NCBI RefSeq assembly: GCF_019192965.1
Contig: NZ_JAHTKU010000013.1
Span: 1-64,000 of the forward strand
Length of the DNA stretch: 64,000 nucleotides
DNA from: Nocardioides daeguensis
GTDB taxonomy: Bacteria; Actinomycetota; Actinomycetes; Propionibacteriales; Nocardioidaceae
Direction: 5' to 3'
Shown here in pieces: positions 1 to 64,000 of the stretch. Below the pieces are notes generated by a model. It was not told the DNA's origin. It made no database searches and was given only the letters and a program-made list of their open reading frames with translations. Both the position numbers and the translations under genes were made by a program. Each line of letters begins with the position of its first letter. Position 1 is the first letter of the stretch.

Positions 1-11
1 TGTGAAACAGG

Positions 12-47
12 GCGCCCGCCCCGGCCCCACGGGGCGGCGCGGGCCCG
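12..47 (-). terminator. GC-rich hairpin downstream of sdhB
   Basis: Imperfect inverted repeat built from GCGCCCGCCCCG and CGGGGCGGCGCGGGC around a short CCCA-containing loop, just after the sdhB stop. There is no T-tract. It probably ends the sdhCAB transcript, but the stem is interrupted, so confidence is low. Confidence 0.35.
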
Positions 48-65
48 GCCGCGGACGGGGAGCGG

Positions 66-805
66 TCAGTGACCGTTCTTCAGCGCGGTGCGCAGGTCCT
101 TGTTGAGCTGCGAGATCACGTCGAGCGGGATCTCCTTCGGGCAGGCCGCGGCGCACTCACCGATGTTGGTGCAGCCACCGAAGCCCTCGTGGTCGTGCTG
201 GCCGACCATGTCGACGACGCGCGACCAGCGCTCCGGCTGCCCCTGCGGCAGCTCGCCGAGGTGGGTGATCTTCGCACCCAGGAACAGCGAGGCGGAGCCG
301 TTGGGGCAGGCGGCGACGCAGCCGCCGCAGCCGATGCAGGTCGCGACGTTGAACGCCCGCATCGCCTTGTCGCGCGGCGCCGGCACCGAGTTGGCCTCGG
401 GGGCCGAGCCGGTGTTGGCCGAGATGTAGCCGCCGGCCTGGATGATCCGGTCGAACGCGGAGCGGTCGACGACCAGGTCCTTGAGCACCGGGAACGGCTC
501 GGCGCGCCACGGCTCGATGGTGATGGTGTCGCCGTCGTTGAACGAGCGCATGTGCAGCTGGCAGGTCGTGGTGACCTCCGGGCCGTGCGCCTGGCCGTTG
601 ATCATCAGCGAGCACATGCCGCAGATGCCCTCACGACAGTCGCTGTCGAACGCGACCGGCTCCTCGCCGCTGGTGACCAGCTGCTCGTTGAGCAGGTCGA
701 GCATCTCCAGGAAGGACATGTCGGAGGAGACGCCGTCGAGCTCGTAGGTGTGCATCGCACCCTTGGCTGCGGCGTTCTCCTGACGCCAGACCTTGAGCGT
801 GATTT

Positions 806-809
<4 letters not shown>
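66..809 (-). CDS. sdhB: Succinate dehydrogenase iron-sulfur subunit
   Basis: A 247-residue electron-transfer subunit of succinate:menaquinone oxidoreductase (complex II), peripheral on the cytoplasmic membrane face. An N-terminal [2Fe-2S] domain carries C58, C63, C66 and C83. The C-terminal domain has CxxCxxCxxxCP at C158-C168 for [4Fe-4S] and a second set C213, C219, C223 for [3Fe-4S]. It passes electrons from the SdhA flavin to the SdhC heme/quinone site. The GTG start overlaps the sdhA stop by 4 bp (GTGA), and the ferredoxin fold begins immediately after it. The frame stays open upstream, but that extension lies inside sdhA and has no family similarity. Third gene of sdhC-sdhA-sdhB, so probably co-transcribed and translationally coupled. 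Confidence 0.96.
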
Positions 810-2869
<2,060 letters not shown>

Positions 2870-2882
2870 GTTCGTTGGCCCC

Positions 2883-3599
2883 TTACTTCTCGATGATGCC
2901 GACGAGCACGGACAGCGGGACCAGCGAGAAGCCGCCGGCGACCACGATGGCGACGACCCAGCCGGCCGCGCGGGCACGGGCCCGCGACGTGGCCGAGTTG
3001 GTGAAGCCCAGCGTCTGCAGCGAGCTGAAGGTGCCGTGGTGGAGGTGGAGGCCGAGGGCCACCATCGCCAGCAGGTAGATGACCGTCATCCACCAGGTGT
3101 CGAAGGTGTCGACGACGAGGGCGTACGGGTTGGTGCCGCCGGTGTCGCCGTTGCTCGGGTTGATCTTGACGATGGTGAAGTTGAGCAGGTGCCACACGAT
3201 GAAGAACAGGATCGCGACGCCGCCCCAGCGCATGGTGCGCGAGGAGAGCGACGAGCCGGCGTTCCTCTTGACGACGTACTTCACCGGGCGGGCCTTGGCC
3301 GCGCGGCTGGCGAGGATCGCCGCGCACGCGATGTGCACGATGACGGCGACGATGAGGCCGACGCGCATGATCCAGAGGAAGCCCTCGTGGGGGAGCATCG
3401 GCTCCCCGAGCTCGCGCAGGTGGTGGGCGTACTCGTTGAACGAGTCCTCCCCTGCGAAGGCCTTGAGGTTGCCGTACATGTGCCCCAGCACGAAGCCGAT
3501 GAACAGCAGGCCGCTCACGGCCATGAGCAATTTCAGGGCGATGGTCGTGCGTGCTGCACGGCTGCCCTTCACCAGTTGAGGACGCGTCGTCGATGCCAC
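2883..3599 (-). CDS. sdhC: Succinate dehydrogenase cytochrome b subunit
   Basis: A 238-residue membrane anchor of complex II, di-heme b558 type with about five transmembrane helices (first near residues 20-40, with [13 protein letters not shown]). Candidate heme ligands are histidines in [22 protein letters not shown] and LGLHLHHG. No separate SdhD follows, as expected for the single-anchor Bacillus/Wolinella class. GTG at 3599 is chosen because a TAGCGT hexamer sits 8 nt upstream, consistent with a leaderless transcript. The frame stays open far upstream, but that stretch lies antisense to the oxidoreductase gene and is not protein-like. First gene of the sdhCAB operon. Confidence 0.93.
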
Positions 3600-3607
3600 G
3601 GGGGGCC

Positions 3608-3613
3608 ACGCTA
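3608..3613 (-). promoter_or_regulatory. -10 element for sdhC (leaderless type)
   Basis: TAGCGT on the minus strand, 8 nt before the sdhC GTG. The spacing would put the transcript start at or next to the start codon. Confidence 0.5.
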
Positions 3614-3660
3614 CTCCCGCTACTGACCGGTAGGTGACGCGGATCATGTGAGATAGGCAC

Positions 3661-3676
3661 GTAAGGCAAGCCTTAC
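3661..3676. promoter_or_regulatory. Palindromic operator candidate in the sdhC/oxidoreductase divergent region
   Basis: GTAAGGC-AA-GCCTTAC, a perfect 7-bp inverted repeat in an otherwise GC-rich intergenic region, 62 bp upstream of sdhC. Its core partly resembles the DtxR/IdeR iron box (TTAGGTTAGSCTAACCTAA), matching by eye at about 11 of 18 positions. An iron-responsive operator would suit the iron-rich SDH complex. The regulator assignment is inference. Confidence 0.4.
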
Positions 3677-3734
3677 TCGCCCGGCGAGCGTTCCGGCGAG
3701 CACGCCGATCGCGATCAACGTTGCTTATCAAGCC

Positions 3735-6077
3735 ATGGGACCAGTGATGTTTGACGAGGCGGATCGTGCGAGAGACCCTGCGGGGGTGAGCAAGACGCGG
3801 CCGGACGTGGATCCCCCAGACGACCTCACGGTCACCCCGCCGAAGACCTACGCCGCCGGCGTCCCCGGCGTCGCCCACGCGATGGAGTACTCCCTGGCCC
3901 AGGCCGGCCCGAGGCGGACGCTGCTCACCCTGCTCAGCCTCAACCAATCCGAGGGCATCGACTGCCCGGGCTGCGCGTGGCCGGACCCGAAGCACCGCCA
4001 CAAGAACGAGTACTGCGAGAACGGCGCCAAGCACGTCACCGACGAGGCCACGACCCGCCGGGTGACCCGGGAGCTCTTCGCGGCGCACTCCGTGGCGGAG
4101 CTCGACACCAAGTCCGACATGTGGCTCAACCAGCAGGGCCGGTTGACCGAGCCGATGGTGAAGCGGCCCGGCGGGACCCACTACGAACCGATCGGCTGGG
4201 ACGAGGCCCTCGGCCTCGTCGCCGACGAGCTCAACGCGCTCGGCTCGCCCGACGAGGCGATGTTCTACACCTCGGGCCGGCTCAGCAACGAGGCCGCCTT
4301 CCTGTTGCAGCTCTTCGCCCGCTCCTACGGCACCAACAACCTGCCGGACTGCTCGAACATGTGCCACGAGTCGAGCGGCTCCGGGTTGGGGGAGACCCTC
4401 GGCGTCGGCAAGGGCAGCGTCTCGCTCGACGACATCCACGAGGCCGACCTGGTCTTCGTCGTCGGCCAGAACCCGGGCACGAACCACCCCCGGATGCTGA
4501 CCGCGCTCGAGGAGACCAAGCGCAACGGCGGTCGGGTGATCGCGGTCAACCCGCTGCCCGAGGCCGGCCTGATCCGGTTCAAGAACCCGCAGAAGGCGCG
4601 CGGCGTCGTCGGCCGCGGTACGCCGATCGCCGACGTCTTCCTCAAGATCCGCCCCGGCGGCGACCTCGCCCTGTTCCAGATGCTCAACCGGCTGCTGCTC
4701 GAGGCCGAGGACGCGGCTCCCGGCACCGTGCTCGACCACGCCTACATCGGAGCCCACACGATCGGCTTCGAGGAGTTCGCCGCCCACACCCGCACCGTCA
4801 CCTGGGAGCACGTCCTCGAGGCGACCGGGCTGACCCGCGCGGAGATCGAGGGGGTGCACCGCGAGGTGCTCGCCGCCCAGAAGGTCATCGTGTGCTGGGC
4901 GATGGGCCTGACCCAGCACCGGCACGGCGTCCCCACGATCCGCGAGCTGGTCAGCTTCCTGCTGCTGCGCGGCAACCTCGGCCGTCCCGGCGCGGGCGTG
5001 TGCCCGGTGCGCGGGCACAGCAACGTCCAGGGCGACCGGACGATGGGCATCTGGGAGCGGGCTCCCGACAGCTTCCTCGACGCGCTGGGCCGCGAGTTCT
5101 CCTTCGAGCCGCCGCGTCACCACGGCTACGACTCCGTCGCGGGCGTCCGCGCGATGCGCGACGGGAAGGCGCGTGTCTTCGTCGGCGTGGCCGGGAACTT
5201 CGTGCGGGCCATGTCTGACAGTGACGTGACCGAGGCCGCCCTGCGGGCGTGCTCCCTCACCGTGCAGATCTCGACCAAGCTCAACCGGTCGCACACCGTG
5301 TGCGGCGAGACCGCGCTGATCCTCCCGACACTGGGCCGCAGCGATCGCGACGTCCAGGCGAGCGGCGAGCAGTTCGTGACCGTCGAGGACTCGATGAGCG
5401 AGGTCCACCAGTCCCGCGGCCGGCTCGACCCCGCCTCGCCCGACCTGCTCAGCGAGGTCGCGATCATCAGCCGGCTGGCCCGGCGCACCCTCGGCGAGGG
5501 CGGCGCCATCCCCTGGGAGGAATTCGAGGCCGACTACGCGTCGATCCGCGACCGGATCGCCCGCGTGGTGCCGGGCTTCGACGACTTCAACGCGCGCGTC
5601 GCCGTACCGGGCGGTTTCCGGCTGCCGAACCCGGTCAACGAGAACCGCTTCCCGACACCGAGCGGCAAGGCCGTCTTCACCTGCAACGACCTCGACATGA
5701 TCGCGCCGCCGCCCGGGCACCTGGTGCTGCAGAGCCTGCGCTCCCACGACCAGTGGAACACCATCCCCTACGCGATGAACGACCGCTACCGCGGCATCCA
5801 CGACGCCCGCCGCATCGTCATGGTCAACCCCGACGACCTCGCCGAGCTCGGCCTCGCCGACCGCGACCTGGTCGACATCGTCAGCATCTGGACCGACGGC
5901 AGCGAGCGTCGGGCCGAGGGCTTCCGGGTCGTCGCCTACCCGGCGGCGCGCGGCTCGGCAGCGTCCTACTACCCGGAGACCAACGTGCTCGTCCCGCTGG
6001 ACAGCGTGGCGGAGGTCAGCAACACGCCCACGTCCAAGGGCGTGATCGTGCGGCTGGAGCCGGCCCTCAGCCGCTGA
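3735..6077 (+). CDS. FdhF/YdeP-family molybdopterin oxidoreductase
   Basis: A 780-residue protein of the bis-MGD molybdoenzyme superfamily, in the FdhF-like/YdeP branch. The N-terminal part has IDCPGCAWPDPKH, seen in YdeP-like proteins. The cofactor-binding core has the CSNMCHESSG region, in which the Cys-His pair sits where formate dehydrogenase H carries its Mo-ligating Sec/Cys-His. NPGTNHPRM and CPVRGHSNVQGDRT follow. There is a C-terminal molydopterin-dinucleotide-binding domain (about residues 640-780, MNDRYRGI, NPDDLAELGL). The physiological substrate of this branch is unsettled; formate is possible but not shown. Start is uncertain: ATG 3735 lies just after an AT-rich TTGCTTATCAAG stretch, whereas GTG 3786 (VSKTRPD) removes 17 poorly conserved residues. 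The 3' end overlaps the convergent LysR gene by 11 bp. Confidence 0.88.
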   Translation: MGPVMFDEADRARDPAGVSKTRPDVDPPDDLTVTPPKTYAAGVPGVAHAMEYSLAQAGPRRTLLTLLSLNQSEGIDCPGCAWPDPKHRHKNEYCENGAKHVTDEATTRRVTRELFAAHSVAELDTKSDMWLNQQGRLTEPMVKRPGGTHYEPIGWDEALGLVADELNALGSPDEAMFYTSGRLSNEAAFLLQLFARSYGTNNLPDCSNMCHESSGSGLGETLGVGKGSVSLDDIHEADLVFVVGQNPGTNHPRMLTALEETKRNGGRVIAVNPLPEAGLIRFKNPQKARGVVGRGTPIADVFLKIRPGGDLALFQMLNRLLLEAEDAAPGTVLDHAYIGAHTIGFEEFAAHTRTVTWEHVLEATGLTRAEIEGVHREVLAAQKVIVCWAMGLTQHRHGVPTIRELVSFLLLRGNLGRPGAGVCPVRGHSNVQGDRTMGIWERAPDSFLDALGREFSFEPPRHHGYDSVAGVRAMRDGKARVFVGVAGNFVRAMSDSDVTEAALRACSLTVQISTKLNRSHTVCGETALILPTLGRSDRDVQASGEQFVTVEDSMSEVHQSRGRLDPASPDLLSEVAIISRLARRTLGEGGAIPWEEFEADYASIRDRIARVVPGFDDFNARVAVPGGFRLPNPVNENRFPTPSGKAVFTCNDLDMIAPPPGHLVLQSLRSHDQWNTIPYAMNDRYRGIHDARRIVMVNPDDLAELGLADRDLVDIVSIWTDGSERRAEGFRVVAYPAARGSAASYYPETNVLVPLDSVAEVSNTPTSKGVIVRLEPALSR

Positions 6078-6957
6078 GGTCGATCCCGCGCGCGGCCTCG
6101 ACCAGCGCCCGGGCCAGCAGCGACTCCGGTCCGTGGCCGGGCAGGACGAGGCCGACCTGGTGGGTACGCCGCGGCTTCGGCAGCGGGATAACCCGCAGCC
6201 CCTCGGGCACCCCGAAGGTCGGCAGCCAGGCGTGCGGCACCACGCTGGACAGGCCCATCGACGCGACGTGCGCGTAGAGCGCCGACACGGTGTCGGTCTC
6301 CACCACGACGGTGCTGTCGATGCCGGTGTCGGCGAGGTGGCCGTCGATGATCCGCCGGTTCTGCATGTCGGCGGTCAGCAGGCACAGCGGTGCGCGGGCG
6401 GCCTCCTCCCAGGTCACCGACTCGGCCGCTCCGTGCTCGCCGTCGGCCGGGGTCAGGAAGTGGTAGCGCTCCCGGTAGAGCGGCACGACGCGCACCTTGC
6501 CGAGCGGCTCGCCGTCGACGTACGTCATGCCGACGTCGATGTCGAAGTCGTTGAGCCGGCGCACGATCTCGCGCGACGACATCGACAGCAGCGAGAACGT
6601 GGTCAGCGGGTGCTGCTCGCGCATCGGCGTGGTCAGCTGCGAGGCCACGGTGAGGGCGGTCGGGATCGCGCCGATCCGCAGGGTGCCGGTGAGGCCGCCC
6701 CGCATGGCCGCGATCGTCTGGTCCAAGGAGTCGCGCTCGGCCAGCATCCGCTGCGCCCAGTGCAGGACCTGCATGCCCTCGGGAGTGAAGCCCTCGAACC
6801 GCTGGCCCCGCTTGACGACCTGCACGCCGAGCTCCTGCTCGAGCTTGCGGATGCCCGCCGACAGCGCGGGCTGGGTCACGTGGCAGGCCTCGGCGGCCCG
6901 GCCGAAGTGGCCCTCGCGCGCCAGCGCGGCGAGGTACTCCAGGCGGCGCAGCAGCAT
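6067..6957 (-). CDS. LysR-family transcriptional regulator
   Basis: A 296-residue LysR-type regulator. The N-terminal winged helix-turn-helix spans about residues 1-60 ([19 protein letters not shown]), followed by a linker helix and a periplasmic-binding-like effector domain (residues 90-290). The effector is not identifiable from sequence. The gene is convergent with, and overlaps, the FdhF/YdeP-like gene, and diverges from the DUF1345-like gene, which is therefore a possible target. ATG 6957 is chosen because minus-strand TAGGGT lies 7 nt upstream and the HTH begins at once; a longer frame adds an arginine-rich stretch across the promoter. Confidence 0.9.
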
Positions 6958-6964
6958 GGCCGTC

Positions 6965-6970
6965 ACCCTA
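6965..6970 (-). promoter_or_regulatory. -10 element for the LysR gene
   Basis: TAGGGT on the minus strand, 7 nt before ATG 6957; leaderless spacing. Confidence 0.5.
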
Positions 6971-6994
6971 CGGCGCAGCCCGCTTCGCACGCCC

Positions 6995-7000
6995 TAGTCT
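6995..7000 (+). promoter_or_regulatory. -10 element for the DUF1345-like gene
   Basis: TAGTCT, 7 nt before GTG 7008. With the LysR hexamer at 6965-6970 it forms a compact divergent promoter pair only 24 bp apart. Confidence 0.5.
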
Positions 7001-7007
7001 CGGTGGC

Positions 7008-7640
7008 GTGAAGCGCCCGCCCCTGATCGCCACCGCATGGCCGCGGCTGCTGTCGGCCGTGGGAGCCGGTGGCGGGGCGGCGCTGCTCGGCTCGCTCGTC
7101 GACATGCAGCTGGGCGTGCTCCTGGCCATCGCCGTCGCGGGACTCGTCTACGTGGTCTTCGGCTGGGTCGTGCTGTGGCCCATGGATGCCGCGGCCACCC
7201 GGGTCAACGCCACCCACGAGGACCTCAGCCCCGGCGTCGACGAGGTCGTCATCGGTGCGGCGGCCCTCGGTGGCCTCGGCGGCGTGGTCGCCCTGCTGCT
7301 GGCCGGCAGCTCGGTCACCGGCCGTGCGGACGCGGCCGTCGCACTGGGCGGGGTGTTCGCCGCCTGGGCCTCCCTGCACCTGATGTACTCCACCCGCTAC
7401 GCGCACCTCTACTACACCGACGTCCCGGGCGGGATCGACTTCAACACCATCGAGCCGCCGGCGTTCCGGGACTTCCTCTACTTCAGCTACAACCTCGGGA
7501 TGACCTACCAGGTCTCCGACACCGCCGTGCAGAACGGAGCGATCCGCGCGGTGGTGCTGCGGCACTGTCTGCTCTCGTACGTCTTCGGCGCGGCGATCAT
7601 CGCCACGACCATCAACCTGGTCGTGGGCATCGTCAGCTGA
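7008..7640 (+). CDS. DUF1345-like integral membrane protein
   Basis: A 210-residue protein with about five hydrophobic helices (near residues 12-30, 35-55, 80-100, 105-125 and 185-208). The loop with [16 protein letters not shown] and the [16 protein letters not shown] segment match the DUF1345 family as I know it. No enzymatic residues are recognisable and the function is unknown. It is transcribed away from the LysR gene, which may control it. GTG is supported by the leaderless -10 hexamer. It ends 20 bp before the convergent glycosyltransferase stop. Confidence 0.75.
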
Positions 7641-7660
7641 CGGGTCCGGCGCGCCCGGGC

Positions 7661-8710
7661 TCAGGCGACGACCGGCGCCGGAGCGGGGTACGCCGCTGCG
7701 ACCAGCTCGTCGACCGCGTCGGCCCAGGTACGGCGCAACGCCCGCTCCCGGCCGGCCGCACCCAGCAGGTGGCGGTGCGGGTCGGCCGCCACCGCGGCCA
7801 CGGCCCGGACCAGGTCGCGGGAGTCGCCGGCGTCGTACAGGACGCCGGTCTCGAGGTGGTCGACCACCCCGACGGCACCGCCGGCCCGCGGGGCGACGAC
7901 GGGAACACCGGACGCGCCCGCCTCGCGCAGCGCGTGACAGTCGGTCTCGTGCTCGCCGGGGTGGACCAGCATGTCGAGAGTCGGCAGCGCGACGGTCAGG
8001 TCACCCACCGACAGCGGGCCGGTGAACCGGGCGTGGGGCAGGCGCCGGGCCAGCCACTCGCGGTCCGGGCCGGCGCCGACCACGACGAGCCGGATGCCGG
8101 GGACGTCGGCCAGCGCCGCCAAGCGCCGTACGCCGGCCGCCTTGTGCAGCCCGCCGACGTAGCCGACGACGACCTGGCCGGTGCCGGACCTCGACCGCGA
8201 CCAGGACTGGTGCAGCCACGGGTCGCGCAGGGTCGGGGTGAACGCGAGCGGGTCGACGCCCGGCTCCCAGAGCGTGGCCTCGACGCCGAGCTCGGCGGCC
8301 CGGCCCACCATCCACGACGAGGTCACCAGGACCCGGTCGGCGCGGTCGGCGACCTTGGCCCGCCAGTAGTCGGCGGCCAGGTCGAGGACGGGCGACTGCT
8401 CGACGGCCAGGGTCGGGACGCCCGCGCGGCCGGCGTGCTTGAGCGCCTTGCGGCCCACGGCACGGGGGGAGTGGACCTGCACCAGGTCGGGCGCGAACTC
8501 CTCGATCGCGTCGCGCACCTGGGCGCCGGTCGGCTCGAGCGGGCGGACGCGGACCACGTCGCAGCCGCGGTAGCTCGCCAGGCCCGGGCCCGGCGCGATG
8601 ATCCGCACCGTGTGGCCCCGGTCGACCAACCGGTCGACCGTCGCCTTCAGGGTCGTGGTGGTGCAGTCGAGTGCCGGGTAGAACGACTCGGTGGCCAGGA
8701 CGATCCTCAT
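7661..8710 (-). CDS. Family 4 glycosyltransferase (MgtA/PimB-like)
   Basis: A 349-residue GT-B fold retaining glycosyltransferase. The N-terminal acceptor domain opens with MRIVLATESFYPALDCTTTT, close to the actinobacterial GDP-mannose-dependent alpha-mannosyltransferase group. A linker carries QSPVLD. The C-terminal donor domain has GYVGGLHKAAGV near residue 200 and the EX7E-type segment ETDCHALREAGASGVPVVAP, which grips the nucleotide sugar. It probably adds mannose or another hexose to a lipid or polysaccharide on the cytoplasmic side; donor and acceptor are inferred only. ATG 8710 gives the canonical N-terminus; the longer frame runs over the VOC gene promoter. No other glycan genes are adjacent. 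Confidence 0.85.
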   Translation of the reverse strand: MRIVLATESFYPALDCTTTTLKATVDRLVDRGHTVRIIAPGPGLASYRGCDVVRVRPLEPTGAQVRDAIEEFAPDLVQVHSPRAVGRKALKHAGRAGVPTLAVEQSPVLDLAADYWRAKVADRADRVLVTSSWMVGRAAELGVEATLWEPGVDPLAFTPTLRDPWLHQSWSRSRSGTGQVVVGYVGGLHKAAGVRRLAALADVPGIRLVVVGAGPDREWLARRLPHARFTGPLSVGDLTVALPTLDMLVHPGEHETDCHALREAGASGVPVVAPRAGGAVGVVDHLETGVLYDAGDSRDLVRAVAAVAADPHRHLLGAAGRERALRRTWADAVDELVAAAYPAPAPVVA

Positions 8711-8791
8711 GGCGCCAACGCTGCGCGGTCGACATGGCGGGACGCCACCGGCCGGGTTGCGTCGGGGTGAACGGTTGTCGGTGCTCATGCC

Positions 8792-8797
8792 TAGCGT
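8792..8797 (+). promoter_or_regulatory. -10 element for the VOC gene
   Basis: TAGCGT, 7 nt before ATG 8805; leaderless spacing. It decides against the longer upstream open frame. Confidence 0.5.
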
Positions 8798-8804
8798 GGT
8801 GGCC

Positions 8805-9182
8805 ATGGACATGAAGCTCGAGCTGGTGACCGTTCCCGTGACCGACGTCGACCGGGCCAAGGAGTTCTACGTCCGGGCCGGCTTCCACGCCGACCACGAC
8901 CACACGGTCAGCGAGGAGGTCCGGTTCGTGCAGCTCACGCCACCCGGTTCAGCCTGCTCGATCGCGATCGGCAAGGGCTTGACGGGCATGGCGCCGGGGT
9001 CGCTGGACAACCTGCAGATGGTGGTCGCCGATGCCGACGCGACCCGCGCGGACCTCACCGGGCGCGGCATCGAGGTGACGCCGGTGCAGGACCTGCCGTG
9101 GGGACGCTTCGTCTCCTTCGCCGACCCGGACGGCAACCGGTGGTCGCTCCAGCAGCTGCCCGACTGGTCCGCGAACGCCTGA
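8805..9182 (+). CDS. VOC (glyoxalase/bleomycin-resistance) family protein
   Basis: A 125-residue single-module vicinal-oxygen-chelate protein. It contains paired beta-alpha-beta-beta-beta units, VPVTDVDRAKEFYVRAGF at the N-terminus and FVSFADPDGNRWSLQQ at the C-terminus, where the family's metal-ligand glutamate is replaced by Q or W-adjacent residues. The substrate is unknown. It is not a convincing methylmalonyl-CoA epimerase despite mutAB nearby: it lacks that family's N-terminal HxG pattern and length. ATG 8805 is supported by the -10 hexamer; a second ATG lies two codons later. Confidence 0.85.
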   Translation: MDMKLELVTVPVTDVDRAKEFYVRAGFHADHDHTVSEEVRFVQLTPPGSACSIAIGKGLTGMAPGSLDNLQMVVADADATRADLTGRGIEVTPVQDLPWGRFVSFADPDGNRWSLQQLPDWSANA

Positions 9183-9230
9183 GGCCGCCGGTTCGCGCGC
9201 GGCCGGCTTTCGTCCCGTTCCGGGTAGCGC

Positions 9231-9247
9231 GGTTGATCCCATCAACC
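9231..9247. terminator. Hairpin between convergent VOC and membrane-protein genes
   Basis: GGTTGAT-CCC-ATCAACC, a perfect 7-bp stem with a 3-nt loop, followed by a further GGTTGA half-unit. It lies in the 159-bp gap between converging genes and has lower GC than its surroundings. No T-run, so it may be a terminator or a protein-binding site. Confidence 0.4.
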
Positions 9248-9341
9248 AGGTTGACGCGATCCACCGCGATCACCAGATCATGCGGCTCTTGCGACATCGC
9301 AACCCGCTGACACCCACCAGCCGGACCGGTGGATCAGCCTC

Positions 9342-9752
9342 TCACTCGCCGCCCACGGTCCGTGCCGGCAGCTGGCCCGCCTCGATGGCACGGGCGAGCG
9401 TGCGGATCTGCTCGCCGCTCTCGCGCCAGCCACCGGACGGGGCGTCCCACCAGATGGTGAAGCCCCGGCGCGCCTCGATCGTCCAGTGCGCGCCGAACGT
9501 GACCCGGGCGAGCGCGGCGAACGGGATGAGCAGCAGGAGCAGCAGGAACTCGAAGGCCACGAACAGCGCCAGGAGGATGAACGGCAGCGCGATGATCAGC
9601 AGGATGATCGCGATGATCGCGCTCACCGGGTCGTCGCCGAGGCCGTTGAGCCCGTCGAAGTGACCGGAGTCCGGCGCCCGCAGCCGTCGCCGCCACGGCA
9701 CCCAGCGCCGCGTCACTCGCCAGGTCTGGCCCTCGGGGTCACGCACCTTCAC
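9342..9752 (-). CDS. Small membrane protein with basic N-terminal motif
   Basis: A 136-residue hypothetical protein. The N-terminus is basic (VKVRDPEGQTWRVTRRWVPW), followed by a long hydrophobic segment around residues 45-80 (IIAIILLIIALPFILLAL) that forms one or two membrane helices. A C-terminal soluble part ends with GWRESGEQIRTLARAIEAG. I do not recognise a named family. GTG 9752 is preferred because its N-terminus repeats that of the upstream small ORF and the two overlap by 14 bp, which suggests translational coupling; the ATG at 9809 would overlap much further. Confidence 0.65.
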   Translation of the reverse strand: MKVRDPEGQTWRVTRRWVPWRRRLRAPDSGHFDGLNGLGDDPVSAIIAIILLIIALPFILLALFVAFEFLLLLLLIPFAALARVTFGAHWTIEARRGFTIWWDAPSGGWRESGEQIRTLARAIEAGQLPARTVGGE

Positions 9753-9882
9753 GCGGTGGATCGTAGGGGGTGGGCGGTGGCGCCGCGGGCTCTTCGGGAC
9801 CGAGCCCACGGCGGCGCGGCCGCCAGGGCAGCCAGCGGCGGGTGACCCGCCAGGTCCGGCCCTCGGGATCGCGCACCTTCAT
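9684..9882 (-). repeat. Tandem duplication of the KVRDPEG-TWRVTRRW coding segment
   Basis: About 65 bp coding for (M/V)KVRDPEGxTWRVTRRWxPWR occurs twice, at about 9818-9882 and 9684-9752, roughly 130 bp apart and in different reading frames. The copies differ at few positions in the first 20 codons. The upstream copy has become its own 47-codon ORF. Confidence 0.75.
9739..9882 (-). CDS. 47-residue small ORF, truncated paralogue of the next gene
   Basis: Begins MKVRDPEGRTWRVTRRWLPW, nearly identical to the start of the downstream membrane protein, then diverges into a Pro/Glu-rich tail and stops at 9739. It has no membrane segment. The leaderless-type promoter (TAGGTT, 6 nt before the ATG) belongs to this ORF, so it is the first cistron of the pair. 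It could be a functional soluble domain, a leader that sets downstream translation, or debris from a duplication. Too short for most ORF callers. Confidence 0.55.
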   Translation of the reverse strand: MKVRDPEGRTWRVTRRWLPWRPRRRGLGPEEPAAPPPTPYDPPREGA

Positions 9883-9888
9883 GGACAG

Positions 9889-9894
9889 AACCTA
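9889..9894 (-). promoter_or_regulatory. -10 element for the 47-residue ORF and membrane protein
   Basis: TAGGTT on the minus strand, 6 nt before ATG 9882. Confidence 0.5.
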
Positions 9895-9911
9895 GCGGCC
9901 GTTTGGCAGCC

Positions 9912-9937
9912 CTCCGGCTACCACCGGGTAGCCGGAG
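9912..9937. promoter_or_regulatory. Perfect 11-bp hairpin between divergent promoters
   Basis: CTCCGGCTACC-ACCG-GGTAGCCGGAG, a perfect inverted repeat between the small-ORF promoter and mutA. Being in a divergent region it cannot be a terminator for either gene as drawn; a regulator site or cruciform is more likely. Confidence 0.4.
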
Positions 9938-9952
9938 ATATCTCACACCTCG

Positions 9953-9971
9953 GTGACAGAGGCGCTGTCAC
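9953..9971. promoter_or_regulatory. Operator candidate overlapping the mutA promoter
   Basis: GTGACAG-AGGCG-CTGTCAC, perfect 7-bp arms and a 5-nt spacer, ending 3 bp before the TAGGCT -10 hexamer of mutA. Position over the -10/-35 spacer is typical of a repressor site. The cognate regulator is not in the window. Confidence 0.5.
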
Positions 9972-9974
9972 GGA

Positions 9975-9980
9975 TAGGCT
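9975..9980 (+). promoter_or_regulatory. -10 element for mutA
   Basis: TAGGCT, 8 nt before GTG 9989. Decides the mutA start over the longer frame that begins upstream of the promoter. Confidence 0.5.
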
Positions 9981-9988
9981 TGCCCCTT

Positions 9989-11722
9989 GTGACTGACTCG
10001 CCCCTGACGTTGGCGCAGCCCGAGGACGCGCACACGCGCGCCGAGTGGGAGGCCGCCACCGCCGCCGTGCTGCGCAAGACGCGCAAGCTCGGCGACAGCG
10101 ACCCCGACAGCGCCGTGTGGGACAGGCTGACCCGCACCACCCTCGACGGCATCGGCATCACGCCGCTCGGCCTGCCCGGCGCTCCCGCAACGGCTGTGCG
10201 TCCCACCCGCCACGGCGCGTGGGACATCCGCAGCCTGGTCGCCGGCCCCGACGCCAGGCTCGCCAACGAGGCGGCCCTGGTCGACCTCGACGGTGGCGTG
10301 ACCAGCCTGTGGCTGGCAGCCGACGCCGACACCGACGTGGCCGCGACGCTGAAGGACGTGCTGCTCGACCTCGCGCCCGTCGTCCTCGACGCCCCGTCGG
10401 CCACGACCGCGGTCGCCGAGGCCTTCTTGGCCCTGCCCGGTGCCAAGCACCCCGACAGCAACCTCGGCATCGACCCGCTCGGCGTCATGCTGCGCGACAT
10501 CCCGCTGGCGGTCGACGAGGCCGTCGCGGAGCTGCAGACGCTGGCTCGCAAGGCGAACCAGAACGACGTCCGTGCGATCGTCGTCGACGCCACCGCGGCC
10601 CACGACCTCGGCGCCAGTGACGCGCAGGAGCTCGGCTGGTCGATCGCCGTCGGCGTCGCCTACCTGCGCTGGCTGACCGACCACGGCCTCTCGGTCGCGG
10701 ACGCGGCCCACCAGGTCGAGTTCCGCTACGCCGCCACCGACGAGCAGTTCCCGACCATCGCCAAGCTGCGCGCGGCGCGCGTGCTCTGGGCGCGGGTGCT
10801 CGAGCTCAGCGGGGTCGAGGCGCCGGTCGCCCAGCGCCAGCACGCTGTCACCAGCCGGCCGATGCTCAGCAAGTACGACCCCTACGTCAACATGCTGCGC
10901 GGCACCGTCGCGGCCTTCGCCGCCGGAGTCGGCGGCGCCGACGCGGTCACGGTGCTGCCGTTCGACAGCGCCAACGGCCGTCCCGACGCCTTCGGCCGCC
11001 GGATCGCCCGCAACGTCAACCACCTGCTCATCGACGAGTCCCACGTCGCCGCGGTCGCCGACCCGGCCGGCGGTGCGTACGCCGTCGAGCAGCTCACCGC
11101 CGACCTCGCCGCGGCCGGCTGGGCGGAGTTCCAGCAGCTCGAGTCCGAGTGGGAGGACGGCCACGACTTCGACCCGTTCCGGGCCCGGATCGCCGCCGTC
11201 GTCGCGAAGCGGGAGGCCGACATCGCGCGTCGCAAGCGCCCCCTGACCGGCCTCAGCGAGTTCCCCAACCTCGGTGAGACCCTGCCCGAGCGCGCCGCCG
11301 ACCCGCTCAACGACCGGGTCCGCCGCTACGGCGCCTCCTTCGAGGCGCTGCGCGACGAGCCGGCCACCCAGCCGGTCTTCCTCGCCACGCTGGGCACCAT
11401 CGCCCAGCACACCGCCCGCGCCACCTTCGTGAGCAACCTGCTCGCCGCCGGTGGCATCGCGGTCGAGGTCGCGGGCGCGACCTCCGGCGTCGAGGAGCTG
11501 GTGGCGGCGTACGCCGGGCAGCCGGTCGTGTGCCTGGCCGGCACCGACGCCGCCTACGGGGAGTGGGGTGCCGCCGCGATCGCCGCCCTGCGCGAGGCCG
11601 GTGCCCAGCACGTGATCATCGCCGGCAAGCCGGACGCCGTGGACGCGGAGGTCGACGACGCCGCCGCCCTGGGTGTCGACGCCCTGGCGTTCCTGACTGC
11701 GACGAGGGAGAAGCTGGCATGA
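9989..11722 (+). CDS. mutA: Methylmalonyl-CoA mutase small (beta) subunit
   Basis: A 577-residue non-catalytic partner of MutB in the adenosylcobalamin-dependent mutase that interconverts (R)-methylmalonyl-CoA and succinyl-CoA. It has the degenerate TIM-barrel domain (about residues 40-430) and a C-terminal B12-like domain (about 460-577) that lacks the cobalamin-ligating DxHxxG, as expected for MutA. The start is set by the leaderless -10 hexamer; a possible operator overlaps the promoter. The stop overlaps the mutB ATG by 4 bp. The operon mutA-mutB-meaB serves propionyl-CoA, odd-chain fatty acid and branched amino acid breakdown, feeding succinate dehydrogenase. Confidence 0.95.
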
Positions 11723-13884
11723 CGATTCCGAAGAGCTTCGCGGGACTCCCGCTCGGCGGTTCCGAGGCTCGCAAGCTCGCACCGTCACCTGCCCACGCCG
11801 AGGCCTGGAAGAGTCCCGAGGGCATCGAGATCGCGCCGTCGTACGGCCCTGAGGACCTCGCGGGCCTCGACGCGCTCGACACCTACCCGGGCCTGAGCCC
11901 GTTCCTGCGCGGGCCGTACCCGACCATGTACACCACGCAGCCGTGGACGATCCGGCAGTACGCCGGCTTCTCCACCGCGGAGGAGTCCAACGCCTTCTAC
12001 CGCCGCAACCTCGCGGCCGGCCAGAAGGGCCTCTCGGTCGCCTTCGACCTCGCGACCCACCGCGGCTACGACTCCGACCACCCGCGGGTGCGCGGCGACG
12101 TCGGCATGGCCGGCGTGGCGATCGACTCCATCTACGACACCCGGACCCTGTTCGACGGCATCCCGCTTGACCAGATGTCGGTGTCGATGACGATGAATGG
12201 CGCGGTCCTCCCGGTGCTCGCGCTCTACATCGCGGCGGCCGAGGAGCAGGGGGTGAAGCCGGAGCAGCTGAGCGGGACCATCCAGAACGACATCCTCAAG
12301 GAGTTCATGGTCCGCAACACCTACATCTACCCGCCGGCTCCGTCGATGCGGATCATCTCCGACATCTTCGCGTTCACCAGCCAGAAGATGCCGCGGTTCA
12401 ACTCGATCTCGATCTCCGGCTACCACATGCAGGAGGCCGGGGCGACCGCCGACCTCGAGCTCGCCTACACGCTGGCCGACGGCGTCGAGTACATCCGCGC
12501 GGGTCTCGAGTCGGGCCTGACCATCGACCAGTTCGCGCCCCGCCTCAGCTTCTTCTGGGCGATCGGCATGAACTTCTACATGGAGGTCGCCAAGATGCGC
12601 GCGGCCCGGGCGCTGTGGAGCCGGCTGGTCCGCCAGTTCGACCCGCAGAACCCGAAGTCGCTGTCGCTGCGCACCCACTCGCAGACCTCCGGCTGGTCGC
12701 TGACCGCCCAGGACGTCTTCAACAACGTCGGCCGGACGGCGATCGAGGCGATGGCCGCGACCCAGGGCCACACCCAGTCGCTGCACACCAACGCGCTGGA
12801 CGAGGCGATCGCGCTGCCGACCGACTTCTCCGCCCGCATCGCCCGCAACACCCAGCTGCTGCTGCAGCAGGAGAGCGGGACGACGTACTCCATCGACCCG
12901 TGGGCCGGTTCCTACTACGTCGAGAAGCTGACCCACGACCTCGCCGAGCGCGCGTGGGCGCACATCCAGGAGGCCGAGGCCGCCGGCGGCATGGCCGCCG
13001 CGATCGAGCAGGGCATCCCCAAGATGCGCATCGAGGAGGCCGCCGCCCGCACCCAGGCGCGGATCGACTCGGGCTCGCAGAAGGTCATCGGCGTCAACAC
13101 CTTCCGGCTGCCGGCCGAGGACCCGCTGGAGGTCCTCAAGGTCGACAACGACGAGGTCTACCGCCAGCAGGTCGCCAAGCTCGAGCGGCTGCGCGCCGAG
13201 CGCGACAGCGACGACGTCGAGGCCGCCCTGCACGCGCTCACCCGCAGCGCCGAGAGCGGCGACGGCAACCTGCTCGACCTGGCCGTCGGCGCGGCGCGCG
13301 CCAAGGCCACGGTCGGCGAGATCTCCGAGGCTCTCGAGAAGGTCTACGGGCGGCACCAGGCCGTGATCCGTACGATCAGCGGCGTGTACCGCGACGAGGC
13401 CAACCTGGCCAACGACGGCGAGGGGGACACCCTCGTCACGCAGGCCCGGCAGGCGACCGACGAGTTCGCCGAGGACGAGGGCCGCCGGCCCCGCATCCTG
13501 GTGGCCAAGATGGGCCAGGACGGCCACGACCGCGGCCAGAAGGTCGTCGTGTCGGCGTTCGCCGACCTCGGCTTCGACGTCGACGTGGGCCCGCTGTTCT
13601 CCACGCCCGAGGAGGTCGCGCAGCAGGCGATCGACGCCGACGTGCACATCGTCGGTGTGTCGTCGCTCGCCGCCGGCCACCTCACCCTGCTCCCCGCGCT
13701 GAAGAAGGCGCTGGCCGAGCAGGGCCGTGACGACATCATGGTCGTCATCGGAGGCGTGATCCCGCCGGACGACGTCCCGACCCTCAAGGAGATGGGCGCC
13801 GCCGCGGTGTTCCTTCCCGGCACGGTGATCGCGGAGTCCGCGCTCGACCTGCTGGCGAGGCTGCGCGCGTCGCTCGGTCACTGA
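11719..13884 (+). CDS. mutB: Methylmalonyl-CoA mutase large (alpha) subunit
   Basis: A 721-residue catalytic subunit. The N-terminal CoA-binding TIM barrel includes [18 protein letters not shown] and the conserved substrate-site stretch [15 protein letters not shown]. The C-terminal cobalamin-binding Rossmann domain has the base-off motif [14 protein letters not shown] (DxHxxG) near residue 600 and GGVIPPDD. Length and motifs match the actinobacterial enzyme closely. The ATG overlaps the mutA stop (ATGA), and the stop codon shares its last base with the meaB start (TGATG), so all three genes are translationally coupled. Confidence 0.97.
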
Positions 13885-14882
13885 TGGTGATGCAGGTCGA
13901 CGACCTGCTCGACGGGCTGCGTGCCGGGCACCGCGCCACCATGGCGCGGGCCATCACGCTCGTCGAGTCGACCGCGCCGCGCCACCGGCAGACCGCGCGG
14001 GAGCTGCTCACCCGACTGGCGGCGGACGCCTCGACCGCGGGGCGGCCGCCCGCCGTCCGGGTCGGCATCTCCGGCGTGCCCGGCGTCGGCAAGTCGACCT
14101 TCATCGAGGCGCTCGGCGGCCAGCTGACGGCCGCCGGGCACAAGGTCGGTGTCCTCGCCGTCGACCCGTCCTCGGTGCGCACCGGCGGCTCGGTGCTCGG
14201 CGACAAGACCCGGATGGCCACGCTCTCGGCCCACCCGAACGCGTTCATCCGGCCTTCGCCGTCCGCGGGCACCCTCGGCGGCGTCGCTCGCGCGACCACC
14301 CAGGCGATGGCGGTCCTCGAGGCCGCCGGGTACGACGTCGTGCTGGTCGAGACCGTCGGCGTCGGTCAGTCCGAGGTGACCGTGGCCGGCATGGTCGACA
14401 CCTTCTTGTTCCTCACCCTGGCCCGCACCGGCGACCAGCTGCAGGGCATCAAGAAGGGCATCTTGGAGATCGCCGACGTCATCGCGGTCAACAAGGCCGA
14501 CCCGGACGACCCGGCGCGCGAGCAGGAGGCCCGGGTCGCCGCGCGCGACCTGGCCGGGGCGCTGCGCCTGGTCCGTGGACACGCCGAGTGGGCGCCGCCG
14601 GTCGTCACCTGCTCCGGTCTCACCGGTGCCCGGGTCGACGAGGTGTGGGCCCAGGTCCTGCTGCACCGCGAGCACCTCGGCGCCGACGGGCTCGCCCACA
14701 AGCGGGCCGAGCAGCAGCTCGACTTCACCTGGGCGCTGGTGCGCGACGAGCTCGACCAGCGGCTGCGGCACAGCGCCGGGGTCAAGGCGGTCCAGGCCGA
14801 CGTACGCGCGGCCCTGCTCGCCGGCGAGCTCACCGCCCCCCTCGCGGCGGACCGGCTGCTGGCGGCCTACGACGGCGGCTGA
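13884..14882 (+). CDS. meaB: Methylmalonyl-CoA mutase-associated GTPase
   Basis: A 332-residue G3E-family P-loop GTPase (MeaB/ArgK). The Walker A motif GVPGVGKSTFIEAL lies near residues 63-76, DPSS about 30 residues later, the switch region ETVGVGQSEV near 155, and the NKAD base-specificity motif near 197. MeaB loads and protects the adenosylcobalamin cofactor of MutAB. Placement directly after mutB with a 1-bp overlap supports this over the older ArgK kinase name. An alternative ATG two codons later would not change the product materially. Confidence 0.95.
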   Translation: MVMQVDDLLDGLRAGHRATMARAITLVESTAPRHRQTARELLTRLAADASTAGRPPAVRVGISGVPGVGKSTFIEALGGQLTAAGHKVGVLAVDPSSVRTGGSVLGDKTRMATLSAHPNAFIRPSPSAGTLGGVARATTQAMAVLEAAGYDVVLVETVGVGQSEVTVAGMVDTFLFLTLARTGDQLQGIKKGILEIADVIAVNKADPDDPAREQEARVAARDLAGALRLVRGHAEWAPPVVTCSGLTGARVDEVWAQVLLHREHLGADGLAHKRAEQQLDFTWALVRDELDQRLRHSAGVKAVQADVRAALLAGELTAPLAADRLLAAYDGG

Positions 14883-14897
14883 GGGGCGAGCGCGTGC

Positions 14898-15773
14898 TCA
14901 CCCGCGGCCGGCGATGAACGACGAGATCGTCTCGGTGGCGTCGTCGGGCCAGGCGTGCCCGAGCCCCGGGTAGGTGCGCAGCACGACGCGGCGGCCCGAC
15001 GGACAGGCGGCGGTGCGGACGATCACGTCACCGTCGTGGGAGAGCGTGTCCGGACCGCAGTCACCCGCCCGGCGCCACCGGTCGTGCAGCTCCTCGACCG
15101 GGAGCCCGTCGACCGGGTCGCTGCGCGGTCCGTAGGGATCACCCCGGTCGCCGTCGTAGCGCACGACCTCGTCGTCGGTGCCGTGCAGGTCGAGGACCGA
15201 CAGGGCGGCCGGGGCCCGGCACTCGACGAGCGCCGTCGCGGCGACCACCGCCACACCGGCGAGCAGGTCGGTCTCGCAGGCGAGGCGCTGGGCGAGCATG
15301 CCGCCGTTGGACATCCCGACCGCGTACACCTGCCCCTGGTCGACGGGCAGGCTGGCGACCAGGGCCTGCAGGTACGCCACGTCGTGCACGCCTTCGCGAC
15401 CCGCGGCGCCACAACAGCCGCCGCCCGCGTTCCAGGAACGGCGCCACCCGTCGGGGAAGACCGCGACGAAGCCGTGCCGCTCGGCGGCCGCATCCCAGTC
15501 GTACCGCGACTCCGACTGGGCTCCGGTGCCGTAGCCGCCGTGCAGCACCAGCACGGTGGGCGAGTCCCGGGTCGTGCCGGCGGGACGGTAGACGACGAAC
15601 GCACGGTCGATGCCGTCGACGGACATGCTGTGCTCCGACCTGCCGACCGGGAGCGAACCGGATCCGTCCCACTGCGGCGCGCGGGAATCCGAGGGGGCCA
15701 CGTCGCGGACGCAGGCAGCAGCCGGCAGCACAGCGGCCAGCAGGACCAGCGAGGACAGCCACCTGCGCACCAT
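14898..15773 (-). CDS. LpqC-like poly(3-hydroxyalkanoate) depolymerase/esterase lipoprotein
   Basis: A 291-residue exported alpha/beta hydrolase. The N-terminus is a lipoprotein signal: MVRRWLSSLVLL then lipobox LPAAAC, so the mature protein would be lipid-anchored at C21. The oxyanion-side motif VLVLHGGYGTG is near residue 75 and the nucleophile elbow GMSNGG near 155; later DLHGTDDEVV and GLGHAWP supply the Asp and His of the triad. This arrangement matches PHB depolymerase/feruloyl esterase (LpqC) proteins. Two adjacent Cys (GGCCG) may form disulfides. The start is supported by CACAAT 6 nt upstream. Convergent with meaB, 15 bp apart. Natural substrate unknown. Confidence 0.85.
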   Translation of the reverse strand: MVRRWLSSLVLLAAVLPAAACVRDVAPSDSRAPQWDGSGSLPVGRSEHSMSVDGIDRAFVVYRPAGTTRDSPTVLVLHGGYGTGAQSESRYDWDAAAERHGFVAVFPDGWRRSWNAGGGCCGAAGREGVHDVAYLQALVASLPVDQGQVYAVGMSNGGMLAQRLACETDLLAGVAVVAATALVECRAPAALSVLDLHGTDDEVVRYDGDRGDPYGPRSDPVDGLPVEELHDRWRRAGDCGPDTLSHDGDVIVRTAACPSGRRVVLRTYPGLGHAWPDDATETISSFIAGRG

Positions 15774-15779
15774 GGGCGC

Positions 15780-15785
15780 ATTGTG
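15780..15785 (-). promoter_or_regulatory. -10 element for the LpqC-like gene
   Basis: CACAAT on the minus strand, 6 nt before ATG 15773. Confidence 0.45.
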
Positions 15786-15832
15786 CCAGCGACGGGAGCG
15801 TCCCTACGCGGTCCCGGACGGGCTCCGAGGCG

Positions 15833-15838
15833 TAGGTT
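15833..15838 (+). promoter_or_regulatory. -10 element for the M20 amidohydrolase gene
   Basis: TAGGTT, 6 nt before GTG 15845. Confidence 0.5.
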
Positions 15839-15844
15839 TGTCAT

Positions 15845-17047
15845 GTGTCCGCCGATCTTCCCGACAGCCCCGACGCGCTGGCGCTCGTCGCCTCCGTCGT
15901 CGACAAGTACGACGACGAGCTGGTCCAGCTGCGTCGTGACCTCCACCGCCACCCCGAGGTGTCCTGGCAGGAGCAGCGCACGTCCGATCGGGTGGTCGAG
16001 CACCTCGAGCGGCACGGTTGGCGGATCAGCCGGGTGCCGCGCAGCGGCGTCATCGCCGACCTGGGGGAGAGCGGTCCCACCGTCGCGCTGCGGGCCGACC
16101 TCGACGCGCTGCCCGTCGCCGACCTGACCAACCACCCGTGGACCAGCACCGTCCCCGGGCTCGCCCACGCCTGCGGGCACGACGTCCACACCAGCGCCCT
16201 CGTCGGGGCCGGCCACGCGCTCGCCGAGCTGCACGCCCAGGGCCTGCTCCGGGGCCGGGTCCGGCTGCTGTTCCAGCCGGCCGAGGAGGTCATGCCGGGC
16301 GGCGCGCGTCATTTGATCAACCACGGCGCCCTCGACGGTGTCGACCGGATCTTCGCCCTCCACTGCGACCCGTCGGTCGACGTGGGCGCGGTCGGCCTGC
16401 GCTCGGGCCCGATCACGAGCGCGGCCGACCGGATCGACGTACGGCTCGAGGGCAGCGGCGGGCACACCTCCCGCCCGCACCTGACCGGCGACCTGACCTT
16501 CGCGCTCGCGAAGATCACCAGCGAGCTGCCGGCGGTGCTGAGCCGGCGGATGGACCCGCGCGCCGGTGTCAGCGTCGTGTGGGGCATGCTCCGTGCCGGG
16601 TCGGCCGCCAACGTCATCCCCGACCGCGGCATCGCCAGCGGTACCGTGCGGATCCTCGACGCCGAGGCCTGGGCCTCGTGCGAGGCCGTGGTCCGCGAGG
16701 CGGTGCTCGACATCGTGCGGCCCTACGGCGTCACCGCCAACGTCGACTACCTCCAGGGCGTCCCGCCGGTCGTCAACGACCGGGTCAGCGTCGCGATGCT
16801 CGCCGCGGCCGCCGACGAACTGCTCGGCCTCCACCACCGCACCGAGGTCGAGCAGAGTCTCGGGGGAGAGGACTTCGGCTGGTACCTCGAGCAGGTTCCC
16901 GGCGCGATGTTCCGCCTCGGCACCCGCAGCCCCGGTGGCCCGACCTACGACCTGCACCAGGGCGACTTCGAGGTCGACGAGGCCGCGATCGGGTGCGGCG
17001 CCCGGATGCTCGCCGGTGTCGCGGTCAACGCCCTCGGGGGCCTCTGA
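15845..17047 (+). CDS. M20-family amidohydrolase (N-acyl amino acid type)
   Basis: A 400-residue metal-dependent amidohydrolase of the M20D group (IAA-amino acid hydrolase, hippurate hydrolase, AmaA-like). The dinuclear metal site is visible as ADLDALPV near residue 80, HACGHDVHTSALVGA near 107-121, FQPAEE near 142 and a final His region LGGEDFGWYLEQ near 340. A dimerisation domain (about 185-300) has SGGHTSRPH. It would hydrolyse the amide of an N-acylated amino acid or similar. It is not joined to the pyrimidine cluster, although an N-carbamoyl substrate cannot be excluded. The leaderless -10 supports GTG. Confidence 0.88.
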   Translation: MSADLPDSPDALALVASVVDKYDDELVQLRRDLHRHPEVSWQEQRTSDRVVEHLERHGWRISRVPRSGVIADLGESGPTVALRADLDALPVADLTNHPWTSTVPGLAHACGHDVHTSALVGAGHALAELHAQGLLRGRVRLLFQPAEEVMPGGARHLINHGALDGVDRIFALHCDPSVDVGAVGLRSGPITSAADRIDVRLEGSGGHTSRPHLTGDLTFALAKITSELPAVLSRRMDPRAGVSVVWGMLRAGSAANVIPDRGIASGTVRILDAEAWASCEAVVREAVLDIVRPYGVTANVDYLQGVPPVVNDRVSVAMLAAAADELLGLHHRTEVEQSLGGEDFGWYLEQVPGAMFRLGTRSPGGPTYDLHQGDFEVDEAAIGCGARMLAGVAVNALGGL

Positions 17048-17086
17048 GCGGGTTTCGGCCCGGCCACGCCCGGCAAGGGTGCACCC

Positions 17087-17620
17087 ATGCCCCGCACCCC
17101 CCGCGCCCTCGCCGGCCTCGCCGCCCTCGTCGTTGCGGCCCCCACCGCCGCCCTCCTCCCGGCGTCCGCCCACGCCGCGGTGACCCTCGACTGCACCACC
17201 GGTCCGCTCACCCTGGCCGACAGCACCGAGGACTACGTGCTGACCGGTGCCTGCGGCGACGTCGTGGTGACCGGCAGCAACGTCACGGTCGCGCTGACCA
17301 CGGCCGCGTCGCTGACCGTGACCGGAGCCAACACGGTCGTGCACGCCACCGCGGTGCCGACCGTCCGGGTGGAGGCGAGCAACGTGCTGGTGCGGGTGCC
17401 GACGCTGGGTCGGGCGAGGCTCGTCGGCGCCAACAACGCGGTGGTCGGCGAGAAGGGCACGAAGGTCACCGTCCGGGGCGCCAACAACCGCGTGACGTAC
17501 CGCTCGCTGCGCGCGGTCGTCGTCCGCGGCCCCAACAACACGGTCAAGGTCCGCGTCGGCACCACCAAGGTGCGGGTCAAGGGCGCCAACAACGTGGTGC
17601 GGGTGCACCGCCGCGGCTGA
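17087..17620 (+). CDS. Secreted beta-repeat protein (DUF3060-like)
   Basis: A 177-residue exported protein. It has a signal peptide with hydrophobic core LAGLAALVVAAPTAALL and a likely cleavage after SAHA (about residue 30). The mature part consists of short alternating V/T/N-rich strands with recurring G(A/S/P)N(N)xV units such as TGANTVV, VGANNAVV, RGANNRV, RGPNNTV and KGANNVV, spaced about 20-25 residues apart, predicting a small parallel beta-solenoid. This resembles DUF3060 proteins of actinobacteria; function unknown. Two Cys (residues about 36 and 55) could form a disulfide near the start of the solenoid. Confidence 0.75.
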   Translation: MPRTPRALAGLAALVVAAPTAALLPASAHAAVTLDCTTGPLTLADSTEDYVLTGACGDVVVTGSNVTVALTTAASLTVTGANTVVHATAVPTVRVEASNVLVRVPTLGRARLVGANNAVVGEKGTKVTVRGANNRVTYRSLRAVVVRGPNNTVKVRVGTTKVRVKGANNVVRVHRRG

Positions 17621-17642
17621 CGCTCACCGCGGGCTCGCAGGC
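17621..17642 (+). repeat. 22-bp direct repeat, copy 1
   Basis: CGCTCACCGCGGGCTCGCAG plus GC directly after the secreted-protein stop. It recurs with one mismatch at 17751-17772, so the pair brackets the 100-bp repeat copy at 17663-17762. Confidence 0.6.
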
Positions 17643-17662
17643 CGCGCCGCGCCCGGTCACCG

Positions 17663-17762
17663 TCCCGGCAGCACCTCACCCGATCTCGTGACGCGCCACG
17701 ACCTCGCTTGCTTCGCTGCGCGAGCTCGCCGGCGCTCCTCGATCTTCGGCCGCTCACCGCGG
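17663..17762. repeat. 100-bp dispersed repeat, copy A
   Basis: Inverted relative to 25051-25150; aligned by eye the two copies are the same length and match at about 90 of 100 positions, without gaps. Copy A lies between the secreted protein and the 3' end of the second nucleoside permease, at one edge of the transporter/cdd/deoA block. No ORF inside is credible. Confidence 0.8.
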
Positions 17763-17772
17763 GTTCGCAGGC
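17751..17772 (+). repeat. 22-bp direct repeat, copy 2
   Basis: CGCTCACCGCGGGTTCGCAG plus GC; partner of 17621-17642 with one difference. Confidence 0.6.
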
Positions 17773-17788
17773 TCACCCGCGGGCGGCC

Positions 17789-19081
17789 TCACTCCTTGCG
17801 GTACGGCACGCCGTCGGCCGCGGGAGCCCGCGAGGCGCCGACCAGGCCGGCGACGGCGATGATGGTGACCACGTAGGGCAGCATCAGCATGAACTGGCTG
17901 GGCACCGGGGAGCCGATCACCGACAGCGCCAGCTGCAGGTTCGACGCGAAGCCGAACAGCAGCGCCGCCAGCGTCGCGCGGATCGGGTCCCAGCGGCCGA
18001 AGATGACGGCGGCGAGCGCGATGTAGCCGGCGCCGTCGGTCATCTCCTCGCCGAACTGCGGCACCGAGACCAGCGTGTACGTCGCGCCGCCGGCCCCGGC
18101 GACGAGGCCGGCGATCAGCAGCGTGGTGTAGCGGGTCCGGTTGACCTTGATGCCGACGGTGTCGGCCGCCTTCGGGTGCTCGCCGACCGCGCGTACCCGA
18201 AGGCCCCACTTGGTGCGGTAGAGCGCCCAGGCGACGACCGCGACGGCGACGTACATGAGGTAGACGAGGATCGTCTGGCGGAACAGGACCGGGCCGATCA
18301 CCGGGATCTGGCCGAGGACGGGGATCGGGAGCCGCGAGAAGTGCTCGGGCGCGTTGAGGGTGTCGGGGTTCTCGGTGAGAACCTGGCCGAACAGGAAGCT
18401 GGTCAGGCCGATCACGAGCACGTTGAGGACGACGCCGACGATGACCTGGTCGACGAAGTAGGTGATCGCGAAGAAGCCGAGCACCAGCGCCACCAGGGCC
18501 CCGGCGAGCATCGCGGCCACCAGGCCGCCCCACGGCGAGCCGACGAGGGTGCCGACCATGGCGGCGGCGAAGGCGCCGAAGAGCAGCTGGCCGTCGATGG
18601 CGATGTTGACCACGCCCGCGCGCTCGCCGAGAACGCCGCCGAGCGCGCCGAACACCAGCGGTACGGCGAGCGTGATCGAGCCGCCGAGCAGGCCGATGAC
18701 GGTCAGGCTCTCGTCGGCGGCCGCCCAGGTGAGGAAGGCCGTCATCGCGAGGAGGGCGAAGAGGCCGACCAGCCACAGCGGCGTACGGCGCCCGCGGCTG
18801 GCGAGCAGCGCGGAGGCGGCGGTGCAGGCGGCGAGCAGGACGACCAGCGTCCAGACCGTCGCCGTCGAGGGCAGCGTGATCTCGGGCAGGTCGAAGAAGT
18901 CGGTGTCGGTCGCCAGCTGGAAGGTGGTGTCGCCGGCGCGCGCACCGAGGCCGACCAGCAGCGCCACCAGCAGCGTGACGACGCCCAGCATGATCGGGGC
19001 CTTGAGCGCGGCCCGCCGCGGGACGGCGACCGGCTCGGCGGACTTGTCGATCGGGACCGGGACCTTGGCGGTCGTGGTCAT
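17789..19081 (-). CDS. Nucleoside ABC transporter permease 2
   Basis: A 430-residue inner-membrane permease of the BMP/Rns-type nucleoside ABC importer (ribose/xylose permease superfamily). About ten hydrophobic segments follow a 25-residue cytoplasmic tail. FGALGGVLGERAGVVNIAIDG, near residue 165, is the typical signature of this permease subfamily; LRVRAVGEHPKAADTVGI near 325 is the cytoplasmic loop that contacts the ATPase. It overlaps the preceding permease by 4 bp (ATGA). Last gene of bmp-ATPase-permease-permease; expected to move nucleosides in together with its partner. Confidence 0.9.
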   Translation of the reverse strand: MTTTAKVPVPIDKSAEPVAVPRRAALKAPIMLGVVTLLVALLVGLGARAGDTTFQLATDTDFFDLPEITLPSTATVWTLVVLLAACTAASALLASRGRRTPLWLVGLFALLAMTAFLTWAAADESLTVIGLLGGSITLAVPLVFGALGGVLGERAGVVNIAIDGQLLFGAFAAAMVGTLVGSPWGGLVAAMLAGALVALVLGFFAITYFVDQVIVGVVLNVLVIGLTSFLFGQVLTENPDTLNAPEHFSRLPIPVLGQIPVIGPVLFRQTILVYLMYVAVAVVAWALYRTKWGLRVRAVGEHPKAADTVGIKVNRTRYTTLLIAGLVAGAGGATYTLVSVPQFGEEMTDGAGYIALAAVIFGRWDPIRATLAALLFGFASNLQLALSVIGSPVPSQFMLMLPYVVTIIAVAGLVGASRAPAADGVPYRKE

Positions 19082-20328
19082 GCCGTCGCCTCCTTCGGCA
19101 GCCGGAAGATAGCTCGCACCAGCGGGGGAGCGGCGATGAACAAGACGATGAGGGACTGGATGACCAGCACGATCTCGACCGGGATGCCCTCGGCGGCGGC
19201 CATCGAGAAGCCACCGGCCTTGAGCCCGCCGAACAGGAGGCCGGCGGCGAGGATGCCGAGCGGGCGCGAGCGGCCGAGCAGGGCGACGGTGATGGCATCG
19301 AACCCGATGCCGGCGTCGAGGTCGACGGTGACGCCGCTGGTCGTCGTACCGAGGATCTGGTTGACGCCCGCCAGGCCCACCAGACCGCCGGCGATCAGCA
19401 TCACCACGAGGTAGGTGCGGCCCACGTTGATGCCGGCGGCGCGCGCGGCGTCGGGGTTCTCGCCGACGGCCCGGAACCGGAAGCCGAGCGCCGACTTGTT
19501 CAGCAGCCACCACACCACGGCCACCGCGACGAGCGCGATCAGGAAGCCGGCGTGGAGGTTGAACCGGTCGCCGAGCAGCTTGGGCAGGACCACCGACTCC
19601 GGCATCGGCTGCGACTTCGGGTTCAACGAGCCCGGCGCCTGCAGCAGGCCCTGCTTGGAGAGTGCGTAGAAGACCAGGTAGTAGCCGACGTAGTTGAGCA
19701 TGATCGTGACGATCACCTCGTGCGCGCCGCTCTGCGCCTTGAGGAAGCCCGCGATGCCGGCCCACAGGGCGCCGGCCAGTGCACCGGCGAGCACGGCGAG
19801 CGGCAGGTGCAGCACCGTCGGCAGGTCGACGCTGACGCCGACCCAGCCGGCGGCGGCGCCGGCCAGCAGCATCTGGCCGCGACCACCGATGTTGAACATG
19901 CCGGCCCGGAAGGCCAGGCCGACGCCGAGGCCCGCGAGGATGAGCGGGCCGGCGAACTTGAGGGTCTCCGTCAGCGGGCGGATCCGGCCCTGGAAGCCCT
20001 CGAGGTTCGTGTTGTAGACCGCGCCGCGGAACAGCGCGCTGTAGGCGTCGGAGATCGAGGTCCACACGGCGCTGAAGAAGTCGGTGGGCCGGGCGCCGAT
20101 GTAGCCGGCCGTGTCGCGGACGTTCTCGTCGGTCAGCAGGATCATCAGCGACCCGACGACCACCGCCAAGAAGACCGACAGGACCGCGACCATGGCGTTG
20201 CCGGCCACGATCTCGCGCAGCACGCCGTCGAAGCGGCCGGGCTGCTGGGGCGGCTCCTTCGGGTCCTTCACCGCGCCGGCTGCCGGCGCCCCGGCGGGGG
20301 CCGGCTGGGTCTCGTCGTTCGTGCTCAC
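19078..20328 (-). CDS. Nucleoside ABC transporter permease 1
   Basis: A 416-residue permease. A 40-residue Pro/Ala/Gln-rich cytoplasmic N-terminus precedes about nine membrane helices. FRAGMFNIGGRGQMLLAG near residue 140 and FRFRAVGENPDAARAAGI near 285 are the family loops, paralogous to those of the second permease. GTG 20328 overlaps the ATPase stop by 4 bp (GTGA); the longer open frame upstream lies inside the ATPase gene. The two dissimilar permeases form the heterodimeric channel of the importer. Confidence 0.9.
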   Translation of the reverse strand: MSTNDETQPAPAGAPAAGAVKDPKEPPQQPGRFDGVLREIVAGNAMVAVLSVFLAVVVGSLMILLTDENVRDTAGYIGARPTDFFSAVWTSISDAYSALFRGAVYNTNLEGFQGRIRPLTETLKFAGPLILAGLGVGLAFRAGMFNIGGRGQMLLAGAAAGWVGVSVDLPTVLHLPLAVLAGALAGALWAGIAGFLKAQSGAHEVIVTIMLNYVGYYLVFYALSKQGLLQAPGSLNPKSQPMPESVVLPKLLGDRFNLHAGFLIALVAVAVVWWLLNKSALGFRFRAVGENPDAARAAGINVGRTYLVVMLIAGGLVGLAGVNQILGTTTSGVTVDLDAGIGFDAITVALLGRSRPLGILAAGLLFGGLKAGGFSMAAAEGIPVEIVLVIQSLIVLFIAAPPLVRAIFRLPKEATA

Positions 20329-21839
20329 GCGGCCGTTCCTTCCGGGCGCTCGCCGGCCATCATCAGGCCGAGGGTCTCGCGAGGTGTGTCGGCCGGGACG
20401 ATGCCGACGACCTGTCCGCGGTAGAGGACCATGATCCGGTCCGAGAGGGCGACGATCTCGTCGAGCTCGGTGGAGACCAGGAGCACCGGTACGCCGGCGT
20501 CGCGCGTGGCCACCACCTGCTTGTGGATGAACTCGATGGAGCCGACGTCGACGCCGCGGGTCGGCTGCGCGGCGACCAGCAGGTTGAGGTCGCGCGACAG
20601 CTCGCGGGCCACGACGACCTTCTGCTGGTTGCCGCCCGAGAGCTGGCCCGCCTTGGCCTGGATCCCGGACGCGCGGACGTCGTACTCCTCGAGGGTGCGT
20701 TGCGCGAAGTCCTCGAGGTAGCCGGAGCGGATGGTGCCCGCGGACACGAACGGCTTGCCGTGGCTGCGGTTGAGCATCAGGTTCTCGGCGATCGTGAACT
20801 CGCCGACCAGGCCGTCGACCTGACGGTCCTCCGGGATGAACCCGACGCCCGCGTCGAGGACCTTGCGGACCGACCGACCGACCAGTTCGTGGTCGGCGAG
20901 CCGGATCGAGCCGTGGACGTGGGCCTGCAGGCCCATGATCGCCTCGGTGAGCTCGGTCTGGCCGTTGCCCTGGACGCCGGCCACGCCGAGCACCTCGCCG
21001 CGCGCGATCGTGAAGCTGATCCCGTCGAGGTGGGCGTGGCCCGCGTCGTCGGTGACGCGGAGGTCGCGCACGACGAACATGTCGGGTCCCGGCTGGGCCG
21101 GCTCCTTGTGCACCGTCAGCTCGACCGGGCGGCCGACCATGAGGGCGGCGAGCTCGGCGTTGGTGGCGGTGGGGCTGGCCTCGCCGACGACCGCGCCACG
21201 ACGGATGACGGTGATCCGGTCGGCGATCGCGCGGACCTCGCGCAGCTTGTGGCTGATGAAGACGATCGCGGTGCCCGAGGCGCGGAGCTGACGCATGATC
21301 CCCATCAGCTCGTCGGTCTCCTGCGGGGTGAGCACCGCGGTCGGCTCGTCGAAGACGAGGACCCGGGCGTCGCGGGAGAGCGCCTTGATGATCTCGACGC
21401 GCTGCTGGACGCCGACGGGCAGGCTCTCGACCAGGGCGTCGGGGTCGACGTCGAACCCGAAGCGCTGGGAGATCTCCCGGACCCGCTGGCGCGCGGCGTC
21501 GAGGTCGAGGGTGCCGGCGAACCCGGTGGCCTCGTGGCCGAGCATCACGTTCTCGGCGACGGTGAAGACGGGGACCAGCATGAAGTGCTGGTGGACCATG
21601 CCGATGCCGGCGGCCATGGCGTCGCCGGGGCCGGACAGCCGGAGGGGCGCGCCGTCGAGGAAGATCTCGCCCTCGTCGGCCTGGTAGAGGCCGTAGAGGA
21701 CGTTCATCAACGTCGACTTGCCGGCGCCGTTCTCGCCGAGCAGGGCGAGGATCTCGCCCTCGCCGACGGTGAGGGAGATCCGGTCGTTGGCGACCAGGGG
21801 GCCGAAGCGCTTGGTGATGCCCCGGAGTTCGAGCGTCAT
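20325..21839 (-). CDS. Nucleoside ABC transporter ATP-binding protein (double ABC domain)
   Basis: A 504-residue ATPase with two fused ABC domains, as in RnsB/YufO-type importers. The first has Walker A GENGAGKST near residue 35, a Q-loop, and Walker B RVLVFDEPTAVLTPQE near 160. The second has the degenerate GVQGNGQTELTEAI (near 275), signature LSGGNQQKVVVARELS (near 405) and LLVAAQPTRGVDVGSIEF. The asymmetry between half-sites is usual for this class. It follows the substrate-binding lipoprotein gene after a 145-bp gap that contains a strong hairpin, and is coupled to permease 1. Confidence 0.93.
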   Translation of the reverse strand: MTLELRGITKRFGPLVANDRISLTVGEGEILALLGENGAGKSTLMNVLYGLYQADEGEIFLDGAPLRLSGPGDAMAAGIGMVHQHFMLVPVFTVAENVMLGHEATGFAGTLDLDAARQRVREISQRFGFDVDPDALVESLPVGVQQRVEIIKALSRDARVLVFDEPTAVLTPQETDELMGIMRQLRASGTAIVFISHKLREVRAIADRITVIRRGAVVGEASPTATNAELAALMVGRPVELTVHKEPAQPGPDMFVVRDLRVTDDAGHAHLDGISFTIARGEVLGVAGVQGNGQTELTEAIMGLQAHVHGSIRLADHELVGRSVRKVLDAGVGFIPEDRQVDGLVGEFTIAENLMLNRSHGKPFVSAGTIRSGYLEDFAQRTLEEYDVRASGIQAKAGQLSGGNQQKVVVARELSRDLNLLVAAQPTRGVDVGSIEFIHKQVVATRDAGVPVLLVSTELDEIVALSDRIMVLYRGQVVGIVPADTPRETLGLMMAGERPEGTAA

Positions 21840-21930
21840 GGAGGGATCCTCTCGGAGCCGACGAGAAGTTGCCAGCAGGTGCGTCGCGAACGCCGCGGCG
21901 ATTCCACGGCGTTCCGGGGCAGGGAAGCAT

Positions 21931-21961
21931 CCGGGGGAGGTCGGGAACCGACCTCCCCCGG
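21931..21961 (-). terminator. 14-bp perfect hairpin between bmp and the ATPase gene
   Basis: CCGGGGGAGGTCGG paired with CCGACCTCCCCCGG around a 3-nt loop. It lies 24 bp after the stop of the lipoprotein gene and 91 bp before the ATPase ATG, with no T-tract. It probably acts as a partial terminator or 3' mRNA-protecting stem, giving more binding protein than transporter. Confidence 0.65.
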
Positions 21962-21984
21962 ACCCCGCTAGCGCGGGACGGTGC

Positions 21985-23091
21985 TCACTTCTGGTTGAGG
22001 TACGACGTCACCGGGATGGTGCCGTCGATGATGCCGGCCTTGACCGTGTCGAGCTCGGACTGCAGCGTCGGGGAGACCTTCGACTCGAAGTTGTGGAACG
22101 GCGCGATGCCGACCCCGTCGTTCTCGAGCGTGCCGACGTACGGCGTCGGGTCGAAGTTGCCCTCACCCGCGGCCACGACGGCCTCGATGGTGGAGGTCTT
22201 CATGTTCTTCAGGATCGAGGTGAGGACCAGCGCCTGGGTCTTGGGGTCGGTCTCGTAGAAGTCGGCGTCGACACCGACCAGCGCGACGTCCTTGCCGGAG
22301 TCCTCGATCGCGGTGAGCGCGCCCTGGTAGATCGGGCCACCGACCGGCAGGATCACGTCGGCGTTCTTGTCCAGGATCGACTTGGCGGTGTTGGTCGCCT
22401 TCTCGTTGGCGTCGAAGCCACCGGTGAAGACGCCCTTGTCGTTGCCCTCCCAGCCGATGAGCTTGACGTCCTTGCCCTTCTGCTGGTTGTAGTAGTCCAC
22501 GCCCTGCTTGAAGCCGTCCATGAAGATCGTGACGGTCGGGAACGGCTGGCCGCCGTAGGTGCCGACGGTGCCGGTCTTCGTGTAGTCCGCCGCGGCGTAG
22601 CCGGCCAGGAAGGCGGCCTGCGCGGTGTCGTAGAGGATCGGCTTGATGTTGGGGGCGTCGGCCTTGCCGTCGAAGGTCTTGCCGTCGGCGCCACCGTCAG
22701 CGGCGTCGTCGATGAGGACGTACTCGATCTCGGGGTTGGCCTTGGCCGACTCGATGGTCGCGGCGGAGAGCGCGAAGCCGACGGTCACGATCAGGTCGCA
22801 GCCCTGGCCGACGAGGTTCTCGAGGTTGGGGGCGTAGTCCTGGTCGGTCTTGGACTGGACGTCCTTGTAGTCGGTGCCGAGCTCCTTGGCCGCGTCCTTC
22901 AGGCCCTCGTAGCTGAGCTGGTTGAACGACTTGTCGTCGAAGCCGCCCGCGTCGGAGACGATGCAGGGGAGGAAGTCGCTCTTGGCCGAGCCCTTCTTGT
23001 CCTCGTCGGGGGCGTCGCCACATGCGGCCAGGGCCGCGCTCGCCATGAGCGCCACGGCCGCGGCGGCCGTCGTCCTCTTCCAGGTCTTCAC
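21985..23091 (-). CDS. BmpA-family nucleoside-binding lipoprotein
   Basis: A 368-residue substrate-binding lipoprotein of the basic membrane protein (BMP/PnrA/Med) family. Signal peptide with lipobox ALAAC at C24. The periplasmic-binding fold follows: CIVSDAGGFDDKSFNQLSYEG (ligand aspartates and the aromatic that stacks on the base), a hinge, and VGGPIYQGALTAIEDSG near 260. Family members bind purine and pyrimidine nucleosides. GTG 23091 is chosen because GGAGG (23098-23102) is correctly spaced and the signal peptide begins there. This is one of the few units here with a clear Shine-Dalgarno leader. Its partners are the ATPase and two permeases downstream; cdd and deoA are divergent. Confidence 0.92.
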   Translation of the reverse strand: MKTWKRTTAAAAVALMASAALAACGDAPDEDKKGSAKSDFLPCIVSDAGGFDDKSFNQLSYEGLKDAAKELGTDYKDVQSKTDQDYAPNLENLVGQGCDLIVTVGFALSAATIESAKANPEIEYVLIDDAADGGADGKTFDGKADAPNIKPILYDTAQAAFLAGYAAADYTKTGTVGTYGGQPFPTVTIFMDGFKQGVDYYNQQKGKDVKLIGWEGNDKGVFTGGFDANEKATNTAKSILDKNADVILPVGGPIYQGALTAIEDSGKDVALVGVDADFYETDPKTQALVLTSILKNMKTSTIEAVVAAGEGNFDPTPYVGTLENDGVGIAPFHNFESKVSPTLQSELDTVKAGIIDGTIPVTSYLNQK

Positions 23092-23239
23092 AGATGTCCT
23101 CCAGGTCGGCGCCCGGCTCCGAGCGGCAGGGCAGCTTGTTTTCGGTTCGCACAGCGTTGGTTCTGGTATCCCGGGTGCATCCTCACCCAAGGACCGCCCG
23201 GCGGGAAGCGCATTCGTCGAAACGGTTACCAACTTGGGA

Positions 23240-23292
23240 CATTTCCCGTCGAGACCTGCCCACGCGCAAGATCCTCGCGAGAACGGGAAATG
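23240..23292. promoter_or_regulatory. Spaced inverted repeat upstream of cdd
   Basis: CATTTCCCGT (23240-23249) and ACGGGAAATG (23283-23292) are perfect 10-bp inverted copies 33 nt apart, the second ending 3 bp before the cdd -10 hexamer. In the divergent cdd/bmp region such paired half-sites could bind one regulator that controls both uptake and salvage. Confidence 0.45.
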
Positions 23293-23295
23293 GCC

Positions 23296-23301
23296 TAGCG
23301 T
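23296..23301 (+). promoter_or_regulatory. -10 element for cdd-deoA
   Basis: TAGCGT, 6 nt before GTG 23308. Confidence 0.5.
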
Positions 23302-23307
23302 GACCGC

Positions 23308-23754
23308 GTGGTCGACTGGGACATCCTCACGCAGGCGGCGCGGGACATCGCCGCACGGGCCTACGCGCCGTACTCCGGCTTCCGGGTGGGCGCCGCCGCG
23401 CTCGCCGACGACGGTCGCCTCGTGGTCGGCTGCAACGTCGAGAACGCGGCGTACGGCGTCACGCTGTGCGCCGAGTGCGGGCTCGTGTCGCAGCTGCACG
23501 CCACGGGGGGCGGCCGGCTCACCCACTTCGTGTGCGTCACCCGCGACTCGCAGGGCGACGCCGAGGTGATCATGCCGTGCGGGCGCTGCCGCCAGCTGCT
23601 GTGGGAGAACGGCGGCGCCGCCCTCGAGGTGCTGACCCCGACGGGGGTGCTGGCGATGGACGCCGTGCTGCCGCAGGCGTTCGGCCCCGCCGACCTCGAC
23701 CGCGCCGCCGACGGTGTGGCCCGCGTGGACACGACTGGTACAAACGCCTCGTGA
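23308..23754 (+). CDS. cdd: Cytidine deaminase
   Basis: A 148-residue zinc enzyme that converts cytidine or deoxycytidine to (deoxy)uridine. The active site is textbook: substrate loop YSGFRVGAA near residue 25, then zinc/catalytic CAEC near 55 and PCGRCRQLLWE near 92. Length is close to the tetrameric short-form enzyme with a slightly extended C-terminus. The last codons overlap the deoA GTG (GTGA). Sits next to the nucleoside importer so that imported cytidine is directed to uridine. Confidence 0.95.
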   Translation: MVDWDILTQAARDIAARAYAPYSGFRVGAAALADDGRLVVGCNVENAAYGVTLCAECGLVSQLHATGGGRLTHFVCVTRDSQGDAEVIMPCGRCRQLLWENGGAALEVLTPTGVLAMDAVLPQAFGPADLDRAADGVARVDTTGTNAS

Positions 23755-25040
23755 GCACGCACGACGCCGTCGAGGTCATCCACGCCAAGCGTGACGGTGG
23801 CACCCTGACCACCAGCCAGATCAACTGGATGGTCGACGCCTACACCCGCGCCGCCGTCGCCGACGAGCAGATGTCGTCGCTGCTGATGGCGATCCTGCTC
23901 CGGGGCATGGACCGTCGCGAGATCGCCGACTGGACCGCGGCGATGATCGCGTCCGGTGAGCGGATGGACTTCACCGCGCTGTCCCGCCCGACCGCGGACA
24001 AGCACTCCACCGGCGGCGTGGGCGACAAGATCACGCTGCCGCTCGCGCCGCTCGTCGCGGCGTGCGGGGTCGCCGTACCCCAGCTGTCCGGGCGGGGCCT
24101 GGGCCACACCGGAGGCACGCTGGACAAGCTCGAGTCGATCCCGGGCTGGCGCGCGCAGCTGTCCAACGAGGAGATGCTGGCGCAGCTGGAGTCCGTCGGC
24201 GCCGTGATCTGCGCGGCCGGCGACGGTCTCGCACCGGCCGACAAGAAGCTCTACGCGCTGCGCGACGTCACCGGAACCGTCGAGGCGATCCCGCTGATCG
24301 CGTCGTCGATCATGAGCAAGAAGATCGCCGAGGGCACCGGCGCGCTGGTGCTCGACGTCAAGGTCGGCAGCGGAGCGTTCATGAAGGACGTCGACCGGGC
24401 GCGCGAGCTGGCCGAGGTGATGGTCGGTCTCGGCACCGACGCCGGGGTGAGGACGGTCGCGCTGCTGACCGACATGTCGGTGCCGCTGGGTCTGACCGCC
24501 GGCAACGCGATCGAGGTCGCCGAGTCCGTCGAGGTGCTCGCCGGCGGCGGCCCCGCCGACGTGGTCGAGCTGACCCTCGCCCTGGCCCGCGAGATGCTCG
24601 CCGCGGCCGGCCGCGGCGACATCGACCCCGCCGACAAGCTCGCCGACGGGTCGGCGATGGACGCCTGGCGGCGGATGATCCAGGCGCAGGGCGGTGACCC
24701 CGACGCCGACCTGCCCGTCGCGCGCGAGCAGCATGTCGTGGTGGCGCCCGCCGACGGTGTGCTCACCCGGCTCGACGCCCTGTCCGTCGGCATCGCCGCC
24801 TGGCGCCTGGGCGCCGGCCGCGAGCGCAAGGAGGACCCGGTGCAGGCAGGTGCCGGCGTCGTGTGGCACGCCCGCCCGGGTGACACCGTCCGGGCGGGGG
24901 AGCCGCTCTTCACGCTGCACACCGACACCCCCGAGCGCTTCGAGCGCGCGCTGGCCTCGCTGGAGGGTGGCTACGACGTCGCGGCCCCCGGGACGACGTA
25001 CACACCTGGTCCGCTGGTCATCGAGGCCGTCCGCGGGTGA
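23751..25040 (+). CDS. deoA: Thymidine phosphorylase
   Basis: A 429-residue pyrimidine-nucleoside phosphorylase: thymidine or deoxyuridine (possibly uridine) plus phosphate gives the free base and (deoxy)ribose-1-phosphate. The phosphate-binding KHSTGGVGDK is near residue 82 and the family signature SGRGLGHTGGTLDKLE near 110. The substrate-site region KKIAEGTGALVLDVKVGSG follows, then a C-terminal alpha/beta domain with REQHVVVAPADGVL. GTG is fixed by its 4-bp overlap with cdd. The free uracil and thymine made here are what the pyrimidine catabolic genes beyond 30 kb could use. Confidence 0.95.
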   Translation: MSTHDAVEVIHAKRDGGTLTTSQINWMVDAYTRAAVADEQMSSLLMAILLRGMDRREIADWTAAMIASGERMDFTALSRPTADKHSTGGVGDKITLPLAPLVAACGVAVPQLSGRGLGHTGGTLDKLESIPGWRAQLSNEEMLAQLESVGAVICAAGDGLAPADKKLYALRDVTGTVEAIPLIASSIMSKKIAEGTGALVLDVKVGSGAFMKDVDRARELAEVMVGLGTDAGVRTVALLTDMSVPLGLTAGNAIEVAESVEVLAGGGPADVVELTLALAREMLAAAGRGDIDPADKLADGSAMDAWRRMIQAQGGDPDADLPVAREQHVVVAPADGVLTRLDALSVGIAAWRLGAGRERKEDPVQAGAGVVWHARPGDTVRAGEPLFTLHTDTPERFERALASLEGGYDVAAPGTTYTPGPLVIEAVRG

Positions 25041-25050
25041 CCTTGCGAAG

Positions 25051-25150
25051 CCGCGGTGAACGGCCGAAGGTCGAGGAGCGTCGGCGAGCTCGCGCCGCGG
25101 AGCAAGCGAGGTCGTGACGCGTCACGAGACCCGGCGAGGTGCTGCCGGAA
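25051..25150. repeat. 100-bp dispersed repeat, copy B
   Basis: Inverted copy of 17663-17762, starting 11 bp after the deoA stop. The pair brackets the transporter/cdd/deoA block at 7.3-kb spacing. No transposase is present between or beside the copies. Confidence 0.8.
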
Positions 25151-25176
25151 CTGTCGATGGACAGGTCCGGCAGCAC
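25139..25176. terminator. Stem-loop between convergent deoA and allG
   Basis: GTGCTGCCGGA pairs perfectly with TCCGGCAGCAC; inside the loop CTGTC and GACAG form a second stem. Located 99 bp after deoA and 57 bp past the allG stop on the other strand, so it could end both transcripts. It overlaps the end of repeat copy B. Confidence 0.6.
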
Positions 25177-25180
25177 GGCG

Positions 25181-25228
25181 AGGCGTCTCGATACGCCGCT
25201 CGCTGGCGCTCGCGGCTACTCGACGACC
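25181..25228. repeat. Short GC-rich near-palindromic repeat unit
   Basis: Core TCTCGATACGCCGCTCGCTG and GCGCTCGCGGCTACTCGACG form an imperfect palindrome. I associate this type of CTCGATACG...CTACTCGAC unit with frequent intergenic repeats in Nocardioides-like genomes; that link is from memory and only one copy is in this window. Confidence 0.4.
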
Positions 25229-25232
25229 TCGG

Positions 25233-26639
25233 TCAGCCCCGTTCCCGGGTACGCCGGGCCAGCTCGGCCAGCGCCGCGGGGAAGATCGACGCGGGCGGGG
25301 TGACCAGGCCGGCCCCCACCTGGCCGACACCGGCGACCTTGCCGGCCATGCCGGTGTTGATCTGCGGCAGGATGCCGGTGCGGCACACCGAGGTGACGTC
25401 GATGCCGGTGGCCGCGCCGGCGAAGTCGAGGACCGGGATCGGCCAGCGGTTGTTCTCGCCGATCGTGATCTCGCGCATCCGGCGACTCGTGGCCAGCGCG
25501 TCGGGCACGGTGCCGCCGACGAAGCGGACGATCGCGGGGGCCGCGGCCATCGCGAAGCCGCCGATGCCGGCGGTCTCGGTGATGGCGGAGTCGCCGATGT
25601 CGGGGTTGGCGTCGTCCGGGCCGTAGTCGCCGAGGAAGAGGCCGTCGGCGAGCTGGGCCGGACCGGTGAACCACTGGTCGCCGGTGCCCGACACCTGGAT
25701 GCCGAAGTCGGTGCCGTTGCGGGCCATCGCGACGACCATCGTCGAGCCGGGGACGTCGCGAGCGGCGTCGAGGGCCAGCTTGCAGGCCGGCATCGCGACG
25801 TTGAGGAAGAAGTGGTCGTTGCCGCCCATGAAGGCGAACGCCTCGGCGACCTCCTCCGCGGACCGCGACGAGCGGACCAGCGACGGCGCGATGTCGCGCA
25901 GCAGCATCAGGGTCCCGGCGCGGTTGCGGTTGTGCGCCTCGTCGCCCATCTGCAGCATCTGGCCGAGGATCGCGGTCGCGTCCACCGGACCGGCCGCCGA
26001 GACGGCCTCGCCGAGCAGCGGCCCGAGCACGTCGCGCATCCAGCGCAGCCGCTCGAGCACCTCGGGGCCGTAGGCGCCGTACCGCAGCACCTTGCCGAGG
26101 CCCTCGTTCAGCGAGCAGTACGTACGCCGGCCCGTGGCCGGATCCTCCAGCACGAACATCCACATCGACGGCGAGACCACGCCGGCCATCGGGCCGACCG
26201 CGCCGCGGTGGTGGCACGGCTCCAGCGAGACGTCGGTGCCGGACGCGAAGAGCGCCTCGGCGTCCTCCGGGTCCTCGACCAGGCCCTCGAACGCGGCGGC
26301 GCCCATCAGCGCGCCGCGCAGCGGACCCGACGCGCGGGCCCACTCGATCGGCGGGCCGGCGTGCAGGAACTGGCCCTTCTCGAGGCCGAGCAGCTCGGAG
26401 GCGGGCGCGACGCCGACGAGCATCGCCTGCACGTCGAGCATCCGGGAGACCGCGAGCGCGTTGGCGTCGCGGCGCAGCGGGTCGGCGGCGACGGTCGCGA
26501 GGTCGTCGGCGGTGCCGTCCATCGGCGGCTTCCAGTCGACCCGCTCCACGGGCACGGCCTGGCCGGCGACGGCGGTGGCGAACATGTCGGCGCCGACCGC
26601 GGCGACGGCGGTGGGGGCGACGCTGGGCAAGGCGGTCAT
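25233..26639 (-). CDS. allG: DUF1116 protein, oxamate carbamoyltransferase subunit AllG-like
   Basis: A 468-residue DUF1116 (YlbE/AllG) protein. Recognisable stretches are DVQAMLVGVAPASELLG near residue 75, PIEWARASGPLRGALMGA near 105, LEPCHHRGAVGPMAGVVSPSMW near 150, the MGDEAHNRNRAGT region near 240 and FMGGNDHFFLNVAMP near 285. In E. coli the AllF-AllG-AllH (FdrA-YlbE-YlbF) complex makes oxamate and carbamoyl phosphate from oxalurate. Here the gene ends an allH-allF-allG operon with 4-bp ATGA overlaps. With barbiturase and carbamate kinase in the same island the true substrate may be ureidomalonate rather than oxalurate. The family call is firm; the substrate is inference. Confidence 0.85.
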   Translation of the reverse strand: MTALPSVAPTAVAAVGADMFATAVAGQAVPVERVDWKPPMDGTADDLATVAADPLRRDANALAVSRMLDVQAMLVGVAPASELLGLEKGQFLHAGPPIEWARASGPLRGALMGAAAFEGLVEDPEDAEALFASGTDVSLEPCHHRGAVGPMAGVVSPSMWMFVLEDPATGRRTYCSLNEGLGKVLRYGAYGPEVLERLRWMRDVLGPLLGEAVSAAGPVDATAILGQMLQMGDEAHNRNRAGTLMLLRDIAPSLVRSSRSAEEVAEAFAFMGGNDHFFLNVAMPACKLALDAARDVPGSTMVVAMARNGTDFGIQVSGTGDQWFTGPAQLADGLFLGDYGPDDANPDIGDSAITETAGIGGFAMAAAPAIVRFVGGTVPDALATSRRMREITIGENNRWPIPVLDFAGAATGIDVTSVCRTGILPQINTGMAGKVAGVGQVGAGLVTPPASIFPAALAELARRTRERG

Positions 26640-28111
26640 CGGGCGGCTCCGTTCACGAGAGCGATCGCGCGGCGGGTCGCCGCGGCGTTGGACAGGTGGA
26701 CCTCGGCGCCGGCGGCGGCCAGGGCCTCCGCCTGACGGGTGAGGCCCTGCGGGTCGGTCGACGTACCGACGCAGGCGACGACGACGGGCACGTCGCGCAC
26801 GGCACGGGCCGCGGCGATCGCGGGCGCGAGCTCGGCGGCCGGGTCGTCCTGGGCGCCGTGGCCGAGCACGACGTCCAGCAGGACGACAGCGGTCTCGGGG
26901 TCGGCGGCGACCTTGGCGAGGTGCTCGAGGCGCAGCGTCGGGTCGATCATCGGGTGCGCCCGGCCGCGGGTGAGGCCGTCGTCGCCGAAGTCGATCATCA
27001 GGTGCCCCGGGCTGAGCAGACCGGCATCGAGCTCGAGCTCGGGCGACAGCGGGATGTTGCTGCGGATCGGGCCGAGGTCGGCCGCGGCGATCAGCATCGC
27101 CTCGTCGCACAGGGTGCCGCCGACGAAGAGGCCGCGCAGGGCGCTCCCGCCCGACGCGCTGCGGACGGCGGGCGTGCCCCACACCGGCCACTGCGGTACG
27201 GCGACCCCGAGGTCGCCCAGCAGCGCCTCGACCTGCGTGGTGAGGTCGGGCTGGCCGGCGCCGAGCAGCGCGAACCGCACCGGTGTGGCGAGGTCGGTGG
27301 CGTCCTTCTCGACGGCCGCGGCCACCTCGGCGGCCGGCGGCTTGGAGACGACCACGACGTGCTCGACGCTCGGGTCCGCGTCGAGGCGCCGCAGCGCGGT
27401 GGTGGTGGAGATGCCGCCGATCGCGGCGGACAGGTCGCGGCCACCGACGCCGAGCGCCGCGGCCACCCCGACGCCCGCGGCGTCGAGCAGCGCGAGGACC
27501 TGCTGGCAGCCGGTGCCGGACGCGGCGACGATGCCGACGCTGCCCGGGGTGACGGTGTTGGCGAAGCCGAGGCCGACACCGCCGACGACCGCGGTGCCGC
27601 AGTCGGGGCCCATCACCAGCAGGCCGCGGTCGCGGGCGATCCGCTTGAGCGCGAGCTCCTGCTCGACCGGGACGTTGTCACTGAAGATCATCACGTCGAC
27701 CCCGGCGTCGAGGGCGTCCATCGCCTCGACCAGCGCGGAGGCGCCGGGCACCGACACCAGCGCCAGGTCGCCGCCCGCACGCCGCAGCGCGGAGCCGGTG
27801 GTGCGCGGCGGCTCGGTGACCGCGCCGCCCGAGGAGCCCTTGCGGGCCGCGGCGAGCGCCGCGTCGACGGCCGCCAGGGCCGCGGGCAGCGCCGCCTCGT
27901 CGTCGAGCCGCAGCGCCACCACCATGTCGTTGGTGCTGGTGGCGGGCAGCGTGAAGCCCATGCCCTGCAGCACCTCCACGTTCAGCTCGGTGGCCATCGC
28001 CACCTGTGCGGCGGCGACACCGGGCGTGGCGGCGACGTCCCGGCTGACCTGCAGCAGCGCGACGCTGTCGGCATAGGCACCGGGTCGGATCTCGACGTGC
28101 TGATGCGTCAT
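26636..28111 (-). CDS. allF: FdrA/AllF-like acyl-CoA synthetase-fold carbamoyltransferase subunit
   Basis: A 491-residue FdrA-type protein made of CoA-binding and succinyl-CoA-synthetase-like modules. MGPDCGTAVVGGVGLGFANT is near residue 170, GSVGIVAASGTGCQQVLAL near 190, the phosphate-loop-like GVGGRDLSAAIGG near 220 and the second ligase module MIDFGDDGLTRGRAHPMIDP near 375. In oxamate carbamoyltransferase this subunit is thought to hold the transferred carbamoyl/phosphoryl chemistry. It is somewhat shorter than the roughly 555-residue E. coli FdrA. ATG 28111 overlaps the allH stop; its stop overlaps the allG start, giving strict coupling of the three subunits. Confidence 0.88.
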   Translation of the reverse strand: MTHQHVEIRPGAYADSVALLQVSRDVAATPGVAAAQVAMATELNVEVLQGMGFTLPATSTNDMVVALRLDDEAALPAALAAVDAALAAARKGSSGGAVTEPPRTTGSALRRAGGDLALVSVPGASALVEAMDALDAGVDVMIFSDNVPVEQELALKRIARDRGLLVMGPDCGTAVVGGVGLGFANTVTPGSVGIVAASGTGCQQVLALLDAAGVGVAAALGVGGRDLSAAIGGISTTTALRRLDADPSVEHVVVVSKPPAAEVAAAVEKDATDLATPVRFALLGAGQPDLTTQVEALLGDLGVAVPQWPVWGTPAVRSASGGSALRGLFVGGTLCDEAMLIAAADLGPIRSNIPLSPELELDAGLLSPGHLMIDFGDDGLTRGRAHPMIDPTLRLEHLAKVAADPETAVVLLDVVLGHGAQDDPAAELAPAIAAARAVRDVPVVVACVGTSTDPQGLTRQAEALAAAGAEVHLSNAAATRRAIALVNGAAR

Positions 28112-28875
28112 CGAGTGCTCCCTTCAAGGGCTTCGTGGGTGATGGATGCGGAAAGTGCGAGGTGGGCGCCGAGGAGCATCCCGGCGCCCGAGGTGTGCCC
28201 CACCGCGAGGAGTACGGCGACCGCGTCGGCGTCGCCCGTGGCGAGGGCGCGGCGGAAGGGTGCGATCGCCTCGCCGTCGGCCGCGTGCCGCAGCAGCGCG
28301 GCGGACAGGCCGGTGGTGCGGGGCAGCTGGTCGGCGAGCGCCTCTGCGACGGCGCCGGTGTCGCCGCCGGCCGCGCGGGTCGCCACCAGCCAGCCGGCCA
28401 GCACGTCGTCGCCGACCGGGGTGAGCCCGTCGCCGCGGCCGACGAGGGCGGGCACGGCCGCCGGGTCGCCGCAGGCGAGCCGGTCGAGGGCCCCGGCGGG
28501 GAGCTGGTCGCGTGCGGGGGAGAGGTCGGCGGGCACGGCCCTCAGCCGACGCGCCGCGCCGGGGCCGAGCGGCGCGACCGCGAACCGGACCAGGCGGGTC
28601 ACGGCCACGGTCAACGGGCCGACCCGCAGCAGGCCGGCCCCCGCGACGACCGGGGCGCCGAGGGCGACCTCGGGGAGGTCGGTGAGCGCGGTCTGCGCCG
28701 CGCAGGGGACGTGCACCGCGCCGCGGGCCAGCACGCCGACGACCCGCGAGCCGAGGTCGGCGTACACCGCCTGGCGACCGGCGTGCACGACCCGCCCGGC
28801 CGTCCGCGGGCCGTCGAGCAGGGCGCGTAGCGCCGGCGAAGCGGCACTCCCGACGACCTGATCGACCCGTTGCAC
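28108..28875 (-). CDS. allH: DUF2877 protein, oxamate carbamoyltransferase subunit AllH-like
   Basis: A 255-residue DUF2877 (YlbF/AllH) protein with the family hallmark GRGDGLTPVGDDVLAG at about residues 147-161 and a C-terminal helix bundle ending LGAHLALSASITHEAL. First gene of the allH-allF-allG operon. GTG 28875 is selected because minus-strand TAGCGT lies 7 nt upstream; longer frames would run through the divergent pucR promoter and gene. The two transcripts start only about 36 bp apart, so PucR could control its own gene and this operon from one site. Confidence 0.82.
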   Translation of the reverse strand: MQRVDQVVGSAASPALRALLDGPRTAGRVVHAGRQAVYADLGSRVVGVLARGAVHVPCAAQTALTDLPEVALGAPVVAGAGLLRVGPLTVAVTRLVRFAVAPLGPGAARRLRAVPADLSPARDQLPAGALDRLACGDPAAVPALVGRGDGLTPVGDDVLAGWLVATRAAGGDTGAVAEALADQLPRTTGLSAALLRHAADGEAIAPFRRALATGDADAVAVLLAVGHTSGAGMLLGAHLALSASITHEALEGSTR

Positions 28876-28882
28876 CTCTGGG

Positions 28883-28888
28883 ACGCTA
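28883..28888 (-). promoter_or_regulatory. -10 element for allH-allF-allG
   Basis: TAGCGT on the minus strand, 7 nt before GTG 28875. It lies 10 bp from the pucR -10 element, so the two polymerases would compete for overlapping DNA. Confidence 0.5.
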
Positions 28889-28898
28889 ACGGCAGGGA

Positions 28899-28904
28899 TA
28901 AGGT
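28899..28904 (+). promoter_or_regulatory. -10 element for the PucR-family gene
   Basis: TAAGGT within GGATAAGGT, 7 nt before ATG 28912. It decides the regulator's start. Confidence 0.5.
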
Positions 28905-28911
28905 GCATCGA

Positions 28912-30225
28912 ATGGTGAGCATTGCCAACGTCCGAGCAGAAGTCGGGCAAGAGTTGATAGCCACCGCGGGCGGCGGTGTCGCGCACGATGGCGTCATGGA
29001 CGTCGAGGAGCTTGCCGAGTCGCTCGCCCAGCTGGTGCTGGCCGGAGCCGACCTCGGCGACCTGGTCGCCGCGATCGGCGACGCCCTCGGCGTGCACGTG
29101 GCCGTCACGACGACCGACGGGCGCGAGCTCGCGGCGCGCATCGACGCGGCCATGCGCGAGCGGATCACCGCCGCCGGGCTGACCGACGAGACGGGGCGGC
29201 TGCGGGTCGAGTGGCTGGGGGACCGCGGCGGTCACGAGGGCCAGCCGGTGACCGACGCCCACGTCCACCGTGAGCCGCTCGCCGCGCCCAACCAGGCCCT
29301 CGGCCACCTGGTCGCGATCGCCGAGGGCGCTATGGCCCCCCAGCAGGTCGTCGCGCTGCAGCGCGCGGGCACCGCGGTCTCGCTCTCGATCACCCGCGAG
29401 CAGGCGGTCTCGGCCGTCGAGCACAAGTACCGCGGCGACTTCCTGCGCGACGCCTTCCTGGGCCGCGCCGGAACCGACGACTTCGTGCGCGAGCACGTGG
29501 CCGGGTTCGGCTGGGACCTGACCGGGCCGACGGTCGTGCTGGCGGCGCAGATCGACCCGCAGCCGTCGTACCAGCCCCCGGCGTCGATCGAGGACCGCCG
29601 CCACTGGCAGGAGCGCTTCGCCAACGCCTGGCGCCAGGTGGCGGCGTCGGTGGACCGGTCCATCCCGATCGCCGACTTCGGCTCCGAGGTGGTGGCAGTG
29701 CTGCCGGCCGAGGACCCCGAGGCCGCCACCGCGCTCGTACGACGACTCGTGGTCGCCGTCGCCGGTGACAAGGGCGGCGGTCGCCGCCCCTTCACCGCGG
29801 GCGTCGGGCGGGCCGCGTCGAGCCCGTCCGGGCTGCCGGAGAGCTACTCCCAGGCACGTCGCGCGCTCGAGGTCGGTCGCCGGTTCCGCGGCACGAGCAC
29901 CACCACCTGGTTCGACGACCTCGGCCTGCACCGGCTGATCGCGATGGTGCCCGACACCGAGGAGCTGCGGGCCTTCGCCCACGACGTCCTCGGCGAGCTG
30001 GCCGGGTCGTCGGAGGAGGCGGTGACCCTGCGCGAGACCCTGCAGGTCCTGCTCAACACCAACTTCAACGTGGCCGAGGCCGCTCGCACGCAGTTCTTCC
30101 ACTACAACACGATGCGCTACCGGGTGGGCAAGCTCGAGCGGATGCTCGGGCCGGTCGCGTCCGACCAGAACCTGCGCCTCGACGTCGCGGTCGCGCTCAA
30201 GGTGCTCGAGGTCGTCAGCCGGTGA
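28912..30225 (+). CDS. PucR-family transcriptional regulator
   Basis: A 437-residue regulator of the PucR/CdaR type. An N-terminal sensory region (about residues 25-160) is followed by a GGDEF-like CdaR domain (about 170-300, RDAFLGRAGTDDFVREHVAGFGWDL). A C-terminal HTH_30 domain (about 365-430) contains VTLRETLQVLLNTNFNVAEAARTQFFHYNTMRYRVGKLE in shortened family form. B. subtilis PucR activates purine breakdown; actinobacterial relatives control varied nitrogen and nucleobase pathways. Divergent from allHFG and upstream of the permease-hydroxylase operon, so it is the obvious local regulator of the island. Its effector is unknown. Confidence 0.88.
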   Translation: MVSIANVRAEVGQELIATAGGGVAHDGVMDVEELAESLAQLVLAGADLGDLVAAIGDALGVHVAVTTTDGRELAARIDAAMRERITAAGLTDETGRLRVEWLGDRGGHEGQPVTDAHVHREPLAAPNQALGHLVAIAEGAMAPQQVVALQRAGTAVSLSITREQAVSAVEHKYRGDFLRDAFLGRAGTDDFVREHVAGFGWDLTGPTVVLAAQIDPQPSYQPPASIEDRRHWQERFANAWRQVAASVDRSIPIADFGSEVVAVLPAEDPEAATALVRRLVVAVAGDKGGGRRPFTAGVGRAASSPSGLPESYSQARRALEVGRRFRGTSTTTWFDDLGLHRLIAMVPDTEELRAFAHDVLGELAGSSEEAVTLRETLQVLLNTNFNVAEAARTQFFHYNTMRYRVGKLERMLGPVASDQNLRLDVAVALKVLEVVSR

Positions 30226-30308
30226 ACGGCGTGATGTCGTCGATGTGAACCGGCGCGGAATCGCGGGCAACTTCCGCCAGCAGTTCCCCGGGATCCTTTG
30301 GCGAATGT

Positions 30309-30331
30309 GGCCAGTGAGGTGTGATCTGGCC
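30309..30331. promoter_or_regulatory. Operator candidate upstream of the permease operon
   Basis: GGCCAG-N11-CTGGCC inverted repeat ending 5 bp before the TAGGTT -10 element (30337-30342) of the permease operon; a position suited to a regulator such as PucR. The arms are short. Confidence 0.35.
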
Positions 30332-30336
30332 CTCAA

Positions 30337-30342
30337 TAGGTT
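30337..30342 (+). promoter_or_regulatory. -10 element for the permease-hydroxylase-amidase operon
   Basis: TAGGTT within CAATAGGTT. The transcript would start near 30349, leaving a leader of about 45 nt with a strong AGGAGG ribosome site at 30381-30386, unlike the leaderless units nearby. Confidence 0.5.
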
Positions 30343-30393
30343 GGTTCCTCTCGGAGCCCCAGCAGTGCACCCCCCAGTTCAGGAGGATCCAGC

Positions 30394-31755
30394 ATGTCGA
30401 TGTTCAAGTGGGAGGTCGTGAACCCGGCCCCCGGCGAACCGGTCGCGCCGAACCAGCGACTCCCGTGGGGCCGGACCGTCGGCCTGGGCGCTCAGCACGT
30501 CGTGGCCATGTTCGGCGCCACCTTCGTGTTCCCGCTCGTCATGGGTCTCGACCCGAACCTGGCCATCATGTTCTCGGGGCTGTGCACGATCGGCTTCCTG
30601 CTGATCTGCAACAACAAGGTGCCCAGCTACCTTGGCACCAGCGCCTCCTTCGTCGCCGGTGTGGCCGCCATCCGCACCCAGGGCGGTGACTCGGCCGACG
30701 TCACCGGCGCGATCCTGGTCGCCGGCCTGGTGCTCGCCGCGATCGGCGTCGCCGTCCACTTCGCCGGCGCCGGACTGATCCACAAGATCCTGCCGCCCGC
30801 CGTGACCGGCGCGGTCGTCATGCTGATCGGCTTCAACCTGGCCCCGGTCGTGGCCGGCGTCTACTGGCCCCAGGACCAGTGGATCGCGCTGGCCACCGCG
30901 GCGTTCATGGTCTGCGCCTCGGTCCTGCTGCCGGGCTTCTGGTCGCGGATCGCGGTCTTCCTCGCCCTCGTCTTCGGCTTCGTCGCCTCGGTGGTGGCCG
31001 ACAAGGTCTTCGGCCAGATCACCTCGGTCCCCGGCGGCGCCACCGAGGCCGTCGCCCACGACCGCGTCTCGTGGGATGCGGTCAAGGCCGCCGACTGGAT
31101 CGGCTTCCCGAGCGGCCAGCTCGCCGACGGGGTGTCGGTCGTGCACGGCCCGAGCTTCTCGCTGACCTTCATCCTCCTGGTCCTGCCCGGCGTCATCGCC
31201 CTCATCGCCGAGAACACCGGCCACGTCAAGGCCGTCGCCGAGATGACCGGCGAGAACCTCGACCCCTACATGGGCCGCGCGATCGGCGCCGACGGTGCCG
31301 CGACCGCGTTGGCGAGCCTCTTCGGCGGCTCGCCGACCACGACCTACGCCGAGAACATCGGCGTCATGGGCGCGACCAAGGTCTACTCGACCGCGGCCTA
31401 CTACGTCGCCGGTGCGGTCGCGATCCTGCTCGGGCTGTCCCCGAAGTTCGGCGCGATCGTCAACGCCACCCCGGGCGGCGTCCTCGGCGGCATCACCGTC
31501 GTGCTCTACGGCATGATCGGCCTGGTCGGCGCCAAGATCTGGGTCGAGAACAAGGTCGACTTCGGCAACCCGGTCAACATGGTCGGCCTCGCCGCCGGTC
31601 TGATCGCCGGCATCGGCGGCGTCACGCTCAAGATCACCGACGACTTCGAGCTCGGCGGCATCGCCCTCGGCACCATCCTCGTCATCGTCTTCTTCCACGC
31701 CGTCAAGGGACGCACCGCCGACGCCACATCGGGAGAGGTGACCAAGAGGCTGTGA
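30394..31755 (+). CDS. UraA-type uracil permease (NCS2 family)
   Basis: A 453-residue nucleobase:cation symporter-2 transporter with about 14 membrane segments. The residues that bind uracil in E. coli UraA are conserved: IAENTGH (E273 and H277, equivalent to UraA E241 and H245) and TTTYAENIGVMGATKVYST (E320, equivalent to E290). Xanthine and urate members of NCS2 carry an SQNNG-type motif here instead, so uracil or a close pyrimidine is the likely cargo. Strong AGGAGG ribosome site 8 bp before the ATG. Overlaps the molybdenum hydroxylase FAD gene by 4 bp, tying uptake to oxidation. Confidence 0.9.
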   Translation: MSMFKWEVVNPAPGEPVAPNQRLPWGRTVGLGAQHVVAMFGATFVFPLVMGLDPNLAIMFSGLCTIGFLLICNNKVPSYLGTSASFVAGVAAIRTQGGDSADVTGAILVAGLVLAAIGVAVHFAGAGLIHKILPPAVTGAVVMLIGFNLAPVVAGVYWPQDQWIALATAAFMVCASVLLPGFWSRIAVFLALVFGFVASVVADKVFGQITSVPGGATEAVAHDRVSWDAVKAADWIGFPSGQLADGVSVVHGPSFSLTFILLVLPGVIALIAENTGHVKAVAEMTGENLDPYMGRAIGADGAATALASLFGGSPTTTYAENIGVMGATKVYSTAAYYVAGAVAILLGLSPKFGAIVNATPGGVLGGITVVLYGMIGLVGAKIWVENKVDFGNPVNMVGLAAGLIAGIGGVTLKITDDFELGGIALGTILVIVFFHAVKGRTADATSGEVTKRL

Positions 31756-32621
31756 AGCCCGCACCGTTCGACTACGTCCGGCCGGGGACCCTGGAGGAAG
31801 CCCTCCAGGCCCTGGCCGGGCACCCGGAGGCCAAGGTCCTCGCCGGAGGACAGAGCCTCGTCCCGCTCCTCTCGATGCGGCTGGCCGCACCGGCCGTGCT
31901 GGTCGACATCAACGACCTGCCCGACCTCGACCACGTCCGGGTCGTCGCCGACGGCGTCCGGATCGGCGCCCTCGCCCGGCACGCCGCGGTCCTGCGCGAC
32001 CCCGACGTCGCCCGGGTGCAGCCGCTGGTGCCGCTCGCGCTGGCCAACGTCGCGCACGCGACGATCCGCAACCGCGGCACCACCGTCGGCTCGCTGGTCC
32101 ACGCCGACGCGGCCGCGGAGATGCCGATGGTGCTGCGGCTGCTCGAGGGCTCGCTCGACGTCGCCGGCCCCGGCGGCCGCCGTACGATCCCCGCCGACGA
32201 GCTCTACGTCGGCCCGCTCGAGTCCAGCCTCCACCACGACGAGATCGCGGTCGAGGCGTTCTTCCCGGCGCTGCCGGGCGGGAGCGGGGTGGCGTTCGAG
32301 GAGATCGCCCGCCGGCACGGCGACTACGCCATGTGCGGCGTCGCGGCCGTGGTCGCCGTCGAGGGCGACCGGGTGGTGAAGGCGTCGGCCGGCTATCTCT
32401 CCGTCTCCGACATCCCGACCGTGGTCGACCTGACCGAGGCGCTCGACGGATCGGTCGACGACACGGCCCTCGCCGCGGCCGCCGACGTCGCGCTGGAGCA
32501 GCTCGACCCCGAGACCGACATCCACGCCACGGCCGACTACCGCGCGCACCTCGCCCGGGTGCTCACCGCGCGGGTCGTGACCGCGGCCTACGAGAACGCA
32601 CGCGAGGAGCAGCAGTCGTGA
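31752..32621 (+). CDS. Molybdenum hydroxylase FAD-binding (medium) subunit, operon 1
   Basis: A 289-residue CoxM/XdhB-type flavoprotein subunit. The FAD pyrophosphate loop AGGQSLVPLLSMRL is near residues 33-46 and the second flavin motif TIRNRGTTVGSLVHAD near 104-119, followed by the CO_deh_flav_C domain (about 175-280). It takes electrons from the 2Fe-2S subunit. GTG overlaps the permease stop (GTGA); its own stop overlaps the 2Fe-2S gene. Subunit order here is medium-small-large, unlike the second set at 45.8-49.6 kb. Confidence 0.92.
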   Translation: MKPAPFDYVRPGTLEEALQALAGHPEAKVLAGGQSLVPLLSMRLAAPAVLVDINDLPDLDHVRVVADGVRIGALARHAAVLRDPDVARVQPLVPLALANVAHATIRNRGTTVGSLVHADAAAEMPMVLRLLEGSLDVAGPGGRRTIPADELYVGPLESSLHHDEIAVEAFFPALPGGSGVAFEEIARRHGDYAMCGVAAVVAVEGDRVVKASAGYLSVSDIPTVVDLTEALDGSVDDTALAAAADVALEQLDPETDIHATADYRAHLARVLTARVVTAAYENAREEQQS

Positions 32622-33115
32622 CCGAGCAGACCCATGAGATCAGGCTCAGCGTCAACGGCGTCGAGCACGAGGCGGCCGTGCCCGCCCGGCGGCTGCTGTC
32701 CGACGCGCTGCGCCACGACCTCGGCCTCACCGGCACCCACGTCGGCTGCGAGCACGGCGTCTGCGGCGCCTGCACCGTCCTGGTCGACGGCCAGCCGATG
32801 CGCAGCTGCCTGATGTTCGCGGTCTCCGCTGCGGGGCACGAGATCACCACCGTCGAGGGCCTCGCCCGGCCCGACGGCGAGCTCGGGCCGGTGCAGCAGG
32901 CGTTCCGGGAGTGCCACGGCCTCCAGTGCGGCTTCTGCACCCCCGGCTTCCTGACCACGATCACCGCCGGCATCGCCGAGAACCCGGATCCCACCGAGGA
33001 CGAGGCGCGCGACATGGTCGCCGGCAACCTGTGCCGCTGCACGGGATACCAGAACATCGTCAAGGCCGTGTGCCGCGCCGCCGAGATCGCCCGTGAGAGC
33101 GAGGCCGTCCGGTGA
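32618..33115 (+). CDS. Molybdenum hydroxylase 2Fe-2S (small) subunit, operon 1
   Basis: A 165-residue CoxS/XdhC-type subunit with two [2Fe-2S] centres. The plant-ferredoxin-like one uses the cysteines in GCEHGVCGACTVLVDG (about 43-58) and a further Cys in MRSCLMF. The helical one uses CGFCTPGF (near 100) and [10 protein letters not shown] (near 137). It relays electrons from the molybdenum site to FAD. It overlaps both neighbours by 4 bp, consistent with stoichiometric synthesis of the heterotrimer. Confidence 0.93.
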   Translation: MTEQTHEIRLSVNGVEHEAAVPARRLLSDALRHDLGLTGTHVGCEHGVCGACTVLVDGQPMRSCLMFAVSAAGHEITTVEGLARPDGELGPVQQAFRECHGLQCGFCTPGFLTTITAGIAENPDPTEDEARDMVAGNLCRCTGYQNIVKAVCRAAEIARESEAVR

Positions 33116-35502
33116 CGACCAAGATGATGGGCGCCAAGGTCCAGCGGGTCGAGGACGACCGCCTGGTGCGCGGCACCGGACGCTACGTCGACGACGTGGC
33201 CCCCGACGCCCTGCACGCCGCGGTGCTGCGCAGCCCCCACGCCCACGCGCGGATCGTGTCGATCGACGTCGACGCCGTCCTCGACGTCGAGGGCGTGCAC
33301 GCGGTGTGGACCCACGAGGACCTCGAGGGCGCGATGGCCGAGCCGCTGCCGCTGCTCATCCCGCACCCCACGTTGACCCACGGCCGCACCCAGTACGCGC
33401 TGGCCAAGGACGAGGTCAACCACGTCGGCGAGGCGATCGCCTTCGTCGTCGCCGACGACCGGTACGTCGCCGAGGACGCCCTCGCGCGGATCGTCGTCGA
33501 GTACGAGCTGCTGCCCGCCGTCGTCGGTATCGAGGCCGCCCGCACGGCCACCCACCTGGTCCACGACGACGTCCCCGGCAACGTGGCCGCCCGGATGGAG
33601 CAGTCCAACGGCGACGCGGCCGCGGCCATCGCCGCCGCGCCCCACACGCTCTCGCTCGACCTGAAGATCGAGCGCAGTGCCTGCATGCCGATGGAGGGCC
33701 GCGGCACCGTCGCCCGCTGGGACCCCGACCAGAACCGCCTGCAGGTGTGGACCTCGACCCAGACCTCGACCGGCGTCCGCGCCGCCGTCGCGGCCAAGCT
33801 CGGCCTCGACCTCGGCCAGGTCGACGTGATCACGCCCGACGTGGGCGGCGGCTTCGGCGTCAAGATCGTGCACCCGTGGCCCGAGGAGCTCCTCGTCCCG
33901 CTCGCCGCGCAGCGGCTCGGCCGGGCCGTGAAGTTCACCGAGGACCGGCGCGAGCACTTCATCTCCTCGGCCCACGAGCGCGCCCAGATGCACCACGTCG
34001 AGGTCGGCTTCGACGACGAGGGCCGGGTGCTCGGGCTCGACGTGAGGTTCTGGCACGACCACGGCGCGTACACGCCGTACGGCCTGATCGTCCCGATCAT
34101 CACCTCCACGCAGCTGCTCGGGCCCTACAAGCCCGGCGCCTACCACGTGCAGTTCGACTCGCTCTACACGAACACCGTGATCGTCACGCCCTACCGCGGC
34201 GCCGGCCGGCCGCAGGGCTGCTTCGTGATGGAGCGGACCATGGACGCGATCGCCGCCGAGCTCGGCAAGGACCGGGCCGACGTGCGGGCCGTGAACTTCA
34301 TCCAGCCCGACGAGTTCCCCTACGACCAGGGCCTGATCTTCCAGGACGGGCGCGAGCTGAAGTACGACTCCGGCGACTACCCGGCCATGCTCGCCAAGAT
34401 CAAGGAGCTCGTCGACTGGGACCACTTCGAGGACTTCCGTGCCGCGAAGGCCGCCGAGGGGAAGCGGGTCGGCCTCGGCCTGGCCTGCTACGTCGAGGGC
34501 ACCGGCGTCGGTCCCTACGAGGGCGCGCACGTGCACATCGAGACCTCCGGCAAGGTCAAGGTCGCCACCGGCCTCACCTCGCAGGGCCAGGGCCACCAGA
34601 CCGCGTTCGCGCAGATCGTCGCCGACGAGCTCGGCGTCCGGTTCGAGGACGTCGAGATCACCACCGGCGACACCCGCCGGATGCCGTACGCCGTGGGCAC
34701 CTTCGCCTCGCGCGCGGCGGTGATGAGCGGCTCCGCCATCCACCTCGCCGCCAAGCGCACGAAGGAGAAGGCGCTGCGGATCGCGGCCGACGCGCTCGAG
34801 GCCGACGTCGACGACCTCGAGATCGTCGACGGCGTCGTGAGCGTCAAGGGCACCGACAGCTCGATCCCGCTCGGGACCGTCGCCGTGCTGTCCAACCCGC
34901 TGCGCTACGCCTTCGACGAGGCGTCCAAGGCCGCCACGCAGTTCAATGTCGGCGACCCGACGAAGCCGCCGGTCGCCGAGGACGACGAGCCGGGCCTGGA
35001 GGGCAAGGACTTCTACTCGCCGCCACGCTCGACCTTCGCCTCCGGCATGCACGCCGTGATCGTCGAGACCGACGTGGAGACCGCGGAGATCCGGATCCTC
35101 AAGTACGCCGTCGTCCACGACTGCGGCCACCTGATCAACCCGATGATCGTCGAGGGCCAGATCCACGGCGGCGTCGCGCAGGGCGTCGGTGGGGCGCTCT
35201 ACGAGCGGATGGCGTACGACGAGTCCGGCCAGCTGCTCAACGCCTCCTTCATGGACTTCCTGATGCCCTACGTCACCGAGGTGCCGGCCAGCATCGAGAT
35301 CGACCACCTCGAGACCCCGTCCCCACTCAACCCGCTCGGCATCAAGGGGGCCGGGGAGGCCGGCGTGATCCCCGGGTCCGCCGCCTTCGCCGCCGCCATC
35401 GAGGACGCCGAGCGGTTGCCCATCACCGCCATGCCCATCTCGCCGTCGGAGCTGTTCGCGCTCCGCGCGACCCACGCCCCCCACGCTCAGGAGTCGAAGT
35501 GA
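33112..35502 (+). CDS. Molybdenum hydroxylase molybdopterin (large) subunit, operon 1; candidate uracil dehydrogenase
   Basis: A 796-residue CoxL/XdhA-like catalytic subunit binding Mo-molybdopterin cytosine dinucleotide. Motifs: VQRVEDDRLVRGTGRYVDD at the N-terminus, GGGFGVKI near 245, YRGAGRPQG near 360 and catalytic Glu in LGIKGAGEAG near 747. The YRGAGR loop, rather than the AYxCSFR of true CO dehydrogenase, places it among form II-like hydroxylases of organic substrates. Co-transcription with a UraA-type permease and an amidase, plus barbiturase nearby, suggests uracil or thymine hydroxylation to (methyl)barbiturate. Xanthine or another N-heterocycle remains possible. Confidence 0.9.
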   Translation: MTTKMMGAKVQRVEDDRLVRGTGRYVDDVAPDALHAAVLRSPHAHARIVSIDVDAVLDVEGVHAVWTHEDLEGAMAEPLPLLIPHPTLTHGRTQYALAKDEVNHVGEAIAFVVADDRYVAEDALARIVVEYELLPAVVGIEAARTATHLVHDDVPGNVAARMEQSNGDAAAAIAAAPHTLSLDLKIERSACMPMEGRGTVARWDPDQNRLQVWTSTQTSTGVRAAVAAKLGLDLGQVDVITPDVGGGFGVKIVHPWPEELLVPLAAQRLGRAVKFTEDRREHFISSAHERAQMHHVEVGFDDEGRVLGLDVRFWHDHGAYTPYGLIVPIITSTQLLGPYKPGAYHVQFDSLYTNTVIVTPYRGAGRPQGCFVMERTMDAIAAELGKDRADVRAVNFIQPDEFPYDQGLIFQDGRELKYDSGDYPAMLAKIKELVDWDHFEDFRAAKAAEGKRVGLGLACYVEGTGVGPYEGAHVHIETSGKVKVATGLTSQGQGHQTAFAQIVADELGVRFEDVEITTGDTRRMPYAVGTFASRAAVMSGSAIHLAAKRTKEKALRIAADALEADVDDLEIVDGVVSVKGTDSSIPLGTVAVLSNPLRYAFDEASKAATQFNVGDPTKPPVAEDDEPGLEGKDFYSPPRSTFASGMHAVIVETDVETAEIRILKYAVVHDCGHLINPMIVEGQIHGGVAQGVGGALYERMAYDESGQLLNASFMDFLMPYVTEVPASIEIDHLETPSPLNPLGIKGAGEAGVIPGSAAFAAAIEDAERLPITAMPISPSELFALRATHAPHAQESK

Positions 35503-36125
35503 AGATCTCCGGTCAGAACGCCATCGCCGCCCCCGTCGACAAGGTCTGGGAGGCGATCCTCGACCCGCGGGTCCTGGTCGCGACCATCCCCGGCTGCGAG
35601 CAGCTCGAGGCCACCGGCGAGAACGCCTACGCCATGACGGTCAGCGCCGGCGTCGCCGCGATCAAGGGCACCTACTCGGGCTCCTGCCTGCTCCAGGACC
35701 TGCGCCACGGCGAGGGCCTGACCATGAAGCTCAAGGGCGCCGGTGCGCCCGGCACGATCGACGCGACGGTCCTGGTGAGCTTCAAGGACGACGGCGCCCA
35801 GACCGTGCTCTCCTACGACGCCGACGCGGTCGTCGGCGGCATGATCGGCGGCGTCGGCCAGCGGATGCTCACCAGCGTCTCGCGCCGGATGGCCGCCGAG
35901 TTCTTCGGCAACGTGGAGAAGGTGATCGCCGGCGGGCTGCCCGCCGCCGTCGCGGCCGCCGAGCCGGCCGTCTCCGCCGAGGGTGCGCCGGTCTACGCGG
36001 CGGCGCCGAAGGCTGCTGCTCCGTCCGCTGCCGGGGGCGAGTCGTTCCTGCTCGGCGTCGCCGTCGGCGGCGGCCTCGTGCTCGCCGGCGTCATCGTGGG
36101 CGGGCTGCTGGGCCGTCGGCGATGA
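35499..36125 (+). CDS. CoxG-like SRPBCC protein with C-terminal membrane anchor, operon 1
   Basis: A 208-residue protein. Residues 1-150 form a CoxG/SRPBCC fold (VKISGQNAIAAPVDKVWEAI, VATIPGCEQLE, AGVAAIKGTYSG). An Ala/Pro/Glu-rich linker follows (about 150-180), then a single C-terminal helix (SFLLGVAVGGGLVLAGVIVG) ending in GRRR. CoxG helps recruit CO dehydrogenase to the membrane and may hand electrons to quinone; this one probably does the same for the hydroxylase encoded just upstream. Overlaps both the large subunit and the amidase by 4 bp. Confidence 0.88.
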   Translation: MKISGQNAIAAPVDKVWEAILDPRVLVATIPGCEQLEATGENAYAMTVSAGVAAIKGTYSGSCLLQDLRHGEGLTMKLKGAGAPGTIDATVLVSFKDDGAQTVLSYDADAVVGGMIGGVGQRMLTSVSRRMAAEFFGNVEKVIAGGLPAAVAAAEPAVSAEGAPVYAAAPKAAAPSAAGGESFLLGVAVGGGLVLAGVIVGGLLGRRR

Positions 36126-37525
36126 GCCACCCCACGGCCTCGCTGTCGGTCGACTCGACGGCACGGGACCAGGCGGCCGCCGTACGTCGTCGGGAGATCT
36201 CGGCCCGGGAGCTGCTCGACCTGCACCTCGACCGGATCGCCGCGCGCAACCCCGAGCTGAACGCGATCGTCTCGCTCGACGAGGAGCGTGCCCGGGCCGG
36301 CGCCGCCGCCGCCGACGAGCTGCTCGCGTCGGGTGCCGACGTCGGGCCGTTGCACGGCCTGCCGTTCGCGTTCAAGGACACCCACGCGGTGGGCGGCTGG
36401 CGCACGACGTACGGATCCACGGTGATGGCCGACAACGTGCCGGAGCGCGACGAGCTGATCGTCGAGCGGGTGCGCGCCGCGGGCGCGTTCACGATCGGCA
36501 AGACCAACGTGCCGGAGTTCGCGGCCGGGTCGCACACCTTCAACAAGGTCTTCGGCACCACGCTCAACCCGGTCGACCCCACCCGCTCCGCCGGCGGGTC
36601 GAGCGGGGGAGCGGCCTGCGCCCTGGCGGCGGGCATGGTCCCCCTCGCCGACGGCTCCGACATGGGCGGCTCGCTGCGCAACCCCGCGTCCTTCTGCGGC
36701 GTCGTCGGGATGCGGCCCAGCCTCGGGCGGGTGCCCGAGTGGCCGCTGTACAACCAGTGGGAGACCACATCGGTCGGCGGACCGATGGCCCGCAACGTCG
36801 GGGACCTCGCCCTGCTGCTCTCCGTCATGGCCGGCCCCGACCCGCGGGCCCCACAGGCCCTGGGCGATCCGGGGGCGTCGTTCGCCGCGCCGGTGCCGGC
36901 CCCACTGGCCGGACTGCGGGTCGCGCTGAGCGTCGACCTGGGCGGCGCGCTCGAGGTCGACCACGAGGTGGCGGCCGTCGTCGAGGCCGCAGGGCGCGCC
37001 CTGGCCGGGGCGGGCGCGGCCGTCGGGGCGTCGTACCCCGACCTGACGCTCGCCGAGGACACCTTCCGCACCCTGCGCGCCTGGCACTTCCAGGCCAAGC
37101 TGGGCTCCCTGCTCGCCGCGCACCCCGACGCCTTCAAGCCCTCGCTCGCCGACAACATCCGGCTGGGGGAGGCGCTGACCGGTGCCGACGTCGCTCGCGC
37201 CTACACCCAGCGCACGGCCCTGTCCGAGACGATGCGGTCGTTCTTCGGCGACCACGACGTGCTCGTGCTCCCGGTCTCACAGGTCCCGCCGTTCCCGGCG
37301 ACCAGCGAGTTCCCCACCGAGATCAACGGCAAGCCGATGGCGACCTACCTCGACTGGATGCGGTCGGCGTACTTCATCACCGTCACCGGCTGCCCCGCCA
37401 TCTCCGTCCCCTTCGGCACCACCTCCTCGGGGCTCCCCGTGGGCGTCCAGCTGGTCGCCCGCCACGGTGCCGACCGGCAGCTGCTCGAGGTGGCGCTCGC
37501 GGTGGAGGGGCTGGCTGCGGGCTGA
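36122..37525 (+). CDS. Amidase-signature hydrolase
   Basis: A 467-residue amidase-signature enzyme with the Ser-cisSer-Lys triad visible: Lys in LPFAFKDTH (near 84), cis-Ser in AGGSSGGAACA (near 160) and nucleophile Ser in DMGGSLRNPAS (near 183). The C-terminus has the usual TGCPAISVPFG. It completes the permease-hydroxylase-coxG operon, overlapping it by 4 bp. In the oxidative pyrimidine route it could be a ureidomalonase, or, in the phosphorolytic version I propose, an amidase cutting malonamate to malonate and ammonia. Substrate not decidable from sequence. Confidence 0.88.
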   Translation: MSHPTASLSVDSTARDQAAAVRRREISARELLDLHLDRIAARNPELNAIVSLDEERARAGAAAADELLASGADVGPLHGLPFAFKDTHAVGGWRTTYGSTVMADNVPERDELIVERVRAAGAFTIGKTNVPEFAAGSHTFNKVFGTTLNPVDPTRSAGGSSGGAACALAAGMVPLADGSDMGGSLRNPASFCGVVGMRPSLGRVPEWPLYNQWETTSVGGPMARNVGDLALLLSVMAGPDPRAPQALGDPGASFAAPVPAPLAGLRVALSVDLGGALEVDHEVAAVVEAAGRALAGAGAAVGASYPDLTLAEDTFRTLRAWHFQAKLGSLLAAHPDAFKPSLADNIRLGEALTGADVARAYTQRTALSETMRSFFGDHDVLVLPVSQVPPFPATSEFPTEINGKPMATYLDWMRSAYFITVTGCPAISVPFGTTSSGLPVGVQLVARHGADRQLLEVALAVEGLAAG

Positions 37526-37541
37526 TCTGGGCGGGGAAAAA

Positions 37542-37573
37542 GACAGAATCACCGGCCGGCCGGTGAAACTGTC
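37542..37573. promoter_or_regulatory. Long symmetric inverted repeat between amidase and hydantoinase genes
   Basis: The core is the perfect 18-bp palindrome TCACCGGCCGGCCGGTGA (37549-37566), flanked at equal distance by GACAG and CTGTC after AA on each side. There is no T-run. It is either the terminator of the amidase operon or, given the two-fold symmetry extending outward, an operator for the hydantoinase operon 106 bp downstream. Confidence 0.5.
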
Positions 37574-37660
37574 TCCGGCCCACTCACCGACCAGCGGTCA
37601 ACATCTGCCCACGATCGGCCCGTCCCTCGGCAGATGATGCCATCGTGCCTGGCGACGTGG

Positions 37661-37676
37661 CTCACTTGAATGTGAG
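37661..37676. promoter_or_regulatory. Inverted repeat enclosing a possible -10 element of hyuA
   Basis: CTCAC-TTGAAT-GTGAG: the arms flank TTGAAT, which lies 7 nt before ATG 37679, the same spacing as the leaderless promoters elsewhere. A protein bound here would block the promoter directly. The hexamer itself is weak. Confidence 0.35.
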
Positions 37677-37678
37677 TC

Positions 37679-39799
37679 ATGACAGCGAGGCGGATCAGGA
37701 TCGGCATCGACACGGGCGGCACGTTCACCGACGTGGTGGCCTTCGACGAGGACAGCGGTGAGGTCGTCACGACCAAGACCCCGAGCACGCCGGGGAACCC
37801 GGCCGACGGGTTCCTGGCCGGCATCGACAAGGTGCTGGGGATCGCCGGGGCGCAGTTCGACGACGTGGTGGCCGTCAGCCACGGCACCACGGTCGCGACC
37901 AACCAGCTCCTCGAGGGCAAGGTGGACGCGCTCGGGTTCATCACGACCGAGGGCTACGAGGCGATGCTCGAGATCGCCCGGCAGTCGGTGCCGGACGGCT
38001 ACGGCAACTCGTACTTCTGGGTGAAGCCGGACCGGATCGTCCCGCGCGACCTGGTCAAGGGCGTCGGTGGTCGGCTCGACTTCACCGGTGCGCAGATCCG
38101 CCCTTTCGACGAGGACGGCGCCCGCGCGGTCGCGCGCTGGTTCAAGGACAAGGGCATCGACACGCTCGGCGTGTGCTTCCTGCACGCGTACGCCAACCCG
38201 GCGCACGAGGAGCGGATGCGCGAGATCATCGCCGAGGAGCACCCGGATGCGGTCGTCTCCATCTCCAGCGAGGTGCTGCGCGAGTACCGCGAGTACGAGC
38301 GCTCGATGACCACGCTGGTCGACGCCGCGGTCAAGCCGAAGCTGAGCCGCTACGTCAACAACATCAAGGACCGCCTTGCGCAGCAGGCCGCAGCCGCCCA
38401 GGGGGTTGGGGGGGCCACGGGGGGCGAAGCCCCCCGTGCGGTCCCGTTCTACGTGATGAAGTCGAACGGTGGCGTGCTCTCGGCCGACGAGGTCGTGCAC
38501 CAGCCGATCACCACCGTGCTGTCCGGCCCGGCGGCGGGCGCCCTCGGCGCCGCGCTGATCGCCAAGGTCGCGGGCTTCGACAAGGTGCTCACCTCCGACG
38601 GCGGCGGTACGTCGACCGACGTCTCGGTCGTCATCGACGGTGAGCCGACGCTGACCACCGAGGGCAGCGTGGGCGTCTACCCCTCGAAGATCCCGATGAT
38701 CGACGTCGTCACGGTCGGCGCGGGCGGCGGCTCGATCGCGTGGCTCTCGCCCGAGGGCACCCTCAAGGTCGGCCCGCACTCGGCCGGCGCCGACCCGGGC
38801 CCGATCTGCTACCGCAAGGGCGGGTCCGAGGTCACCATCACCGACGCGCACGTCTTCCTCGGCCGGATCCCTCCCCACCTGCTCGGTGGCGAGATCCCGC
38901 TCGACGTCGACGCCGCGAGCGCGGCGATCGAGCAGCTGGCCGGCAAGCTCGGCATCTCCGCCGAGGCCTGCGCCACGGGCATCCTCGAGATCTCCGCGTG
39001 GAACCAGGCCAACGCGCTGCGCCAGGTCACCGTCAAGCGCGGCCTCGACGTCCGCGACTTCACCCTCACCACGTTCGGCGGCTCGGGCTCGCTGCTGCTG
39101 TGCCGGCTGATGGACATCCTCAACGTGCCGACCGTGCTGGTGCCGCCGAACCCCGGCAACGTCTCGGCGTTCGGCCTGCTGACGGTCGACGTCAAGAACG
39201 ACTACGTGCAGACCCACGTCGCGCTCCAGGAGAACCTGGACCCGGCCGACCTCCAGCAGGAGTACGACGTCCTCACCGCCCGTGCCGCCGAGGCCCTCAC
39301 CAAGGAGGGCTTCGCCGCGGCCGACCACGTGTTCGTGCGGACCGCCGACGTGCGCTACTTCGGCCAGGCCTTCGAGGTGCGCGTCGGCGTACCGGACGGG
39401 CCGATCACCGAGGACACCCTCGCCACGGTGGCCGAGCGCTTCCACGCCGAGCACCGCGTGCTCTACGGCTACGACTTCTCCGGCGACGCCTCGCAGCAGG
39501 TCGAGGTCGTCAACCTGCGCGTCTCCGGCGTCGGACCGATCAAGCGCCCCGAGATCCTGCGGGCCGACGGCGCCAAGCCGCTGCCGCAGCAGACGGGCTC
39601 GCGCTCGATCTGCTTCGACGCCGAGGCCGGGTACGTCGACACGCCGGTCTTCTGGCGCACCGACCTGCCGGCGGGCCAGGTGCTCACCGGCCCGGTGATC
39701 ATCGAGGAGTTCGGCTCCACCGTGCCCATCCACCCCGGCTTCACCGCCCGGGTCGACGACTACGCCAACATCATCGTGACGCGCTCGGAGGAGAGCTGA
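37679..39799 (+). CDS. Hydantoinase/oxoprolinase subunit A (HyuA-like)
   Basis: A 706-residue ATP-dependent amidohydrolase/carboxylase subunit. The N-terminal Hydant_A_N domain begins RIRIGIDTGGTFTDVVAFDE (ATP-binding fold). The central hydantoinase_A domain contains YVMKSNGGVLSADE, LSGPAAGALGAALI, TSDGGGTSTDVS and SAGADPGPICYRKGG; a C-terminal domain follows. Members include N-methylhydantoinase, 5-oxoprolinase and acetone/acetophenone carboxylases. Around residue 240 a low-complexity insert (AAAAQGVGGATGGEAPRAV) coincides with a strong DNA hairpin. Pairs with subunit B one base downstream. In this cluster it may open a cyclic ureide or carboxylate a product; the substrate is unknown. Confidence 0.88.
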   Translation: MTARRIRIGIDTGGTFTDVVAFDEDSGEVVTTKTPSTPGNPADGFLAGIDKVLGIAGAQFDDVVAVSHGTTVATNQLLEGKVDALGFITTEGYEAMLEIARQSVPDGYGNSYFWVKPDRIVPRDLVKGVGGRLDFTGAQIRPFDEDGARAVARWFKDKGIDTLGVCFLHAYANPAHEERMREIIAEEHPDAVVSISSEVLREYREYERSMTTLVDAAVKPKLSRYVNNIKDRLAQQAAAAQGVGGATGGEAPRAVPFYVMKSNGGVLSADEVVHQPITTVLSGPAAGALGAALIAKVAGFDKVLTSDGGGTSTDVSVVIDGEPTLTTEGSVGVYPSKIPMIDVVTVGAGGGSIAWLSPEGTLKVGPHSAGADPGPICYRKGGSEVTITDAHVFLGRIPPHLLGGEIPLDVDAASAAIEQLAGKLGISAEACATGILEISAWNQANALRQVTVKRGLDVRDFTLTTFGGSGSLLLCRLMDILNVPTVLVPPNPGNVSAFGLLTVDVKNDYVQTHVALQENLDPADLQQEYDVLTARAAEALTKEGFAAADHVFVRTADVRYFGQAFEVRVGVPDGPITEDTLATVAERFHAEHRVLYGYDFSGDASQQVEVVNLRVSGVGPIKRPEILRADGAKPLPQQTGSRSICFDAEAGYVDTPVFWRTDLPAGQVLTGPVIIEEFGSTVPIHPGFTARVDDYANIIVTRSEES
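38417..38437 (+). repeat. Terminator-like hairpin inside hyuA
   Basis: ACGGGGGGC-GAA-GCCCCCCGT, a 9-bp perfect stem with a GAA loop, preceded by runs of G (38401-38414). It is in frame within the low-complexity segment of HyuA, as if a short intergenic repeat had been inserted without breaking the gene. Confidence 0.7.
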
Positions 39800-39800
39800 C

Positions 39801-41798
39801 ATGTGCCTGAGCTGCCAGACCGTCCACAACGGCACCACGCCGGCCGGGCACACCCATGACGCGGAGTCCGGGTCGCGCCGGGCGCCCACCCAGTTCCCGT
39901 TCGGCACCCTGACCGCCGACGCCGGCCGCAGCGCCGACCCGGTGCTCGTCGAGATCGTCCAGGGCTCGCTCGCCGCCGTCGAGCACGAGGTCGAGACCGC
40001 CATCGCGCGGACCAGCCGCAGCCCGATGATCCGCGACGCGCACGACTTCCGCGCCGGCATCCACGACCGCCTGCTGCGCAAGCTGACCGGCCGCTCGTAC
40101 TCCGCGCTCGTGCACCCCGTCGCCCGGGACTTCCCGATCGAGGAGATGCAGGAGGGGGATGTCTTCTTCCACAACGACGTCTACCTCTCCGAGGGCGGGA
40201 TCGGCCACCTCCCCGACCTGTGCGTGACCGTCCCGGTGTTCGCCGGGCCGGAGGGGGAGCGCCGTGTGGTCGGCTTCATCCAGGCCTTCGGCCACCACGA
40301 CGACATCGGTGGCGCGGTGCCCGGCTCGATGCCCTCGCACGCCACCAGCGTGTTCGAGGAGGGCCTCGCCGTTCCCCCGATCAAGCTGTGGGACGCCGGC
40401 GTGCCCAACAAGGCGGCGCTGCGGATCATGACCCGCAACTCGCGGATGCCCGAGTCGCTGGCCGCGGACCTCGACGCCGAGTGCTCGGCCTGCCTGATGG
40501 GCGCGCGGCGCCTGGGCGAGCTGTTCGACCGCTACGGCATCGAGACCGTCGAGGCCTGCTTCGACGCGATCATCGACCGCTCCACCGAGACCTACCGTCG
40601 CGAGATCCTCTCCAAGATCCCGGTCGGCACCTGGACCTGGGAGGACTACGCCGAGCACGACGGCGTCGACGAGCCGCAGCTGCACACGCAGCGGATCACG
40701 CTGACCCGTACGCCGGCCGACGACCCCGAGGGCGAGCGGCTGATCCTCGACTTCGACGGCACCGGTCCCCAGGCCAAGGGCCCGATCAACCACTGCGGCG
40801 ACTACTCCGACGGCGTCTTCCTCAAGAAGTGGCTGGCGCCGATCCTGCGCAACCTGGCCGACACCCCGGAGCGGATGGCCGAGCTCGACGTCAACGAGGG
40901 CGTGGTGCCGCTGATCGAGATGCGGTTCCCGCCGCCGGGCACGCTGCTGACGCCGGTCTTCCCGGCGCCGACGAACGCCCGCACCTTCGTCATCCTGCGC
41001 CTGCTGGGCGTGCTCGCCGGTGTGATCGCCAAGGCGGTCGACGGCAAGATGCCCGCCGACCAGGAGACGATCCGCTACACCGGGGTCTACGGCGAGGACC
41101 TCGACGGCCGCTCGTACCTCATGCGCGAGGTGCTCGGCGGCGGGTCCGGCGGGCGCTACTACGCCGACGGCGAGGACACCATCCACGTCGTCCCGGACTC
41201 GCGCAACCTGCCCACGGAGTTCACCGAGTCGCGCTTCCCGTTCGTGGTCGAGTCGCTCGGTCTCGCCATGGACTCCGGCGGCGCCGGCCAGTTCCGCGGC
41301 GGCCTGGGCTACGAGAAGCACATCCGGATGCTCAAGGACGCCAACTTCATGTCCATCGCCGACCGCTCGATCCTCGCCTGCTGGGGCGTCAAGGGCGGCA
41401 AGGCCGGCAAGCCGTTCCAGGTCACCATCGACCCGGGCGGCCCGAACGAGCGTGAGGTCGACGCCCTCGCCGACTCCGAGCCGGTCGTGACCGGCGAGGT
41501 GATCCGGATCCGCACCACCGGCGGTGGCGGCTGGGGCAACCCGGCCGACCGCGACCCGGCCCTGGTCGTGCGCGACGTCGTGTGGCGCAAGGTCTCCCCG
41601 GAGGCGGCGCTCGCCGACTACGGCGTGGTCCTCACCGGCTCCCTCGACGACGACACCCTCGGGTACGACGCCGACGCGACCGCCGCCGAGCGGGCCTCCC
41701 GTCCGGTGCCGGCCGCCGACGACGCGTTCTTCGACCGTGGCCCCGGCTACGGCGTGCTCGCCGGTGGCGCCGCGGCCGCCGCGGTCGACGTGCTCTGA
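39801..41798 (+). CDS. Hydantoinase/oxoprolinase subunit B (HyuB-like)
   Basis: A 665-residue hydantoinase_B-domain protein, partner of HyuA. The core begins near residue 45 (ADPVLVEIVQGSLAAVEHEVE) and contains DVFFHNDVYLSEGGIGHLPD, GFIQAFGHHDDIGG, LDFDGTGPQAKGPINH and GGSGGRYYADGEDTIHV. Unusually, a 40-residue N-terminal extension starts MCLSCQTVHNGTTPAGHTHD, with a CxxC and three His that could bind a metal. The start is secure because the ATG follows hyuA by one base with GGAGGAGAG upstream. The two subunits would form an ATP-dependent heteromer. Confidence 0.88.
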   Translation: MCLSCQTVHNGTTPAGHTHDAESGSRRAPTQFPFGTLTADAGRSADPVLVEIVQGSLAAVEHEVETAIARTSRSPMIRDAHDFRAGIHDRLLRKLTGRSYSALVHPVARDFPIEEMQEGDVFFHNDVYLSEGGIGHLPDLCVTVPVFAGPEGERRVVGFIQAFGHHDDIGGAVPGSMPSHATSVFEEGLAVPPIKLWDAGVPNKAALRIMTRNSRMPESLAADLDAECSACLMGARRLGELFDRYGIETVEACFDAIIDRSTETYRREILSKIPVGTWTWEDYAEHDGVDEPQLHTQRITLTRTPADDPEGERLILDFDGTGPQAKGPINHCGDYSDGVFLKKWLAPILRNLADTPERMAELDVNEGVVPLIEMRFPPPGTLLTPVFPAPTNARTFVILRLLGVLAGVIAKAVDGKMPADQETIRYTGVYGEDLDGRSYLMREVLGGGSGGRYYADGEDTIHVVPDSRNLPTEFTESRFPFVVESLGLAMDSGGAGQFRGGLGYEKHIRMLKDANFMSIADRSILACWGVKGGKAGKPFQVTIDPGGPNEREVDALADSEPVVTGEVIRIRTTGGGGWGNPADRDPALVVRDVVWRKVSPEAALADYGVVLTGSLDDDTLGYDADATAAERASRPVPAADDAFFDRGPGYGVLAGGAAAAAVDVL

Positions 41799-41815
41799 GG
41801 AAGCGCGGGGAACAC

Positions 41816-42562
41816 ATGAAGGTCGCGATCCTCGGGGGATCGGGCAAGACCGGTCGCGCCGTCGGCGCGGCCCTGGCCCAGGCGGGCGTGGCGACACGCC
41901 CCCTGGGTCGGGCCGCGTTCGACGACCTCCCGGCCGCCCTGGCCGGCGCGGACGCCGTGCACGTCATCGCCCCCAACCTGCACCCCGACGAGCCGGCGTA
42001 CGTCGCCACGGTGCTCGCCGCCGCCACCGGGGTCGGCGTCGGGCGGGTGAGCTACCACTCGGTGGCCTCGCCGTACGTCCCCGCCATGCCGCACCACCTC
42101 GGCAAGGCGGAGTCGGAGGACCTGGTCCGTCGCTCCGGGCTGGACTGGACGATCCTGCAGCCCTGCGCCTACCTGCAGAACCTGCTGCCCGGGCTGCGCA
42201 CCGGCACCCTCGACGTCCCGTACTCCGTCGACACCCTGTTCGGGATGGTCGACCTGCGCGACGTCGCCGCGGCGACCGCGGCCGTGCTGACCGGCGCCGG
42301 GCACGTCGGGGCGACCTACGAGCTCGGCGGCCCCGCCCTCGTCTCGGTCGCCGACGTGGCCGCGGCGGCCGGCACCACCGCCCGCCGGATCCCGGCCGGG
42401 GCCGACGTGCATCCCTGGCTGCGGGCGATGTTCGACTACTACGACGCCCACGGCCTGCCCACCGGCGGTGTCCCCCTGGCCGCCCTGCTCGGGCGTCGCC
42501 CGGCGTCGGTCGCCGACGTCCTGGCCCGGGAGCTCCCGGCTGGCAGGTGTTGCCAGCCTTGA
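41816..42562 (+). CDS. NmrA-like NAD(P)-binding atypical SDR protein
   Basis: A 248-residue Rossmann-fold protein. The N-terminal MKVAILGGSGKTGRAVGAAL holds the GxxGxxG dinucleotide motif; WTILQPCAYLQNLLPGL near 120 and VDLRDVAAATAAVLTGAGH near 148 match the NmrA/atypical SDR pattern, which usually lacks the YxxxK catalytic pair. Starts 17 bp after hyuB with a GGGGAA ribosome site, so it is probably co-transcribed. Its role in the ureide pathway is unclear; redox sensing or reduction of a side product are both conceivable. Confidence 0.8.
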   Translation: MKVAILGGSGKTGRAVGAALAQAGVATRPLGRAAFDDLPAALAGADAVHVIAPNLHPDEPAYVATVLAAATGVGVGRVSYHSVASPYVPAMPHHLGKAESEDLVRRSGLDWTILQPCAYLQNLLPGLRTGTLDVPYSVDTLFGMVDLRDVAAATAAVLTGAGHVGATYELGGPALVSVADVAAAAGTTARRIPAGADVHPWLRAMFDYYDAHGLPTGGVPLAALLGRRPASVADVLARELPAGRCCQP

Positions 42563-42611
42563 CCGCCGGAGTTGGCTGTTCCTCACGATGAACGACGGTG
42601 ATCCGGCTCAC

Positions 42612-42617
42612 TAGGTT
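42612..42617 (+). promoter_or_regulatory. -10 element for carbamate kinase-barbiturase
   Basis: TAGGTT, 6 nt before ATG 42624. It gives arcC-bar its own leaderless transcript even though it lies 61 bp behind the hyuAB-nmrA unit. Confidence 0.5.
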
Positions 42618-42623
42618 CGCTTC

Positions 42624-43559
42624 ATGAGGATCCTGCTGGCGCTCGGCGGCAACGCGATGACGTCCCCGGACGGCAAGGCCCGACCGGAGGACCAGATCGC
42701 TGCCGCGACCGAGGCGATGGACGCGGTCGCCGACCTGGTCGCGGCCGGTGTCGACGTCGTCATCACGCACGGGAACGGCCCCCAGGTCGGCAACCTGCTG
42801 GTCAAGAACGAGCTCGCCGCGACGGTGGTCCCGCCGGTCCCGCTCGACTGGTGCGGCGCCCAGACCCAGGGCACCCTCGGCGACATCCTGATGAACGCCC
42901 TCGACGGCGCCCTGGCCGCCCGCGGACTGACCCGGCCCACCGCGGCCCTCGTCACCCGGACCCGCGTCGACGCCGACGACCCGGCGTTCGCGAAGCCGAG
43001 CAAGCCCGTCGGCCGGTACCTGCCGGCCGACGAGGCGCGCACCATGATCGACCACGGCGAGACCTGGGAGGAGCGCGGCGAGCGCGGCTGGCGGCGCATG
43101 GTCGCCTCGCCGGAGCCGCTCGAGGTCATCGACGCCCCCGCGGCCGTCGCCCTGGTCGAGGCCGGCTTCGTCGTGATCGCCAACGGCGGCGGCGGCATCC
43201 CGACGGTGCGCGACCCCGACGGCAGCCTGCGCGGCGTCGAGGCCGTCATCGACAAGGACCTGGGCGCCGCCCTGCTCGCCCGGGCGATCGACGTCGACCT
43301 GCTCGTGATCGCCACCGACGTCGCGCACGCCGTCCTCGGCTTCGGCACCCCCGAGGCCGCGGACATCGGCGAGGTCACCCTCGACCAGATGCGGACCTAC
43401 GCCGCCGACGGTCATTTCGCCGGCGGCTCCATGGGTCCCAAGGTCGACGCGGTCTGCCGCTTCGTCGAGGCGTCCGGGCGCCGCGGCGTCATCACCGACC
43501 TGCACAGCATCCTCGCGGCCGCCGACGGCCGCGCCGGAACCATCGTCACCCCCAACTGA
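42624..43559 (+). CDS. arcC: Carbamate kinase
   Basis: A 311-residue amino-acid-kinase-fold enzyme that makes ATP, ammonia and CO2 from carbamoyl phosphate and ADP. Motifs: LLALGGNAM at the N-terminus, [12 protein letters not shown] near 48, [11 protein letters not shown] near 185, and [20 protein letters not shown] near 266. Length is standard. No arginine deiminase or ornithine carbamoyltransferase genes are near, so carbamoyl phosphate must come from elsewhere; the AllFGH-type carbamoyltransferase in the same island is the natural source. In E. coli the allantoin route likewise pairs a carbamate kinase (AllK) with AllFGH. Co-transcribed with barbiturase 23 bp downstream. Confidence 0.94.
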
Positions 43560-43582
43560 AGAACCCCGAAAGGAACCCGACC

Positions 43583-44689
43583 ATGCCTTCTGCCATCGAG
43601 GTCCGCAAGGTCCCGATCCACTCCGTCGCCGACGCCTCCGAGCTGGCCAAGCTCATCGACGAGGGCGTCTTCAAGGCGGACCGCGTCATCGCGATCATCG
43701 GCAAGACCGAGGGCAACGGCGGGGTGAACGACTACACCCGGATCATCGCCGACCGTGCCTTCCGCGAGGTGCTGGTCGACAAGGGCGCCCCGGCCGACCA
43801 GGTCAAGCAGGTCCCGATCGTGTGGTCGGGTGGCACCGACGGCGTGATCAGCCCCCACGCGACCATCTTCGCGACCGTCGACGTCGCCGAGGACGACCCG
43901 AGCCGCGAGGAGCAGCGTCTCACCGTCGGCTTCGCGATGAGCGAGCCGATCCTGCCCGAGGAGATCGGGTACGTCGCGATGATCGAGAAGGTCGCCGCCG
44001 GCGTGAAGGTCGCCATGGAGCGCGCCGGGATCACCGACCCGGCCGACGTCCACTACGTCCAGACCAAGACCCCGCTGCTCACCATCCACACCATCCGCGA
44101 CGCGCACAGCCGCGGCAAGCAGGTCTGGACCGAGCACACCCACGAGTCGATGGACCTCTCCAACGGCGTCACCGGCCTCGGCATCGCCGTCGCGCTCGGC
44201 GAGATCGAGATGCCGACGGACGCCGACGTCATGAACAACCGCGCGCTGTACTCCTCGGTCGCCTCCTGCTCCTCGGGTGTCGAGCTCGACGTGGCCCAGA
44301 TCGTCGTGGTCGGCAACGCCACGGGCGTCGGCGGCCGCTACCGGATCGGCCACTCGGTGATGAACGACGCCCTCGACCAGGACGGCATCTGGAACGCCAT
44401 CAAGGACGCCGGCCTCGACCTGCCCGAGCGCCCGCACTCCTCGGACCTGCAGGGCCGCCTGGTCAACGTCTTCCTCAAGTGCGAGGCGTCCCAGAACGGC
44501 GAGGTCCGCGGCCGCCGCAACGCGATGCTCGACGACTCCGACGTGCACTGGCACCGTCAGATCAAGTCGTGCGTCGGTGGCGTCACCGCCGCCGTGACCG
44601 GCGACCCGGCGGTCTTCGTCTCGGTCTCCGCCGCCCACCAGGGCCCGGAGGGCGGCGGCCCGGTCGCCGCCATCGTCGACCTCGGCTGA
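43583..44689 (+). CDS. bar: Barbiturase / ring-opening amidohydrolase
   Basis: A 368-residue member of the cyanuric acid amidohydrolase/barbiturase family, a fold of three pseudo-symmetric domains. Visible family stretches are [17 protein letters not shown] near residue 36, [17 protein letters not shown] near 80, [10 protein letters not shown] near 156, [19 protein letters not shown] near 218 and [30 protein letters not shown] at the end, shortened here. Barbiturase opens barbituric acid to ureidomalonate, step two of oxidative uracil breakdown known from Rhodococcus. Cyanuric acid hydrolase is the main alternative, but the uracil permease and molybdenum hydroxylase context favour barbiturate. 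Preceded by an AAGGAA ribosome site. Confidence 0.9.
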
Positions 44690-44708
44690 GATCCGACTCT
44701 CGGGCCAC

Positions 44709-44753
44709 TGTGCTGCGCTCGGCACTCACCAGGTGAGTGCTGAGCGCAGCACA
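44709..44753. terminator. 22-bp near-perfect hairpin, bidirectional terminator
   Basis: TGTGCTGCGCTCGGCACTCA plus CC pairs with its inverse across a single-base loop, the only mismatch being a G-T wobble. It lies between the barbiturase stop (44689) and the convergent AbiEi/DUF559-type stop (44761), followed by GGCATTT. Such a long stem is unusual for a simple terminator and may be a small mobile-palindrome remnant. Confidence 0.75.
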
Positions 44754-44760
44754 AGGCATT

Positions 44761-45714
44761 TCACGGGCACCGCGGGCATCGCTTCCCGGGACCGGTCCAC
44801 CCGCGTCGGGCCAGGATGACCGCCAGCCGGCCCGCGGTCGCGCAGGGTTCGTCGAAGACCAGGGCGTGGGTGACCCGGACGGTCACCGCGTCCCGCACGG
44901 CGCGCTCGGCAAGATCGCGGCGGGCGTCGGCGTTGCGCGCCTCCGGGGAGTCGTGGAAGGCGCGGCCGTCGGGTTCGACGATGACGCCGTACGCCTCGTA
45001 GTGCACGTCGATGTAGGTGCGCCGACCCGTCGACCGGCTGGACTGCTGACGCTTCCCGCGGGGCAGGCCGTGCGCGCGCTCGACGAGCTGGAGATAGCCG
45101 CGCTCGAGGACCGAGTCCGCTCCGGACTCGATGTCGTCGATCATCGCGGTGACCAGGTCGCGGCGAACCATCCGTGCGCGCTCCTCGACCGCCTCCCGCA
45201 GGACCCGGGGCCAGACCTGCCGGGTCTGGGTGGCTCGGGCGAGCGCGGCATAGGCGCCGGCGACGTCGCCGTCCCGGATCCGGTCCTCCACGACGTCGAT
45301 CGTGGCGTGGACGGGTCGCACGCGCGGTGGTCGCTGGTTCCACTCCACCCGGGTGTCGAGGTGCCGCGAGCGGTGTACGACGACGCTCGCCATCGGCCGC
45401 ACCGTGCGGGTCGCAGCGATGACGACATGGACCTGGCCCGGGGCGAGGCCGGGGGTGGCGGAGTCGTGGGAGAGGGCCGCGGGAGCGCAGGCGAGGACTG
45501 CGACCCACTCACGCTGGGCGCGGTCGAGGGCGCCGTTGTGGACGACGTACACCCCGGGCTCGACCGGGTGCAGCTCGCGACGACGGATCATCCGCGCGAT
45601 GTCCTGGTCGGTCGCGCCGAGCTCGCACAGCTGGGTGCGGGCGACGACACCGTTCTGCTCCCAGCGCAGCAGCTGCTGGAGCGCGGGATGGTTGAAGTCG
45701 AGGTGGCGCGGCAT
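44761..45714 (-). CDS. AbiEi-like winged-helix plus DUF559 endonuclease-like protein
   Basis: A 317-residue protein. The N-terminal winged helix (about residues 8-55, LLRWEQNGVVARTQLCELGA then IARMIRRRELHPVEPGVYVV) matches the AbiEi antitoxin HTH. The C-terminal part (about 215-310) resembles DUF559/Vsr-type nucleases with VLERGYLQLVERAHG, YIDVHYEAYGVIVEPDG and FHDSPEARNADARRDL. This fusion is common and multicopy in actinobacteria. No toxin (AbiEii) gene is adjacent, so it should not be called a toxin-antitoxin system. Start ATG 45714 gives the typical N-terminus; a longer frame adds 29 residues. Probably unrelated to the ureide pathway, it interrupts the island. Confidence 0.75.
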   Translation of the reverse strand: MPRHLDFNHPALQQLLRWEQNGVVARTQLCELGATDQDIARMIRRRELHPVEPGVYVVHNGALDRAQREWVAVLACAPAALSHDSATPGLAPGQVHVVIAATRTVRPMASVVVHRSRHLDTRVEWNQRPPRVRPVHATIDVVEDRIRDGDVAGAYAALARATQTRQVWPRVLREAVEERARMVRRDLVTAMIDDIESGADSVLERGYLQLVERAHGLPRGKRQQSSRSTGRRTYIDVHYEAYGVIVEPDGRAFHDSPEARNADARRDLAERAVRDAVTVRVTHALVFDEPCATAGRLAVILARRGWTGPGKRCPRCP

Positions 45715-45808
45715 CCCAGGAGGCTGGCAGGCGCCGGCCCGCTGGGCCCCCACCTCCCACGGTGGCTGTGGAGAGGCGGCCACCAACCCGCCGCCAACCA
45801 CGCCTCCC

Positions 45809-45814
45809 TAGCGT
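45809..45814 (+). promoter_or_regulatory. -10 element for molybdenum hydroxylase operon 2
   Basis: TAGCGT; predicted start near 45821, leaving a leader of about 32 nt with AAGGGAGAG before ATG 45853. Confidence 0.4.
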
Positions 45815-45840
45815 GAGCCAGGTCACAGGTCCCTCACGCT
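45810..45840. promoter_or_regulatory. Inverted repeat spanning the operon 2 transcription start
   Basis: AGCGTGAG and CTCACGCT, perfect 8-bp arms 15 nt apart. It overlaps the -10 hexamer and ends just before the ribosome site, so it could be an operator or a leader hairpin. Confidence 0.45.
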
Positions 45841-45852
45841 CAAGGGAGAGTC

Positions 45853-46332
45853 ATGACCCGGATCAGCCTCACCGTCGACGGCCAGAACGTCGTCGACGAC
45901 GTCGAACCGCGGATGCTGCTCGTGCAGTACCTGCGCGAGAAGCTCGGCAAGACCGGCACCGTCATCGGTTGCGACACCAGCAACTGCGGCGCCTGCACGG
46001 TCCACCTGGACGGCAGGAGCGTGAAGTCCTGCAACGTCCTGGCGGTCCAGGCCGACGGCGCCGAGGTCACCACGATCGAGGGGCTGGCCGGCGCGGACGG
46101 CACGCTGCACCCGGTGCAGGAGGCCTTCCGCGAGTGCCACGGCCTGCAGTGCGGGTTCTGCACGCCCGGCATGATCATGCAGACCGTCGACCTGCTGGCC
46201 GAGAACCCCAGCCCGTCGGAGGAGGCGATCCGGCTCGGCCTCGAGGGCAACCTGTGCCGGTGCACCGGCTACCACAACATCGTCCGCGCGGTGCAGCACG
46301 CCGCGGGTACGGCGGAGGGGGCGTCGGCATGA
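45853..46332 (+). CDS. Molybdenum hydroxylase 2Fe-2S (small) subunit, operon 2
   Basis: A 159-residue CoxS-type subunit with both iron-sulfur motifs: [16 protein letters not shown] near residue 39 and, in the helical domain, [10 protein letters not shown] near 97 and [10 protein letters not shown] near 134. First gene of a small-large-medium-CoxG operon, the classic order, and a paralogue of the operon 1 subunit. Its ATG has a good Shine-Dalgarno (AAGGGAGAG). It overlaps the large subunit by 4 bp. Confidence 0.93.
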
Positions 46333-48770
46333 CCGCCACCCAGGAGCCGACGCGGGGCGAGATCGGCCGCGACCGCCGTCGCAAGGAGGACCAGCGCCTC
46401 ATCACCGGCCGCACCCGCTGGACCGACAACATCACGCTGCCCGGGATGCTGCACCTGGCGATGGTCCGCAGCCCGTTCCCGCACGCCCGGATCACCTCGA
46501 TCGACACCGAGGCGGCCAAGGCCGCGCCCAACGTGGTCGCCGTGTTCACCGGCGCCGACCTGGGGGAGGGCCAGGGCGCGTGCATCAACGCGTGGCCCGT
46601 CGTACCCGACCAGGTGACGCCGGCGCACCTGCCGATGCCGACCGACCGGGTTGCCTTCGCGGGCGAGACGGTCGCGGTCGTGGTCGCCCGCAGCGCCGCC
46701 GAGGCCCGCGACGCCGCCGAGCTGGTCGAGGTCGACTACGACGAGCTGCCGGCCGCGCTCGACCTCAAGGAGTCGGCGGACAACAAGGTCCTCGCGCACC
46801 CGGACCTCGGCACCAACGTGAGCGCCGTGTGGCGCTTCGACTCGGCCGAGGCCGGCACGGGCGGCGACGTCGAGCAGGCCATCGCCGAGGCCCGTGAGAA
46901 CGGCATCGTGATCGAGCGGGAGTACCGCCAGCAGCGGCTGATCCCCGCGTTCATGGAGCCGCGCAGCACCGTCGTCGACCCGACCGGCGAGCAGATCACC
47001 GTCTGGTCGGCGACCCAGGTGCCCCACATCCTGCGCTTCGCGATCGCCGCGACAACCGGCGTACCGGAGTCGAAGATCCGGGTGATCGCCCCCGACGTGG
47101 GCGGCGGCTTCGGCGGCAAGCTGCAGCAGACGCCGGAGGAGATGATCACCTTCGCGGTGGCCCGCAAGCTCGGCAAGCCGGTGAAGTTCACCGAGACCCG
47201 CAGCGAGTCGCTCCTCACCGCCCACCACGGCCGCGACCAGTGGCAGCGGCTCACGCTCGCGGCGACGAAGGACGGCCACGTCACCGGCCTCAAGGTCGAC
47301 CTGCTCGCCGACCTCGGCGCGTACGTCGCCATCGTGGGCGGCGGCGTGCCGGTGCTCGGGGCGTTCATGTTCAACGCGATCTACAAGTTCCCGGCCTACC
47401 AGTTCCAGACCACGAACGTCTTGACCAACAAGACCTGGACCGACGCCTACCGCGGCGCCGGCCGGCCCGAGGCGACGTTCGCCATCGAGCGGTTGATGGA
47501 CGAGCTCGCCCACGAGCTCGGCAAGGACCCGCTCAAGGTCCGCGAGATGAACTGGATCAAGCACGAGGAGTTCCCGTTCACCACGGTGGCCGGCCTCGAG
47601 TACGACTCCGGCAACTACGAGGCCGCGACCGCGCGAGCCAAGGAGATGTTCGGGTACGACGCGCTCCGGGCCGAGCAGGCCGAGCGGCGCGCCCGCGGCG
47701 ACCGGGTCCAGCTGGGGATCGGCGTCTCGACCTTCACCGAGATGTGCGGCCTGGCCCCCTCCCGGGTGCTCGGCAGCCTCAACTACGGCGCCGGCGGCTG
47801 GGAGCACGCCGAGGTCCGGATGCTCGCGACCGGCAAGGTCGAGGTCGTGACCGGGGCGTCCGCCCACGGGCAGGGCCACGAGACGGCGTTCAGCCAGATC
47901 GTGGCCGACCGGCTCGGCGTGCCCTTCGAGGACGTCGAGGTGCTGCACGGCGACACGCAGATCTCCCACAAGGGCCTGGACACCTACGGGTCGCGCAGCC
48001 TGGTCGTCGGCGGCGAGGCCCTGGTGCGGGCGGTCGACAAGGTGATCGAGAAGGCGCGGCCGGTCGCGGCCCACCTGCTCGAGGCCTCCGCCGACGACCT
48101 CGAGTTCGCCGACGGTCGGTTCACCGTCCGGGGGACCGACTCCGGCGTCGCGATCACCGAGGTCGCGACCGCCGTCTTCGCCGCCCACAACCTCCCCGAC
48201 GGCGTCGAGGCGTCGATCGACTCGGAGGCGACCTACGACCCCGTCAACTTCAACTACCCGCATGGCACCCACCTGTGCGCGGTCGAGATCGACACCGAGA
48301 CGGGGCAGGTCCGGATGCGGAAGTACGCCTGCTGCGACGACATCGGCAACGTCATCAACCCGCTCATCGTGTCCGGCCAGGTCCATGGCGGCCTGGTCCA
48401 GGGCATCGCCCAGGCGCTGTGGGAGGAGGCGGTGTACGACGACAACGGCACCCTGGTGACCGGGTCGTTCGTCGACTACCTGCTGCCCACCGCGGCCGAC
48501 ACGATCAGCTTCGAGCTCGACCACACCACCTCGCCGGCGACGACCAACTCGCTCGGCACCAAGGGGGTCGGCGAGGCCGGCACGATCGCGTCCACCCCGG
48601 CGGTGGTCAACGCGGTCGTCGACGCACTGCGTCCGTACGGCGTCCACGACGTCGCGATGCCCTGCACGCCCGAACGGGTCTGGCGAGCGATCAACAGCGG
48701 CGGGCCCGGGGGAGAGACGACCCAGGCTGCCGCGCCCCACTTCGACGAGTCGGAAGGAGCAGCCCAGTGA
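46329..48770 (+). CDS. Molybdenum hydroxylase molybdopterin (large) subunit, operon 2
   Basis: An 813-residue CoxL-like catalytic subunit. [14 protein letters not shown] is near residue 258, the active-site loop [10 protein letters not shown] (form II-like, not CO dehydrogenase) near 374, [10 protein letters not shown] near 515 and catalytic Glu in [10 protein letters not shown] near 747. It differs clearly from the operon 1 large subunit, so the two enzymes probably have different substrates, for example successive or alternative N-heterocycles. Overlaps the 2Fe-2S gene (ATGA) and the FAD gene (GTGA). Confidence 0.92.
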
Positions 48771-49624
48771 TCCCCGCAGCCTTCGAGTACGTCGCCCCGG
48801 CCTCGGTGGAGGAGGCGCTCGCCGCGCTCGCCGAGCACGGCGACGACGCCAAGATCATCGCCGGCGGGCAGAGCCTGCTGCCGGTGCTCCGGATGCGGCT
48901 CAACGCGCCGGAGTGGGTGATCGACCTCGGCCGGATCGCCTCGCTGCGGGGTGTCCGCGACGGGGGGGACCATCTCGCCATCGGCGCGATGACGACCCAC
49001 CACGACGTCGGCCAGGACCCGCTGGTCCACGAGCACGCGCTGCTCATCAGCAAGGCGATCACGCACCTCGCCGACGCGCAGGTGCGCCACCGCGGGACCT
49101 TCGGCGGCGCCCTGGCCCACGCGGACCCGGCCGGCGATCTCGGGGCGCCCGCCCTCGCCCTCGACGCGACCTTCGTGGTCCAAGGCCCCGGCGGCACCCG
49201 GGAGGTCCCCGCCGCCGACTTCTTCGTCGACCTCTTCGAGACCGCGATCTCCGACGACGAGATCCTGACCGAGGTCCGGGTCCCGAAGTACGACGGCTGG
49301 GGGGCGGCGTACGAGAAGTTCGTGCGCATCGCCCACCAGTGGCCGATCGTCGCGGTCGCGGCGACCGTGCGGATGGAGGGCGACACCATCGCGGAGGCAC
49401 GGATCGGCCTGACCAACATGGGTTCCACGCCCGTGCGTGCCCGGGCCGCGGAGGCCGCGCTGGTCGGCGTACCGGCGACGGAGGAGGGGATCGCCGGAGC
49501 GGCCGCCCTCGCCGCCGACGGCACCAACCCGCCGAGCGACCTCAACGGCGACGCCGACTACCGCCGCCACCTGGCGACGGTGCTCACCCGGCGGGCCGTG
49601 CTCACCGCGGCCGGGAGGGGCTGA
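48767..49624 (+). CDS. Molybdenum hydroxylase FAD-binding (medium) subunit, operon 2
   Basis: A 285-residue CoxM-type flavoprotein. IIAGGQSLLPVLRMRL near residues 30-45 and VRHRGTFGGALAHADPAGD near 105-123 are the two FAD-binding motifs. The C-terminal domain begins around 165 (YEKFVRIAHQWPIVAVAA). GTG start coupled to the large subunit. The CoxG-like gene follows after 2 bp. Confidence 0.92.
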   Translation: MIPAAFEYVAPASVEEALAALAEHGDDAKIIAGGQSLLPVLRMRLNAPEWVIDLGRIASLRGVRDGGDHLAIGAMTTHHDVGQDPLVHEHALLISKAITHLADAQVRHRGTFGGALAHADPAGDLGAPALALDATFVVQGPGGTREVPAADFFVDLFETAISDDEILTEVRVPKYDGWGAAYEKFVRIAHQWPIVAVAATVRMEGDTIAEARIGLTNMGSTPVRARAAEAALVGVPATEEGIAGAAALAADGTNPPSDLNGDADYRRHLATVLTRRAVLTAAGRG

Positions 49625-49626
49625 CC

Positions 49627-50397
49627 TTGGACCTCAGCCACTCCTTCACCGTCCCCACGTCGCTCGACGCGACCTGGGCGCACTTCCAGGACATCGGCGC
49701 CCTCGCCGAGTGCTTCCCGGGCGCCCAGGTCACCTCGGTCGGCGCCGACGACGACGGCGCCCCGACCTTCGAGGGGACCTGCAAGGTCAAGCTCGGCCCG
49801 ATCGCGCTCGTCTACGCCGGTTCCGGCAGGTTCGTCGAGCGCGACGAGGCCGGGCGCCGGTTCGTCGTGGACGCGAAGGGCCGTGACAAGCGCGGCAACG
49901 GTACGGCGGGCGCCACGGTCACCGTGACCATGGCGGCCGCCGGGACGGGCGAGGCGACCCAGGTCGACGTCGTCACCGACCTCGCGATCACCGGCAAGCC
50001 CGCCCAGTTCGGGCGGGGCGTGATGCAGGACGTGTCCGACAAGCTGCTCGGACAGTTCGTGTCCTGCCTCGAGCAGCGTCTCGCCGGCGAGGCCGCGCCC
50101 GCTGCGGCTGCCGGCGCTGCTGCGGGTGCCGGGGGCCCCACCGACACCGCGGCCGCCGGGACCGATCCCGAGCCGGCGGCCGCGGTACCCACCGCACCCC
50201 ATGCGGATTCGTCCTCGAACGCGCCGAAACCCGACCAGAACGCATGGGGCGCGGCACCACGAGCGGCCGAGGACGACGCCCTCGACCTCGGCTCGGCGGT
50301 GCTGCCGATCCTGGTCAAGACCTACGGCAAGCAGATCGCCGCCGTGCTGGCGGTGGTGGTCGGGATCGCCCTGCTGCGCCGCTGCCGCCACCGCTGA
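49627..50397 (+). CDS. CoxG-like SRPBCC protein with C-terminal membrane anchor, operon 2
   Basis: A 256-residue protein. Residues 1-155 are a CoxG/SRPBCC domain (DLSHSFTVPTSLDATWAHF, LAECFPGAQVTS, GRGVMQDVSDKLLGQFVSCL). A long Ala/Pro/Gly-rich linker (about 155-225) leads to a C-terminal helix (QIAAVLAVVVGIALL) ending RRCRHR. Same architecture as the operon 1 CoxG-like protein but with a longer linker. It begins at TTG 49627, 2 bp after the FAD-gene stop, with no better in-frame start nearby; the TTG is inferred. Likely anchors the second hydroxylase at the membrane. Confidence 0.83.
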   Translation: MDLSHSFTVPTSLDATWAHFQDIGALAECFPGAQVTSVGADDDGAPTFEGTCKVKLGPIALVYAGSGRFVERDEAGRRFVVDAKGRDKRGNGTAGATVTVTMAAAGTGEATQVDVVTDLAITGKPAQFGRGVMQDVSDKLLGQFVSCLEQRLAGEAAPAAAAGAAAGAGGPTDTAAAGTDPEPAAAVPTAPHADSSSNAPKPDQNAWGAAPRAAEDDALDLGSAVLPILVKTYGKQIAAVLAVVVGIALLRRCRHR

Positions 50398-50399
50398 GC

Positions 50400-50435
50400 G
50401 AGCGCCCGTCGCGCTCTCGCGGCGGGCGGGCGCTC
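50400..50435. terminator. Convergent terminator hairpin
   Basis: GAGCGCCCG and CGGGCGCTC, 9-bp perfect arms with a GC-rich, partly self-complementary centre. It starts 3 bp after the coxG-like stop and touches the stop codon of the converging TPR gene. Confidence 0.5.
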
Positions 50436-51144
50436 ACCAGGCGTCGGGGCGGGTGTAGTCGTCGTTGTCGTAGAGGCCCTGGTCCTCGTGGCGCTGGTCG
50501 GCGCCGCGGTCGTTCTGCTCCTGCAGTCGGTCGCGACGAGGGTCGTCGGGCGTCCCGGGATCCTGGGGCGGCTGCTCCTGCTGCTCCGGAGGCTGCTGGT
50601 CGGAGTCCTGCGGCTCGTCCGGGTTCTGCTCCAGCTTGGTGCGCAGCCGCTCGTCGACCGCGCCCGCGTCGGCGCTCTGCTCCGCGCCGCGTCCGGAGTC
50701 CTGCGGGCACTCGCCGGCCGCGAGGACGTCGATGCCCTCCTGGAAGGCCTTGCGGGCGTCCTCGCCCGCCCCGGCCTCGAGCGCGGCGTCGCCGAGTGCC
50801 TCGTGGACCAGCGCCAGGTTGATCCGGACGGTGCACTCGTCGCGGTGCGGCACGTCCGCGAGCGCCGCCCGGTAGGAGGCGATCGCGTCGTCGTACTCGC
50901 CCTGGGCGTGGTCGGCCGCGCCCTCGTCGAACGCCGCGACCCAGGACTCGAACCAGTTCAGCCTGCGAGTGCCGGCGAACTCGGCGGCCGCCCCGTCGAG
51001 GTCGCCGCGGTCGAAGGCGTCGCGGCCCGACGCGTTGGCCTGCAGCATCAGCGTCACCTTGAGGGCGTACGCCGCCAGCAGCAGCACCGGCAGCAACCCG
51101 GCCAGGAGCAGGGTCCGCCGCAGGTGCGGGCGGGGGGCGCTCAT
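50434..51144 (-). CDS. TPR-containing membrane protein (Bat cluster)
   Basis: A 236-residue protein. An N-terminal signal anchor (RTLLLAGLLPVLLLAAYAL, residues 10-28) precedes tetratricopeptide-like helices (GRDAFDRGDLDGAAAEF; AQGEYDDAIASYRAALADV; ALGDAALEAGAGEDARKAFQ). The C-terminal third is disordered and rich in Gln, Asp, Glu and Pro. This is the BatC/BatE-like last member of a MoxR-DUF58-VWA-VWA-TPR operon. Overlaps the VWA gene upstream by 4 bp. Such clusters are linked to envelope protein maturation and stress tolerance; no specific partner is known here. Confidence 0.78.
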   Translation of the reverse strand: MSAPRPHLRRTLLLAGLLPVLLLAAYALKVTLMLQANASGRDAFDRGDLDGAAAEFAGTRRLNWFESWVAAFDEGAADHAQGEYDDAIASYRAALADVPHRDECTVRINLALVHEALGDAALEAGAGEDARKAFQEGIDVLAAGECPQDSGRGAEQSADAGAVDERLRTKLEQNPDEPQDSDQQPPEQQEQPPQDPGTPDDPRRDRLQEQNDRGADQRHEDQGLYDNDDYTRPDAW

Positions 51145-52073
51145 CGGGCCGCCTCCTTCCGGGCGGGACGGGGCGGGGCCAGCACGGTCCGCGACGCCCA
51201 GACCGCCCGCCAGCCGGCGTGCAGCTCGAGCAGCAACAGGGCGAGGAGCAGGACCCCGGCGAGCCAGGTCAGGTCGTGCTGGGCGGGGCGGGTGCGGTCA
51301 CCGGCGCCGTCGGAGTACGACGCCGCGAAGGCCGCCGCGAGCTCGTCGACGCCGCCGGGGCGGGTGCGGTGCTCGAGCGGGACGCCGAGCTCGTCGGCCA
51401 CCTGCTCGAGGTTGCCGAGGTCGGCGTGCGACTGTGCCGTGTCACCTGTCTCGGGGTCCTGGACCAGGCCCAGGTCGCCGTCGAGCTCGTCGTCCTCGGG
51501 CATCGGGGCGCCGTCGGCGGTCCCGTAGCCGAGCACCACGCCGCCGGCGACCAGGTCGGCCACGTCGGTGTAGGTCTCGTCGCGGCCCTCGCTCGTGGTG
51601 TCCTCGCCGTCGCCGACGTAGACGACGATCCGCCGCCGCTGCGGGGCCTTCTGGGCGGCCCGCTCGAGCAGGTCCTTCAGCTCCGGCACCGGGCGGTCGG
51701 CCCGCGAGCCGATGCCGTCCTTCGGCTTCTCGAGGTAGAGCGTCTCGACCGCGGCGTCGAACGCCGCGCTGTCGGAGGTGAGGGGTAGCACCACCCGGGC
51801 GTCGGTGCCGAAGGCGAGCATCGCGAACCGGACGCCGGGCAGGGCCGCGGCGAGCGCCGTGAGGTCGGCCTTGGCGCCGGTGATGCGGGGCTGGTTGCCG
51901 TCGTAGTCGAGCGCGGCCATGGACCGGGTCCGGTCGATCACGACGACGACGTCGAGGTCGGAGAGCTGCGTCGGGACCTCGGTGCGCCCGACACCGGGAC
52001 GCAGCAGGATGACGACGAACAGCAGCACGATCCCGATCCGCCGGGCGAGCACGAGCGCGGTCGAGGTGGTCAT
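51141..52073 (-). CDS. VWA-domain membrane protein (BatB-like)
   Basis: A 310-residue protein with a von Willebrand A domain between two membrane helices (about 8-26 and 268-286). The MIDAS metal site is altered but recognisable as VVVIDRTRSMAAL (D-x-T-x-S in place of D-x-S-x-S) near residue 44. VGDGEDTT near 157 supplies the distal acidic residue. Coupled to the preceding VWA gene by an ATGA overlap. The T for S change should be checked against close homologues. Confidence 0.83.
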   Translation of the reverse strand: MTTSTALVLARRIGIVLLFVVILLRPGVGRTEVPTQLSDLDVVVVIDRTRSMAALDYDGNQPRITGAKADLTALAAALPGVRFAMLAFGTDARVVLPLTSDSAAFDAAVETLYLEKPKDGIGSRADRPVPELKDLLERAAQKAPQRRRIVVYVGDGEDTTSEGRDETYTDVADLVAGGVVLGYGTADGAPMPEDDELDGDLGLVQDPETGDTAQSHADLGNLEQVADELGVPLEHRTRPGGVDELAAAFAASYSDGAGDRTRPAQHDLTWLAGVLLLALLLLELHAGWRAVWASRTVLAPPRPARKEAAR

Positions 52074-53128
52074 CGGCTGTCCTCCCCGCCGCGCGCCGCG
52101 CCGCGGTCGCGCAGCACGAGCACGCCCTGGGCCACCCACAGCAGGACCAGCCCGCCGAGGCCGATGCCGACGACGACGGTGCCGAGCTGGGGCCGGTCGA
52201 GCACCTGCACGAGCGGAGGCCGCTCGATCGGCTTCGCGTCCAGGTCGGCGATCGCGTCGATCACCGCCTTCGTGCTCCCGTCGGCGCCGAGCAGCGAGAA
52301 CGTGCCGCCGGTGCTGGTCACGGCGGCCTCGAACTGCCGCGCGGCGTCGGGGCGCTCGCCGGTGGCCGGCGCGGCGATGCCGTGCACGACGACCTTCTTC
52401 TCACGGGCGTACGCCGCCGCGTCGGGGACGCTGAAGATGCCCGTGCCGATCGGCTCGTTGTCGGAGGCCAGCACGATCGCGCGGCTGCGGTCCTCCTCGC
52501 TGCGGTCGAAGCGCTGGACGCAGGAGGCCAGCCCGTCGCCCATCTGGGACTGGATGTCCCAGTCGAGCACGGTGCCGGCGGTGAAGATCGCGTAGTCGTC
52601 GCTGTAGACGTCGCCGGAGGCGAACGCCTTCTCGGCGGCGTTGAGCTGCTCGAGCACATAGCTGTAGTCGTCGGTGAGCGGGAACACCGTGATCGCGGCC
52701 CCGCTCCAGATCGTCAGCCCGATCCGCTCGCCCCGCAGCCCGGCGATGATGTCGCGGAACTCCCGCAGCACCTGGGCGTCGACCTCGGCCATCGACCCGG
52801 ACGCGTCCAGGCACAGCACGATGTCGCGGGTGCGGTCCTCCTGGGTCATCGTCTGCCGCTGCTGCAGCCGCCCGGCCAGCAGCACGGCGCCGGTGCAGGC
52901 GACCAGGGACGCCAGGGTCAGGCATGCGCCGAGGACGACCTGACGCCGGACGAGCACCCGGTAGCGGGGCAGGGACTGCAGCCGCGCCGTGTGGGCGACG
53001 TACGCCGTCCCGGCCCGGGGCGGTCGCCGCCACGGTCGCAGCCACACCACGAGCAGCACCAGCACCAGGGCGCCGAGCGCCAGCGCCAGCCACGGCCAGC
53101 GGAACGTCGTCGTCTCGGTGTCCCACAT
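52070..53128 (-). CDS. VWA-domain membrane protein (BatA-like)
   Basis: A 352-residue protein. It has two N-terminal helices (about 12-30 and 65-85), a VWA domain with a complete MIDAS motif IVLCLDASGSMAEV near 107, and a C-terminal helix (about 315-333). Acts in the MoxR/Bat complex on the outer face of the membrane in related systems. Start ATG 53128 overlaps the upstream stop by one base (TGATG). The longer open frame runs inside the upstream gene and is low-complexity. Confidence 0.85.
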   Translation of the reverse strand: MWDTETTTFRWPWLALALGALVLVLLVVWLRPWRRPPRAGTAYVAHTARLQSLPRYRVLVRRQVVLGACLTLASLVACTGAVLLAGRLQQRQTMTQEDRTRDIVLCLDASGSMAEVDAQVLREFRDIIAGLRGERIGLTIWSGAAITVFPLTDDYSYVLEQLNAAEKAFASGDVYSDDYAIFTAGTVLDWDIQSQMGDGLASCVQRFDRSEEDRSRAIVLASDNEPIGTGIFSVPDAAAYAREKKVVVHGIAAPATGERPDAARQFEAAVTSTGGTFSLLGADGSTKAVIDAIADLDAKPIERPPLVQVLDRPQLGTVVVGIGLGGLVLLWVAQGVLVLRDRGAARGGEDSR

Positions 53129-53643
53129 CAGGCCGCGCTCCAGACCGGGTTCCAGGTCGCCACCAGGCCTCGGGCCCGGGAGACGGCGGTCTCGAACAGG
53201 TCGCGTGCCACCTCGTCGTCGGGCGCGAACTCCGGCGGATAGACCAGCTCGAGCACCTCGACCAGCGGGACCGGCGCCCGGCCGCGGAAGTCGGCGAGCG
53301 CCATCGTCCTGGCCGGCAGGGTGGTCACCGTGCCGACGTAGTCGCGGACCACCTCGCTGAGCTGCTGGTGGCCCTCGCGCGGCGTGATCTCGTCGGCCCG
53401 GACGCGGGCGCCGATCCGGTCGATCCGGGCCAGGTGTTGCTGGCGTACGTCGGGCAGCGCGACGCCGGGCCGGGCGAGGTCCGGCTGCCGCGGCGCGCGG
53501 GTGAACCACCAGACACCCAGGTAGTAGAGGACCACGGCGGCCGCGAGCCCGATGCCGATCCACACCCACCGCTCGGCGTACCCGACCGGACCGGTGAACT
53601 CCTCGGGCAGCTCGACCGCGAGGACCTCAACGCCGGCGAGCAT
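53128..53643 (-). CDS. DUF4381-like single-pass membrane protein (Bat cluster)
   Basis: A 171-residue protein. A short extracytoplasmic N-terminus is followed by one membrane helix (WVWIGIGLAAAVVLYYLGVWW, about 25-45, shown in part) and a helical cytoplasmic domain with ADEITPREGHQQLSEVVRDY and FRGRAPVPLVEVLELVYPPEF. Position between DUF58 and VWA genes and this pattern match DUF4381-like members of Bat operons. ATG 53643 overlaps the DUF58 3' end by 17 bp. Function unknown. Confidence 0.75.
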   Translation of the reverse strand: MLAGVEVLAVELPEEFTGPVGYAERWVWIGIGLAAAVVLYYLGVWWFTRAPRQPDLARPGVALPDVRQQHLARIDRIGARVRADEITPREGHQQLSEVVRDYVGTVTTLPARTMALADFRGRAPVPLVEVLELVYPPEFAPDDEVARDLFETAVSRARGLVATWNPVWSAA

Positions 53644-54517
53644 GGCGGTGCCTCTCGAGCAGCCGGAAGACGGCGGTGATCGCGGAGTCGGGGTCGCGGA
53701 CCGCCTCGTGGGCGATGCCGAGCTGGTCGAGGCGGCGGCGCATCCGCCGGCCCTCCTCGTCGACCAGCGCGGCGTACTCGGCGCGCAGGCGTGCATCGCC
53801 TCGCAGCCAGCCGGGCACCTCGGCGTCGGCGTCGATGTCGACGAGCCGCCGGCCGGCCATCTCGCGGCGGGTCGGGTCGAGGTCGCCGACGGTCAGGAAC
53901 AGGACCTCGTGCTGGGCCGTGAGCCGGCGCAGCAGCATCGCCGACTCCTCGGTGAGGACGACCTCGTCGGAGACGACGACGAGGATCGTGCGCCGGCGGA
54001 CCGAGCGCACGACGTGGCGCAGCAGGGCGGGCAGGTCGCTGTGGGGACCGTCCGGGGTGATCGCGTCGTGGACCGAGGCGAGCAGCCGCTCCAGGTGGAG
54101 CTCGCCGGCCCGCGGGCGCTCGGCGTGGTGGCGCTCGGCGTCACCGTGGACCAGGGCGACGAGGTCGCCGTGCTGGACGGCCAGGTAGCCCAGCACGCCC
54201 GCCGCCAGGACCGCGAGCTCGCGCTTGGCCACCGCCGCGTCGTTGAGGGCCGCCATGCTGCGGCCGGTCGAGACGCACAGCAGCACCGTGTGCTTGCGCT
54301 CGGCGACGTACCTCTTGACCAGGAGCTGTCGGCTGCGTGCCGACGCCTTCCAGTCGATGTCCTTCACGTCGTCGCCGCGGACGTACTCGCGCAGGTCGTT
54401 GAAGTCGATCCCGCGCCCGACGTGGATCGCGGCGTACTCGCCCTCCAGCAGGCCCCACACCTTGCGGTGGGCGTGGATGGCCAGGCGGGACCTGATCCGG
54501 GTGAGGTGCGCGGTCAT
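53627..54517 (-). CDS. DUF58-domain protein
   Basis: A 296-residue cytoplasmic DUF58 protein. The family signature DFNDLREYVRGDDVKDIDWKASARS appears in shortened form around residues 40-62, followed by LLVKRYVAERKHTVLL and a degenerate VWA-like fold (VSTGRSMAAL, VVVSDEVVL). DUF58 genes almost always follow moxR, as here, 7 bp downstream. It probably assists the MoxR ATPase in acting on envelope proteins; this is family-level inference. Confidence 0.88.
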   Translation of the reverse strand: MTAHLTRIRSRLAIHAHRKVWGLLEGEYAAIHVGRGIDFNDLREYVRGDDVKDIDWKASARSRQLLVKRYVAERKHTVLLCVSTGRSMAALNDAAVAKRELAVLAAGVLGYLAVQHGDLVALVHGDAERHHAERPRAGELHLERLLASVHDAITPDGPHSDLPALLRHVVRSVRRRTILVVVSDEVVLTEESAMLLRRLTAQHEVLFLTVGDLDPTRREMAGRRLVDIDADAEVPGWLRGDARLRAEYAALVDEEGRRMRRRLDQLGIAHEAVRDPDSAITAVFRLLERHRHARRR

Positions 54518-54524
54518 CCGCGGC

Positions 54525-55583
54525 TCACGGGGTGGGTACGGCGCGGAACACGGCGTCGATGATCGTCTCCGGGCGGACTCGGTCGGCGAGCGCCTCGAAG
54601 CTGAGGTGGAGCCGGTGCCGCAGCACGCTGTGCCGCAGCTCGCGCACGTCCTCGGGGATGACGTAGTGACGGCCCTGGACGACCGCCATCGCCCGCGCCG
54701 CCTGGAAGAACGCGATCGAGCCGCGGGGGCTCGCGCCGATCTCGACGTAGTTGCCGAGCTCGGGGCCGAGCAGCCGGGTGGCGTCGCGGGTCGCCCGGAC
54801 CAGGGAGGTGATGTAGCGGCGGATCGCCGGGTCGACGTACACCCGCCGGACCAGGCCCTGCAGGTCGGCGACCTGCTGCGGGGTGACCACCGGCGCGACG
54901 TCGCTCATGTGCTGGCCGAGGGTGCCGTCGTCGATCCGCTCGAGGACCAGCAGCTCGTCCTCGTCGGTGGGGTAGTCGATGACCTCCTTGAGCAGGAAGC
55001 GGTCCATCTGCGCGTGGGGGAGGACGTAGGTGCCCTCCTCCTCGATCGGGTTCTGGGTGGCCAGCACCATGAACGGGTCGGGCAGCGGGTGGATGGTGCC
55101 GGCGATCGACGTCTGCCGCTCCTGCATCGCCTCGAGCAGCGCCGACTGGGTCTTCGCGCTGGCCCGGTTGATCTCGTCGAGCAGCACGAAGTTGGCATGG
55201 ACGGGACCGAGCTGGGTCTCGAACTCGTGGCGGCGCGGGTCGTAGACCTGGGTGCCGATGATGTCGCTGGGCAGCAGGTCCGGCGTGCACTGGATCCGCG
55301 CGAACCGGGCGCTCACGGCCTGCGACAGGGTCGAGGCGGCCAGCGTCTTCGCCAGGCCGGGCACGCTCTCGAGGAGCACGTGGCCCTCGGCGAGCAGGGT
55401 GACGAGCAGCGCCGTGCGGACCTGGTGCTGGCCCACGACCCGGCTGGAGAACGCCTCGGAGATCCGGCCGACCGCCTCGGTCGCGTGCGCCAGCTCGTCG
55501 GTGGTCAGCGGGGTGGACGGGTCGGCGGGAGCGCGTCGCGGGGAGCCGGCGGGGTGGGTCGGCGACTCGTTGACCTGCGTCAT
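54525..55583 (-). CDS. MoxR-family AAA+ ATPase
   Basis: A 352-residue AAA+ chaperone-like ATPase. Walker A is atypical, ESVPGLAKTLAASTLS near residue 75; Walker B is NFVLLDEINRASAKTQSALL near 130, with sensor 1 ATQNPIEEEGTY near 170 and a C-terminal helical lid near 290-350. First gene of the Bat-like operon. ATG 55583 is supported by minus-strand TAGGTT 7 nt upstream. In the Walker A, GxAKT replaces GxGKT, which is normal for MoxR proteins. Confidence 0.92.
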   Translation of the reverse strand: MTQVNESPTHPAGSPRRAPADPSTPLTTDELAHATEAVGRISEAFSSRVVGQHQVRTALLVTLLAEGHVLLESVPGLAKTLAASTLSQAVSARFARIQCTPDLLPSDIIGTQVYDPRRHEFETQLGPVHANFVLLDEINRASAKTQSALLEAMQERQTSIAGTIHPLPDPFMVLATQNPIEEEGTYVLPHAQMDRFLLKEVIDYPTDEDELLVLERIDDGTLGQHMSDVAPVVTPQQVADLQGLVRRVYVDPAIRRYITSLVRATRDATRLLGPELGNYVEIGASPRGSIAFFQAARAMAVVQGRHYVIPEDVRELRHSVLRHRLHLSFEALADRVRPETIIDAVFRAVPTP

Positions 55584-55590
55584 GGCGCCT

Positions 55591-55596
55591 AACCTA
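55591..55596 (-). promoter_or_regulatory. -10 element for the moxR operon
   Basis: TAGGTT on the minus strand, 7 nt before ATG 55583. Confidence 0.5.
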
Positions 55597-55613
55597 CCCA
55601 GCGGCCGGGCGGA

Positions 55614-56441
55614 TCACCCCTGGTGCGCAGGACCCTCGGCGAGCAGCCGCTCGCGGAGCTGGTCGTCGCGCCGCAGGCGGGCCAGGTCGCGCTCGCGGCG
55701 CTCGGCGACCACGGCCATCAGCACCAGCTCGGGCGGCGCCCCGTGCGGCGGAGCGGGGGCGAGGTAGGGGAGGACGTCGGCCAGCAGCGTCCGGCCCACG
55801 CGGTCGCGGGACGCCGGGTCCAGGGTCGAGAGGCGGCCGAGGAACTGGCGTACGGCGAGCGCGGTGCCGGTGGGCAGCGTGGCCAGGTCGAGGCGACGCG
55901 CCCAGGCCGCCAGCTCGCGCGGCATCGGCGGCGGCGGAGGCAGCCGCAGCGGCACCCGTTCGCGCACGACGTACGTGCCGGCCGCGTAGTCGCCGAGCCG
56001 CTTGCCGCGGGTGCTGAGCATGATCGAGAAGAACGCCGGCGCGCCCGAGAACGCATAGATCTCGACGAACCCGATCAGTGCCCGGACCAGCGCGTGCTGG
56101 AAGCTGATCGGGCCACCGTCGTCGCGGACCGTGCGCAGGCCCAGCGCCAGCTTGCCGACCGAGCGGCCGCGGGTCAGCGTCTCCAGCGCGGTCGGCACGA
56201 CCAGGAACGCCACCACGGACGTGAGCACCACGCCCGCGCCGACCAGCGCCTCGTCCCGGGCGACCGACGCCCCGACCACCAGAAGGATCGAGAGCACGAC
56301 GAGCGTCAGCAAGGTGAGCACCACGTCGATCAGCCCGCTCGCCATCCGCAGGCCGAGCGAGGCGGCCGGCAGGTCGAGCGCCACGCCCTCGCCGGTGACG
56401 AGGTCGTCGGCGGTGACGGTGGCGAAGTCGGAGGTGGGCAT
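55614..56441 (-). CDS. RDD-family membrane protein
   Basis: A 275-residue protein with an RDD domain (about residues 20-160): SLGLRMASGLIDVVLTLL, the RSVGKLALGLRTVRDDGG loop, and three or four helices. A cytoplasmic C-terminal helical region is rich in Arg, Leu and Pro (PLRLPPPPPMPREL near 170). RDD and SpoIIM genes are commonly adjacent to MoxR clusters in actinobacteria, as here. ATG 56441 is preferred over 56447 because TAGGGT lies 8 nt before it. Divergent from spoIIM with promoters a few bases apart. Confidence 0.85.
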   Translation of the reverse strand: MPTSDFATVTADDLVTGEGVALDLPAASLGLRMASGLIDVVLTLLTLVVLSILLVVGASVARDEALVGAGVVLTSVVAFLVVPTALETLTRGRSVGKLALGLRTVRDDGGPISFQHALVRALIGFVEIYAFSGAPAFFSIMLSTRGKRLGDYAAGTYVVRERVPLRLPPPPPMPRELAAWARRLDLATLPTGTALAVRQFLGRLSTLDPASRDRVGRTLLADVLPYLAPAPPHGAPPELVLMAVVAERRERDLARLRRDDQLRERLLAEGPAHQG

Positions 56442-56449
56442 CGCCACCC

Positions 56450-56455
56450 ACCCTA
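56450..56455 (-). promoter_or_regulatory. -10 element for the RDD gene
   Basis: TAGGGT on the minus strand, 8 nt before ATG 56441. Only 5 bp separate it from the opposing SpoIIM hexamer. Confidence 0.45.
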
Positions 56456-56460
56456 GGAGA

Positions 56461-56466
56461 TAGCCT
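56461..56466 (+). promoter_or_regulatory. -10 element for the SpoIIM-like gene
   Basis: TAGCCT, 6 nt before GTG 56473. Confidence 0.5.
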
Positions 56467-56472
56467 CACCAC

Positions 56473-57477
56473 GTGCCCCGGATCGACCTCGACGCCTACG
56501 TCGCCGCCCATGGGGGCTCGTGGGCGCGGCTGGACCAGCTGGTGCGCCAGCGGCACCGGACCGGGGCCGAGGCCGACGAGCTCGTCGACCGCTACCAGCA
56601 GGTGGCGACCCACCTGTCCGTCGTCCGCACGTCGGCGCCGGACGGCGAGCTGGTCGCCCACCTGTCGTCGCTGCTCGGTCGCGCGCGGATCGCGATGCTG
56701 GCCTCCCGGGTGCCGAGCTGGCGGGGGTTCGCGGGCTTCTTCACCGAGCGGTTCCCGGCGGCGCTCTACCAGCTGCGCTGGTGGTGGCTGGGCTGCCTGG
56801 CCGGCAACGTCGTGGTCACCGCGGTGATGATGGTCTGGCTCGGCCAGCACCCCCAGGTGGAGCAGAACCTGCTCTCCCCGCAGGAGATCGACCAGCTGGT
56901 CGGCAACGACTTCGAGAGCTACTACAGCGAGAACGCCGCCGGCGCCTTCGCCACCCACGTGTGGGTGAACAACGCGTGGGTGAGCGCGCTGTGCATCGCG
57001 CTCGGGATCCTCGGCCTGCCCGTGCTGTACCTGCTGTTCCAGAACATCGCCAACCTGGCGATCGTCGGGTCGATCATGATGCGCCACGACCGCGGCGACC
57101 TGTTCTGGGGCCTGATCCTCCCGCACGGCCTCCTGGAGCTCACCTGCGTCTTCGTCGCCGGTGGCGTGGGCCTGCGGCTGTTCTGGTCGTGGGTCGAACC
57201 CGGGCAGGTCTCGCGCGCCCAGTCCCTCGCCCGGGCCGGACGGACGTCGGTCACCGTCGCGCTCGGGCTGGCCGTGTGCCTGTTCGTCAGCGGCATCATC
57301 GAGGGCTTCGTGACGCCGTCGCCGCTGCCCACGTGGGCCCGGATCGCGATCGGCGTCGTCGCCGAGCTGGTCTTCCTCGCCTACGTGTTCGTGGTCGGCC
57401 GGGCCGCTGCCTCGCGCGGGGTCACCGGTGACGTGTCCGCCTCGCTGCTCGAGGACCGGGTCGCCACCCAGGCCTGA
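56473..57477 (+). CDS. SpoIIM-family membrane protein
   Basis: A 334-residue stage II sporulation protein M-like protein. A cytoplasmic N-terminus (IDLDAYVAAHGGSWARLDQL, DRYQQVATHLSVVRT) is followed by five or so membrane helices starting near residue 100. NNAWVSALCIALGILGLP near 175 and GLILPHGLLELTCVFVAGG near 215 are the family hallmarks. In actinobacteria this gene accompanies RDD and MoxR genes and is not evidence of endospores. It may help handle membrane proteins for the Bat system. Confidence 0.88.
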   Translation: MPRIDLDAYVAAHGGSWARLDQLVRQRHRTGAEADELVDRYQQVATHLSVVRTSAPDGELVAHLSSLLGRARIAMLASRVPSWRGFAGFFTERFPAALYQLRWWWLGCLAGNVVVTAVMMVWLGQHPQVEQNLLSPQEIDQLVGNDFESYYSENAAGAFATHVWVNNAWVSALCIALGILGLPVLYLLFQNIANLAIVGSIMMRHDRGDLFWGLILPHGLLELTCVFVAGGVGLRLFWSWVEPGQVSRAQSLARAGRTSVTVALGLAVCLFVSGIIEGFVTPSPLPTWARIAIGVVAELVFLAYVFVVGRAAASRGVTGDVSASLLEDRVATQA

Positions 57478-57488
57478 GGGCCGTTCTC

Positions 57489-57494
57489 TAGGCT
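57489..57494 (+). promoter_or_regulatory. -10 element for cgoX
   Basis: TAGGCT, 6 nt before ATG 57501. Confidence 0.5.
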
Positions 57495-57500
57495 GGGCCC

Positions 57501-58844
57501 ATGAGCCGCACCATCGTCGTGGGAGCGGGGGTCGCCGGCCTGACCGCGGGCCGCGACCTCGCCGAGGCCGGTCACGAGGTGCTCGTCCTCGAGGCGACCG
57601 ACCGCCCGGGCGGCAAGCTGCGCTCCGGCGAGGTCGCCGGGGTGCGGGTCGACGTCGGCGCCGAGGCGATGCTCAACCGGAGGCCCGAGGGCATCGCCCT
57701 CGCCGGGGACCTCGACCTGCCGCTCACGTACCCGACGTCCGCGACCTCGCGGGTCTGGACCCGCGACGCGCTGCGAGCGCTGCCGCGCACGTTGATGGGC
57801 GCCCCGCTCGACCTCGACGACCTCGCGCGCACCGGCATCCTCTCGGCCGAGGGCCTCGACCGGGCCCGGCACCAGATCGTGCCGCAGGTCGACGGTGACG
57901 TCTCCGTCGGCGACCTCGTCGGCCAGCGGTACGGCGCGGAGGTCGTCGACCGGCTGGTGGAGCCGCTCCTCGGCGGGGTGTACGCCGGCCAGGCGCGTCG
58001 GATCTCCACCCGCGCCGCGGTGCCGCAGCTGCTCGACCTCCTCACCCGCGAGCAGGTCGACGTCCCGCCCCCCGTCGCCGACGCGCCGCCGGTCTTCGCC
58101 AGCGTCCCCGGTGGCATGTGGCGGCTCACGGACGCCCTGGCCGCGGACCTGCAGCGCCGCGACGGCGTCGAGGTGAGGTACGACGCGACCGTGACCGCGG
58201 TGCGCCGTACCGCCTCGGGGTTCGTGGTCACCACCCCCACGGGTGAGGAGACGTGCGACCGCCTGGTCCTGGCCACCCCTGCGGCGCCGAGCGCGCGGCT
58301 GCTCGCCGAGCTCGCCCCCGCCGCCGCCACCGAGCTCGAGCAGGTCGCCGCCGCCTCGGTCGCGGTGGTCACCTTCGCCTTCCACAGCGACGACCCGGGC
58401 GTCGCCGAGGCGCTCGACACCGGCGCGTCCGGCTTCCTGGTCCCTCCCGTCGACGGGCGCCGGGTGAAGGCGTCGACCTTCTCCTTCGCCAAGTGGGACT
58501 GGGTGCGTGACGCGGGGGAGGGCCTGCTGGTGCTGCGCACCTCCCTGGGCCGGTTCGGTGAGGAGGACACCCTCCAGGTCCCCGACGAGGCGCTGGTCGC
58601 GGCCTCGCTCGCCGACCTCGAGACGGCGACCGGGCTCACGGCCGCTCCCGTCGACGCCGTCGTCCAGCGCTGGGGCGGTGGCCTGCCGCAGCTGTGGGTC
58701 GGCCACGTCGACCGGGTCGCCCGGATCCGCGCCGCCGTCGCGCAGGTCCCGGGGCTCGCGGTGTGCGGGGCGGCCTACGACGGCGTCGGGATCCCCGCCA
58801 CCATCGGTTCGGCCCGCCGCGCGGTCACCGACCTGGTCGTCTGA
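57501..58844 (+). CDS. cgoX: Coproporphyrinogen III oxidase (HemY/HemG-type)
   Basis: A 447-residue FAD-dependent oxidase. The N-terminal dinucleotide motif VVGAGVAGLTAGRDLAEAGH is followed by VLEATDRPGGKLRSGEV. GGVYAGQARRIS near 155 and a C-terminal flavin motif AVCGAAYDGVGIPATIGSAR near 418 are typical of protoporphyrinogen/coproporphyrinogen oxidases. In actinobacteria this enzyme acts on coproporphyrinogen III, and HemQ, encoded at 62.5 kb, completes the route. Leaderless -10 hexamer. The usual neighbours hemE and hemQ are not adjacent. Confidence 0.9.
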   Translation: MSRTIVVGAGVAGLTAGRDLAEAGHEVLVLEATDRPGGKLRSGEVAGVRVDVGAEAMLNRRPEGIALAGDLDLPLTYPTSATSRVWTRDALRALPRTLMGAPLDLDDLARTGILSAEGLDRARHQIVPQVDGDVSVGDLVGQRYGAEVVDRLVEPLLGGVYAGQARRISTRAAVPQLLDLLTREQVDVPPPVADAPPVFASVPGGMWRLTDALAADLQRRDGVEVRYDATVTAVRRTASGFVVTTPTGEETCDRLVLATPAAPSARLLAELAPAAATELEQVAAASVAVVTFAFHSDDPGVAEALDTGASGFLVPPVDGRRVKASTFSFAKWDWVRDAGEGLLVLRTSLGRFGEEDTLQVPDEALVAASLADLETATGLTAAPVDAVVQRWGGGLPQLWVGHVDRVARIRAAVAQVPGLAVCGAAYDGVGIPATIGSARRAVTDLVV

Positions 58845-58917
58845 GCGGCGGCCGGCACCGCGAACCTTGCCCCGTTGTCCCTGTCCCGCGGGACACCGGG
58901 CCCGGGATGGTCCTGCC

Positions 58918-59631
58918 ATGACAGCCCAGACCCACATCCCCGCGACCGCCCTCGACCACGCCGCACCGCACGACGAGCCGGTCGTCTACCCGCCGACCCG
59001 CTGGGCGCTGGCGGGCCTCGGCGCCGGCGTCGCCGGCCTCGGCGCGGTCGTCTCGTCCTCGATGGTGAGCGCCGTCTACGACGAGAAGTACGCCGGCGAC
59101 GCACCCGCGATCTCGAAGGCGCTCGGCGACATGGTGCCGCAGATGCTCGCCTTCCACGTGTGCGCGATGGTCGCCGCGGTGCTGATGGTGCCGTTCGCGG
59201 CGGGCCTGTACCGCCGGCTCACGGCCACCACCCCCGCCGACAGCGTGCTTCCGCTCGTCGCCTTCTCGGGCGTCCTGGTCACCGCGGTCGTGCTGGTCCT
59301 GGGCTCCGGCCTCGACACCGAGTTCATCTTCGCCGCCGGCGACCCGGACATCGTCGTCCCCGAGGACGCCGCGATGTTCAACCACTGGATCGGCACCGTT
59401 CCGTGGTGCTGGGGCCTGCTCGGCCTGTCCGGCGTCACCCTGTTCGGTGCGGCCCGCCACGGCGGCGTCCCGAGGTGGATCGGCCTCGTCGGCCTCGTCG
59501 GCGGGGGCCTCACCCTGCTGCTCGGCGTCTCGCCGCTGCAGTACCTGGCCGGCATGACCGGTCCGGTCGGCCTGCTCGTGATCGCGCTCGGCTTCCTCGC
59601 CGGGGACAAGGCGTTCCGCGGCCGCTCGTGA
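58918..59631 (+). CDS. Hypothetical membrane protein, six to seven helices
   Basis: A 237-residue integral membrane protein. A 30-residue N-terminal tail rich in His, Ala and Pro is followed by helices near 32-50, 75-98, 108-128, 155-175, 182-200 and 205-225. Loops include GDPDIVVPEDAAMFNHWIGT. I recognise no family beyond a loose resemblance to uncharacterised multi-pass actinobacterial proteins. It lies between cgoX and a sensor kinase and is in the same direction, so it could be a target or partner of that two-component system. GATGGT, 6 nt before the ATG, is a weak -10 candidate. Confidence 0.7.
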   Translation: MTAQTHIPATALDHAAPHDEPVVYPPTRWALAGLGAGVAGLGAVVSSSMVSAVYDEKYAGDAPAISKALGDMVPQMLAFHVCAMVAAVLMVPFAAGLYRRLTATTPADSVLPLVAFSGVLVTAVVLVLGSGLDTEFIFAAGDPDIVVPEDAAMFNHWIGTVPWCWGLLGLSGVTLFGAARHGGVPRWIGLVGLVGGGLTLLLGVSPLQYLAGMTGPVGLLVIALGFLAGDKAFRGRS

Positions 59632-59649
59632 CACGACCGACCAATTCGG

Positions 59650-59678
59650 CCGGTCCGCACCGTGGGGGTGCGGGCCGG
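59650..59678. terminator. Hairpin between membrane protein and sensor kinase genes
   Basis: CCGGTCCGCACC and GGTGCGGGCCGG form a 12-bp stem with one wobble and a 5-nt loop. It falls 18 bp after the upstream stop and immediately before the kinase -10 element, so it could terminate the upstream gene or bind a regulator. Confidence 0.45.
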
Positions 59679-59681
59679 CTG

Positions 59682-59687
59682 CAGAAT
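59682..59687 (+). promoter_or_regulatory. -10 element for the sensor kinase
   Basis: CAGAAT, 6 nt before GTG 59694. Confidence 0.4.
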
Positions 59688-59693
59688 GTGCCG

Positions 59694-61757
59694 GTGACCG
59701 TGCCGGTGCCGCTGCAGGCCGACACCCGCCCGCGCGGCCTGAGGGCCGTCGCGGTCCTCGTCGTCCCCGTCCTCTGCGTCGCCCTGGTCCCGCTCGGCGC
59801 CTGGCTCGACATGGGGGCTCCCGAGACCGGCCCGGGACCGGAGATCGCCGGTGGGCCGGGCTGGCCGTGGCAGAGCCTCGGGGCGGCTCTCGGCGTGCTC
59901 GCCGGGATCGTGCTGCTCCACGACCCCCGCCAGAAGTTCGGCTGGCTGCTGGCGTTCTCCGGCCTGTTCTGGGCGCTCGACGGGCTCTCGCAGAGCTACG
60001 TCCAGGCCGGGCTCGGCGCGACCTCGGCCTGGCCCGGGATGACCTTCGCGCTGTGGTTCCTGCTCCGGTTCAGCTCCTACCTCACCTCGGTGACCGCGGT
60101 GACGCTGCTCGTCTTCCCGACCGGCCGCTTCCTGCCGGGCCGGTGGACCCCGGCGTCGTGGTGCGCGGTCGCCGCGATGGCGCTCAGCGGGGTGGCCTTC
60201 ATCGTCGTGCCGTCCGAGGGCGACGAGGCCCTCGCCGGCCTGCCCCCGGGCGTCGACGCCGACCCGACCACCCTCGGCCTCCTCGCCGGCCACGAGGCAC
60301 AGGTCTCCTCGCTCGGCCTGGCCCTCGGTGCGGCCGGGTTCGTCTTCTCCCTGCTCACCGTCGTGGTCCGCTACCGGCGCTCGGAGGGGCTCGAGCGCGA
60401 CCGGATGCGCTGGCTGCTGTGGAGCGTCGTGGTCATCGTGGCCGTCGTCGCGGTGACCGTCGCGGTCGACGTCCCCGGCAGCACCTTCCTCGGGGCGGTG
60501 TCCGCCGCCCTCGTCCCTCCCGCGGCGATGACCGTCGCCATCGTCCGGCCCACCCTGGTGCCGATCCAGGACCTGCTCAGCCGCACCGTCGTGCTCGCCG
60601 CGATCCTCGCCGTGCTGGTCGCCGCCGACGCCGCCGTGCTCGGCATGCTCACCCTGGTCCTCGACGACGAGCTGACCCAGGCGCAGGTCGTCGCGGTCGT
60701 GCTCGTCGTCTGTGTCTTCCTCTACGGGCCCCTGCGCCAACGGCTCTCCGCCGGGATCCGCCGGGTGATGCTCGGCGAGCGCGGCAACAGGTACGACGCC
60801 GTGGCCGGTCTCGCCTCGACGCTGGAGAACACCGACGACACCGTCGAGCAGCTCGCCGCCGTCGCTCGAGCCGTGGCGTCCGCGTTCGCCGTCCCGTTCG
60901 TCAGTGTCGAGGTCGACCGGGGCCACGGCGAGCGGCTCGTGACGACCTTCGGCGAGCGGCCCGCGGAGGTGCGCACGCTGCCGATCACCTGGCGTGAGAC
61001 GACCATCGGTCGGCTGGTCCTCCCGGCCAAGGGGTTGCGCAGCCGGCTCACCGTCCGTGACGAGGAGCTGCTCGGCGACCTGGTCCGGCAGGCCGCGACC
61101 GCCGCCCGCACCAGCCAGCTCGCCGAGGAGGTCCAGCGGAGTCGCGAGCGGCTGGTCACCGCCCGCGAGGAGGAGCGGCGCCGGATCCGGCGCGACCTGC
61201 ACGACGGCTTCGGCCCCGCGCTCAGCGGCATCGTCTTCCAGCTCGAGGCCGCCCGGATGACCGTCGACCGCGACCCGGCCCGGGCCCGGGCCCAGCTGGA
61301 GACGATCAGCTCGCAGGTGCAGGAGGTCGTCGCCGACGTACGACGCCTCGTGCACGACCTGCGTCCGCCGGCCCTCGACGACCGCGGCCTGGTCGGCGCC
61401 CTGCGCCAGCAGGCCGAGCACCTCGCCGTACCCCTCGCCGTGACGGCGCCCGACGACCTGCGGCTGCCGGCGGCGGTCGAGGTGGCGGCGTACCGGATCG
61501 CGGGGGAGGCGCTCACCAACGTCGCCCGGCACGCGGGTGCCCACGGCGCGCGCCTGCTGGTCGAGACCGCCGGCGACACCCTCGTGCTCGAGGTCGCCGA
61601 CGACGGCCGCGGCATCCCCGTCGACCGGGCCGCGGGTGTCGGCCTGGCCAGCCTGCGCGAGCGGGCCGCCGAGCTCGGCGGCACCACCACCATCTCCAGC
61701 CCACCCGGCGGCGGCACCGTCGTCCGGGCCCGACTTCCCCTGAGGAGCCCTGCATGA
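59694..61757 (+). CDS. NarL-type membrane sensor histidine kinase
   Basis: A 687-residue kinase. About eight membrane helices occupy residues 15-335. A GAF-like region follows (about 360-450, LASTLENTDDTVEQLAAVA), then the HisKA_3 dimerisation helix EERRRIRRDLHDGFGPALSG near 498 with phosphorylatable His in RRDLHDGFG. The HATPase_c domain has GEALTNVARHAGAHGA near 605 and DDGRGIPVDRAAGVGLASLR near 640. The membrane-spanning input region suggests sensing of a lipid-phase or envelope signal. GTG is set by CAGAAT upstream. Its cognate regulator starts 62 bp downstream via a 22-codon bridging ORF. Confidence 0.9.
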   Translation: MTVPVPLQADTRPRGLRAVAVLVVPVLCVALVPLGAWLDMGAPETGPGPEIAGGPGWPWQSLGAALGVLAGIVLLHDPRQKFGWLLAFSGLFWALDGLSQSYVQAGLGATSAWPGMTFALWFLLRFSSYLTSVTAVTLLVFPTGRFLPGRWTPASWCAVAAMALSGVAFIVVPSEGDEALAGLPPGVDADPTTLGLLAGHEAQVSSLGLALGAAGFVFSLLTVVVRYRRSEGLERDRMRWLLWSVVVIVAVVAVTVAVDVPGSTFLGAVSAALVPPAAMTVAIVRPTLVPIQDLLSRTVVLAAILAVLVAADAAVLGMLTLVLDDELTQAQVVAVVLVVCVFLYGPLRQRLSAGIRRVMLGERGNRYDAVAGLASTLENTDDTVEQLAAVARAVASAFAVPFVSVEVDRGHGERLVTTFGERPAEVRTLPITWRETTIGRLVLPAKGLRSRLTVRDEELLGDLVRQAATAARTSQLAEEVQRSRERLVTAREEERRRIRRDLHDGFGPALSGIVFQLEAARMTVDRDPARARAQLETISSQVQEVVADVRRLVHDLRPPALDDRGLVGALRQQAEHLAVPLAVTAPDDLRLPAAVEVAAYRIAGEALTNVARHAGAHGARLLVETAGDTLVLEVADDGRGIPVDRAAGVGLASLRERAAELGGTTTISSPPGGGTVVRARLPLRSPA

Positions 61758-61829
61758 GCACCCCACGACGTTCTTCTCCTCCGCTTCGCTCCCCCGAACA
61801 ACGCCGCAGGGACCCCGCATGAGCACCCC
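61752..61829 (+). repeat. 13-bp direct repeats bracketing a short insertion before the response regulator
   Basis: GCATGAGCACCCC occurs at 61752-61764 and 61817-61829. Between them are 52 bp containing TTCTCCTCCGCTTCGCTCCC. The repeat contains the start codon and first codons of the response regulator, as if a 65-bp segment had been inserted or duplicated at the ATG. Confidence 0.75.
61754..61822 (+). CDS. 22-codon bridging ORF between kinase and response regulator
   Basis: Begins with an ATG overlapping the kinase stop (ATGA), encodes [20 protein letters not shown] and PA, and stops at a TGA that overlaps the response-regulator ATG in the same ATGA fashion. Its first four residues copy those of the regulator. 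It would carry ribosomes from the kinase to the regulator, preserving coupling that the 65-bp insertion would otherwise break. The peptide itself is probably not functional. Confidence 0.5.
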
Positions 61830-62478
61830 GATCCGGGTCGTGGTGGTCGACGACCACCAGATCGTCCGCGACGGACTCACCTCCCTGCTCGGCGCGCTCG
61901 ACGGCATCGAGGTCGTCGGCTCCGCCTCCGACGGCCGCGAGGCGCTGCACGTCGTCGAGGACACCGCCCCCGACCTGGTGGTGATGGACATCCAGATGCC
62001 GCACCTCGACGGCATCGAGGCGACCCGCTTCCTCACCGGCCGCAACCCCGCGCTGCGCGTGGTCATGCTGACCATGAACGAGGACGACGACACGGTGCTG
62101 AGCGCGATCCGGGCCGGCGCCTGCGGCTACCTGCTCAAGGGCGCGGGCGCCGACGAGGTGCAGCACGCGATCCGCTCGGCCGCCGCCGGCGGGATGGTGT
62201 TCGGCGCCAGCCTCGCCGCCAAGGTCGCCGGCTTCTTCGCCGGCGCCCTCCCGGCGCAGCGCACCGACGACGAGCCGTTCCCCGAGCTCAGCGAGCGCGA
62301 GCGCGACGTGCTCCAGCGGATCGCCGCAGGGCGCTCCAACGACGAGATCGCCGCGGCCCTCTACGTCTCGAACAAGACCGTGCGCAACACGGTCTCGGCG
62401 ATCTACGCCAAGCTCCACGCGACCGGTCGTGCCGACGCCATCGTCAAGGCGCGGGAGGCGGGCTACGGCCGCGACTGA
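61819..62478 (+). CDS. NarL/FixJ-family response regulator
   Basis: A 219-residue regulator. The receiver domain (residues 5-120) has [14 protein letters not shown], phospho-acceptor Asp in [13 protein letters not shown] (near 56), and MLTMNEDDD and [12 protein letters not shown] for the conserved Thr and Lys. The LuxR-type HTH (about 150-215) is [20 protein letters not shown] then [17 protein letters not shown]. It pairs with the sensor kinase immediately upstream. Targets are unknown; the neighbouring membrane protein, cgoX and hemQ are candidates by position. Confidence 0.93.
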
Positions 62479-62486
62479 CCAGTCGG

Positions 62487-62492
62487 CACAAT
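62487..62492 (+). promoter_or_regulatory. -10 element for hemQ
   Basis: CACAAT, 6 nt before ATG 62499, indicating that hemQ is transcribed separately from the two-component genes. Confidence 0.45.
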
Positions 62493-62498
62493 GGACCT

Positions 62499-63230
62499 AT
62501 GTCGGACCAGGACCCGCAGGCGCACCTCAAGTCGAACGCCGCGAAGATCAACGAGCTCAACGACACCATCCGGTTCACCATGTGGTCGGTGTTCCGTCTC
62601 GAGCGGCCGCTCGGCGCCGACGAGGGCGTCCGCAAGGAGGAGGCCGCCGAGCTCGAGGCGTTCCTCGCCGACCTGGCTGCCGAGGACGTCGTGGTCCGCG
62701 GCCTGTACGACGTCGGGGGGCTGCGCGCCGACGCCGACCTGATGGTCTGGTGGCACGCCGCGTCCAGCGACCAGCTGCAGGACGCCTACCACCGGCTGCG
62801 CCGGACCGCGTTCGGCGCGCGCCTCGCGCCGGTGTGGTCGCAGATGGCGCTGCACCGCCCGGCGGAGTTCAACCGCAGCCACCTCCCGGCCTTCCTGGCC
62901 GACGAGCGCGCGCACGCCTACGCCGCGGTCTACCCCTTCGTCCGCTCCTACGAGTGGTACCTCCTCGAGGACGCCGAGCGTCGCCGCCTGCTGGCCGAGC
63001 ACGGCCAGATGGCACGCGGCTACCCCGATGTCCGGGCCAACACGGTGCCCAGCTTCGCGCTCGGCGACTACGAGTGGATCCTCGCCTTCGAGGCCGACGA
63101 CCTGACCCGGATCGTCGACCTGATGCGGCACCTGCGCGGCTCGGAGACCCGCCGGCACGTGCGCGAGGAGGTGCCGTTCTACACCGGTCGCCGGGTCGAG
63201 GTCGCGGACCTCTTGGCCTGCCTTCCCTGA
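62499..63230 (+). CDS. hemQ: Coproheme decarboxylase
   Basis: A 243-residue chlorite-dismutase-fold protein of the HemQ/ChdC type, which decarboxylates iron-coproporphyrin to heme b. [16 protein letters not shown] near residue 23 opens the first ferredoxin-like domain. [14 protein letters not shown] near 145 contains the catalytic Tyr, [17 protein letters not shown] near 167 the proximal heme His, and [16 protein letters not shown] near 185 the substrate-pocket segment. The distal Arg of true chlorite dismutases is not evident. Works with CgoX at 57.5 kb. Confidence 0.94.
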
Positions 63231-63244
63231 GGCTTCGTTTGCAA

Positions 63245-63267
63245 AGTCTATTGACTTAGTCCACTAT
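63245..63267 (+). promoter_or_regulatory. AT-rich promoter of the cysteine dioxygenase operon
   Basis: AGTCTATTGACTTAGTCCAC then TAT: an AT-rich island in GC-rich DNA, with AGTC-TATT-GACT symmetry and CACTAT (63262-63267) 6 nt before the leader ATG 63274. It probably binds a sulfur- or redox-responsive regulator (the Rrf2 family is one possibility) and starts a leaderless transcript. Confidence 0.5.
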
Positions 63268-63273
63268 GGAGGC

Positions 63274-63342
63274 ATGACCAGCCTCCTCCCTGTCCTGCGT
63301 GGCACCCGCCGGGTCCCCGGGCCGTGTTGTCGCTGCTGTTGA
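63274..63342 (+). CDS. Poly-cysteine leader peptide (cysteine attenuator uORF)
   Basis: A 22-residue ORF, MTSLLPVLRGTRRVPGPCCR followed by CC and TGA. Four of its last five codons are Cys (TGT, TGT, CGC, TGC, TGT), all rare in this genome. The ATG is at the predicted transcript start. Mycobacterial leaderless small ORFs with C-terminal Cys runs act as cysteine-responsive attenuators of the genes behind them, and this ORF has that form and sits 43 bp before a cysteine dioxygenase gene. Ribosome stalling at the Cys codons when cysteine is scarce would alter folding of the leader before the GGAGGAA site. Confidence 0.8.
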   Translation: MTSLLPVLRGTRRVPGPCCRCC

Positions 63343-63385
63343 TCCGCATCGCCTGATCCAGCACCGACAACCCCCGGAGGAACCG

Positions 63386-63835
63386 ATGACCCAGCTCGCC
63401 GTCCTGCCCCTGCTCGAGGTCGTGCGCAACCACGCGACCGACCCCGACCTGCGCCACCTGATCGACCACGACCCGCGGGAGCGCTCGTGGCTGCGCCTGC
63501 TCACTACCGACGACTACGAGCTCTGGCTGATCTCGTGGCCCGCCGGCGCCGCCACCGACTGGCACGACCACGGCTCGTCCTCCGGCGCCTTCACTGTCCT
63601 GGAGGGCCGGCTCACCGAGCACACCTTCGACGGCGGGCTCCGGCTCGTCGACGTCGGCCCGGGCGACGGCAAGGCGTTCGGTGCGGGCTACGCCCACGAC
63701 GTACGCAACGCCACCGACGCCCCCGCCCTGTCGCTGCACGCGTACTCCCCGCGGCTGCACACCATGACCCGGTTCCGGTTCCACGGCGACCGGCTCGAGG
63801 CGCTCGGCGTCGAGCGCGCGGGGGAGCAGTGGTGA
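63386..63835 (+). CDS. Cysteine dioxygenase-family cupin
   Basis: A 149-residue cupin. The iron site is DWHDHGSSSGAFTVLEGRLTE near residues 62-82 (two His and the cupin motif 1 Glu region) with GYAHDVRNAT near 111 giving the third His. It matches bacterial cysteine dioxygenases, which oxidise cysteine to cysteine sulfinate. ATG 63386 is preferred for its CGGAGGAA ribosome site; a longer frame would start inside the leader ORF. Followed by an overlapping rhodanese gene, which suggests a cysteine/sulfane-sulfur disposal operon governed by the poly-Cys leader. Confidence 0.88.
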   Translation: MTQLAVLPLLEVVRNHATDPDLRHLIDHDPRERSWLRLLTTDDYELWLISWPAGAATDWHDHGSSSGAFTVLEGRLTEHTFDGGLRLVDVGPGDGKAFGAGYAHDVRNATDAPALSLHAYSPRLHTMTRFRFHGDRLEALGVERAGEQW

Positions 63836-64000
63836 GCACCGCCGCCCCGGCCCCCGCGCCCGCCCCCGCCCGGTACGACGGCGTGGACGCCCTCCTCGCC
63901 GACGCCCGCTCCCGCCTCGACCGGGTCAGTGCCCGCGCCGCCTTCCAGGAGCTCCTGGCTCTCGGGGCCCTGCTCGTCGACATCCGGCCCGCCGCCCAGC
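63832..64000 (+). CDS. Rhodanese-like protein, 5' part (runs off the window)
   Basis: GTG overlaps the dioxygenase stop (GTGA). The first 56 codons have an Ala/Pro repeat, then RYDGVDALLADARSRLDRVS and a segment ALGALLVDIRPAAQ, which is the opening strand of a rhodanese domain (sulfurtransferase). The active-site Cys loop lies beyond the window end. Members pass sulfane sulfur from thiosulfate or persulfides to acceptors, which fits the neighbouring cysteine dioxygenase. Confidence 0.75.
   Translation, partial: MSTAAPAPAPAPARYDGVDALLADARSRLDRVSARAAFQELLALGALLVDIRPAAQ

Follow-up and report, generated by a model that had tools for sequence, protein, structure and literature searches.

The window analysed here, i.e., a stretch of 64,000 nucleotides from Nocardioides daeguensis (contig NZ_JAHTKU010000013.1), carries a sensor histidine kinase gene followed by a LuxR-type response regulator gene, with a 65-bp insert at their junction (Table 1). 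The initial annotation had described a 13-bp direct repeat bracketing the insert, an ATGA at both ends and a 22-codon mini-ORF ending on the regulator ATG, and all of this is confirmed in the sequence. The window contains exactly two copies of the 13-bp repeat, GCATGAGCACCCC, which begin 65 bp apart at 61752 and 61817. The Shine-Dalgarno-like AGGAG, now located upstream of the mini-ORF, would ancestrally have been that of the regulator. An Rfam scan of the junction region gave no relevant match.

Table 1. Features of the kinase/regulator junction in the window
Feature	Position	Strand	Basis
Sensor histidine kinase gene, 3' part (HisKA_3, HATPase_c)	59664..61757	+	ORF, Pfam, orthologues
AGGAG, Shine-Dalgarno-like	61743..61747	+	sequence; orthologue L020, which has no insert, carries it at the same place
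Left copy of the 13-bp direct repeat GCATGAGCACCCC	61752..61764	+	sequence
Left ATGA: kinase stop and mini-ORF start (ATG 61754-61756) overlapping	61754..61757	+	
65-bp insert, one copy of the dispersed DTGA repeat	61754..61818	+	position within the repeated ATGA ambiguous
Mini-ORF, 22 codons and stop (TGA 61820-61822)	61754..61822	+	sequence
Kinase stop TGA	61755-61757	+	kinase ORF ending: CCT GCA TGA
Repeat core of the insert, CACCCC...ACCCCG	61759-61817	+	
Imperfect palindrome, left arm CCCCACGACGTT	61761..61772	+	
Imperfect palindrome, right arm AACGCCGCAGGG	61800..61811	+	
Right copy of the 13-bp direct repeat, contains the regulator start	61817..61829	+	
Right ATGA: mini-ORF stop and regulator start (ATG 61819-61821) overlapping	61819..61822	+	
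Response regulator gene, LuxR-type (Response_reg and GerE)	61819..62478	+	ORF, Pfam

A dispersed palindromic repeat

We found that the insert, which had been taken for repeat-like DNA, is one copy of a dispersed repeat family present at unrelated loci, and the arrangement at the junction is thus far beyond chance. The 96-bp junction stretch has 12 BLAST matches within its own genome, where the covariance model R1 (with which the window insert scores 95.3 bits) detects at least 17 copies; the relatives G030 and G088 yield 46 and 35 matches, respectively. In Nocardioides, the repeat is 65-74 bp long. Its wider consensus is ATGANCACCCCACGACGTTCTNCTCCCCCGCTNCGCTCCTCCGNACAACGCCGCGGGGACCCCGNATGA, and the element is usually free of stop codons in every forward frame. 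R1 matches were obtained in 40 of the 297 Actinomycetia genomes and 22 of the 114 genera. Hosts identified by name include many species of Nocardioides, Marmoricola endophyticus and some actinomycete MAGs. Outside its own family, the repeat mostly measures 57 nt including both DTGA (also 60), and shorter related forms are found in other actinomycete families. No copy was found in the plasmid and phage collections, and the literature searched, mostly that outside subscription journals, yielded no description of such an element in Nocardioides.

The ends of the repeat form an imperfect palindrome. Nine of the 12 arm positions pair in the window copy, and the consensus hairpin contains 11 pairs, five of them with double compensatory changes. 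Over 70 copies, arm pairing amounts to 649 vs 629 for re-dealt arms (s.d. 2.9), an excess to be read knowing that related copies can exceed shuffles.

Several loci show more complex arrangements. Four head-to-tail copies with a 65-bp period constitute a potential VNTR locus in G088 (C1:1047859-1048119), the corresponding site of G030 holding a nested element, and head-to-tail arrays are also present in L007, L101, L110 and L296. Two loci, L116 (G030:C1:1789123-1789260) and L275, contain an element of this kind inserted within another copy, where there is no DTGA. Loci L154 and L155 carry a shorter related repeat, ATGAGATCACCCGATTCGAGTG...CGAACAGGGACCCCGAAATGA, of 60 nt and flanked by DTGA, which may represent a sister family. 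Finally, the site of copy L005 is occupied in the relative G014 (L140/L129, C18 about 675760-675860) by a different insert with paired CTGCGGTTTGGTCCCAAACCGCAG palindromes, beginning at ATGAGC.

Empty sites and the limits of the insert

Orthologous junctions devoid of the insert were found in relatives. In the closest orthologue, L020 (94% protein identity for the kinase, 95.5% for the regulator), the junction reads CTGAGGAGCCCCGCATGACC, with a 4-bp overlap and no insert, and the junctions of L022, L023 and L024 agree with it (...GCATGA...); the flanks of these four empty junctions are 87-94% identical at the DNA level. The spacer is thus not common to all relatives, and the two historical proposals made from the window, i.e., that the DNA was inserted at the start codon of the regulator and that kinase and regulator ancestrally overlapped by 4 bp, are supported. 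The alternative to a gain at the window site, a precise loss from several relatives, is formally possible but less simple. Ten further empty orthologous sites were recovered with flank queries (L008, L009, L010, L047, L054, L064, L076, L102, L104 and L107), each presenting a DTGA where the element sits, and most being stop/start overlaps. We rejected L061 as an empty site, its G030 counterpart looking like a deletion remnant of the element. In G025 (L027), the kinase stop is followed, at this same junction, by a separate and longer insert of the kind described here.

On the contrary, the proposed 13-bp target duplication did not survive comparison with other copies, whose two flanks share only DTGA, sometimes with 1-2 bases more. 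In the clean empty counterparts (L047, L102, L104, L107 and L010), the sequence common to both ends is likewise DTGA or one or two bases more. GCACCCC or a similar sequence is the element's own usual left end at other sites, and the target-like part of the left 13-bp copy is (GC)ATGA only. At the regulator, GCACCCC matches codons 2-4 (Ser-Thr-Pro), where the empty relatives have different codons. A CACCC-like right flank is also seen in L061, L081, L096 and L110, and it is possible that the element has a sequence preference for insertion wider than DTGA.

The frame of the mini-ORF and the competing readings

The main sample comprised 81 copies from three genomes. DTGA is present at the left end of 66 copies, at the right end of 58 and at both ends of 53, the rates for random positions at the same loci being 7.8%, 6.2% and 0.8%, respectively. 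The target is not strict: 15 of the 81 copies lack the left DTGA, and copies occupy non-DTGA sites, including the two nested ones (L116 and L275). In 49 of the 53 two-DTGA copies, where about one third would be expected, the mini-ORF is open, has a length divisible by three and terminates precisely at the right DTGA, although this count overstates the number of independent events, copies being related and some orthologous between G030 and G088. Mini-ORF lengths are 66, 69, 72 and 75 nt, and the DTGA-to-DTGA distances are 53, 56, 65, 68, 71 and 74 bp, i.e., 2 modulo 3. This distance, combined with the usual absence of stops in any forward frame, makes the mini-ORF end on the downstream start. 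The same relay was observed in 79 of the 94 copies of a second sample, which are likewise not independent and for most of which the search pattern itself imposed the left TGA, and, outside the family, in 13 of 15 copies inspected, where the ends of R1 favour DTGA and do not force the frame. The 65-bp offset had been supposed to restore ribosome hand-off by chance; however, the frame-preserving length is family-wide, so that this outcome is built into the element and is not luck.

The genes on either side are mostly read in the same direction as the element: in 60 of 66 copies, the frame that ends with the left TGA stays open over 100 codons or more, as does the frame that starts with the right DTG in 51 of 58. 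Two copies of the window's own genome form in-frame fusions with a downstream gene. L003 (from 1503 onward; G000:C2:178273) has lost its right DTGA and reads in frame into a second response regulator gene, adding an N-terminal extension, the insert being absent from this site in the relative L142. The other copy, L006 (from 1501 onward; G000:C32:4253), likewise continues in frame into the gene that follows, which encodes a membrane protein (ResB-like by eye), and the relative L132 has no insert there.

In our preferred reading, which we hold to be highly probable, the insert is a small palindromic repeat of mobile type, lacking any protein gene, located at DTGA stop/start overlaps and providing a frame-kept ribosome relay. 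This reading is built on what was observed: a dispersed repeat family, sites that are empty in relatives, flanking DTGA, a relay kept in frame, the use of three frames and a co-varying hairpin. The element would enter, or survive at, DTGA stop/start overlaps between co-directional genes, in sense orientation, leaving a DTGA on each side; the left DTG would then open a mini-ORF ending exactly on the downstream start. A ribosome arriving at the kinase stop could probably re-initiate on the mini-ORF, read its 22 codons and re-initiate on the regulator. Because ribosomes could pass in this way from kinase to mini-ORF to regulator, the insertion could be tolerated where it would in other circumstances break the coupling of kinase and regulator. 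Mobility as the route of dispersal, and selection for tolerance or any fitness effect of the insert, are what this distribution suggests.

The frames themselves weigh on the role of the peptide. Between DTGA and CACCCC, the left spacer has 1 to 5 bases, and its changes in length are compensated at the right end or in the loop. Three different reading frames of the element are consequently in use (automatic assignment gave 35, 9 and 5 copies, with two peptides visibly misplaced), giving three peptide groups, one per frame, one of them MNHPTKFFASAALL... The mini-ORF might have encoded a functional leader peptide, and peptides are indeed alike inside one frame group; yet three unrelated frames of one and the same DNA would be translated depending on the copy, the insert is wholly absent from relatives, and we rejected this idea, which is largely refuted and retains only a very slight probability. 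The spacer peptide is thus not conserved, and spacers that vary on both sides while the total stays in frame point to selection on frame; the pattern speaks for selection acting on the frame and on where the mini-ORF stops, and not on the peptide. It also bears on the proposal that the element inserts anywhere, only insertions at stop/start overlaps surviving, with a relay that is a by-product irrelevant to downstream expression. Non-DTGA and nested copies exist (L116, L275 and L083), and a fixed length plus a DTGA duplication would give the frame automatically. However, length variants step by three (66, 69, 72 and 75; mostly 57 and 60 in other families) and the total remains in frame despite spacers varying at both ends, and we consider this proposal unlikely.

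Less probable still is that the hairpin acts mainly on RNA, through stability or an internal promoter or terminator, kinase and regulator being expressed separately and not coupled. The co-varying palindrome arms would fit such a role, as would the Mycobacterium tuberculosis senX3-regX3 intergenic region, which contains MIRUs and was reported to drive separate regX3 expression (PMC4213456), but frame preservation is not predicted by it, and the palindrome of the window copy is imperfect, with 9 of 12 arm positions pairing. As for a spacer created by local duplication or slippage rather than by insertion of a dispersed element, the 13-bp direct repeat taken alone would suggest it, and head-to-tail arrays do exist (G088 C1:1047859-1048119; L007, L101 and L110); nevertheless, the intervening sequence is a genome-wide repeat found at unrelated loci, which refutes this origin. 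Under the preferred reading, i.e., a mobile-type repeat with a frame-kept relay, it is predicted that dozens of mini-ORFs lacking annotation are translated into peptides whose sequence is irrelevant. Dozens of copies elsewhere in Nocardioides and relatives share the mini-ORF arrangement at start codons. Occupied and empty sites together offer a comparative case of how a repeat can spread inside operons while leaving them unbroken.

Comparison with RPE, REP/REPIN and MIRU elements

Rickettsia palindromic elements (RPE) are short palindromic repeats tolerated in coding contexts. The L003 and L006 copies, as in-frame N-terminal fusions, resemble them, whereas the DTGA repeat is mainly found at the DTGA where two genes meet and has a mini-ORF distinct from both. 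REP/REPIN sequences are short dispersed palindromes with a hairpin, as here, but the DTGA repeat occupies translated stop/start overlaps and not extragenic space. The Y1/RAYT transposase (PF01797) was detected in none of the five genomes searched, control genomes giving matches, and beyond this search no other candidate mobilising enzyme was identified.

The closest parallel in behaviour is with the MIRUs, which share the orientation of their flanking genes and which, as reportedly proposed by Supply et al. in 1997, spread into DTGA sites. According to a 2025 review (PMC12548453), MIRUs seem to be mobile, insert at start codons and carry an ORF that is coupled at -4 to the gene downstream; they measure 40-100 bp and form tandem copies (PMC2734929), and the senX3-regX3 intergenic region contains units of 77 and 53 bp (PMC4213456, PMC2453075). 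Here too, a short interspersed repeat (65-74 bp in Nocardioides) occupies many sites, at least 12 in its own genome and 35-46 in relatives, and lies at stop/start overlaps, as indicated by the empty sites and by DTGA at the left end (66/81) or both ends (53/81). In 49 of 53 copies, its internal ORF terminates at the start of the downstream gene with a -4 overlap, which would permit coupling; it follows the orientation of the flanking genes (upstream frame open in 60/66, downstream in 51/58); and it forms head-to-tail copies (four in G088 with a 65-bp period, as well as L007, L101, L110 and L296). Moreover, a well-known MIRU locus is a kinase/regulator junction, like the window site, and the 77- and 53-bp units are 2 modulo 3, as are the 53-74 bp repeats described here. 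The DTGA repeat differs by its presence in Nocardioidaceae and several other actinomycete families and by the documented use of all three frames. Judged on these traits, the DTGA repeat behaves like a MIRU in every behavioural feature tested, a likeness that concerns behaviour. The MIRU idea of an insertion tolerated via translational coupling can now be tested in bacteria from the environment, where natural replicates are numerous. More tentatively, and with slightly more doubt than confidence, we suggest that MIRUs could be one branch of an actinomycete-wide, previously undescribed superfamily of start-codon-invading repeats, selected for a frame-phased ribosome relay whatever the peptide.
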